Source of the DNA: a virus
Virus record (IMG/VR): IMGVR_UViG_3300009068_000100
Location: 1-33,914 of that record
Strand: one strand, 5' to 3'
DNA length: 33,914 nt
Shown here: piece by piece, positions 1 through 33,914 of the stretch
Layout: each line of letters opens with the position of its first letter
Numbering within the stretch: the stretch's first letter is position 1
Notes under the pieces: generated by a model
Databases searched by the model: none
What the model saw: only the letters and a program-made list of their open reading frames with translations
Told to the model about the DNA's origin: nothing
Position numbers and translations under genes: made by a program

Positions 1-2
1 AG

Positions 3-200
3 TTAATTGTTGGTACCACACCGGATGGCGCAGTTGGGGACAAGACCCTGCAAAAGTTCAACAGTGCTGAACCAGAAGCGTTTAAAAAAGCCTACGCGCT
101 TGCCAAAATTACCCGCTACGCCGACATTTGCAATAAAAACCGAACCCAATCTAAATTCCTTCTGGGCTGGATACAAAGAACCTTACGGGGCTTAAAGTGA
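3..200 (+). CDS. Endolysin, C-terminal fragment (GH108-type muramidase with peptidoglycan-binding end)
   Basis: The reading frame is open from the window edge to TGA at 198-200, so only the last 65 residues are visible. They contain TPDGAVGDKTL, a helical stretch, and FLLGWIQRTL near the end. This DG..G..TL followed by GW..R layout is typical of the C-terminal peptidoglycan-binding part (PG_binding_3) of GH108 N-acetylmuramidase endolysins. The catalytic domain lies outside the window. The next gene starts with GTG at 197, overlapping the stop, and a holin follows at 712, which fits a lysis cassette. The family call is from pattern memory; the role as a cell-wall hydrolase is likely but the catalytic motif cannot be seen. 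Confidence 0.7.
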   Translation, partial: LIVGTTPDGAVGDKTLQKFNSAEPEAFKKAYALAKITRYADICNKNRTQSKFLLGWIQRTLRGLK

Positions 201-712
201 AAGATTTGACGCAAGAGAAGGTTGCAAAAGTAATTTCCTACAACGCCAACACCGGAGAGTTTGTTCGTTTGGTTGGTGGCGGCAAGGGCGCAAAAAAAGG
301 AACCGTAACAAAAGGTTCTTTGGACAAATCAAATGGGTATCTTTGCGTTTGTGTTTGCGGGGTTCAGTTATACGCACATCGGCTGGCATGGTTTTTGACT
401 TACGGCAAGTGGCCTACACAAACAATCGACCATATCAATAGAAACAGGACTGACAACCGCTTAGAAAATCTGCGGGACGTGTCGTATTCATACAACAACA
501 CAAACATGGCGATGCGCTCGCACAATACATCTGGGCTTGAAGGTGTCTCATGGCACGCAAAAGCACGTAAATGGATGGCGCAGATTAAAAGAAATGGGCG
601 GTACTACTACCTTGGCTTGTTTGAGTCAAAAGAAGACGCGAAAGATTTACGGGACCTTGTGGCAGAAGAGTTTGCGGCGGGCGGGTTCGTTCCTTTGAAA
701 GGGCTTAAGTAA
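197..712 (+). CDS. HNH homing-type endonuclease with AP2-like DNA-binding domain
   Basis: A 171-residue protein. Residues 60-93 carry the HNH_3 pattern: AHRLAW, then IDHINRNRTDNRLENLR, with H61, the D78-H79 pair and N87 as likely metal and catalytic residues. Residues 111-150 (TSGLEGVSWHAKARKW, then YYLGLFESKEDA) match the AP2-like DNA-binding fold often fused to phage HNH enzymes. Such free-standing nucleases usually spread themselves and have no direct role in the lytic cycle. The gene sits between the endolysin and the holin, starting with GTG overlapping the endolysin stop (GTGA) and ending with TAATG overlap to the holin. The ribosome site ahead of the GTG is weak, so it may depend on translational coupling. 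Confidence 0.88.
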   Translation: MKDLTQEKVAKVISYNANTGEFVRLVGGGKGAKKGTVTKGSLDKSNGYLCVCVCGVQLYAHRLAWFLTYGKWPTQTIDHINRNRTDNRLENLRDVSYSYNNTNMAMRSHNTSGLEGVSWHAKARKWMAQIKRNGRYYYLGLFESKEDAKDLRDLVAEEFAAGGFVPLKGLK

Positions 713-1149
713 TGGACTTAATGGGTATCGGGTCAATCATTGAGGGCGTTGGCAAAGTTGCGGATTCGCTCATCACAACGGATAAAGAACGCATGGAGAT
801 GGCGCTGGAGGAGCGCAAGCTGGACCTTGAGGAAAAGCGGATCGACCAAGCCACAGACCTTGCCCAAGTTGATGTCAATAAGATTGAAGCAGAAAATCCT
901 AATCTGTTTGTCAGCGGGTGGCGTCCTGCTGTCGGCTGGGTTGGGGTTCTTGGTCTTGCTTACCAGTTCCTAGGCTATCCCCTAATGCAGTGGTGCTGGG
1001 CTTTTGGTCAAGGATATGACATAATCCCCAAGGGGTTGGCCCCGCCACCGGACCTTCAAGTCGAACAACTTATGACCCTTCTTGCTGGGCTACTTGGGTT
1101 TGGCGGTATGAGGTCTTTTGAGAAGCACAAAGGGGTTGCGAGTAAATAA
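712..1149 (+). CDS. Holin, GTA_holin_3TM type
   Basis: A 145-residue protein. An N-terminal amphipathic and coiled segment (residues 1-60, rich in E, K and D) is followed by the conserved SGWRPAVGWVGVLGLAYQFL block (about 68-87), extending to W94 as a membrane segment, and a second hydrophobic segment at 117-133 (QLMTLLAGLLGFGGMRSFEK). This architecture is that of the 3-TM holins first noted in gene transfer agents, which permeabilise the inner membrane so that the endolysin can reach the wall. Its position next to the endolysin supports the role. ATG overlaps the HNH stop (TAATG), and its own stop overlaps the next ATG the same way. Confidence 0.82.
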   Translation: MDLMGIGSIIEGVGKVADSLITTDKERMEMALEERKLDLEEKRIDQATDLAQVDVNKIEAENPNLFVSGWRPAVGWVGVLGLAYQFLGYPLMQWCWAFGQGYDIIPKGLAPPPDLQVEQLMTLLAGLLGFGGMRSFEKHKGVASK

Positions 1150-3272
1150 TGCCCTTACAGAAGCTGCTGTTCAAGCCCGGAGTTAACAGGGAAAATACGC
1201 GCTATACCAACGAGGGCGGGTATTACGACTGCGACAAAATCCGTTTTCGTCAGGGCACGCCTGAAAAAATTGGCGGCTGGACGCAGCTTTCCAGCACCAC
1301 GTTTGTGGGCTTATGCCGATCCTTGTGGACATGGGCAACGCTCAGTCTACGGATTTTGTTGGGCGTTGGGACGAGCAAAAAGTTCTATATTCAGACGGGT
1401 GGCGGGGGTAACTACTATGATGTTACGCCGATCCGCGCCCAAGCTACCTTAACCAACCCGTTCTCAACGGTCAACGGTTCGCCGACCGTTACTGTTCGCG
1501 CTTCAACACATGGAGCGTCTACTGGCGACTACGTTACTTTTTACAGTGCTTCGTCGGTAGGTGGGCTTTCGTTAAACAACGAGTATACGATCACTGTAAT
1601 TGACGCGGATTCTTACACGATCACTGCGGCCAGTAATGCCACTTCGACGGTGGTTTATCCTCCCGGGGGTGGGGGAACGGTTTCCGCGGTGTATCAAGTC
1701 AGTGTCGGTACGGATGTGACTACTCCGCTTTTTGGGTGGGGATCTGGAAGTTGGGGCGAAGGTGCGTGGGGTGTTGGCGGATCGTCTAGCGACAGTTTGC
1801 GGATATGGAACCAGACCAATTTTGGTCAGGATTTAATTTACGGTCCGCGAAAAGGTGTTCCTTATTACTGGAACGCCAGTACTGGCTACGACTATTCTTC
1901 TATTACGGTAACGGTGGGTGCTCCCGCAGTGGTTTCGTCTAGTGTCGTCTTGGACGATACGACGGCAGTAACGCTTACGACTACGGGTTCGTTGCCCACG
2001 GGCCTTGTTGCCGGGGTAGTGTATTACGTTGTGAATTCGACGGGAACGACGTTCAACCTTGCGGCCACTTCAGGCGGTACGCCGATCACGACTACGGGCA
2101 CGCAGTCAGGCGATCACTTTTTCTCTGCTCGAGGCATTCCGTTGGCTAGCCTAAGCGGGGCATCGATGGTTCCGCTTTCCCAGCTTTATATATTGGTGTC
2201 GGATGCAAGTCGGTACGTGATCTTTTTTGGTACAACGGCGGAGAATGATACGACGTTGGATCCTGTGTTGATCCGGTGGTCGGATGCTGGTTTCCCGGCG
2301 TTATGGGATCCAAATGCTACGAACCCTGCGGGGGATGCTTCTACTTCAGGAAGTATCCGGTTGTCCCACGGGTCAAAGATTGTGACGGCGATACAGAGTC
2401 GTCAAGAGATTTTGGTGATTACCGACAGTTCGATTTATTCGATGCAGTATGTTGGTCCCCCGTATATTTGGGGTATTCAACTGCTTGGAGACAATATTTC
2501 GATTGCGGGGCCAAATGCGGCAACGTTGGCTTCCGGGGTGACCTATTGGATGGGCGTAGACAAGTTCTATGTCTACGATGGTCGGGTTCAGACGTTAAAC
2601 TGTGACCTGCGGCAGTACGTATTTGATGGAACTACGGGCATCAACAAGGCGGAGTTTGATCAGGTCTATTGCAGTACTAACGAAGGGTTCAACGAGGTCT
2701 GGTGGTTCTACTGCGTAGGAACTTCTAACGTTGTCACCAACTATGTGGTTTACAACTACGTGGAAAACGTTTGGTACTACGGGACGATGGGCAGGACTGC
2801 GTGGATCGACAGTGGTCTAAACAATTACCCAATTGCTGCTACGTACAACAATGTTCTTGTGAACCATGAGAGCGGTAACGACGATAACGCTACTGGCACA
2901 CCTGCGCCAATTGATTCGTTTATTACTACGTCTGAGTTTGATATTCAAGACGGTAACGAATTTGGGTTTGTCTGGCGCGTGGTTCCGGACCTTCGGTTTA
3001 CGGGGTCCACGGCAGCTAATCCGCAGGTAACCATGTCTTTGTTGCCGTTGGCAAGCTCAGGATCTGGATACAACAATCCGTTGTCCGTTGGCGGTACAAA
3101 CAGTGCAACGGTTATACGTACAGTGGCGTTTCCGGTGGAGCAGTATACTGGGCAGATTCTTACCCGGGTCCGCGGTCGGCAGATGTCGTTAAAGGTTCAA
3201 GGTAATCAACTTGGGCTGCAATGGCAGTTGGGAGCGCCTCGAATTGACATCCGTAAGGACGGTCGGAGATGA
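1149..3272 (+). CDS. Large virion protein, tail hub / DNA-stabilisation-like
   Basis: A 707-residue protein of beta-rich, Gly/Thr/Ser-rich composition. The N-terminus (PLQKLLFKPGVNRENTRYTN, then DKIRFRQGTPEKIGGW) is of the kind seen at the start of podovirus hub and head-completion proteins. Two internal modules, roughly residues 98-175 and 255-330, resemble Ig/FCCH-like inserts of the type GLSLNNEYTITV and GLVAGVVYYVVNSTGTTF. The rest (about 350-650) has repeated aromatic strands such as VYDGRVQTLN and NVWYYG, suggesting a propeller. The C-terminus ends in RVRGRQMSLKVQ...LGAPRIDIR, similar in layout to the end of P22 gp10-like stabilisation proteins. That relation is an inference from layout only. 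It overlaps the next gene by ATGA. Confidence 0.55.
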   Translation: MPLQKLLFKPGVNRENTRYTNEGGYYDCDKIRFRQGTPEKIGGWTQLSSTTFVGLCRSLWTWATLSLRILLGVGTSKKFYIQTGGGGNYYDVTPIRAQATLTNPFSTVNGSPTVTVRASTHGASTGDYVTFYSASSVGGLSLNNEYTITVIDADSYTITAASNATSTVVYPPGGGGTVSAVYQVSVGTDVTTPLFGWGSGSWGEGAWGVGGSSSDSLRIWNQTNFGQDLIYGPRKGVPYYWNASTGYDYSSITVTVGAPAVVSSSVVLDDTTAVTLTTTGSLPTGLVAGVVYYVVNSTGTTFNLAATSGGTPITTTGTQSGDHFFSARGIPLASLSGASMVPLSQLYILVSDASRYVIFFGTTAENDTTLDPVLIRWSDAGFPALWDPNATNPAGDASTSGSIRLSHGSKIVTAIQSRQEILVITDSSIYSMQYVGPPYIWGIQLLGDNISIAGPNAATLASGVTYWMGVDKFYVYDGRVQTLNCDLRQYVFDGTTGINKAEFDQVYCSTNEGFNEVWWFYCVGTSNVVTNYVVYNYVENVWYYGTMGRTAWIDSGLNNYPIAATYNNVLVNHESGNDDNATGTPAPIDSFITTSEFDIQDGNEFGFVWRVVPDLRFTGSTAANPQVTMSLLPLASSGSGYNNPLSVGGTNSATVIRTVAFPVEQYTGQILTRVRGRQMSLKVQGNQLGLQWQLGAPRIDIRKDGRR

Positions 3273-4651
3273 CCTATGTTGTTACGACCGATTTTAGTAT
3301 CAACGGGATCGTTGCTCCGCGGTTACCGGATGCCCCAAAGGACTACGATAAGCGCTATATTGACCAGCTAAACAACGTTTTACGGCTGTATTTTAACCAA
3401 GTAAACAACCTTTTTGGACAGCTAGTGGCTTCTGGAACCTCTATCCCCATCACGTTTCCATCTGCTGCCCTAGATGCGTTTGGGAGGCAGCGGGTTAGCC
3501 AACCGTATACGCTATTTGATAGTCAAAGCCGGTTTGCCGCTGACAATCAGTTCGATACTTCGACTAGTGGGACGGGGGCGGCAACATTTAATACTAACCA
3601 ATCCAGTGTGAGCCTGAGTGTCACTTCTGGGGGTGTCGGTTCTGTTATACGGCAGACGTATCGTTCTTTCCCATATCAGCCCGGCAAAGGGCTGCTGGTA
3701 CTTGCCACGTTCCAGATGGATGCTAGCACCAGTGCAAATCTAAGCCAAAAGGTTGGCTACTTCAACGCCCAAAACGGCGTGTTTTTTTCCAAAGTTGGCG
3801 GCACCAACGCTTTTACCTTGCGTTCTTATACGAGCGGCTCAGTAAACGATACCCGCACGGTGGCACAGTCAAGCTGGAACGGGGACAAGTTAGATGGCAC
3901 CGGGACATCCGGTCTGACCTTAGATCTGACTCATCCGCAAATTCTGTGGATGGACTTTGAGTGGTTGGGTGTTGGTTCTGTGCGGTGTGGGTTCATCATC
4001 AACGGTGAATACATAGTTTGCCACACCTTCAATACAGCAAACGTATACGGCACCACCGTATACATGACCACGGCTATTTTGCCGGTGCGATATGAGATCA
4101 CTTCAACGTCTGCGGTTGCTGCTACGTTGACACAAGTTTGTTCTTCTGTAGTGTCAGAAGGTGGATTTGAAGCAACTTCGGTTGAGCATGTCGCTTCAAT
4201 GACAAATCTCACTGCTTCTTCTTATTTAACAACTGCATATAAGCCTTTAATGTCCATAAGACTAGCTTCTGGAAGAACTGGGGCGGTTGTATTACCTACC
4301 ACCCTTAATTTTTTACCCGCCACCGCAGATAACTTTCAAATTGGTTTTGTAAAAAACGCAACGCTTTCTACCCCATCATGGTCTGTAGTGCCCGGAAATT
4401 CCAATGTTGAATATGATATTAGTTCTACTTCGTATACCGGCGGAACTTTAGTTTATGCTGAGTTTGCTACTGGCAAAACGGGGCGAAGTATTTTATCGGT
4501 TGGAGCAGGGTACAACTGGGACATGCAATTAGGTGCGTCTATTGCAGGGGTCAGTGATATTTTAACCTTGGTGGCAAGAACTGTAACCACAGGCGGCGCA
4601 GCCACAGGCGGCGGTATTGGGTCAATTTCTTTTTACGACTTAACTCAGTAA
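3269..4651 (+). CDS. Virion protein, probable tail fibre or receptor-binding protein
   Basis: A 460-residue protein. Residues 18-52 (LPDAPKDYDKRYIDQLNNVL, then RLYFNQVNNLFGQL) form an amphipathic helical attachment segment, as in phage fibre N-termini. Then comes a beta-rich domain opening with DAFGRQRVSQPYTLFDSQSR, a motif I associate with phage tail and adsorption proteins. The C-terminal third is beta-rich, Ser/Thr-rich and Gly-ending (GGAATGGGIGSISFYDL). From about position 4090 on, the DNA looks visibly more AT-rich than the first half of the gene, which fits an exchangeable tip domain. The start ATG overlaps the upstream stop (ATGA). The role is inferred from composition and position. 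Confidence 0.5.
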   Translation: MTYVVTTDFSINGIVAPRLPDAPKDYDKRYIDQLNNVLRLYFNQVNNLFGQLVASGTSIPITFPSAALDAFGRQRVSQPYTLFDSQSRFAADNQFDTSTSGTGAATFNTNQSSVSLSVTSGGVGSVIRQTYRSFPYQPGKGLLVLATFQMDASTSANLSQKVGYFNAQNGVFFSKVGGTNAFTLRSYTSGSVNDTRTVAQSSWNGDKLDGTGTSGLTLDLTHPQILWMDFEWLGVGSVRCGFIINGEYIVCHTFNTANVYGTTVYMTTAILPVRYEITSTSAVAATLTQVCSSVVSEGGFEATSVEHVASMTNLTASSYLTTAYKPLMSIRLASGRTGAVVLPTTLNFLPATADNFQIGFVKNATLSTPSWSVVPGNSNVEYDISSTSYTGGTLVYAEFATGKTGRSILSVGAGYNWDMQLGASIAGVSDILTLVARTVTTGGAATGGGIGSISFYDLTQ

Positions 4652-4655
4652 AATC

Positions 4656-4805
4656 ATGGCTAAACCCGGACTCTACGCCAACATCCATGCCAAGCAGGCT
4701 CGCATAAAAGCGGGTAGTGGTGAGAAAATGCGCAAACCCGGAACTGCGGGCGCTCCTACGGACAAGGCGTTCAAGCAATCGGCCAAGACGGCCAAGAAAA
4801 AGTGA
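4656..4805 (+). CDS. Small basic conserved phage protein, 49 aa
   Basis: A short reading frame that fills the gap between two structural genes: MAKPGLYANIHAKQARIKAG at the N-terminus and a lysine-rich end (KQSAKTAKKK). It is very basic (many K and R, few acidic residues), so DNA or RNA binding or a role in packaged DNA is possible. I recall similar short proteins of the MAKPGLYANIHAKR type in many phages, with no known function. It starts 4 nt after the upstream TAA, and its TGA overlaps a GTG at 4802. Coding reality is supported by tight packing and the recognisable N-terminus. Confidence 0.8.
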   Translation: MAKPGLYANIHAKQARIKAGSGEKMRKPGTAGAPTDKAFKQSAKTAKKK

Positions 4806-4813
4806 GAACTGAC

Positions 4814-7800
4814 ATGGCAGCAGATCAAGGAATCATGGCCCTACCGGAAGCCGCACAAGTGCAGCAACCGCAACTAGGGTTGGACGATGCTTACGATGCC
4901 GTACGCAGCGGGGTCCAAGAATCGTTGCCCGAGGCTGCTGGTCTGTTGCAGCAGGGCATGGACCAGATCCTGCCCGATCTGCAAGAAATGACGGATGAAA
5001 ACCTTGATCGGTTTTTGCAGATTGTCCAATACATAAACGATAACCCGGAAAAGTACGCAGAACTGGTTGCTCAACTTGTTGAAAAGGGGCTGGTGGATGA
5101 GGGGGATTTTCCTCCGGAGTATGACCCTGAGTTTTTGGCATCGTTGGGCGCGGTCATTCTAGAAGCACGTCGTTCTAGGAAGATGAGCCAGCCACAGCAA
5201 TTTGCTCGAGGTGGTCTGGCATCACTTGGCCGTGGCAACGATACGATGTTGGCGCACATCAGCCCGCAAGAAGCGCAATTGCTTAAGCGGCATGGCGGAA
5301 CGGGAACGATTAATCCCAATACGGGACTGCCTGAGTACAACTGGTGGACTGAACTGCGCGACAGCGTTACTCAGCCCTTCAAGTCTGTGATCAAAGGTGT
5401 CAAAAGTGTTTTAAAAAGCCCTATTGGAAGAATTCTTGCCACGGTAGCTTTGGCCGCGTTCCTCGGTCCGGGGGCATTGGGTTTTTCTGGGTTGGGCTTG
5501 GGTTCTTTGGCGATGCCCTTGGCTTCCGGAGCGGTGACCGCGCTTAGTGGTGGGAACCTTAAGGATGTTTTGAAGAGTGCAGCGGTTGGGTATTTGGCAG
5601 GACCAACCAGCCCAATTAGTACTGCTATTGGTGCGGGACTCGGAGCCGTTGCTCCGGGCCTAAGTAATCTGGCACAGACAGCGTTGTCAAGCGGTTTGGC
5701 AGGGACAACTGTCGGGCTGTTGTCCGGACAAAATCTTAAGCAGGCGGTTGGCACTGGCTTGATATCCGGCTTAGGTACTTATGCGTCGGCAACGTTTGGT
5801 ACTAAGCTTCCTGCGGTGGAAGGAATTGAGCGCGGCATGGGGTATAATCCTGCCGATTCTGCGGCGCTTGATGCCCGTGAAGCAGCTATAGAAGCAGGTT
5901 TAACTCCGGGGCAACCGACAGGATTTGGAACTCCGGCGGAAACAGGCCCTGTTCCTTCCCGTATTAATACTGCTCCGGGCAGTACTTCGGCTTCCGTTGC
6001 CCCACCTGTTACACCCGGGGTTGCTCCTGCGCCAATTTCTGCTCCCGCAACGGGCGCTCCTTCTACCGCCCCCACCGCAGTAGCGGCACCCGGCGCATAT
6101 CAACGGCCCTTGGGGATTATGGAAGGGTTCCAGCAGAAAGGGTTTGTGGGCGGGTTGGAGAATGCATTTATGCCTGCGTCTCCTACTGATGCGCAGATTA
6201 TGTCTTCTCCGGAATTCCAGAGCTACAAAAACGCTGGATTCTCGGCAAAAGAAGCCTTGTCTAAGGCTTCTGAAGCCATGGGCGCTCCGGGGGCAATCAG
6301 AACGTACGCCCCGCTGGCAGCAGCGGGTCTTGGCGTTATGGGGCTGTCTGGGGGTTTCAAAAAAACCCCAGTCAAACTAGATCCTAATCAGCAGGCGATG
6401 CTTGATAACGTTGCTGCTGCACGAAAAAGGGTTGCAGATAACCCCGGAGATTATTACGCCAAGGGTTTGGAGAAGTTTGGTATTCAATATAACGAAAAGG
6501 GGGAGATTGTTGGATCTAACCCTTGGTATTCGCCTTATCGCATGAACGATGTTCGAGTTGAGAGCAACGCGATCAGCCCATACATGATGACGCCTCAACC
6601 TCCAGTGACCGCGTACCGCGGTTATGCCAAGGGTGGAGCGGTGGACGAGCCTCGGTTTTTCATAGATTCCGATGGCCAAATGCAACAGATTTTTGGTTCT
6701 CCTGATACTGGGGCAGATAGTTCCAGTTATGACCCTCTTTCGGGATATGTCCAACCGGTTGGGAAATTATTTAATGACTCGGACATTCCTGTTACGGGCA
6801 TAGAAGGTATTGACACCTCAATGACAGGTGGGATGGGTCCCTCTATTCCCGGTGGGGATGTCACAGGTGGGGGGGATGTTTCTGTTGCTCCCGGTGGGGA
6901 TGTCACAGGTGGGGGAGATGTTTCAGTTGCTCCCGGGGGAATTAGCAACGTTTCTGGAATAGATACTACGGTTTCTCCGGGCGGGATTGCTACGCTTCCT
7001 CAAACAACCGGTAACGGTTATTACCAAACTGTAGATGACTCGCAAAACGGCGGGAGCGTTTATCAGGTCTGGGTTCCATATGATATGCGAGACACAGGCC
7101 CTTTTATTACGGGTGGAATCGGAAACGATTCTATAGTAAGCGGGAACACCAACGACTCTATAGTAGGTGGTAACACCAACGACTTTATCGTAGGCGGGAC
7201 AGGGAACTCTTCTATAGTAGGTGGTAACACCAACGACACTATAGTAGGCGGGACAGGGAACTCTTCTATAGTAGGTGGTAACACCAACGACACTATAGTA
7301 GGCGGGACAGGGAACTCTTCTATAGTAGGCGGAAGGGGCAACGACACTATAGTAGGCGGGACAGGGAACTCTTCTATAGTAGGCGGAAGGGGCAACGACA
7401 CTATAGTAGGCGGGACAGGTAACTCCTCTCTAGTAGGCGGAAGGGGCAACGATCTTTCTGTTTATGGCCCTCCAAACCTTAACACTGTAGTAGGCGGAAC
7501 CGGTAACGACACTATAAGGGGTGGGACGGGTGGAGCTACTGTCCCTCTTAGTGGTCCTGGATCGGCTGGCCCTCCAATTACGACTTCCCCTCCACTTTCT
7601 CCAGCCAACCAAAGAACTTCTTTGTTAGAGCAACTGGATCTGCAAAGAAATGCACTTGCTGGAGCAGGTTTTGGTACCGCTGCATATACAAATGCTTCGC
7701 AAAAAATTGCCAGCCTTAATAATCAACTGACCGATTTAGATTATCAACTTGCTCATCCAGCAGGAGTGTTGTCTGCGGCACAAACAGCAGGGGAAACACA

Positions 7801-8287
7801 AGGTAAAGACTTAGCTAACCGGATGTATCCAAGTTTAGATACGGGTACGGTAGCAAGACCGGGGGCGGCTGCGGCAATGTTCCCAAGCGCAATGACTGCG
7901 CCTCCTGCTTTTTCCTCTGCTGCCCCAGTTACGGGTACAGCTACTCCCCCAACTTCATACAATAGTTCAGACCCCTACACCAATGCCAGACTAACCACAG
8001 CAGGAATTGCGGCACTTCCAGTTGGTACGCCACCTGCAACTCCTCCGGTTACAAAAGCTGCCGGGGGAATTGCCTCTTTGGCGCAAGGAGGGTATCCTAG
8101 GATGACGGGAGCGATCAACGGTCCGGGGACCGAGACTTCCGATTCTATCCCTGCCATGCTGTCCAACAATGAATTTGTGTTTACCGCCAAAGCGGTCCGC
8201 GCAGCAGGTGGAGGCAGTGCTCGTCAAGGAGCAAAACGCATGTACGCTCTAATGCATCAACTTGAACGAAACGCGGCCCGGGGATAA
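4814..8287 (+). CDS. Large internal/tail virion protein with RTX-like nonapeptide repeats
   Basis: About 1157 residues. In order: an acidic helical N-terminal region (DENLDRFLQIVQYINDNPEK, about 60-80); the block FARGGLASLGRGNDTMLAHI (about 130); a long hydrophobic Gly/Ala-rich stretch (about 195-325) that could cross or insert in membranes; Pro/Ala-rich linkers; a 14-residue tandem duplication (6851-6934); 16 RTX-like 9-10-residue repeats (about residues 767-911); and a C-terminal block GPGTETSDSIPAMLSNNEFV...AVRAAGGG, which recurs at the end of phage tape-measure and internal virion proteins. It probably takes part in DNA ejection or tail assembly. GTG at 4802, overlapping the upstream stop, is an alternative start; ATG 4814 gives MAADQGIMALP, which looks more natural. 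Confidence 0.6.
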   Translation: MAADQGIMALPEAAQVQQPQLGLDDAYDAVRSGVQESLPEAAGLLQQGMDQILPDLQEMTDENLDRFLQIVQYINDNPEKYAELVAQLVEKGLVDEGDFPPEYDPEFLASLGAVILEARRSRKMSQPQQFARGGLASLGRGNDTMLAHISPQEAQLLKRHGGTGTINPNTGLPEYNWWTELRDSVTQPFKSVIKGVKSVLKSPIGRILATVALAAFLGPGALGFSGLGLGSLAMPLASGAVTALSGGNLKDVLKSAAVGYLAGPTSPISTAIGAGLGAVAPGLSNLAQTALSSGLAGTTVGLLSGQNLKQAVGTGLISGLGTYASATFGTKLPAVEGIERGMGYNPADSAALDAREAAIEAGLTPGQPTGFGTPAETGPVPSRINTAPGSTSASVAPPVTPGVAPAPISAPATGAPSTAPTAVAAPGAYQRPLGIMEGFQQKGFVGGLENAFMPASPTDAQIMSSPEFQSYKNAGFSAKEALSKASEAMGAPGAIRTYAPLAAAGLGVMGLSGGFKKTPVKLDPNQQAMLDNVAAARKRVADNPGDYYAKGLEKFGIQYNEKGEIVGSNPWYSPYRMNDVRVESNAISPYMMTPQPPVTAYRGYAKGGAVDEPRFFIDSDGQMQQIFGSPDTGADSSSYDPLSGYVQPVGKLFNDSDIPVTGIEGIDTSMTGGMGPSIPGGDVTGGGDVSVAPGGDVTGGGDVSVAPGGISNVSGIDTTVSPGGIATLPQTTGNGYYQTVDDSQNGGSVYQVWVPYDMRDTGPFITGGIGNDSIVSGNTNDSIVGGNTNDFIVGGTGNSSIVGGNTNDTIVGGTGNSSIVGGNTNDTIVGGTGNSSIVGGRGNDTIVGGTGNSSIVGGRGNDTIVGGTGNSSLVGGRGNDLSVYGPPNLNTVVGGTGNDTIRGGTGGATVPLSGPGSAGPPITTSPPLSPANQRTSLLEQLDLQRNALAGAGFGTAAYTNASQKIASLNNQLTDLDYQLAHPAGVLSAAQTAGETQGKDLANRMYPSLDTGTVARPGAAAAMFPSAMTAPPAFSSAAPVTGTATPPTSYNSSDPYTNARLTTAGIAALPVGTPPATPPVTKAAGGIASLAQGGYPRMTGAINGPGTETSDSIPAMLSNNEFVFTAKAVRAAGGGSARQGAKRMYALMHQLERNAARG
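6851..6934. repeat. Tandem 42-bp duplication in virion gene
   Basis: Two adjacent 42-bp units (6851-6892 and 6893-6934) that differ at only two positions (ggg/gga and tct/tca). Each encodes GGDVTGGGDVSVAP. The near identity at silent sites indicates a recent duplication. It lies just ahead of the larger nonapeptide array. Confidence 0.9.
7112..7546. repeat. 27-bp tandem array encoding RTX-like nonapeptides
   Basis: Thirteen consecutive 27-bp units (7112-7462), one degenerate 30-bp unit (7463-7492) and two more 27-bp units (7493-7546). The peptides alternate between GGTGNSSIV and GGNTNDTIV or GGRGNDTIV, the latter matching the GGxGxDxUx calcium-binding repeat of RTX proteins. Units 4-12 form a 54-bp higher-order repeat that is almost identical at the DNA level, a sign of recent expansion or homogenisation. 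The 27-nt period keeps all frames free of stops, which explains the long spurious antisense frame here. Confidence 0.93.
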
Positions 8288-8290
8288 AAA

Positions 8291-9955
8291 ATGGCAAATG
8301 AAACTACTACGCAAATCTACGCCGAATCGCCGGAGATTGAAGCCTATAAGAAAAATCTATTAGCGGCTGCTACACACCTACAAGCGCCTGAGCTCCCTGC
8401 CTATCAAGTAGCAGGACTGACTCCGCAGCAATATGCTGCGATGTATGCAGGCGAGAAAGGAATCGGGGCTTATGCGCCGTACTTGCAAACGGGTACTCAG
8501 AACGTCGGTTTGGGCTCTCAACTGGTTGGTCAAGCGGCCAACATCCTGCAAGGGGCGGATACTCGAGGGCAATTTGGTGCAGCGCAAAGTGCGTTAAATC
8601 AAGCTTTTTTGCCCATCGCACAGATGGGTCAAGCCCAGACAGGGCTTGCTAACGCGGTAACCCAGTACAACAACGCAGGCATCCCCATTACAAAGATGGG
8701 AGAAGCCCAGACAGGGCTTGCTAACGCGCAAGAAGAACTTGCTAAATCAGGCCAGCCCATCAGCCAGATGGGGCAACAGCAAGGGATCTTGGATGCCCAA
8801 AAACGATTGGCTAATGCTGGCATTCCTATCAATGCGATGGGGTATTCGCAGCAAAATATTGAAAATGCTCGAGGAACACTGAATCAGGGCATTGGATCGT
8901 TGTATGGCGCGGCACAGGGGTACAACCCCATGATGACGCAAGCCTTCATGAATCCGTATCAACAAGATGTCGTTGATGCTTCGATGCGCGAGATTGAACG
9001 GCAAGGTTCATTGGCTCGTCAGCAAGAAGGCGCACGCGCTGTTGCAGCAGGTGCGTTTGGTGGATCGCGTCAATCCGTTGCACGCGCTGCGTTGGACCGA
9101 GATTTGATGCAGCAAAAAGCTAATACTGTTGCTAGCCTGATGAATCAAGGGTATTCCCAAGCGCAAGCTAGTGGAATGGCTGCGTTTGAGCAACAGCAAC
9201 AGCGTCAATTGGCACAGGCTCAGGGACTTCAAAGTGCCGCGGGCATGGGAAGCCAGCTTGCGGGCCAACAGGCCAACATTTATGGCCAACAGTCCCAGTT
9301 GGAGCAACAGCTTGCTCAAAACATGGGCAACTTAGCGGGCCAGCAAGCCAATATTTATGGTCAGCAGGCTCAGTTAAGACAGCAAATGGCTCAAAACATG
9401 GGTAGTCTTGCTGGCCAGCAAGCCAACATTTATGGCCAACAATCCCAGTTAGGGCAGCAAGTAGGCCAAGGATTGGCCAATGTAGCGGGTCAGCAGGCAA
9501 ACATCTACGGTCAACAGTCCCAATTGGGGCAGCAACTGGGTCAAGGGATTGGCGCTTTGGCTGGTCAGCAGTTTGGTATTGGCCAAGGTATCAGTCAAGG
9601 TCTTGCCGGGTACGGAAACCAATTGGCCGGAATGGGTGCGCAACAGGCTCAGTTGGGTCAAGCTGCGCAGGGAATGGCGCAAAACGATATCAACTTCCTG
9701 TACAACCTTGGTGGTCAGCAGCAGCAACAGCAACAACGCGAACTGGATGCGCTGCGGGCAACGCAAATGCAAAATGCGCAGCAGCCATACCAACAGTTGG
9801 GTTTTATTTCGGATATCTACCGAGGGGCCCCAACTTCACAAATGGCCCTTACCCAGCAAAATTCCGCAACACCAAGCGCGTTTCAGCAAATTGCGGGTTT
9901 GACCACAGGGCTTGTAACAGGCGCTGGCGCGGCAAAGTCCGCAGGAATTCTTTAA
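8291..9955 (+). CDS. Gln/Gly/Ala-rich internal virion protein with tandem repeats
   Basis: A 554-residue protein. Residues 1-110 include PAYQVAGLTPQQYAAMYAGE. A first repeat block (about 111-181) has three 23-24-residue units built on QMGQAQTGLANA...AGIPI. The middle contains NPYQQDVVDASMREIERQGS and AVAAGAFGGSRQS, a pattern I associate with internal virion or ejection proteins of podovirus-like environmental phages. A second block (about 323-422) has four 25-residue units of LAGQQANIYGQQSQL. Low-complexity polyQ follows (QQQQQQQ at about 475). The repeats suggest a long helical rod, perhaps a length-setting or ejection protein. It starts 3 nt after the upstream stop. Function is inferred. 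Confidence 0.55.
   Translation: MANETTTQIYAESPEIEAYKKNLLAAATHLQAPELPAYQVAGLTPQQYAAMYAGEKGIGAYAPYLQTGTQNVGLGSQLVGQAANILQGADTRGQFGAAQSALNQAFLPIAQMGQAQTGLANAVTQYNNAGIPITKMGEAQTGLANAQEELAKSGQPISQMGQQQGILDAQKRLANAGIPINAMGYSQQNIENARGTLNQGIGSLYGAAQGYNPMMTQAFMNPYQQDVVDASMREIERQGSLARQQEGARAVAAGAFGGSRQSVARAALDRDLMQQKANTVASLMNQGYSQAQASGMAAFEQQQQRQLAQAQGLQSAAGMGSQLAGQQANIYGQQSQLEQQLAQNMGNLAGQQANIYGQQAQLRQQMAQNMGSLAGQQANIYGQQSQLGQQVGQGLANVAGQQANIYGQQSQLGQQLGQGIGALAGQQFGIGQGISQGLAGYGNQLAGMGAQQAQLGQAAQGMAQNDINFLYNLGGQQQQQQQRELDALRATQMQNAQQPYQQLGFISDIYRGAPTSQMALTQQNSATPSAFQQIAGLTTGLVTGAGAAKSAGIL
8621..8833. repeat. Degenerate 72-bp tandem repeats (3 units)
   Basis: Units at 8621-8692, 8693-8764 and 8765-8833 encode 24, 24 and 23 residues of the form xMGxAQTGLANA...AGIPI. 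The segment gcccagacagggcttgctaa is identical in units 1 and 2. These are protein-coding repeats inside the 8291-9955 gene. Confidence 0.85.
9257..9556. repeat. 75-bp tandem repeats (4 units)
   Basis: Four 75-bp units from 9257 to 9556, each encoding 25 residues starting (L/V)AGQQANIYGQQ(S/A)QL, followed by a decayed fifth unit. Silent differences between units show the array is older than the 27-bp array upstream. Confidence 0.9.
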
Positions 9956-9961
9956 GGAAGC

Positions 9962-12385
9962 ATGATGCGCGACGAAGTTCTAAAACGGGCCATGTTTGCA
10001 AAGCCTTTGCCAAAGTCCGCCCGTAACAGCGGAATCATGCAAGGGTTTGAGGATGACAGCAGCATTGAAGAAATGCCGCCGATGGCGCGTACTCCGCAAA
10101 ATCCTGAGATCCTGATGAACAATCTTCGCGGCGACATGCGTTCAACCGATGCCCGGTACTCGGAACTTGCTGATTTAGTAGGGGACAAAGCTGCTCGAGG
10201 AACGCCGCCTGAGGTTCTTGCCCTTTTGCAAGCGCAACTTGCTCAACAACAGCAGCCACAGGGTATTGCTGGTTTGCCGCAGATGCAAGGCATGGCTCCT
10301 CCACCAAACATGCCTCCTCTCGGCGGTCAACCACCGATTCCTCCCGGTCCTCCACCGGGAATGCTTCCACCGGGAGGACCCCAAGGCCCTTTCCCGGCGG
10401 GCGGGGCTGAACAAGCTCCGCCTACCCCAGACGGTCTTCCTCCGCTTCATGCCCAAGCTGGGGCGTTTGTCAACATGGGTAATCGGTTGGCGCAGATGGC
10501 TTCGGGGCCTGCTCAACGGATCGCGGATTTTGGATCGCGACTTGGAACGCAAGCTAATCAAGCCGCAGGCGAAGCCATGTCCAAGGCATTTCCTACGACG
10601 GCAAACGTTGTATTTGAGAATGTGCGCGGACCGGGCGGTCGATATACGTCTGAACGTATCCTAAATTATCCAACCCTGACCAGCTATATGGGTAACCTCG
10701 CTGACCGGGCAGCGGCTGAATATCCGCGGACCGCGGAAGTACTAAATAAGCTATCCACTCCGGTTGCAGGTGTTGGTGGCAGTATGCTTGCGGCGATGGG
10801 ATTAAGTGGTGGGGCAGGAATGTTGGCCCCTGATTCGGCTGAAGCAAAGCAGCAGGCAAATCTTGTTTCTCAGATTCCAACTACTGATGCGGCTTATTTA
10901 AAGGATTTGGATAAACGGATTTCTCAGATTCCTCGAGGAGTCTTTGAGCCTCCGGGCCAGAAGGTTACTGCTCCGCCTGCGGCTGCGCCTTCTACGGCAG
11001 CAAAAGATTACAGCATTTTCACCGGGGAGCCTCCCAAGGTTTCCATGGTAAAAGAACCGCCTCCTGCACCTGCTGTAGTAAGCGGATCTGCGGCGGCGCA
11101 AGCAGCGGCAGAAGAATCCAAACCTACGTCTACGGCAGACTTTCTTGCCGCGGCAGCAGCGAAAGCAACTGCTACTGAAAAGGGCAAAATCGACCGGATT
11201 AAAGAAGCTCAGAAAGAGTATGCTCCGCTGTTCAAGGAATTGCTTGGCGATTCTGGTTCACAGGAGGATATCCGCACCAACGCTTTGTTGCTGTTGTCCG
11301 ATGCTGGGTTCAAACTTGCGGCTTCCAAGCAGCCCACCATGGGCATGGCTCTTGGTGAAGCGTTGTCCGGGGTGCCCAAAGGTCTGGCCACTCTTGTGGC
11401 TCAAGCCAAGGAAAACAACATCAAGGTCAACACTGCTGCACTGCAACAAGCAATTACAAGTGTTGATACACAGGACAAGTTTGCTCAACAGTTGCAACTT
11501 GCTTTGCTCAAAGGCGATTACGACTTACTTAAGGCGCAGGCTACGGCTTCTGGCAAGTATCAGCCGGTGGTTGAGGATGGCGGCATGGGTCTGCGCTACA
11601 TCAAGATCAATGGTTCTTTGGTTGGTTCGCCAAAGATTGACCCGGAAGATCCGGCAGTTCGTTCTGCAATCGCCAGTTCATGGACGCTGCGGCCAACGGA
11701 CAATCCTTATGTAGAAAACCAAGGGCCCTCTCCTCTTACTGTGGAAACGGACAAAGCGGAGCGTGTCAAGCTTGGCAACACGCTTCGTTCACTGGATAAC
11801 AGTCTGTCCACGTTGTCTAACCTGAAGGGGACCTATTCAAGGGTATATAGCCCCGGCACGTGGTTCAACGACAAGGTCAACAATCTTTTGGTTCCAGTTT
11901 CCGCAGGAACAATCAACCCGAACCTTGATTTGGTTGATGCTTCTACCAGAATCCAAGTAGGGTTGAACGAGATTGTTAAGAGCATGGCTTCGGCTCGAGA
12001 CAGTGGAAGGGTATCAGTGCAAGAGCAGCAATGGGCAAAAGACACTGCAAGTAGAATTTCTGACCCCACAGCCTTCTTCGCCAACAAAGAGATTGCTGCT
12101 AAACAGTTCAATGCTTTGGAAGCCGATTTGCGAAATGCCCGTCAACAAACGCTTTCGCAACTTGGTTATGAAGGCAACAGTTACGTCATGCGCACCCCCA
12201 ACACCGGCACCCAGTCGGATCCGTTTACTATTCCGGCAGATCCGGCAGAGCAAAAGCGGATGTTTACGTTCCTTGCTGGCACAATTGGCAAATACCAAGA
12301 CCCGAAAGCAACGGTCTACTTGCGATTACCCAATAATCAAGTCAAACCGTTCTCCCCACCCCAGCTTCGAGGGTTGATGCAATAA
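9962..12385 (+). CDS. Virion structural protein, 807 aa, function unknown
   Basis: The N-terminal part has RNSGIMQGFEDDSSIEEMPP and a helical block NPEILMNNLRGDMRSTDARY...GTPPEVLALLQAQL. Then follow a Pro/Gln/Gly-rich linker (about residues 95-165), an Ala/Gly-rich hydrophobic patch near 270-285 (GGSMLAAMGLSGGAGML), an Ala-rich linker (about 330-405), and a C-terminal half predicted to be mostly helical. The same N-terminal blocks occur, as I remember, in structural genes of uncultured freshwater phages. The gene lies in a row of large virion genes with no enzyme motif; an internal, ejection or tail-associated role is the best guess. It starts after AAGGAAGC, 6 nt past the upstream stop, and its stop overlaps the next ATG (TAATG). 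Confidence 0.5.
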   Translation: MMRDEVLKRAMFAKPLPKSARNSGIMQGFEDDSSIEEMPPMARTPQNPEILMNNLRGDMRSTDARYSELADLVGDKAARGTPPEVLALLQAQLAQQQQPQGIAGLPQMQGMAPPPNMPPLGGQPPIPPGPPPGMLPPGGPQGPFPAGGAEQAPPTPDGLPPLHAQAGAFVNMGNRLAQMASGPAQRIADFGSRLGTQANQAAGEAMSKAFPTTANVVFENVRGPGGRYTSERILNYPTLTSYMGNLADRAAAEYPRTAEVLNKLSTPVAGVGGSMLAAMGLSGGAGMLAPDSAEAKQQANLVSQIPTTDAAYLKDLDKRISQIPRGVFEPPGQKVTAPPAAAPSTAAKDYSIFTGEPPKVSMVKEPPPAPAVVSGSAAAQAAAEESKPTSTADFLAAAAAKATATEKGKIDRIKEAQKEYAPLFKELLGDSGSQEDIRTNALLLLSDAGFKLAASKQPTMGMALGEALSGVPKGLATLVAQAKENNIKVNTAALQQAITSVDTQDKFAQQLQLALLKGDYDLLKAQATASGKYQPVVEDGGMGLRYIKINGSLVGSPKIDPEDPAVRSAIASSWTLRPTDNPYVENQGPSPLTVETDKAERVKLGNTLRSLDNSLSTLSNLKGTYSRVYSPGTWFNDKVNNLLVPVSAGTINPNLDLVDASTRIQVGLNEIVKSMASARDSGRVSVQEQQWAKDTASRISDPTAFFANKEIAAKQFNALEADLRNARQQTLSQLGYEGNSYVMRTPNTGTQSDPFTIPADPAEQKRMFTFLAGTIGKYQDPKATVYLRLPNNQVKPFSPPQLRGLMQ

Positions 12386-15300
12386 TGGCCGTAATCCAAA
12401 ACGCCCTTGGTGAGATGGTTGACATGACAACCGGAGAGGTTGTCGGTCGAGCAGAAGGTGCCCCTACTGAACAAGAACCGCTAAAAGCCGCAGCGCCGGA
12501 TGTGGTCAAGGACGGCGCTGACCGGGCATATGGCTTGGCGAAACAAGCATCATGGGGGTTCAACTCCGCTCTTTTCGCCATTCCTGATCTTGCTACAAAA
12601 GGAATTGGCAAAGTTCTGGGTATGGATGAGGACCAAGTGTTCACACTTGGCAAGTTCTTTAACCGTGGAGAAAAAGCTCCGGTTAATGCAGAAGAGCGGT
12701 ACACAAGGGCTATCGCGGGCGGGGTCGGCAGTGGTTTGCCGCTGACCGGGATTTTGAGTTGGGCGGCGTTGTCTCGCCCCATGGTCACCGCTGCACAACC
12801 TGCCGCAGGGGTTTTAAAGGGTATTGCAAATGATGCTATTAAGTTTGTTCAGCGCAGTCCCGGAGTTGCTGCGGCGACTGATATCGCGTTTAATTCAGCG
12901 TATGAGGGATTTCGTCAGTCGATTGAAGAGAACGTAGACGATTCCAATCCCAACAAGGAACTGTATAAAGACATCCTGCCTGCTGTGGCATTTTTGGGGG
13001 TTCCTCTTGCTTTGAACTTGTCGCCCACAATTTTTGGTGCCAAGAAAGGTGCGCAGTACGTTCAGGGCAAACTCAACACCGGGACGCTAAACGAAACAGA
13101 ACAAGAGGTTTTGAACGAAGTCCGGTTTGGTAAAACCCCGGTCATCAACATCCTTCCAAAGCTTTTCATCAAGAATGCCGAGCGAAAGCTCGAGAACGTG
13201 TTTGGTCCAATTGCCAACAGCCCTGAGGCACAAGCAGCGTTGGCTCAGTTGCGGTCCGCGATGGCCGATCCTCGAGTTGCAAACGCCGGTTTTATGTTTG
13301 ATGTAGCCGAGCAAACGCTTTACGGCCCACTTTTATCTGAGAAAACCAGACTGCTGGAGCAGCTTGGTCCAAATGAAATCAAATCGGTTAAAGCCCGTAT
13401 CAATGAAAACCAACAAAAGCTTGATGACCTCTTTTCCACCTTCTCCCCCCAAGCCCGTAAGCCTGTGGAGGAAGCGTTCCGTGCAGCACAAGCGGACCGA
13501 CAAGCCTTCTTTGAGAGCTTGCTAAGACAGAAAAAAGATCTGACCGATGCGGAAGTTTTGGCCATCTCAGAACGTCTTGGGCCGCAGAACATCGATCAGA
13601 TAAACAACGAACTGCGTGGCGTGATCATGGCAGGCATGGAGATGGATGCTTCCATGCGTGCTCGAGTGCTAAGTCGCATGGGCCTGCGAGAAGGCTTGTC
13701 CCCGGAAGGTCTGGTCCTGTCCACCCGAGATAAGCTTGGCAAGTCTTTGTACGATTCCAATGATATGGAAGATGCGGCGATCTCTCTGCTGCAAAAGTAC
13801 ACGATCAACCGGCCTTCGGCTCGTACCCCGATGCCGGAGCCACTGAAGTGGCTGGACACGTTTGTCAAAACGCAGTTGTCTAACCGGGCTCGACTGCAAG
13901 ACCAAATGTCTTCGCAGCTTTTGGACACAGCCATCAACGATGAGTTGGCCGCGATTGGCAAGACGGTTGACCCCGAATTCATTGCTTTAGCCAAGCAAAG
14001 CATCCTCCAATATTTTGAGAATGCGGGCCTAAAGGCTCCTACAAAGAACAAAAAGAATGTGACCGCGGAAGAGTTGATTAGCCGCGCCAGCCCTCCCAAA
14101 GTAAATGCTGATGGATCGCTCAGCTTTCGGGTTATCCCCGGGGCCACCATCAAGATCAATCCAACCAAGATCGCCGAAGATGCTGCCCAGATCGCCAAAG
14201 AAAACACCAAGATCGATCTAAACGTACCAGAGGCGTTGGACACGCTCGAGGCGGCAATTCGTTTCAAGAACGATCAACTGGGAAGGTACAACGCGGCAAT
14301 GACCAAGGGTCGCGCCCGTATCACCGATGCCCAGCGCATGTTGGATACTGGCGATCAAGTGTTCAAAGATGTTGAGCGACTGATCTTGGACCGCGCTCCG
14401 CGCTTGCGTAATGAATATGATGGGCTCAAGTCTGTCATTGATGACTATAACGCGGCGTATGAGAACAGTTTGCCCCTGCTGATGACCACGACCAAGCGTG
14501 GTGGGCAAGAGTTTTTACTGCCAAACGAAGATCTGATGCGCGTGGCGTTTAGCAATGCTGAACGTCTGCGCCAACTTCAGACCACTCTTGGCGGCGGACC
14601 ACAAGCGCAGGAGTTTTTGCAACGCGGGCTGATTGATTGGTTGCGCACAAAAGGCGTGGTCAACAAGGAAGGGCTGGTTGATCCAAAAATGATTCGCAGT
14701 GTTTTAGCCAAAAACAAAAACATTGTTGACAGCCTGCCGCCGGAACTCAGAGCCATGCTGGACAATGAAGTTCAGATGGCGGAGGACTATGTGACCCGGC
14801 TTGGTCAGCTTGATCAGCGGCGGGTCAATGCCATGGATACGGAACTGGACAACGTGCTTAATAAAGCAGCACGTCCGGATGCCGATCCAAACCAAACCAT
14901 GGTTACAGCGCTGCGCGATCCTGCGGTTATGAGAAAGCTTGTGACGCAGATGAGTGGCGATCCAGAAATGCTGGCCGCGCTTCGTCGTTCTGTGTATGAC
15001 ACCGCTACTAAAGGCGCAAAGGGCGGTGGCGCGCTAAAGACTTTTTTGGACACCAACGAAAAATCTTTGGCGGTATTGTTTAACGGAACAGACCATCTTG
15101 CTGACCTGAAAAAACTGGCAGATCTGCAACGTCGGGTCAACGCTTTTGCTGGTGTTACTGGTCAGATTCCTGAGTTTGAATCATTAGACCAAAGCCTAAA
15201 ACGGTTGTTTGGTTCCGGCATTCAGTTTTTGACCACGACAATGCGTGAAGCGGCGGTAGGTCGAATTGCTCCTGAGACGGGGGCTCTGGCGCTGATGGTT

Positions 15301-15780
15301 CGATTGGCGTCAAGCCTTGAGAATGACGTGTACAAACGGATCTTCACCAAAGCGCTGGAAGACAAGGAGTTTGCCAAAAAACTCTCCTCGATTGGTACCC
15401 CTTTGCAAGCACAACAGGCGGCGGCTGCACTACAAAGTATTGGTGTGCCCATTGGGAAAGTTTTACCAAGAGCGGTACAAGCGGCTAATCTTGAAGCGAG
15501 CAGAATGGCTCGCAAAGAAGAAAAAGTACCGGTCGGCAATATGGCAAACCTGCCTGTTATGCCTGCTACAAGTGCTAGGGAGATGATGAGCCGGTTGCCA
15601 CCTGCGCCCCCCACAACAGGGTTTAATCTGCGCACTGAACCGTTCAAAGCACCCCCACCGCCTTCGGCTCCAAGCATTCCGTTGATGTACCCTACACTGT
15701 TCCCTAACGATCCGATCAGTGCAATGCTTAAGATGCGTCAGCAGCAAATTCAACAACCCCCACAGGCGCAACCACAATGA
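12385..15780 (+). CDS. Very large helical internal virion protein, 1131 aa
   Basis: A long, charged, mostly helical protein. Near the N-terminus are hydrophobic patches (GLPLTGILSWAALSRPMV at about 115-133 and DILPAVAFLGVPLALNLSPT at about 192-211) that could insert in a membrane. From about residue 255 to 930 it is heptad-rich with many E, K, Q and L residues, as in coiled-coil ejection proteins. The C-terminal tail is Pro/Gln-rich (PPSAPSIPLMYPTLFPND, then QQIQQPPQAQPQ). I see no peptidase or transglycosylase motif. Size and place beside the other internal proteins suggest a DNA-ejection protein analogous in role to T7 gp15/gp16; this is inference. ATGA overlap with the next gene. Confidence 0.5.
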   Translation: MAVIQNALGEMVDMTTGEVVGRAEGAPTEQEPLKAAAPDVVKDGADRAYGLAKQASWGFNSALFAIPDLATKGIGKVLGMDEDQVFTLGKFFNRGEKAPVNAEERYTRAIAGGVGSGLPLTGILSWAALSRPMVTAAQPAAGVLKGIANDAIKFVQRSPGVAAATDIAFNSAYEGFRQSIEENVDDSNPNKELYKDILPAVAFLGVPLALNLSPTIFGAKKGAQYVQGKLNTGTLNETEQEVLNEVRFGKTPVINILPKLFIKNAERKLENVFGPIANSPEAQAALAQLRSAMADPRVANAGFMFDVAEQTLYGPLLSEKTRLLEQLGPNEIKSVKARINENQQKLDDLFSTFSPQARKPVEEAFRAAQADRQAFFESLLRQKKDLTDAEVLAISERLGPQNIDQINNELRGVIMAGMEMDASMRARVLSRMGLREGLSPEGLVLSTRDKLGKSLYDSNDMEDAAISLLQKYTINRPSARTPMPEPLKWLDTFVKTQLSNRARLQDQMSSQLLDTAINDELAAIGKTVDPEFIALAKQSILQYFENAGLKAPTKNKKNVTAEELISRASPPKVNADGSLSFRVIPGATIKINPTKIAEDAAQIAKENTKIDLNVPEALDTLEAAIRFKNDQLGRYNAAMTKGRARITDAQRMLDTGDQVFKDVERLILDRAPRLRNEYDGLKSVIDDYNAAYENSLPLLMTTTKRGGQEFLLPNEDLMRVAFSNAERLRQLQTTLGGGPQAQEFLQRGLIDWLRTKGVVNKEGLVDPKMIRSVLAKNKNIVDSLPPELRAMLDNEVQMAEDYVTRLGQLDQRRVNAMDTELDNVLNKAARPDADPNQTMVTALRDPAVMRKLVTQMSGDPEMLAALRRSVYDTATKGAKGGGALKTFLDTNEKSLAVLFNGTDHLADLKKLADLQRRVNAFAGVTGQIPEFESLDQSLKRLFGSGIQFLTTTMREAAVGRIAPETGALALMVRLASSLENDVYKRIFTKALEDKEFAKKLSSIGTPLQAQQAAAALQSIGVPIGKVLPRAVQAANLEASRMARKEEKVPVGNMANLPVMPATSAREMMSRLPPAPPTTGFNLRTEPFKAPPPPSAPSIPLMYPTLFPNDPISAMLKMRQQQIQQPPQAQPQ

Positions 15781-16139
15781 TGGATCAGCTTATTGCCCTG
15801 TTGTTTTTGAGCCGTGAAGTGGCTCACCGGGAGCACCTGCGCACCAAAAGCTTTTCACAGCACATGGCGCTAGGATCGTTTTACAACGATATCGTTGAGA
15901 ATGCGGATGCGATTGCCGAAGCCTTTCAAGGCAGATACCATATCATTGAAGACATCCCAATCCTGCCTGCTCCCAAAACGGGAGGGCCTATTGACAAGGT
16001 CCTCGAGGGCATCCTAAAAGATGTGGAGAAGATCCGGTACGTCTGCTGCAAGAAGGAAGAAACCGCGATTCAAAACTTGATTGACGAGGCGGTGGCCACG
16101 TTCCTGTCCACCCTTTACAAGCTGCGTAACCTGAAGTAA
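15777..16139 (+). CDS. Conserved phage protein, DUF5856-like, 120 aa
   Basis: A compact all-helical protein. SREVAHREHLRTKSFSQHMA, then LGSFYNDIVENADAIAEAFQGRY, match the pattern I remember for DUF5856, a virus family of unknown function whose helical bundle looks similar to ferritin-like or Dps-like folds (weak inference). H17, H20, H29, D38, E41 and D44 could be metal-binding, but this is unproven. Start ATG 15777 overlaps the upstream stop (ATGA). The position at the end of the virion operon suggests a structural or late accessory role. Confidence 0.6.
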   Translation: MMDQLIALLFLSREVAHREHLRTKSFSQHMALGSFYNDIVENADAIAEAFQGRYHIIEDIPILPAPKTGGPIDKVLEGILKDVEKIRYVCCKKEETAIQNLIDEAVATFLSTLYKLRNLK

Positions 16140-16142
16140 ATC

Positions 16143-16646
16143 ATGCTAACAAATCTTGCTAGTCAGGTTCCTCCGCTGTCTTCTACCGTTCCGGGCATCG
16201 CCCCAGTTGCGCCCCCTCAGGGGCAACAAGGAGCATATCCGCAGTTTATGCAGCCGTATGGGAACATGCAACAGCCCATGCAACAGCCCATGCAACAGCC
16301 TATGCAACAGCCTATGCAACAAGGCCCTCAGCTACCACAAGGTCCCGTCTTTGGTGCGCCCCAAGGGATGCCCCAGAACATGCCCCAAGACATGTTTCAC
16401 TTTCTGCAACAAAACCCTCTTCAACAAAATCCGTACCAGCAGCAAGGACCGATGCCCGCGCTTCAGTCTGCGTTTACGCAGCCTCCTGTGGCTCAAGGCG
16501 GCATTGGTTCATTAAACCAGAGCCAACATCCGTCCTCTTTAAGTCAAGTTTCAAACTCCAATCAAGGTGCTTCTCAGGCCTCTACCCCGTCAATCGCAAA
16601 CAATCAGCAGCAAGCAAAAATTGTGGGTGGCAACGGAGTGATGTAA
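16143..16646 (+). CDS. Gln/Pro/Met-rich low-complexity late protein
   Basis: A 167-residue protein of almost pure low complexity: Q, P, M, S and G dominate, with four MQQP units and no folded domain visible. It is the last gene of the plus-strand virion operon, starts 3 nt after the upstream stop, and ends one base before the convergent nuclease gene. Such disordered proteins occur among phage virion genes, but no function can be read. It could be poorly conserved between relatives. Confidence 0.55.
   Translation: MLTNLASQVPPLSSTVPGIAPVAPPQGQQGAYPQFMQPYGNMQQPMQQPMQQPMQQPMQQGPQLPQGPVFGAPQGMPQNMPQDMFHFLQQNPLQQNPYQQQGPMPALQSAFTQPPVAQGGIGSLNQSQHPSSLSQVSNSNQGASQASTPSIANNQQQAKIVGGNGVM
16266..16322. 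repeat. 12-bp tandem repeat (MQQP)
   Basis: Four units of atgcaacagcc(c/t) at 16266-16313 and a partial fifth unit (atgcaacaa) to 16322. In frame they encode Met-Gln-Gln-Pro. A likely slippage hotspot. Confidence 0.9.
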
Positions 16647-16647
16647 A

Positions 16648-17385
16648 CTACTCCGGCTGCTGGCTTGCATCGTCTCCTCGGTCAGCAGCCTTCGGCCCGT
16701 CGAGCCCTTGCTCCGGGCCATTTTTTTGATACGCTTCAACGCGCTGCATCCATTTATCCTTGTAGCCTTCAAACTCCCGACCACAAGAGATAAATTCCTG
16801 TAGTTGGCCATCTTGAGCCACCATCAGGATCACGCCCTGCGAGATACTCGTACCGTAGACCACATTATGCGCAACCGCATATGCCGCGGTCTGGATGAAA
16901 TAATCGTCAATCCATCGACGCTGCTTCATTTGGTTGGTCTGCTTGAAGTCGATAACTGAGGGCCTGCTTCCGTAAATCCCAATACAGTCCGAAGTACCCG
17001 CATATTTGTTGGGGTAATACAGGGGGATCTCTGTTCCCCAGACCTCAGGAATGTTGCGCATAAACGCATCCATCAGCCTGTATCCCATCCAGTAACCGCG
17101 GACCGCGAGCCATGATCTTGGGGGCGGGAGCGGACGATTAAGTAGTAAACGTTCGATAACGTTATGCATGTTCGTCCCGACCGTAGCCGCATCATTTTTG
17201 ATCCTATTTGCCTCTTCTTCGCCCACCCGTTCAGCCCACGCTTTTAAGTGAGTCTGATCCTTAGTCGCGGACAAAATAGTGGTCACGCTTGGCAGGCGGT
17301 TTTCCCCATAAGTTCGACCTGTGGGCTCGTCGTTTCGGACTAAGGGTTGATAGACAAATTTTTGTCGAACAGGTATCAGCATCAT
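16648..17385 (-). CDS. PD-(D/E)XK nuclease (RecB/Cas4-like)
   Basis: A 245-residue protein from ATG 17385. Motif I is GTNMHNVIE (H about 74). The core is WGTEIPLYY (E119), GTSDCIG (D133) and PSVIDFKQTNQMK (D146, K148), the E...D...DxK set of RecB-family exonucleases. Phage members degrade or process DNA during replication or recombination. No four-cysteine iron-sulfur cluster is visible, unlike true Cas4. The start is chosen because TGATG joins it to the helicase stop with AAGGAG 11 nt upstream; GTG at 17397 is possible. It forms an operon with the SNF2-type helicase and is convergent with the virion operon. Confidence 0.85.
   Translation of the reverse strand: MMLIPVRQKFVYQPLVRNDEPTGRTYGENRLPSVTTILSATKDQTHLKAWAERVGEEEANRIKNDAATVGTNMHNVIERLLLNRPLPPPRSWLAVRGYWMGYRLMDAFMRNIPEVWGTEIPLYYPNKYAGTSDCIGIYGSRPSVIDFKQTNQMKQRRWIDDYFIQTAAYAVAHNVVYGTSISQGVILMVAQDGQLQEFISCGREFEGYKDKWMQRVEAYQKNGPEQGLDGPKAADRGDDASQQPE
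16694..16727 (+). terminator. Rho-independent terminator of the virion operon
   Basis: GGCCCG (16694-16699) pairs with CGGGCC (16714-16719), and inside this GAGC (16702-16705) pairs with GCTC (16710-16713) around a 4-nt loop. The stem is followed by A and then seven T residues (16721-16727). The U-tract is on the plus strand only, so it ends transcripts from the virion operon. It lies within the coding part of the minus-strand nuclease gene, about 50 bp past the last plus-strand stop. Confidence 0.8.
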
Positions 17386-18839
17386 CAGATGAGCCACTCC
17401 TTAAAGTCTTCGCCCAGCACTTGGCTGGCAATGTTGATTTTGTTTCTGAGCGCTTTGACAATGTGCTCATCCACGGTTCCAGAAGCAATCAGGTCGATAT
17501 ACACCACTTTGGACGTTTGTCCGATACGATGAGCGCGGTCCTCGGACTGTAGTCGGACTTCCAAGTCAAACGAATTGCTGTAATAGATCACGGTCTTGGC
17601 TTCGGTAAGTGTCAAACCGTAGCCACCGGTCTTAGGGTTACCGACAAAGAACCGGAGATCGCTGCCCGGGTCTTGGAACTTCTCAACAATCTGCTGCCGA
17701 TCCTCTATCAGCGTATCGCCAAAGTACGTAGCTACCGAGGTCATCCCGTATTCCTTCTGGATGGCGTGGTAGATACCTTCGATATCGCGGCGGTAATTGG
17801 CCCAGATGATGACTTTGCCGTCTATCTCCTCGAGCGTCTCGAGTAGTTCCTTGATCCGATTGCTGGGGATGTCAACCACTGTTCCGTCATCCGTTTTGGC
17901 ATGGCCGCAAACAATCTGATGCAGCCGCATCAGTTGGGTCAGAGCGTTATTGGTTGTCATCAACTGACCGTTCTCAAACTCTGAGAAGGCCATCCGCTTC
18001 ATTTCATCGTAAGCCCGGCGTTGTTCCGCAGTCAGTTCCACATCCCGGCGGGTGTAAACCTTGTCCGGCAGGTCCAAGCATTCTTGCTTGGTGACGCGAA
18101 ACGAAAATTTGTCAACGATCTGTTGTAGTTCATCCAGTTTTCGGTAACCGGTGATCTGCTTAAAGGTGTGAGTGGCAAGCCTGCGTTCGATCATCACCGC
18201 GTAGCGGTTCTGAAAAGCGTAGTAGCTGTCAAAGTTCAGGCAATCGGGGCTCAGGAACTCACACTGGCTGTACAAATCTAGTGGGCTCTTGGTCACCGGA
18301 GAGCCCGTAGCGATGCGCCGATAGGCCGCTTCCTTGCCAACTTTGATGATGTTCTTGGTCCTCATGGCGCTTGGCGACTTGATGGTGGTGCTCTCATCGA
18401 TGGCCATGAACGCTTTGGTTACTCGTAGGAAAGTACGAGCGAAATCCATACCTTTGACCGTGCTCAGGGCTTCGACGTTCATGATCAGGATGCGAAGGTC
18501 ATCGACTGCCTGATACATCTGCTCCATCTCAAGCTTTTCTGCTTTGCGTGCAGAGGCGCTCCAACAGGCCATTTTGTACGGCACATGGTCTGGCATATGC
18601 TTAGGGATTTCGCTGCGATACCAGTTGCGGTACACCCCTTTGGGAGCCACGATCATCATCGCGTTGATGTATCCTTTGTCGTAGAGGATCGCCGCGTTAT
18701 TGATGAGCATGAAGGACTTGCCCGTGCCCATTTCAGCAAAAAGAGCCGCCTCACGGCTCTCCCAGAACCGGTGCAGGTACGCTGCTTGGTGGGCAAAGGG
18801 CTTGTTTTTAAACGGGTATTTTTCTGTGAAGTAGTCCAC
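17385..18839 (-). CDS. SNF2-type DEAD/DEAH-box helicase
   Basis: A 484-residue SF2 protein. From the N-terminus: KPFAHQAAYLHRF (Q-like motif), EMGTGKSF (Walker A, K41), AIDEST (motif II, DEST in place of DEAH, about 148-151), ATGSPVTKSP (motif III), VIIWANYRRDIEGI, GGYGLTLTEA, and EDRAHRIGQ (motif VI). The HRIGQ ending is typical of SNF2 ATPases, which translocate on double-stranded DNA. GTG at 18839 is taken as start: it is preceded by AAAGGAAG at good spacing, it begins VDYFTEKYPF, and upstream codons would overlap the divergent promoter. It probably works with the adjacent nuclease in replication, recombination or DNA clearance. Confidence 0.87.
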   Translation of the reverse strand: MDYFTEKYPFKNKPFAHQAAYLHRFWESREAALFAEMGTGKSFMLINNAAILYDKGYINAMMIVAPKGVYRNWYRSEIPKHMPDHVPYKMACWSASARKAEKLEMEQMYQAVDDLRILIMNVEALSTVKGMDFARTFLRVTKAFMAIDESTTIKSPSAMRTKNIIKVGKEAAYRRIATGSPVTKSPLDLYSQCEFLSPDCLNFDSYYAFQNRYAVMIERRLATHTFKQITGYRKLDELQQIVDKFSFRVTKQECLDLPDKVYTRRDVELTAEQRRAYDEMKRMAFSEFENGQLMTTNNALTQLMRLHQIVCGHAKTDDGTVVDIPSNRIKELLETLEEIDGKVIIWANYRRDIEGIYHAIQKEYGMTSVATYFGDTLIEDRQQIVEKFQDPGSDLRFFVGNPKTGGYGLTLTEAKTVIYYSNSFDLEVRLQSEDRAHRIGQTSKVVYIDLIASGTVDEHIVKALRNKINIASQVLGEDFKEWLI

Positions 18840-18862
18840 TTTCTTCCTTTCTGGGTAACTGC

Positions 18863-18891
18863 TTGACACGGTGGAAAACTGATTGTACAGT
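18863..18891 (+). promoter_or_regulatory. Sigma70-like promoter for the replication operon
   Basis: TTGACA (18863-18868, perfect -35), exactly 17 nt of spacer, then TACAGT (18886-18891, 4 of 6 to TATAAT). It lies in the divergent gap and leads to the GTG of the first replication-operon gene at 18921, preceded by AAAGGAG. A strong candidate for a host-RNA-polymerase early or middle promoter. Confidence 0.72.
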
Positions 18892-18920
18892 ACGCAGACG
18901 TTTTGAGAAAGGAGAACAAC

Positions 18921-19250
18921 GTGCCTACAGTTTATGTAGTGCAAGAGATGCCCAACCACAACATCTCTTCAGCTATCAAGTACGGAGACGTACAAATTCT
19001 GTTGCCCCATACGGCACAGATTGCTTTTTCCATCGCTCCGATTGTTCGTCGCCTCATGAGGGCGCTGCACAGTTTCAAGGACGAGGATTTCCTGCTTTTG
19101 ACTGGTGATCCGGTGGCAATCGGCCTGACTTGTGCGGTTGCTGCTCAGGCAAATTCAGGGCGGTTCAACGTTCTGAAGTGGGATCGGCGTGAGTACTTGT
19201 ATATTCCTGTTAAGATCAACCTCTATCAGAAAGGAGAAGGTAATGAATGA
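18921..19250 (+). CDS. Conserved phage hypothetical protein, first gene of the replication operon
   Basis: A 109-residue protein from GTG 18921 (MPTVYVVQEMPNHNISSAIK). The start is set by AAAGGAG six nt upstream; a TTG at 18903 is less likely. Two blocks stand out: AQIAFSIAPIVRRLMRALHS and FLLLTGDPVAIGLTCAVAA, then NVLKWDRREYLYIPVKI. I have seen similar proteins in uncultured phage genomes, always without a function. Being first after the strong promoter and upstream of replication genes, it is probably an early protein. It overlaps the next gene by 8 nt. Confidence 0.78.
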   Translation: MPTVYVVQEMPNHNISSAIKYGDVQILLPHTAQIAFSIAPIVRRLMRALHSFKDEDFLLLTGDPVAIGLTCAVAAQANSGRFNVLKWDRREYLYIPVKINLYQKGEGNE

Positions 19251-19788
19251 CATTTTTGAGGCCGATGCCGAGGCCCTGACGGTCAAGGATGACGAACTAG
19301 ACAGCATTGCTGCACTGGCTCGTCGTTCCAAGGAGCTTCAGCGTGCGATTGAAGATCTTGAAGAAGATCTGAAAGAGCAGAAAGAACAGCAGCGCAAGCT
19401 GCTCGAAGAGGTCATTCCGGGCAGGCTTGCCGAGATGGGCATGAAGTCTTTCAAGATGGCCGATGGTAGCCAGATTGAGATCAAGGCTTTCTACGGTGCC
19501 AGCATTAAGGAAGAAAACCGGGCGACCGCTTACGAATGGCTACGCACTAATGGATACGACGACATCATCAAGAACACGGTCAGCGTCAGGTTTGGCCGTG
19601 GGGAAGACGAGTTGTGCGACATCCTCCTAACCAAATTGCGCGAAGACAGCTACCCAGTTGAACAAGCGCAAAAGGTCGAATCCCAGACGTTAAAGGCTTG
19701 GGTTCGGGAAATGGTCGAGAAGGGACGCGAATTCCCATCTGACCTGTTTGGAGCCCACATTGGGCAGAAAGCAACAATCAAGACTTAA
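19243..19788 (+). CDS. Coiled-coil conserved phage protein in the replication operon
   Basis: A 181-residue protein. ATG 19243 follows AAAGGAGAAGGTA; a longer in-frame start at 19189 lacks a ribosome site. Residues 24-58 form a strong charged coiled coil (QRAIEDLEEDLKEQKEQQRK). The rest is mixed, with the blocks MGMKSFKMADGSQIEIK, EWLRTNGYDDIIKNTVSVRF and the C-terminal GAHIGQKATIK. The last block resembles what is seen in phage replication-associated proteins of unknown function. It is placed directly before the SSB-like gene, so a role in replication or recombination is likely but not shown. Confidence 0.75.
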   Translation: MNDIFEADAEALTVKDDELDSIAALARRSKELQRAIEDLEEDLKEQKEQQRKLLEEVIPGRLAEMGMKSFKMADGSQIEIKAFYGASIKEENRATAYEWLRTNGYDDIIKNTVSVRFGRGEDELCDILLTKLREDSYPVEQAQKVESQTLKAWVREMVEKGREFPSDLFGAHIGQKATIKT

Positions 19789-19800
19789 GGAAGTTTAAGA

Positions 19801-20565
19801 ATGGCTAAGACAGATATCGCTATCAAAGGCACTAGTGCGGTTGCAATCGTATCCACCTTCGAGGAGGATGCGTCCGATGGCTTTAAGAACATGGGTCAGG
19901 AGGATTTTGCCCTCCCGTTCCTGCGTTTGCTAACCAATACCTCCCCCGAGGTTGGCGAGGTTGAAGGCGCACTGCCCGGGATGATCTACAACACCGTCAG
20001 CGGGGACCTGTATGACGGCAAGAAGGGCATTTCGGTCATCCCATGCGCGTACGTGCGCAATTATTTGGAGTGGAGTCCCCGCGGATCGGGCTCCGGGGCT
20101 CCGATTGTGCATCCGGCAACATCGGACATCATGAGTCGTACCCACAAGGAACCCGGTGACAGCAAGGACTACTTGTCCAACGGGAACTACATCGAAAACA
20201 CCGCCAATCACTATGTGATGGTGATAAACGATGATGGCATTCCTGAGCCTGCTTTGATTACAATGAAATCGACGCAACTCAAGAAGAGCAAAAAGTGGAA
20301 CAGCATGATGATGACCACCAAGCTCATGGGCAAAAACGGTCCGTACACTCCGCCGATGTACTCGCACGTGTATCGGTTGAGCACGGTTCCCGAGTCCAAC
20401 GACAAGGGCAAGTGGTTCGGTTGGGAGATCAGTCGTATTGGTCCCATCGAAGATATGGCACAGTACGCCGTGGCAAAGGCATTTGCTGCGCAGATTGGAG
20501 CGGGTGAAGTCAAGATCAAGCATCATGACGAAGCCGCTGTAGCGGAAGAAAATATCCCGTTCTGA
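19801..20565 (+). CDS. Putative single-stranded DNA-binding protein (SSB-like tip)
   Basis: A 254-residue protein. Key blocks are FALPFLRLLTNTSPEVGEVE, GMIYNTVSGDLYDGKKGISV and IPCAYVRNYLEW, a beta-rich core fitting an OB-like fold. The C-terminus is a flexible tail ending AVAEENIPF, very similar to the DDDIPF partner-recruiting tip of bacterial SSB and to the acidic tails of T7 gp2.5. No classical SSB sequence motif is present. Position between the coiled-coil protein and the primase supports a role in coating single-stranded DNA. Inference from tip and context; DNA-binding residues cannot be assigned. Confidence 0.55.
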   Translation: MAKTDIAIKGTSAVAIVSTFEEDASDGFKNMGQEDFALPFLRLLTNTSPEVGEVEGALPGMIYNTVSGDLYDGKKGISVIPCAYVRNYLEWSPRGSGSGAPIVHPATSDIMSRTHKEPGDSKDYLSNGNYIENTANHYVMVINDDGIPEPALITMKSTQLKKSKKWNSMMMTTKLMGKNGPYTPPMYSHVYRLSTVPESNDKGKWFGWEISRIGPIEDMAQYAVAKAFAAQIGAGEVKIKHHDEAAVAEENIPF

Positions 20566-20570
20566 TCTCC

Positions 20571-20600
20571 GGGGGGAACACCTAAAGGGCTAGTACCCCC
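20571..20600 (+). promoter_or_regulatory. Possible RNA hairpin ahead of the primase start
   Basis: GGGGG (20571-20575) can pair with CCCCC (20596-20600), with a small inner CTA/TAG pairing around AAGGGC. It sits in the 52-nt gap between the SSB-like gene and the primase ATG at 20618. There is no T-run, so it is not an intrinsic terminator; it could modulate read-through or translation. Confidence 0.3.
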
Positions 20601-20617
20601 ACTGCCCCGAGAAAGAG

Positions 20618-22147
20618 ATGACTGATATCAGCAGATTCAAGGCTATCTTCAGCGGCCTTGAAATAGCCCACGGCACATATAAAATTGAGACATCCCGAGT
20701 TGATGGGAAGCAGCAAGGCAAGGCTACGGTCATACGTCAGCCGCCTGTTGATCCCCTTTGGGTCAAGCATTTAGAAGGCGTAGAACCCTCTCTTGGTATT
20801 ATCCCCATACGTGCAGACAACACCTGCATCTGGGGCTGTATCGACATTGATCAGTACCCGTTTGATCACAAGAAGCTGGTAGCCAAGATCTCTTCCCTTG
20901 GCTTGCCACTGCTTGTCTTTCGCAGCAAATCAGGCGGCGCACACGTCTTCCTGTTCACCAAAGAACCTATCCCTGCTCGAGATATGCAGGACTACCTCAA
21001 GAATGCATCTGCATTACTTGGCGAGTCCGGTCGGGAGATCTTCCCTAAGCAAGCAGAAATACTCGTTGACCGCGGCGACACAGGGAACTTCCTGAACCTG
21101 CCTTACTTTGCCGGTGACCGCGGAACGCGGTACGCTTTCAACGAACAGGGTGATGCCGCCAGTTTGGAGGAGTTCTACGAACTTCATGCGAAGTACGTCC
21201 AAGACGTACCCCTTATGCTGCCTGATCCACCTAAGGTGGCCGATGCTCCCATCAAGGATGGACCCCCTTGCTTGCAAGCTTTATGCCTGCAAGGGTTCCC
21301 GGAAGGCACAAGAAATAATGGCTTGTTTAACATCGGCACCTTCCTCAAGCGCTCCCAACCCGGGACTTGGGAAGATGCACTGGTGGAGCACAACTATAAG
21401 TATTTGAGCCCGCCGCTACCTAATAATGAGGTACAGATCCTCATCAAGCAGGTGGGCAAAAAGGATTACAACTACAAGTGCAAGGACGCACCCTTAAACT
21501 CCTTTTGCAACTCCGGCCTTTGCCGTACACGCAAGTTCGGTATTGGCGCGGCAGGACCTGATGCCCCACAACTGAGTTCGTTGTCCAAGTACGCTTCGGA
21601 GCCGCCCCTGTGGTTTTTGGATGTAAATGGGCGTCGTATTGAGCTTGATACGGAAAGCCTATTCTCCCAAGCAGCTTTTCAAAAAGCTTGTGTAGAACGG
21701 TTGAACGTCCTGCCGCCCACGCTACTTAAGCGGGATTGGGAGGCCATGCTCAACGCCTTGCTTAAAGAGATGGTGGAAACCGAGCAGATTAGCGAGGCAT
21801 CGGAAGATACAAGTTTGACAGGGCGACTGATGGATCTGCTCGAGGAATTCACCGCGCATATGCAACAGGCTATGGATCGGGATGAGATTTTGATGGGTAG
21901 GCCTTGGACCGATGATGAGGAGGCCAAGACCTTCTTTAGGATGAAAGATTTTGAGGGGCACCTCAAGCGCAGCAATTTTGTAGGGATGACCTCTCCAAAA
22001 ATTGCACAGCGCCTGCGGGACCTGAATGGAGAGCCGGTATCCATGTTTCTCAAAGGCAGGACCGTTCGGTGCTGGAAGATTCCAAAATTCCAACGCCAAA
22101 GCGCTCCGTTTGATAGCCATACCAAGCGTAAAGAGACACCATTTTGA
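20618..22147 (+). CDS. Archaeo-eukaryotic-type primase (AEP; TOTE-like)
   Basis: A 509-residue protein. The AEP catalytic set is visible: IWGCIDIDQY (D76 and D78, the DxD motif), FRSKSGGAHVFLF (S105-H109, the SxxxH motif), and EILVDRGDTGNFLNLPYF with D151 or D154 as third acidic residue. The surrounding pattern, including EPIPARDM and EIFPKQAEIL, resembles the primase of TOTE conflict systems. Residues about 225-300 (CLQALCLQGFPEGTRNNGLF, then cysteines at about 289, 298 and 303) look like a PriCT/zinc part. It makes primers for the family A polymerase encoded two genes downstream. The stop overlaps the TTG of the helicase. Confidence 0.85.
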   Translation: MTDISRFKAIFSGLEIAHGTYKIETSRVDGKQQGKATVIRQPPVDPLWVKHLEGVEPSLGIIPIRADNTCIWGCIDIDQYPFDHKKLVAKISSLGLPLLVFRSKSGGAHVFLFTKEPIPARDMQDYLKNASALLGESGREIFPKQAEILVDRGDTGNFLNLPYFAGDRGTRYAFNEQGDAASLEEFYELHAKYVQDVPLMLPDPPKVADAPIKDGPPCLQALCLQGFPEGTRNNGLFNIGTFLKRSQPGTWEDALVEHNYKYLSPPLPNNEVQILIKQVGKKDYNYKCKDAPLNSFCNSGLCRTRKFGIGAAGPDAPQLSSLSKYASEPPLWFLDVNGRRIELDTESLFSQAAFQKACVERLNVLPPTLLKRDWEAMLNALLKEMVETEQISEASEDTSLTGRLMDLLEEFTAHMQQAMDRDEILMGRPWTDDEEAKTFFRMKDFEGHLKRSNFVGMTSPKIAQRLRDLNGEPVSMFLKGRTVRCWKIPKFQRQSAPFDSHTKRKETPF

Positions 22148-23637
22148 ACATTCAAAAGGTATTTGGCCCCCCGGGATCAGGCAAGACTACTTTTCTACTT
22201 GGCGAAGTTGAAAAAGAACTGGCAAGCGGGATCGATTCAACTCGGATCGGATACTTTTCCTTCACCCGCAAAGCAGCAAATGAGGCCAAGGAACGGGCAA
22301 TCATCAAGTTTCCACACCTGAACGAGAAACTAGACTTCCCTTACTTCAGGACGCTGCACAGTCTGGCCTATATGGTCCTTGGGACGAGCATCACTAACAT
22401 GATGTCAGCCGAGCACTATAAGGAGTTTGCGCAGCAGGCAGGGCTGGAAATCGGGATTGCTGCGGAAGAGGAGATCATCAAGGCCGACCATCCGATCTTG
22501 AATGAGATCAATATTGCTCGCATAAAGAATATCGACCTGCGTGAGCACTACAACAACTCAAACATGGGCATCGAGTGGTACCACTTTGAGTTTGTTGAAC
22601 GTAGTTATCGACACTACAAGACAGCACGCGATCTGATTGACTTCACCGATCTACTGGAACTAGCCATCGGTCGGCACGAATCGCTGCCCGCGCTTGAGAC
22701 AGTCATCATCGATGAAGCACAAGATCTGTCTCGCCTTCAGTGGCAACTTGTTGAAATATTGGCAGCAAAAGCAAAACGAACTTTGATTGCAGGGGATGAT
22801 GATCAGGCTATTCACTTATGGGCTGGGGCTGATGTTTCTAGCTTTCTTGCCTTCACTGGATCAATTAGGGTGCTTGAGAAGTCCTACCGAGTGCCTCAAG
22901 CTGTTCACACAATCGCCAACCGAATCGTCAACCGAATCAAAACGCGCCAAGAAAAAAAGTGGGATCCAAGATCTCATGAAGGCACCGTCAAAGCCTACAG
23001 CCGATTTGAAGACGTAGACCTTGATGAAGGCCAATGGCTCATCATGGCCAGCGCCGGATACATGCTCAACCCCATTTGTGAGTGGCTTAAAAACAACGGA
23101 ACGTTGTTCGAGCGCCAAGGCGTATCCAGCATCAACCCAGACATCGTCAATTCAGTGCGCGACTGGGAACACTTGCGTAAAGGTGGGCAAATTGGGTACG
23201 AAAATGTACGTCGAGTGTATCGGTACCTCGGTTCGGAAAACGTTGCCCGCGGCCACCGTACATTTAAAAAAGGTGATGAATACGCTCTGTACACGCTTGA
23301 AGAACTCAGGGATAATCATGGATTGCTAACCGATGCCATTTGGCACGTAGCACTAGAAAAGATTAGTGAAGACAAAAAGGAATACATGATAGCCGTGCTT
23401 CGTAGAGGGCAAAAGTTCTCTAATGTTTCGCGGATCAAGGTATCTACCATTCATGGTGCTAAGGGCGGAGAGGCGGACAATGTGATGTTGCTATTAGATT
23501 TAAGCCCAAAGTCTGCCGAGGAGTATTGGCAGGACCCCGACAACATCAATCGCTTGTTTTACGTGGGTGTAACTCGACCGAGAGAGTCGTTGCATCTGAT
23601 CATGCCGCGACGCTCTGACCGAGGTTTTCAACTGTGA
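22144..23637 (+). CDS. SF1 (UvrD/Rep-like) DNA helicase
   Basis: A 497-residue protein with the full SF1A motif set: GPPGSGKTT (8-16), FSFTRKAANEAK (Ia), FRTLHSLAY, VIIDEAQDLS (II, D190-E191), AGDDDQAIHLWAGAD (III), KSYRVP (IV), STIHGAKGGEADNV (V) and RLFYVGVTRPRESLHL (VI). It unwinds DNA at the phage fork or in repair. The start is TTG at 22144, overlapping the primase stop; no ATG or GTG lies between it and Walker A, so the TTG is required. Expression probably depends on coupling to primase translation. At under 500 residues it is shorter than cellular UvrD (about 700). Confidence 0.92.
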   Translation: MNIQKVFGPPGSGKTTFLLGEVEKELASGIDSTRIGYFSFTRKAANEAKERAIIKFPHLNEKLDFPYFRTLHSLAYMVLGTSITNMMSAEHYKEFAQQAGLEIGIAAEEEIIKADHPILNEINIARIKNIDLREHYNNSNMGIEWYHFEFVERSYRHYKTARDLIDFTDLLELAIGRHESLPALETVIIDEAQDLSRLQWQLVEILAAKAKRTLIAGDDDQAIHLWAGADVSSFLAFTGSIRVLEKSYRVPQAVHTIANRIVNRIKTRQEKKWDPRSHEGTVKAYSRFEDVDLDEGQWLIMASAGYMLNPICEWLKNNGTLFERQGVSSINPDIVNSVRDWEHLRKGGQIGYENVRRVYRYLGSENVARGHRTFKKGDEYALYTLEELRDNHGLLTDAIWHVALEKISEDKKEYMIAVLRRGQKFSNVSRIKVSTIHGAKGGEADNVMLLLDLSPKSAEEYWQDPDNINRLFYVGVTRPRESLHLIMPRRSDRGFQL

Positions 23638-25490
23638 ACAGCCTTTTCCCACTAAAGAGCGATTGGGTTGCCCCTTCACATTTCCCAGATCTATCCAACG
23701 CTACGGAGATTGCAATTGACCTCGAAACCTGTGACCCCAACCTCGAGTCGTTTGGTCCGGGTTGGCCTCGTAATGATGGTTTTGTTGTGGGGTACGCTGT
23801 CGCTACTGATGGTTGGTCTGGATATTTTCCAATCGCTCATTCTGGCGGCGGCAACCTTGATAAGCGGATGGTTGATCGGTGGATGGCTGATGTCTGTGCC
23901 ACACGTGCCGATAAAATCTTCCACAATTCCGCCTACGACGTGGGATGGCTCTGGGCCAGCGGATTTGAAGTAAAGGGCAAGATCCACGATACGATGATCG
24001 CGGCTCCTCTTTTGGATGAAAACCGCTTCTCGTTCTCCCTTAACAACCTCGGCTTCGATTACCTTAAGGAAACTAAGTCCGAGCAAGGCTTGCGACAAGC
24101 CGCTTTAGACTTTGGCGTGCATCCAAAAAAAGAACTCTGGAAGCTCCCCGCCATGTTCGTTGGCGAATACGCCGAGCAAGATGCCGCCCTGACCCTGCGC
24201 CTATGGCAGCACTTCAAAGTCAAGATGCGCCAAGATGACGTTGAATCGATCTACGATCTCGAGTCAAAGGTTCTGCCCGTTCTTCTCGGCATCACCCGCC
24301 GCGGCATCCGGTTCAATCGACCTAAGTGCGAGCAACTGATCGAGGAATTGATCGGGCAGTGCGAGCAAGCAAAGAAGAGTCTGCATCAATTGACCGGGCA
24401 CGACGTAGACATTTGGGCAGCACAAAGTATCGCCACCGCCTTCGATGCAGCCGGGGTTAAATACCTACGGACCGATGCCGGTGCTCCGAGCTTCACTAAG
24501 AGCTTCCTCGAGGAATGCGGCGAACTGGGCAAACTCATCATCACCGCCCGAGAAACAGACAAGACCCACGGCACCTTCCTGCGCCCATACCTAGACTTCA
24601 GCAAGAAGACCGGTCGCATCCATCCCCACATCAATCAGCTACGCTCTGATGAAGGCGGAACTGTCTCAGGGCGGCTATCCATGTACTCGCCCAACCTCCA
24701 ACAGGTCCCCGCTCGCCATGAGATCATCGGTCCCATGGTCCGCGGCCTGTTCCTGCCCGAAGAAGGGCAACTCTGGGCATCAAACGATTTCTCCTCCCAA
24801 GAACCGCGCCTGCTGGTCCATTACGCAAGCCTCTTGGGCCTGAACGGTGCCGACAGCATGGTCGATGCCTACCAGCAAGATCCCAACACCGACTTCCACC
24901 AGATGGTCGCTGATATGGCAGGGATCAAACGTAAAACCGCCAAGACCATCGGCCTAGGCCTGATGTACGGCATGGGCAAAAACAAACTCGCCGCCCAACT
25001 GGACCTCTCCGTTGAAGAAGCCGAAGAACTAACCAAGATCTTTCACACCAAGGTGGCCTTCCTTAAAGGAACGGTGACCGCGGTTATGAAACGTATCGAC
25101 AACCCAGCCTCCGGCGGCGCTATCCGCACCCTTTTGGGCCGCAAATGTCGCTTCCCCCTGTGGGAACCGCAGCAGTGGGGGTCAAACAAGCCTCTGCCGT
25201 ACGAACAGGCCGTCATTGAATACGGACAACGGATCAAGCGCAGCGGCTCGTACAAGGGCTTAAATCGCCTAATCCAAGGATCCGCCGCAGATCAGTGCAA
25301 AATGGCCATGGTGGCGCTCGAGGCAGCAGGCTTTAAGCTGCTTCTACAGGTTCATGATGAAATTGCCATCAGCGTTGAGTCCGAAGCTCAAGCTCGAGAG
25401 GCTGCACACATCATGGCCAACTGCGTGACCATGGAAGTCCCCAACCGGGTTGATGTGGAAATCGGACCTAGTTGGGGAGAATCTGCGTAA
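23634..25490 (+). CDS. polA: Family A DNA polymerase with 3'-5' exonuclease domain
   Basis: A 618-residue protein. Exonuclease motifs: AIDLET (D29, E31), HNSAYDVGWL (D102), YAEQDAALTL (Y179, D183). Polymerase: VSGRLSMYSPNLQQVP, motif A NDFSSQEPRLL (D385), motif B KRKTAKTIGLGLMYG (R433, K437, L441, Y445), motif C LQVHDE (D575). All catalytic residues are present, so proofreading replicative activity is expected. There is no 5'-3' exonuclease domain. L441 occupies the place of E. coli Phe762, a variant known from environmental phage polymerases. The GTG start overlaps the helicase stop (GTGA). The gene ends exactly where the convergent minus-strand operon ends. Confidence 0.95.
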   Translation: MNSLFPLKSDWVAPSHFPDLSNATEIAIDLETCDPNLESFGPGWPRNDGFVVGYAVATDGWSGYFPIAHSGGGNLDKRMVDRWMADVCATRADKIFHNSAYDVGWLWASGFEVKGKIHDTMIAAPLLDENRFSFSLNNLGFDYLKETKSEQGLRQAALDFGVHPKKELWKLPAMFVGEYAEQDAALTLRLWQHFKVKMRQDDVESIYDLESKVLPVLLGITRRGIRFNRPKCEQLIEELIGQCEQAKKSLHQLTGHDVDIWAAQSIATAFDAAGVKYLRTDAGAPSFTKSFLEECGELGKLIITARETDKTHGTFLRPYLDFSKKTGRIHPHINQLRSDEGGTVSGRLSMYSPNLQQVPARHEIIGPMVRGLFLPEEGQLWASNDFSSQEPRLLVHYASLLGLNGADSMVDAYQQDPNTDFHQMVADMAGIKRKTAKTIGLGLMYGMGKNKLAAQLDLSVEEAEELTKIFHTKVAFLKGTVTAVMKRIDNPASGGAIRTLLGRKCRFPLWEPQQWGSNKPLPYEQAVIEYGQRIKRSGSYKGLNRLIQGSAADQCKMAMVALEAAGFKLLLQVHDEIAISVESEAQAREAAHIMANCVTMEVPNRVDVEIGPSWGESA

Positions 25491-25766
25491 TTATTTGAGG
25501 GCTTTTCTTGCGGCCTTATCCAGTTCAAGTTGAATCAGCTTGTCAATATAATGCCGAGCCTTCCTCAAATCCTCGATTGGCGTGCCCTTGCGGTGCCAAC
25601 GGCTTAGATACTTGACAGCATTTCCATCAAAGTACCCTAACCCCCAATCCTCGATCACGTCCCACGTCTCATACTGCTCGTGCTTGTAGTGCGCGCCTCC
25701 TTCCCTGCGAAGGCGAGAAGCAGAATTTGACCATTCCTCAGGGGTCACATCATCCAGTGACTTCAT
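25491..25766 (-). CDS. DUF3310 family protein
   Basis: A 91-residue protein. ATG 25766 is set by AAAGGAG seven nt upstream. It carries the family core: YETWDVIEDWGLGYFDGNAV, then KYLSRWHRKG and DLRKARHYIDKLIQLE. DUF3310 proteins are very common in phages, often near nucleotide-metabolism genes and sometimes annotated as nucleotide-kinase-like; no activity is established. This is the last gene of the minus-strand accessory operon, overlaps the upstream gene by 17 nt, and abuts the polymerase stop with no gap. Confidence 0.9.
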   Translation of the reverse strand: MKSLDDVTPEEWSNSASRLRREGGAHYKHEQYETWDVIEDWGLGYFDGNAVKYLSRWHRKGTPIEDLRKARHYIDKLIQLELDKAARKALK

Positions 25767-26139
25767 CTTTTTTCTCCTTTTCAACAATAGGTCTGCCGTT
25801 AGGCAGTGGGGCTAAGTCAACACGTTTTAACGTATGGTCAATCGTCGTAAACCGATGACCCTTCTCACACAAGAACCTCCTCCTCGGTCCAGATAACGTT
25901 TTTCGCGTCTCCATGACCGCGGACCGCGCTCCGCACTCCGGGCAAAGCGTGCCCATCCATTCCGGAACACGCGGATTTGGCGCACCACTCAAGGCAGTTT
26001 CTTCCACAAATATCTCCAAAAGCTTCCCTTTGGTAACGTCTTCCAAGAAAACACGGCCTGCACCAAAGTCATATCCGTACAAAAGCTTCTTGCCGGGATC
26101 TTTCGTACATACCCCGTACTCATCCTCGTAAGATCCCAA
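25750..26139 (-). CDS. NrdR-like zinc-ribbon protein, N-terminus uncertain
   Basis: A 129-codon frame opening at TTG 26139. The C-terminal half has CPECGARSAV and RRRFLCEKGHRFTT, a zinc ribbon (C, C, C, H) like the N-terminal domain of NrdR regulators; the N-terminal half (EYGVCTKDPGKKLLYGYDFG) is novel to me. The TTG has no proper ribosome site (AAGGA touches it). The better start, ATG 26168 (MLREGKFIKDWD) with GAGAGGA upstream and only 2 nt after the previous stop, is in another frame that needs a -1 shift before or near 26130 to join. So the gene is either frameshifted or weakly started. Confidence 0.65.
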   Translation of the reverse strand: MGSYEDEYGVCTKDPGKKLLYGYDFGAGRVFLEDVTKGKLLEIFVEETALSGAPNPRVPEWMGTLCPECGARSAVMETRKTLSGPRRRFLCEKGHRFTTIDHTLKRVDLAPLPNGRPIVEKEKKDEVTG

Positions 26140-26170
26140 TCCTTAATGAACTTCCCTTCTCTTAACATTT

Positions 26171-26374
26171 TTATCCTCTCCCAAATCCTTCCCAAATTGA
26201 CCTTTTCCAACCAGCAACATACCCATCAAAAAATGCACACCACTGCGTGATCGGATCCGGATGCTGCTTCTTTTGCTTCTCTAACTCCAACAAAATTGCC
26301 TTGAGTCGGTAATCCGCATAAGCCTTCGCACCATCCAACATTTCCTGCGTAGGCGCCAAACTAAAGTCCTTCAT
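26171..26374 (-). CDS. Small unknown phage protein, 67 aa
   Basis: MKDFSLAPTQEMLDGAKAYA is followed by an amphipathic helix (LKAILLELEKQKKQ), then TQWCAFFDGYVAGWKRSIWE. Probably a helical soluble protein; function unknown. The start overlaps the upstream gene by 14 nt, with AAGGA eight nt ahead of the ATG. Its TAA is 2 nt before the ATG at 26168. Confidence 0.72.
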   Translation of the reverse strand: MKDFSLAPTQEMLDGAKAYADYRLKAILLELEKQKKQHPDPITQWCAFFDGYVAGWKRSIWEGFGRG

Positions 26375-26561
26375 TTTCCACGTCCTTCATCGTCGCTAAC
26401 GCTCCTTGGAACGCCGTTTCCATGATCTCCAACATCTTTTCCCTCATCAAATCCACCGACTCCCCAGTGGCCGACAAATGCTGCAACTCCCGAGCCTTCA
26501 AACCTAAATGCACCACCGCATATGCAACCGACTGCGCCTGCCCTTGTGTCAACCCTCTCAT
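26361..26561 (-). CDS. Small unknown phage protein, 66 aa
   Basis: An all-helical protein (LTQGQAQSVAYAVVHLGLKA, then DLMREKMLEIMETAFQGALA). No motif recognised. ATG overlaps the stop of the winged-helix gene (ATGA), so it is probably translationally coupled to it. Confidence 0.72.
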   Translation of the reverse strand: MRGLTQGQAQSVAYAVVHLGLKARELQHLSATGESVDLMREKMLEIMETAFQGALATMKDVENEGL

Positions 26562-26848
26562 GCTTCGCTCCCTTGTAACTGATCAATGACCGCGGACCGG
26601 GGCAAGTTGCGCAAATAGTAGGCATACCCCGGTTCACCATTTAAATAAAAATCCTCCCTGTCCCGAATGCTGTAAGCAAACTTCTTATCTACCTTCCTGC
26701 GCGACAAAATTCCAGCTTCAAACATCCTGATCAGGTTGCTGTCTACCGTTTTTCTGTTTGTGCTCAAAACCTTAACGTCCCGGGACTTTGTTTCCCCGTT
26801 CTCCAACAAGAAATCCAATATTTTACTAGTCAAGTCTTTTTCGTTCAT
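26558..26848 (-). CDS. Winged-helix DNA-binding protein, putative regulator
   Basis: A 96-residue protein. Residues 5-62 read as a winged helix: LTSKILDFLLENGETKSRDV (helices 1-2), STNRKTVDSNLIRMFEAGIL (recognition helix region) and SRRKVDKKFAYSI (wing). A likely small transcription regulator; its targets are unknown, the repeats and promoters of this genome being candidates. It overlaps its neighbours by 4 nt on both sides (ATGA). The CGGACCG tandem heptamer lies within its 3' end at 26588-26600. Confidence 0.65.
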   Translation of the reverse strand: MNEKDLTSKILDFLLENGETKSRDVKVLSTNRKTVDSNLIRMFEAGILSRRKVDKKFAYSIRDREDFYLNGEPGYAYYLRNLPRSAVIDQLQGSEA

Positions 26849-26958
26849 TGCCCGTCCCCCAATAAATAAGCAAGTAGGTCATACCCATAATCCTTAACAC
26901 AATCCAGCAGGTGAGCAAAAAACTCGCCGTTGTAAACGTCGTCGTATCGATTAAACAT
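26845..26958 (-). CDS. Very small protein, 37 aa
   Basis: A short reading frame beginning MFNRYDDVYNGEFFAHLLDC, rich in Tyr, Asp and Leu. It fills exactly what would otherwise be a gap in a gap-free operon: ATG overlaps the upstream stop by 8 nt and its TGA overlaps the next ATG (ATGA). The acidic, aromatic composition is reminiscent of small phage inhibitor proteins, but this is only composition. Real by packing, function unknown. Confidence 0.65.
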   Translation of the reverse strand: MFNRYDDVYNGEFFAHLLDCVKDYGYDLLAYLLGDGQ

Positions 26959-27214
26959 CTTGATCCTTCAGTTGTTGGTGCAGGCGCTTGTGGAAATCAA
27001 CTTCGGTGTCGTCGCATGAAGCCAGCCAGTCGATGCGTTGAACATAGATGTACGCTCGTCGCAGGAGCCTGATGGCCTCGTGTAACTCGTCGACTGTTTC
27101 TGCGCTGTACTTTTCGTCCCAGTCGTGGCGTGCATCTTCCAAAACTAGCTGCTCGATCTCATCCGCGATCTTCTGCAACTCAAACTGTTTGTAGCTGAAA
27201 TATCCTCCGCTCAT
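26951..27214 (-). CDS. Conserved phage hypothetical (MSGGYF type), 87 aa
   Basis: Start ATG 27214 (MSGGYFSYKQFELQKIADEI) with GAGGA six nt upstream, overlapping the previous stop (ATGA). The MSGG(Y/H)F.Y.Q..I..I.D.I opening is one I remember from many phage proteins of unknown function. The rest is helical (ELHEAIRLLRRAYIYVQRID). Function unknown. Confidence 0.8.
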   Translation of the reverse strand: MSGGYFSYKQFELQKIADEIEQLVLEDARHDWDEKYSAETVDELHEAIRLLRRAYIYVQRIDWLASCDDTEVDFHKRLHQQLKDQDV

Positions 27215-27357
27215 GACCAATCCTCATAAAATTTGTGTTGTCCAACCGGTAGATTGACGCCGCACCGCTCGCACCTGTCATGCGTGTGGCGGTAATGGGC
27301 GTCTATGCAACTGATTGTTTTTCTGTGGCCGAGTAGCCAGCATAGGAACTTAGCCAC
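27211..27357 (-). CDS. Small zinc-finger protein, DUF1660-like, 48 aa
   Basis: GTG 27357 with AAGGAG seven nt upstream. The sequence runs AKFLCWLLGHRKTISCI, then HYRHTHDRCERCGVNL. The FLCWLLGH opening and a CxxCG knuckle match the short phage/prophage proteins grouped as DUF1660. Cysteines at 6, 17, 29 and 32 plus histidines could hold one zinc. It fills the space between two neighbours, overlapping them by 8 and 4 nt. Confidence 0.75.
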   Translation of the reverse strand: MAKFLCWLLGHRKTISCIDAHYRHTHDRCERCGVNLPVGQHKFYEDWS

Positions 27358-27661
27358 CGTTCTTCTCCTTGAGCTTGGCTTCTACGGCAAAACACAAACC
27401 TTCCCAACTGTGTTGCTCTGCCGCCAATTCTTGTCTGTCCTCATCCGTCAGCCCGACCCACTGGCGCTGTGGTGGGGTGGTGTATAAAGGTGTCACTGAC
27501 GGATCATCCGGCGGGGCCTCGTACTCAATCTGCTCGCATTCGCCGTCTTGGTTCACATACATCCACGCCACCGGCTCGCGTTTATAAATATTGTCCTCTT
27601 GTATTTCTTGAGTAACCAAGTTGTCCCCGTCGAACCAAACCTTGTGCATCTTTATTGTCAT
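27350..27661 (-). CDS. Unknown phage protein with WVGLT module, 103 aa
   Basis: The N-terminal half contains REPVAWMYVNQDGECEQIEY and PLYTTPPQ, a pattern common in phage proteins of unknown role. The C-terminal half is QWVGLTDEDRQELAAEQ...VEAKLKEKNGG, a module shared with the proteins at 28933-29241 and 27658-28026. ATG overlaps the upstream stop (ATGA). No enzymatic motif. Confidence 0.78.
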   Translation of the reverse strand: MTIKMHKVWFDGDNLVTQEIQEDNIYKREPVAWMYVNQDGECEQIEYEAPPDDPSVTPLYTTPPQRQWVGLTDEDRQELAAEQHSWEGLCFAVEAKLKEKNGG

Positions 27662-28026
27662 GTATTTCGCTCCCGCAACTTGGTTAAAAGGACTCGTAGG
27701 CGCTCTCTCACTGGTTTCTCCGGCAGAGGGTACAAGTGCGCTATAAAAACTTCAATCTCCTCGTTCGTCAGCCCGACCCACGGGCGAGGAGATTTTGATA
27801 TGTAGGTCATTTCTCTCCCCCTTGCGCGGATAGCGGCGGTAACTCTGTCTTTCGCTTGCATGGTGATGTCGTCCTGCTCCCCCGAAAACGGTGTCTCGGC
27901 AATCTTGGCGCACTCCTCCCGTTCATGCGCGGCGACAAGGGCGGCAAACTTTTCTTGGTCAAAGTGAACTCCGTCTAGTCTTCTATCCCAACATTGCGCA
28001 GCAAGTTCTTTGATTCGTTCGTTCAT
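27658..28026 (-). CDS. Unknown phage protein with AALVAAHER and WVGLT modules, 122 aa
   Basis: Layout: MNERIKELAAQCW, then FDQEKFAALVAAHEREECAK, then AAIRARGREM, then RPWVGLTNEEIEVFIAHLYP. The first part is a widespread phage pattern (ERI.ELA...FA.LVA.HERE), the last is the WVGLT module. Function unknown, probably a soluble helical adaptor. ATGA overlap on both sides. Confidence 0.78.
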   Translation of the reverse strand: MNERIKELAAQCWDRRLDGVHFDQEKFAALVAAHEREECAKIAETPFSGEQDDITMQAKDRVTAAIRARGREMTYISKSPRPWVGLTNEEIEVFIAHLYPLPEKPVRERLRVLLTKLRERNT

Positions 28027-28295
28027 GATTCAATCCAATCACCAAAGGTTAAAACGCGGTCAGTGCTATTTGCCCATCGGTCAAATTCATTTAACGGGCA
28101 GGAAACGTCAACAAAAAACTCGGGGAATGACCAATACCGAAACCGATATGCCCTGTTGTTTTTGTATGCAACAGCAGCAAACTTAAAAAAATCACGGTCA
28201 ACTTTGTAACCCTTCCGTTTGAGCATGGTTTTAAACTGACTTGGACTCATGCCCCACAGTTGATTGCGATTTGGCCTTTCGGCTTTCCATTTCAT
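28023..28295 (-). CDS. Unknown phage protein, 90 aa
   Basis: Start ATG 28295 (MKWKAERPNRNQLWGMSPSQ) with GAGGAG five nt upstream and ATGA overlap with the previous gene; a longer frame upstream is not needed. Basic N-terminal half (FKTMLKRKGYKVDRDFFKFA), aromatic middle (YRFRYWSFPEFFVDV). Not recognised. Confidence 0.75.
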   Translation of the reverse strand: MKWKAERPNRNQLWGMSPSQFKTMLKRKGYKVDRDFFKFAAVAYKNNRAYRFRYWSFPEFFVDVSCPLNEFDRWANSTDRVLTFGDWIES

Positions 28296-28519
28296 TTCTT
28301 CTCCTCGTTGGGCCACTGCGCCCACATACTCGGCTTGCCAACCAAGTTCTCTTTCTCAAGCACCGCCGTCACAAATTCCAACGGTGACACTTGAACTGGT
28401 TTCTCCCTCTCATGCGCGGCAACAAGGGCGGCGAACCGTTCAAGGGCTTTGGGGTGTGTTAAATGGCACGATGGCAAATTTGCCTCCCGCGCCATTCGGA
28501 TGATGTCATCGCGTGTCAT
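28292..28519 (-). CDS. Small unknown protein with AALVAAHER module, 75 aa
   Basis: MTRDDIIRMAREANLP is followed by LERFAALVAAHEREKP, the same module as in the 27658-28026 gene, and an ending with WAQWPNEEKK. Probably paralogous by module shuffling. ATGA overlaps on both sides. Confidence 0.75.
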   Translation of the reverse strand: MTRDDIIRMAREANLPSCHLTHPKALERFAALVAAHEREKPVQVSPLEFVTAVLEKENLVGKPSMWAQWPNEEKK

Positions 28520-28911
28520 TTGTCTCCCCTTACTTTCATAGCAATTTGTTTATAGCCCTCCCGGCTAGGGTGTACGCCGTCGCTTAAGTGAGTGATTGGG
28601 ACCACAGTATCGCCGTACTGGTTTGCTATACCCCATACAATATTTTGTATATCAGGCTTGATGGCTGGCAATATCCAGAACACTCTACCAACAACCCTTT
28701 CCCTAATAAAAATTAACTCTGCTTTAGTCTTAATGCCCTTGTAGTCGTTACTGCCCAAGCTGATAACAACCGTCTTAGCAGTTAAATCATTCTTAAGGTA
28801 GTCTCGATTCCACTGCGAACTATTCCACCCACCTCTACTTAATGACTGGCACTGAGGCATCTGTCTGTGTAAACCAACAGCAATGCTGTCCCCCAATATC
28901 AAACAGTCCAT
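28516..28911 (-). CDS. SGNH/GDSL-family hydrolase
   Basis: A 131-residue protein with the family blocks: block I LILGDSIAVG (nucleophile S9), block III SLGSND (N55), block V DGVHPSREGY (D111, H114). G27 or G28 may fill the oxyanion block II. Members cut ester bonds in lipids, acetylated sugars or peptidoglycan. It is short (usual enzymes are about 180-220 residues), so a minimal version. No signal peptide. It is in the accessory operon, not with tail or lysis genes, so the target may be intracellular. It follows a strong AGGGGGGA ribosome site. Confidence 0.8.
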   Translation of the reverse strand: MDCLILGDSIAVGLHRQMPQCQSLSRGGWNSSQWNRDYLKNDLTAKTVVISLGSNDYKGIKTKAELIFIRERVVGRVFWILPAIKPDIQNIVWGIANQYGDTVVPITHLSDGVHPSREGYKQIAMKVRGDK

Positions 28912-28932
28912 TTCTTCCCCCCTATGTTGTTT

Positions 28933-29241
28933 TTATCCACCATTCTTCTCCTTCAACTTTTGTTCAATCAGGATGTAGAACGACAACAAACCCCCATCAC
29001 CAAGCTGTCCAAGAATGGTCTGATACTCCTCATCATCAAGAGTCTGCCAACCAGCGGCAACGGACCGCGGACCGGTGTTTTTATCCTTTAACCGCTGCTC
29101 GATGCTGCGGATCAACCGTTCACTGACAAATCGATTGACCTGAAAGTCTTTGATTTCCTCTTCTTCGAGCCCCACCCATCTGCGCGGAACCATGCTCGCC
29201 AGATCAGTCAAAAACTCCCTCAAAACTTCTTTCCTCGTCAT
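28933..29241 (-). CDS. Unknown phage protein with two WVGL/KEKN-type modules, 102 aa
   Basis: It starts MTRKEVLREFLTDLASMVP, then RRWVGLEEEEIKDF...IEQRLKDKNTG, then GWQTLDDEEYQTILGQLG... IEQKLKEKNGG. The ending is nearly the same as in the 27350-27661 gene. The CGGACCG tandem heptamer (29061-29075) falls between the two halves. Function unknown. ATGA overlap with the upstream gene; a 21-nt gap follows before the SGNH gene, one of only two gaps in the operon. Confidence 0.75.
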   Translation of the reverse strand: MTRKEVLREFLTDLASMVPRRWVGLEEEEIKDFQVNRFVSERLIRSIEQRLKDKNTGPRSVAAGWQTLDDEEYQTILGQLGDGGLLSFYILIEQKLKEKNGG

Positions 29242-29408
29242 CGCGCTCCCCCATTAAACCCAGACGGATTCAGTTTTTTGTAACACGTCTCACACTTCCA
29301 CCGATACCCTTTGGTGGCCACGTTGTACGTACGGAACTTTGCCGAGGCCCTCTGACACTGCTGACACAAAGGTGGTGTCTTCTCCTGCGTTTTTTCAACC
29401 GTCTCCAT
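29238..29408 (-). CDS. Small zinc-ribbon protein, 56 aa
   Basis: METVEKTQEKTPPLCQQCQR is followed by RWKCETCYKKLNPSG. Two CxxC knuckles (C15, C18, C39, C42) about 20 residues apart make a classical zinc ribbon. GAAGGGG lies just ahead of the ATG, which overlaps the upstream gene by 14 nt; the TGA overlaps the next ATG. Possible nucleic-acid or protein-binding role. Confidence 0.78.
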   Translation of the reverse strand: METVEKTQEKTPPLCQQCQRASAKFRTYNVATKGYRWKCETCYKKLNPSGFNGGAR

Positions 29409-29628
29409 CAATCACCCCTTCATTAATAGGCACCGTGTTACCCGCTTCCCACATGCCAAAAGCTTTGCGCCACAAAGTTCTCTCTATTTCCACCGTGTGT
29501 GTTTTGTGTCCACAAGAAAGACACACCACTCTCCTCTCTACCCAAGGAAAATTTCCTTCCGCATCCCCAGATCGATACTGGCGCGTATCCACAGTCCTCA
29601 TCTTTCCAAAACAATTCGGACAATTCAT
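29395..29628 (-). CDS. NrdR-like zinc-ribbon protein, 77 aa
   Basis: It starts MNCPNCFGKMRTVDTRQY and continues ERRVVCLSCGHKTHTVEIER. CPxC...CxxCG with RxYR..D between is the layout of the NrdR/TFIIS-like zinc ribbon. The ATP-cone domain of full NrdR is missing. A small regulator or adaptor is possible. ATGA overlap with the upstream gene. Confidence 0.78.
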   Translation of the reverse strand: MNCPNCFGKMRTVDTRQYRSGDAEGNFPWVERRVVCLSCGHKTHTVEIERTLWRKAFGMWEAGNTVPINEGVIDGDG

Positions 29629-29939
29629 CTGACCTCCTGCTTGTCAAGAATGTGTTCCTCCTGCGCAGCCGCCACAGAACGCTCATGCATCTCCAACAGG
29701 GCCTGATGAATCTGCTCAAAAGTGTCTTCATTGAGCAGGTCAGTGATGTCATACCCCTCATGAAAGACACCCTCAATATCTAATAACGGAGGAAGGTCAG
29801 GGGTCAAAAGTAACCCCGTCCCAGACTCCCTTTCCCCCTCCTCGGATTCTTCAAACGTATAGTCAACACTTAACGTGATGTCATCAAGCTGGACATCCGA
29901 AGTGAACATTTCTGCGTACACATGCTTAACCTCTGACAT
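29625..29939 (-). CDS. Acidic unknown protein, 104 aa
   Basis: ATG 29939 (MSEVKHVYAEMFTSDVQLDD) is chosen because GAGG is six nt upstream and it overlaps the first gene by 14 nt; the longer frame is a read-back. Highly acidic (TFEESEEGERESG, then DLPPLLDIEGVFHEGYDITD), with a helical end. Acidic early phage proteins often act as DNA mimics or inhibitors, but nothing specific can be shown here. Confidence 0.72.
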   Translation of the reverse strand: MSEVKHVYAEMFTSDVQLDDITLSVDYTFEESEEGERESGTGLLLTPDLPPLLDIEGVFHEGYDITDLLNEDTFEQIHQALLEMHERSVAAAQEEHILDKQEVR

Positions 29940-30153
29940 CTGCTGCCTCAATAAGTGTGTTGGTAAGAGTGGCGTCACCAGCCAAAACATCCTCTAAGAG
30001 CTCCTTAGCGGCTTCCTCGATGGCCGTCGTGAGGATGTTGCGAACTTCGTCAATGGCTTCCAAGGCTTCCTTTGGTGAGTCAAAACTGTCGGCAAGGAAG
30101 GCAAGAAGGACCGCGGACCGTGCGGGATGCGTTGTAAGTTGGTCAATTGTCAT
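29926..30153 (-). CDS. First gene of the accessory operon, helical unknown protein, 75 aa
   Basis: MTIDQLTTHPARSAVLLAFL, then a long helical acidic stretch (EALEAIDEVRNILTTAIEEA). The start is ATG 30153, the only plausible one downstream of the promoter; longer frames would begin inside the -10 box. No Shine-Dalgarno is visible ahead of it (CCACAATC), unlike almost every other gene in the operon. The CGGACCG tandem heptamer lies near its 5' end (30108-30120). Confidence 0.68.
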   Translation of the reverse strand: MTIDQLTTHPARSAVLLAFLADSFDSPKEALEAIDEVRNILTTAIEEAAKELLEDVLAGDATLTNTLIEAADVRG

Positions 30154-30206
30154 GATTGTGGTGGTTGATAGTGGTAGAAAAAGGCAAGTCTCGTCGTCGA
30201 AACAGT

Positions 30207-30235
30207 ACGATAACAAGGCCTAGTGTTACTGTCAA
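30207..30235 (-). promoter_or_regulatory. Strong promoter of the minus-strand accessory operon
   Basis: Read on the minus strand: TTGACA (30235-30230, perfect -35), 17-nt spacer ending TGT (extended -10), then TATCGT (30212-30207). Predicted start of transcription is near 30200, about 47 nt before ATG 30153. The shape (perfect -35, TGTTAT) is shared with the plus-strand promoters on the right. Confidence 0.75.
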
Positions 30236-30378
30236 GTGGGGGGACAACCGTGCGATGTTAGCGAAAGTGGATAATTTTTGCTTAAAATTTAGGCAAAAGA
30301 GGGGGTTTTACAGGAAAAACGAATTCCTATAGAACTTTTGAGGATATAGGTGATTTTTTTTTCAAATTTGTGAGATTT

Positions 30379-30466
30379 GACGTAATAGACGTAATGCCGT
30401 AATAAGTGAATGAAATCAAGGGTTTGGAGCCACACGTCAAATTACGGTGTGTTTGAGAGACGTAAT
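30379..30466. repeat. CGTAAT iteron-like cluster
   Basis: GACGTAATA, GACGTAATG and CCGTAATAA follow each other directly (30379-30405). An inverted copy ATTACG is at 30441-30446 and a further GACGTAAT at 30459-30466. The inverted copy is part of a dyad CACACGT...ACGGTGTG (30431-30451). Direct repeats at 8-9 bp steps next to AT-rich DNA are typical of initiator or regulator binding sites. Confidence 0.65.
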
Positions 30467-30508
30467 TTTCTGGGGAGATCCGCGAGAAAAGGAGGTGAAA
30501 AAAAAAAC

Positions 30509-30535
30509 ATGCCTATGTCCTCAAAAGTTCTATAG
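30509..30535 (+). other. Eight-codon mini-ORF behind a full Shine-Dalgarno match
   Basis: AAGGAGGTGA (30489-30498) matches 10 nt of the anti-Shine-Dalgarno; after an A-run comes ATG 30509 and MPMSSKVL then TAG. The frame lies almost entirely in the right arm of the inverted repeat. The spacing (13 nt after GGAGG) is long. It could be a leader peptide or chance. Confidence 0.25.
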
Positions 30536-30679
30536 GAACTCGTTGTTTGGGGCTGCTTGATTTCTGTTTGATGCTGGCGGACCGCGGACCGAGGATTTAC
30601 GCGGCCTTGCGGGGAGGGGTTGTGCTTTGTGTGCCAAATGAGGTACGATTGAGCCTGTTGCCTACGGAGTCAACTGATT

Positions 30680-30901
30680 GTGTTTAACATAGACAAAAAC
30701 GTGTCCCAGCCAAAAGGCAGGACAAGATACCCCTTCAACCAGATGGAAGAGGGGGACTCGATTCTGTTCAAAGACTTTGGACAGGCTAAATCGGCCCGTG
30801 TGGCCGCGTTGCGGTTCGTCCGAAGGCATAGGCCTAACTGGGCATTTACAGTGCGCCACGTGCCCGCTGAAGACGGCTGGCGGCTATGGAGGACTGCATG
30901 A
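30680..30901 (+). CDS. Conserved small phage protein (YPF..M..GDS type), 73 aa
   Basis: GTG 30680, with GGAG ten nt upstream. Blocks: RTRYPFNQMEEGDSILFKDF, ARVAALRFVRRHRPNWAFTV, DGWRLWRTA. This layout (YPF..M..GDS, an AAxRF helix, then WxFxxRxV and WRxWR) recurs in small phage and plasmid proteins, as I recall; basic and probably nucleic-acid binding. Function not known. Its stop overlaps the terminase start (ATGA), so the two are coupled. Confidence 0.78.
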   Translation: MFNIDKNVSQPKGRTRYPFNQMEEGDSILFKDFGQAKSARVAALRFVRRHRPNWAFTVRHVPAEDGWRLWRTA

Positions 30902-31566
30902 CAAAGAAGGACGTTTGGAATGTCCCTCCTGTCATACCCCCTAAGGTAGCAACGCGGACCGCGGCCGTTGTTCCGAAGCTGCGTGCTGCAAAGACGCTGA
31001 CGGCCAAAGAGTGGAAGTTTGTTCAGGAGTACGTGAGCGGCGATGGCCGGGTAACGCTTAAGGATGCCGTGAAGGCCGCGGGGTTTGAGACTACGAATCC
31101 TAGTGTTAAAGCGTGGCAGCTAACGAACCCGAAGCTGAACCCACATGTGGTGGCCGCGATCCAAGCTTATCGGGCGGAGTTGGCATCGAAGTACAACACC
31201 ACTTATGACCGGCATATGCGGGATTTGCAGATCATTCGCGATAAGGCCATCGAGGCTGGGGCGTTTGCTGCCGCGGTCAACGCTGAGTATCGGCGGGGGC
31301 AGGCCCTCGGAACTATTTACGTTGAGCGCAAAGAGATCCGGCACGGGACGATTGACTCGATGAGTAAGGAAGAGGTTGAGCGCAAGTTGGACGAGCTTAA
31401 ACGCCTGTATGGCCCTGCCCCCACTGCGATCATCGATGCGACCACTGGCGAGGTTACTGACACGCTTGCCAGAGAGATGGACCCGGCTTTTGATCCCGGG
31501 GTCGAAGAACCCCCTGAAGACATCATGGAGATGATCGATGCCAGCACCGAAGAAACGGAAAACTGA
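30898..31566 (+). CDS. terS: Terminase small subunit
   Basis: A 222-residue protein. Residues 34-93 match the N-terminal DNA-recognition region of Terminase_2-type small subunits: LTAKEWKFVQEYVSGDGRVT, LKDAVKAAGF, NPKLNPHVVAAIQAYRAEL. A helical oligomerisation region follows (RHMRDLQIIRDKAIEAGAFA) and an acidic C-terminus (EEPPEDIMEMIDASTEETEN) that would contact the large subunit. It selects viral DNA for packaging. ATG 30898 is preferred to 30886: GGAGG is five nt ahead and it overlaps the upstream stop (ATGA). No large subunit gene follows in this window. Confidence 0.78.
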   Translation: MTKKDVWNVPPVIPPKVATRTAAVVPKLRAAKTLTAKEWKFVQEYVSGDGRVTLKDAVKAAGFETTNPSVKAWQLTNPKLNPHVVAAIQAYRAELASKYNTTYDRHMRDLQIIRDKAIEAGAFAAAVNAEYRRGQALGTIYVERKEIRHGTIDSMSKEEVERKLDELKRLYGPAPTAIIDATTGEVTDTLAREMDPAFDPGVEEPPEDIMEMIDASTEETEN

Positions 31567-31966
31567 AGCAGAGTTCTCAGCAGTGGTCAGGAAGGCCCTT
31601 CCCGGGGCCTCAGTGACGCCGTTAGAGTCTCGGGTTACCCTAGGGTTACCCGACCTGCTTGTCGCGCTCCCGGGGCGTTTTGCGATGGTTGAGTTGAAGG
31701 TGACTTATACCAAGAGCGTGTTCATGCGCCCCCATCAAGTTGCCTTCATAGTCAAGCACTGGAATCTTGGTTGCCCGGTCTATTTGTTGGTGAGATATCG
31801 CGAGGATGATATTTGGGAAAAGGGGGACACGCGGGCCATTCTGTTTGAGGGGTGTCGCATTCCTGAACTGTTGACTAAGCACGCTGATCGAGTGCCGTCT
31901 ATTGGGGACTGGCCAATCGATAAAGTAGACTGGCAAAAGATGGTTGACCTGATGGATCGAAGGTAG
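31538..31966 (+). CDS. VRR-NUC-like / PD-(D/E)XK small nuclease
   Basis: A 142-residue protein. The core GLPDLLVALPGRFAMVELKV gives D39 and the E52-x-K54 pair, the classic PD...ExK site of VRR-NUC and resolvase-like nucleases; RPHQVAFIVKHWNLGCPVYL follows as the conserved helix and strand. A structure-selective or Holliday-junction nuclease is likely, perhaps resolving DNA before packaging. The ATG overlaps the terminase gene by 29 nt, with GGAG seven nt ahead, so both are made from one message. Confidence 0.8.
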   Translation: MPAPKKRKTEAEFSAVVRKALPGASVTPLESRVTLGLPDLLVALPGRFAMVELKVTYTKSVFMRPHQVAFIVKHWNLGCPVYLLVRYREDDIWEKGDTRAILFEGCRIPELLTKHADRVPSIGDWPIDKVDWQKMVDLMDRR

Positions 31967-32028
31967 GGAAAGTACCTAGTTGATGGGCACCCCAGGTAGT
32001 GTTATAGTGTCCTCACTGCATGTTGCAG
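31964..32028 (+). promoter_or_regulatory. Promoter P1 of the repeated family, with 5' hairpin
   Basis: Upstream box TAGGGAAAGTACCTAG (31964-31979), -35 TTGATG (31980-31985), 17-nt spacer ending AGTGT, -10 TATAGT (32003-32008, extended by TG). Six nt later ACTGCATGTTGCAG starts, in which CTGCA (32016-32020) pairs with TGCAG (32024-32028), placing a hairpin at the predicted transcript start. It leads to the gene at 32048. Confidence 0.85.
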
Positions 32029-32047
32029 CCAACCAAGAGAGGAAACG

Positions 32048-32284
32048 ATGATCAAGTGTGTATTCAAAGAAGACACGGCTAAGTGGGAAGCTTCTTACTA
32101 TGAGTCTGATGGTAGGCAGCTAGGACCGTCTTGCGATGGCGAAACCCAGCATGACGCGATCTGGAACCTTGGACATAGGATGGGATCATATCCCCATAAG
32201 TATGCAAGGGATCTGGGCGAATACTTTGATTCCAATCATCTGTTGAAACAGATGCATGAAGACAGTGGATTGAGGACTGTTTAA
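32048..32284 (+). CDS. Unknown small protein under promoter P1, 78 aa
   Basis: GAGAGG lies six nt ahead of ATG 32048. The sequence begins MIKCVFKEDTAKWEASYYES and continues HRMGSYPHKYARDLGEYFDS. A mixed alpha/beta, slightly acidic protein. Not recognised. It is a single-gene unit: P1 ahead, and an 11-bp inverted repeat plus P2 just behind. Confidence 0.72.
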   Translation: MIKCVFKEDTAKWEASYYESDGRQLGPSCDGETQHDAIWNLGHRMGSYPHKYARDLGEYFDSNHLLKQMHEDSGLRTV

Positions 32285-32289
32285 CTAAT

Positions 32290-32316
32290 GTCAACTAGGG
32301 AAAACCCCTAGTTGAC
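32290..32316 (+). repeat. Perfect 11-bp inverted repeat overlapping the -35 of P2
   Basis: GTCAACTAGGG (32290-32300) and CCCTAGTTGAC (32306-32316) are perfect reverse complements around AAAAC. The right arm contains the -35 hexamer of P2. No T-run follows, so an operator is more likely than an intrinsic terminator, though either could also limit read-through from the upstream gene. Confidence 0.85.
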
Positions 32317-32361
32317 TCCCCCTTGTGGCAGTGTTATAGTGTCTTCACTGCATGGTGCAGT
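32296..32361 (+). promoter_or_regulatory. Promoter P2 of the repeated family, with 5' hairpin
   Basis: Upstream box TAGGGAAAACCCCTAG (32296-32311), -35 TTGACT (32312-32317), 17-nt spacer ending AGTGT, -10 TATAGT (32335-32340, TG-extended). Six nt on, ACTGCA (32347-32352) pairs with TGCAGT (32356-32361) around TGG. It leads to the gene at 32381 behind GAGG. Confidence 0.87.
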
Positions 32362-32380
32362 CAATAAAGAGAGGATAGAG

Positions 32381-32782
32381 ATGGATATGAGCAGAAAACC
32401 CCAGTGGTACAAACTGACCCGGAATGTTGAGAACACTAGCCGGGACCGTCGATACACTGATAGCTGGTTATCTTGGCCCTTTTTGCCAAAGGGCATGATG
32501 ATTGAGGTGTGGCCCTCATACAAGGATTCGCCGGACGACAATGATCCTCGGATCATCTACATTGGTCGGCATTGCGTGTTTTCTGATGGCCTTCAGGATG
32601 CGCTGATTGATGCCGCGGTGCCCATCACTGGTGAAACCTTTGAGGAGTTGTGTAAGCTTCACGGGTTTGGAAGCAGCACGTCACGGGATGCCGCGGTAGA
32701 GGTTCTCGAGCACGCTATGTGTAAGGGGTGGTTGACCAAGGAGCAGGTCATTGAGGGCCTACAAGCGTGGGAGAAAATCTGA
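32381..32782 (+). CDS. Unknown protein under promoter P2, 133 aa
   Basis: ATG 32381 (MDMSRKPQWYKLTRNVENTS) behind AGAGAGGATAGAG; the frame is open upstream, but that part is the promoter. Aromatic and acidic first half (SWLSWPFLPKGMMIEVWPSY), helical end (DAAVEVLEHAMCKGWLTKEQ). No domain recognised. Coupled to the following gene by TGATG overlap. Confidence 0.72.
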   Translation: MDMSRKPQWYKLTRNVENTSRDRRYTDSWLSWPFLPKGMMIEVWPSYKDSPDDNDPRIIYIGRHCVFSDGLQDALIDAAVPITGETFEELCKLHGFGSSTSRDAAVEVLEHAMCKGWLTKEQVIEGLQAWEKI

Positions 32783-32994
32783 TGATCTTACGACCTACTT
32801 ACGACGAGGAATTCGAGCAGCCCTACAGTATCGAGGCCGCGATTAAACAGTGGGCCTTCGATGTTGGCCGTGATCGCCGGGAGGTTGAATGGCTGTTGTC
32901 GCCTTATGACACGTGGGAGAGGAATCCCTTCTACAAAGGGGAGCCGCAGCCAAACCCGGAAGCGTATCAGGACCTATATTATGGGGACTACTAG
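32782..32994 (+). CDS. Small acidic unknown protein, 70 aa
   Basis: ATG 32782 overlaps the upstream stop (TGATG) with GGAG eight nt ahead. The sequence MILRPTYDEEFEQPYSIEAA continues with a helical and then Pro/Tyr-rich end (NPFYKGEPQPNPEAY). Acidic and aromatic; unknown function. Second gene of the P2 unit. Confidence 0.7.
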   Translation: MILRPTYDEEFEQPYSIEAAIKQWAFDVGRDRREVEWLLSPYDTWERNPFYKGEPQPNPEAYQDLYYGDY

Positions 32995-33007
32995 GGGTAA
33001 ACCCTAT

Positions 33008-33074
33008 AAGGGAAACTACCTAGTTGCACAGGCGGTCAAGTAGTGTTATAGTATTATCACTGCGAGTTGCAGTG
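33008..33074 (+). promoter_or_regulatory. Promoter P3 of the repeated family, with 5' hairpin
   Basis: Upstream box AAGGGAAACTACCTAG (33008-33023), -35 TTGCAC (33024-33029), 17-nt spacer ending AGTGT, -10 TATAGT (33047-33052, TG-extended). CACTGC (33058-33063) pairs with GCAGTG (33069-33074). It leads to ATG 33094 behind GAGGAG. Confidence 0.85.
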
Positions 33075-33093
33075 AATTATAGAGGAGAATGTG

Positions 33094-33291
33094 ATGGTGG
33101 TTATGATTGTTCCGATCAAAAAAGCAGGCAAAACGTCCGGGTGGATTGTCTGCACAAAATTTGGAATGCGGTATCAGGGCGAAACCCAAGACAAACTGTA
33201 TTCCTCGGAATACTACGGAATACCGCAAGAAAAGCGGACATTCCGTACTTTAAAGGCCGCAAAGGCCTACGCTGGTGTGGGGAGGGACTGA
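33094..33291 (+). CDS. Small unknown protein under promoter P3, 65 aa
   Basis: GAGGAG lies six nt before ATG 33094 (MVVMIVPIKKAGKTSGWIVC); GTG 33091 is an alternative. A short basic beta-type protein ending FRTLKAAKAYAGVGRD. Not recognised. Its stop overlaps the next ATG (TGATG). Confidence 0.7.
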   Translation: MVVMIVPIKKAGKTSGWIVCTKFGMRYQGETQDKLYSSEYYGIPQEKRTFRTLKAAKAYAGVGRD

Positions 33292-33515
33292 TGCAATATC
33301 AACCTGCCTTCAATATCTGGGCCATGCCTTATTCTGTTTATAAGCATATTCAACCCGGGCAATGGGTATATGCCGGAACAAAGGAAAGTGTCGGGCGGTT
33401 TATGGGCGTCAAACCTAGCGGCACCGTCGTGGTGGCGTGGTTAAACAATGCTCGAAACCATGATAAACCTAGCGCCTATTTTAAAACCCTTCGCGATTAC
33501 GCCATCGGGAGATAA
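33291..33515 (+). CDS. Small unknown protein, 74 aa
   Basis: ATG 33291 overlaps the upstream stop and follows GGAGGG. The sequence MQYQPAFNIWAMPYSVYKHI continues with GQWVYAGTKESVGRFMGVKP and an Asn-rich turn. The same frame runs open back to 33024 through P3, but that part is promoter and not coding. Function unknown. Confidence 0.7.
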   Translation: MQYQPAFNIWAMPYSVYKHIQPGQWVYAGTKESVGRFMGVKPSGTVVVAWLNNARNHDKPSAYFKTLRDYAIGR

Positions 33516-33517
33516 CC

Positions 33518-33748
33518 ATGCGATTATTTGACGACATTACGCAACCTGTTGATTCTGTGCCTGATTTTGTTCGTGCCGATTTTGACTACCCCTGTGCCAC
33601 TGTTTACGCTGACAGTGGCGAGGGCGAGGTGCTCGAGTTCGATGTGGAGACTTATGGGTGCCAGCGGGATTTTGTGATCGCGGTACGCGACGCAGCCCGA
33701 AGAATGGCCGAAAAAATAGGTTGCGAATGGGGAGACAACCTGTTATAG
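33518..33748 (+). CDS. Small acidic unknown protein, 76 aa
   Basis: ATG 33518 is 2 nt after the previous stop, with GGGAG six nt ahead. The sequence MRLFDDITQPVDSVPDFVRA continues with SGEGEVLEFDVETYG and a helical C-terminus (IAVRDAARRMAEKIG). Acidic. Promoter P4 overlaps its last codons, and the stop TAG is part of the -10 box. Confidence 0.72.
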   Translation: MRLFDDITQPVDSVPDFVRADFDYPCATVYADSGEGEVLEFDVETYGCQRDFVIAVRDAARRMAEKIGCEWGDNLL

Positions 33749-33749
33749 T
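33721..33749 (+). promoter_or_regulatory. Promoter P4, divergent member of the family
   Basis: -35 TTGCGA (33721-33726), 17-nt spacer ending TGT, -10 TATAGT (33744-33749). AGGTTG (33719-33724) and CAACCT (33736-33741) form an inverted repeat over the -35 and spacer. TCAC and GTGA after the -10 are a weaker form of the P1-P3 hairpin. It lacks the upstream box. It leads to ATG 33785 behind GAGAGG. Confidence 0.75.
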
Positions 33750-33784
33750 GTTATCGTCACAACCTAGAGTGAAGAGAGGAAATT

Positions 33785-33914
33785 ATGCTAAAGACTGTAG
33801 CGGTATCAGGCAACGGGAAAACCGGACCAATCGCGGTAACGTACCGCAGCGGCGAGCATTCAATATTCGGCACGTGTCCGAAGTCCTGTGCATTGAATCC
33901 GAAGGGCGAGCATA
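33785..33914 (+). CDS. Conserved phage protein, 5' part only
   Basis: ATG 33785 behind GAGAGG; 43 codons are visible before the window ends: MLKTVAVSGNGKTGPIAVTY, then GTCPKSCALNPKGEH. The KTGPIAVTYRSG and CPKSCALNP blocks recur, as I remember, at the start of a phage protein family of unknown function. The paired cysteines could bind metal. The domain and length cannot be judged from this fragment. Confidence 0.72.
   Translation, partial: MLKTVAVSGNGKTGPIAVTYRSGEHSIFGTCPKSCALNPKGEH

Follow-up and report, generated by a model that had tools for sequence, protein, structure and literature searches.

The window, the whole 33,914-nt stretch of freshwater-phage DNA analyzed here, ended in a rightward series of small genes next to a small-terminase-like gene (30886-31566) and a nuclease-like gene (31538-31966); in the related contig G001, the other flank of this series was the large terminase. 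The genes formed units, each preceded by one of four promoters designated P1-P4, with the following features.

31964-31979, + strand: upstream box of P1, TAGGGAAAGTACCTAG
31980-32008, + strand: P1 core promoter, TTGATG, 17 nt, extended -10 TGT-TATAGT
32015-32028, + strand: predicted start of P1 (A32015) and 5' hairpin, CTGCA-TGT-TGCAG, about -5 kcal/mol
32036-32050, + strand: ribosome-binding site AGAGAGGA and start codon of the P1 gene
32048-32284, + strand: P1 gene, 78 aa, no family match
32296-32311, + strand: upstream box of P2, TAGGGAAAACCCCTAG
32312-32340, + strand: P2 core promoter, TTGACT, 17 nt, TGT-TATAGT
32347-32361, + strand: P2 5' hairpin, ACTGCA-TGG-TGCAGT
32381-32782, + strand: first gene of P2, 133 aa, no family match
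32782-32994, + strand: second gene of P2, phrog_36991
32995-33006, + strand: second, shorter box upstream of the P3 box, GGGTAAACCCTA, kept in relatives
33008-33023, + strand: upstream box of P3, AAGGGAAACTACCTAG
33024-33052, + strand: P3 core promoter, TTGCAC, 17 nt, TGT-TATAGT
33057-33075, + strand: P3 5' hairpin, TCACTGC-GAGTT-GCAGTGA, the strongest in the window
33091-33748, + strand: P3 unit of three small genes (33091-33291; 33291-33515, phrog_21585; 33518-33748)
33721-33749, + strand: P4 core promoter, TTGCGA, 17 nt, TGT-TATAGT, no box, overlapping the end of the preceding gene
33757-33772, + strand: weak P4 5' hairpin, TCAC-8-GTGA
33785-33914, + strand: P4 gene, truncated at the window end (its length in relatives, 233 aa)

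A near-identity search with the window gave no isolated phage, and the nearest annotated phage was DSL-LC04, a lake metagenome assembly whose DNA polymerase was 69% identical (PMC10611076). The metagenome bins with related contigs included Burkholderiales and Rhodoferax, together with likely mis-bins.

One gapped pattern of 56 nt fitted P1-P3 exactly: a 16-nt box, a TTG directly 3' of it (31980, 32312, and 33024), a spacer of exactly 17 nt ending in AGTGT, a TATAGT (32003-32008, 32335-32340, and 33047-33052), 6 nt, and ACTGC...TGCAG, with ACTGC at 32015, 32347, and 33059. With up to three mismatches allowed, the combined pattern still had just these three matches in the window and none in 100 dinucleotide shuffles, which bore out a preliminary description of this DNA in which the three sites aligned without gaps and the box began 16 nt before the -35 element in each. 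P4, with TTG at 33721 and TATAGT at 33744-33749, kept the -35 element and the 17-nt spacer and lacked the box, as also described. The family of four described there was real and incomplete: two further promoters, P5 and P6, were located past the window end in relatives, each with an 18-nt spacer, AGTGTTATAAT, and a -10 element of TATAAT, and the family has at least six members. P1-P6 all agreed with a sigma70 promoter of the extended -10 type (TTGnnn, 16-18 nt, TGn-TATAnT), having TGT-TATAGT or TGT-TATAAT after 17 or 18 nt, one per unit of one to three genes; the earlier attribution to host polymerase was supported. The 5' ends of P1-P4 were predicted at about 32015, 32347, 33059, and 33756, and the P1 start, given earlier as 32014, was corrected to 32015 under a 6-nt discriminator. 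A leftward promoter was also seen in the window (30239-30206, - strand; TTGACA, 17 nt, TGT-TATCGT), without the box present at the leftward promoter of relatives.

A scan of 2.9 million viral contigs for box plus core matched only three contigs, and P1-P4 were found in the same order in all of them. G003 was nearly identical to the window, with one difference in the last 2 kb, whereas G001 (45 kb) and G002 (32.5 kb) had strongly diverged spacers. Because P1-P4 were kept in all three relatives, including the two with diverged spacers, the elements are maintained ones rather than recent copies. In pairwise comparisons of P1-P3 among the three lineages, the spacer differed by 31% and the sequence further upstream by 14%, but the box by 6%, the hairpin by 2%, and TTG and AGTGTTATAGT by 0%. 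This is the footprint expected of functional elements, and the upstream element noted earlier is real in that sense. The suggestion that the cassettes move as units was not supported: the order P1-P6 was constant in the three relatives, and in one of them the P3 unit was shorter and nothing in it corresponded to the 74-aa gene (33291-33515), yet promoter P3 was retained. The sample consisted of metagenome contigs, with predicted start sites.

In the window genome, the box occurred only at P1-P3. It was near-palindromic and extended to an 8-bp dyad in P2. As the pattern AGGGWWA..MCCTA, it had 23 non-redundant matches in phages related by their polymerase, as against 0 for the reversed pattern, and 22 of the 23 preceded a start codon (a script placed 19 near a ribosome-binding site and start, and 3, namely P3 and its orthologues, were read by eye); with one exception, the orientation relative to the gene was constant. 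The gap between this pattern and the -35 element measured 1 nt in P1-P3 and likewise in L202. In another ten phages (L129, L130, L131, L132, L136, L142, L151, L160, L170, and L179), most of them otherwise diverged in sequence, it was exactly 22 nt at the leftward promoter. The box adjoined the -35 element in P1-P3 as first described, and a second fixed distance had been missed. The box centers, at about -43.5 in P1-P3 and about -65.5 in the relatives, were two helical turns apart. L130 and L151 had a second site about 9 nt from the -35 element; in helical phasing from the -35 element, gaps of 1 and 22 nt fit and this one does not.

We doubt that the box is a repressor operator or the remnant terminator of the preceding gene rather than an activator site, although its near-palindromic form, the 8-bp dyad in P2, and its place beside the -35 element would suit such roles. 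The exact 22-nt distance in ten relatives is too far for simple repression by occlusion, which the distal position therefore disfavors; no T run follows the box, and neither the boxes nor the hairpins had the GC stem and T run of an intrinsic terminator. Orientation and distance were, moreover, fixed relative to the downstream gene. An activator site is the reading we prefer. At activator-dependent promoters of class I and class II of the CRP type, the site of a dimeric activator lies farther upstream or adjoins the -35 element, and by analogy the box may resemble these in that the same dimer-like site adjoins the -35 element or stands about two helical turns upstream; unlike them, it has a third spacing of about 9 nt.

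Several other leads on the box were followed. The window encodes a winged-helix-like protein (26558-26848, weak Pfam matches), which was rejected as the binder since it was not found in other box-bearing phages, and the winged-helix-like and zinc-ribbon proteins of the window were rejected as a set because they were not common to the other box phages. In 300 Burkholderiales genomes, the box had 14 non-phage matches as compared with about 22 for the reversed control; with no general enrichment there, a general host motif was rejected. One 2-Mb Burkholderiales genome, G122 (L220, L227, L228, and L229), had four exact copies of the box, some in front of transport genes, possibly the sites of a cellular regulator with the same specificity. 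The box-only pattern in all viral contigs gave 87 stretches, about the number estimated by chance, and was set aside. A search of open-access papers, outside whose scope most subscription journals fall, gave nothing relevant on the box or on phage-wide 5' hairpins, and the box and the clade-wide combination of parts appear to be undescribed.

The ACTGC...TGCAG element was present as first described; what had been missed is that it is best read as a hairpin formed by the RNA where the transcript begins and that such hairpins occur throughout the clade. In P1-P6 the hairpin began 4-8 nt past the -10 element, which places it at the predicted transcript start, and its sequence varied between promoters. 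Those of P1 and P2 were modest (-5 to -6 kcal/mol) and that of P4 was marginal, while those of P5 and P6 reached -14 to -23 kcal/mol. In the phage's own group, 34 hairpins started at offsets of 4-8 nt, as against 2.2 expected. A wider set comprised 357 promoter-like sequences of relatives whose DNA polymerase was about 70-76% identical, and hairpin starts there had a sharp peak at 6 nt (41) and 7 nt (37) over a background of 6.9. When sites were chosen independently, by the ribosome-binding sequence AGAAAGGATAG alone, there were 76 non-redundant starts. Of these, 47 were followed by a hairpin with an energy of -4 kcal/mol or lower, compared with 19.6 in shuffles, and for 24 the energy was -8 kcal/mol or lower, compared with 3.0; the -10 element peaked 5-7 nt before the hairpin. 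The strongest test is the comparison of P4-gene orthologues from 20 phages: a hairpin of -4 kcal/mol or better lay at offset 4-8 in 10 of them, with arms of unrelated sequence (shuffles, mean 0.9 and maximum 3), and none such lay upstream of the other half. Paired changes pointed the same way, structure being kept while sequence changed: the P4 arms TCAC/GTGA were TCTT/AAGA in G001, two paired changes, and two more were found in the hairpin at the leftward promoter of L139 and L142. The predicted hairpins left 0-2 unpaired 5' nucleotides, given the predicted starts and with P4 marginal, and exposed the ribosome-binding site. Rfam gave nothing convincing, and in the YuA-like phage LKO4, with only six promoters, there was no clear hairpin peak (2 versus 1.4 expected).

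It is quite unlikely that the ACTGC...TGCAG dyad acts as a start-site DNA operator for a phage repressor, with no RNA structure. Its arms were common to P1-P3 in all three lineages, as those of an operator would be, but unrelated arms stood at the same offset in P4, P5, P6, and the promoters of relatives, and the two paired changes at P4 in G001 also argue against an operator; among odd pairs within stems, G-U was commoner than A-C (12 to 5), which is suggestive only and not decisive. Nor do we find it probable that the hairpins are antitermination signals for elongating RNA polymerase, like HK022 put or a lambda-type leader, rather than stability elements: they do open phage transcripts at a fixed offset from the promoter, but put sites are larger and sequence-constrained, whereas the hairpins here are single short stems of changing sequence, and the units are only one to three genes long. 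That the resemblance of P1-P3 reflects nothing but recent duplication of one promoter segment is very improbable, for although the box, -10 element, and hairpin arms are common to them, their spacers have almost nothing in common, and it is the orthologous spacers that diverged and not the elements.

We therefore return to a single model, to which we give a probability of roughly 60%, of sigma70 promoters with an activator-like upstream site and an mRNA-stabilizing 5' stem-loop. P1-P4, together with P5 and P6, would be host sigma70-type promoters with an extended -10 element, each firing one small gene unit, and the stem-loop would come 0-2 nt from where the mRNA begins, immediately before the ribosome-binding site. 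RppH and RNase E both require a single-stranded 5' end, and 5' structure stabilizes mRNA (PMC3997798); the stem-loop most likely deprives these enzymes of such an end, and the short messages would be stabilized, and long-lived, because that end is denied. A putative dimeric regulator would most likely bind the box of P1-P3, centered at about -43.5, and, through contact with RNA polymerase, activate the P1, P2, and P3 units together. Sequence comparison established the elements and showed that they are conserved and spaced at fixed distances; the regulator is a postulated one, its origin from the phage, as suggested earlier, is conjectural, and we infer activation by it rather than repression. 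The broader proposal, that a clade of freshwater phages expresses small-gene units from hairpin-bearing promoters, some coordinated by an undescribed activator that reads TAGGGWAANNMCCTAG at two positions, either adjoining the -35 element or two helical turns further upstream, is put forward tentatively, as a possibility with the odds somewhat against it.

The E. coli ompA and papA leaders are 5'-terminal stem-loop stabilizers of mRNA (Emory, Bouvet and Belasco 1992, as cited in PMC3997798), and the hairpins here are similar in having few or no unpaired 5' nucleotides before an exposed ribosome-binding site. Unlike those leaders, the hairpin here recurred at the majority of promoters in one region of a phage and throughout a clade, with changing sequence, and stabilization would be its presumed effect. 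LUZ100 has early promoters of the host sigma70 type (PMC10134795), which likewise follow the host-polymerase consensus upstream of small hypothetical genes; the present promoters differ in their extended -10 element with a TTG-only -35 element, the coupled 5' hairpin, and the upstream box. In DSL-LC04 (PMC10611076) and the Pelagibacter phage HTVC023P, small genes that each have a gap in front of them likewise lie between the genes of the small and the large terminase, but their ribosome-binding sites are different; promoters are not mentioned in the main texts on these two phages, and the exact box AGGGAAA...CCTA was not found in the DSL-LC04 stretch examined.

Judged from sequence, this is a real, conserved regulatory architecture assembled from known kinds of parts. 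It offers a testable rule for small-gene expression in abundant, mostly uncultured phages, in which promoter and 5' hairpin form a single unit with the ribosome-binding site, and, if the model is true, mRNA protection would be a general phage strategy rather than an isolated leader effect. The box provides a handle for finding a new regulator, and for phages that lack a transcriptome the hairpin rule is an aid in placing promoters and the starts of transcripts on the genome.

Other promoter elements were observed in relatives. A second repeated promoter type had an A-rich AAAAAA(T/A)CAATTGGAC adjoining the -35 element, and hairpins, for example CGTCGC...GCGACG, came after it; one phage had four copies that resembled one another (L028 7250, 7872, 8648, and 9566), and the type was present in L160, L188, L193, L195, and L207. 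In L122 (13313, 13636, and 14233), palindromes of about 20 bp overlapped the -35 element of three promoters, the second copy having, for example, CTATTGACGCGCGTCAATAG, and a hairpin of 11-13 bp came after each; this palindrome is possibly an operator specific to that phage. At the rightward promoter of L131, L132, L139, and L157, a GCAAGGT...ACCTTGC dyad filled the spacer between the -35 and -10 elements. Very strong hairpins of 12-15 bp at L136 15096 and L130 16927 had the likely -10 element in the loop region, with the arms flanking it in the DNA. An unrelated 210-kb phage contig had the same promoter-hairpin layout (L036, around 6173, - strand; TGTTATAGT, 6 nt, ACTGCGATGTGCAGT), either convergent or borrowed.

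The AT-rich gap that separates leftward from rightward genes in the window contained a 48-nt inverted repeat (30315-30362 and 30500-30547; 85% complementary, 137 nt apart), a candidate origin or switch. The matching gap of DSL-LC04 (L200, about 29000-29430) had a different inverted repeat, there too with CCTATAG-type ends. Within the gene at 4802-8287, which encodes a long virion-type protein, a NDTIVGGTGNSSIVGG-like motif was repeated at 7063-7449.
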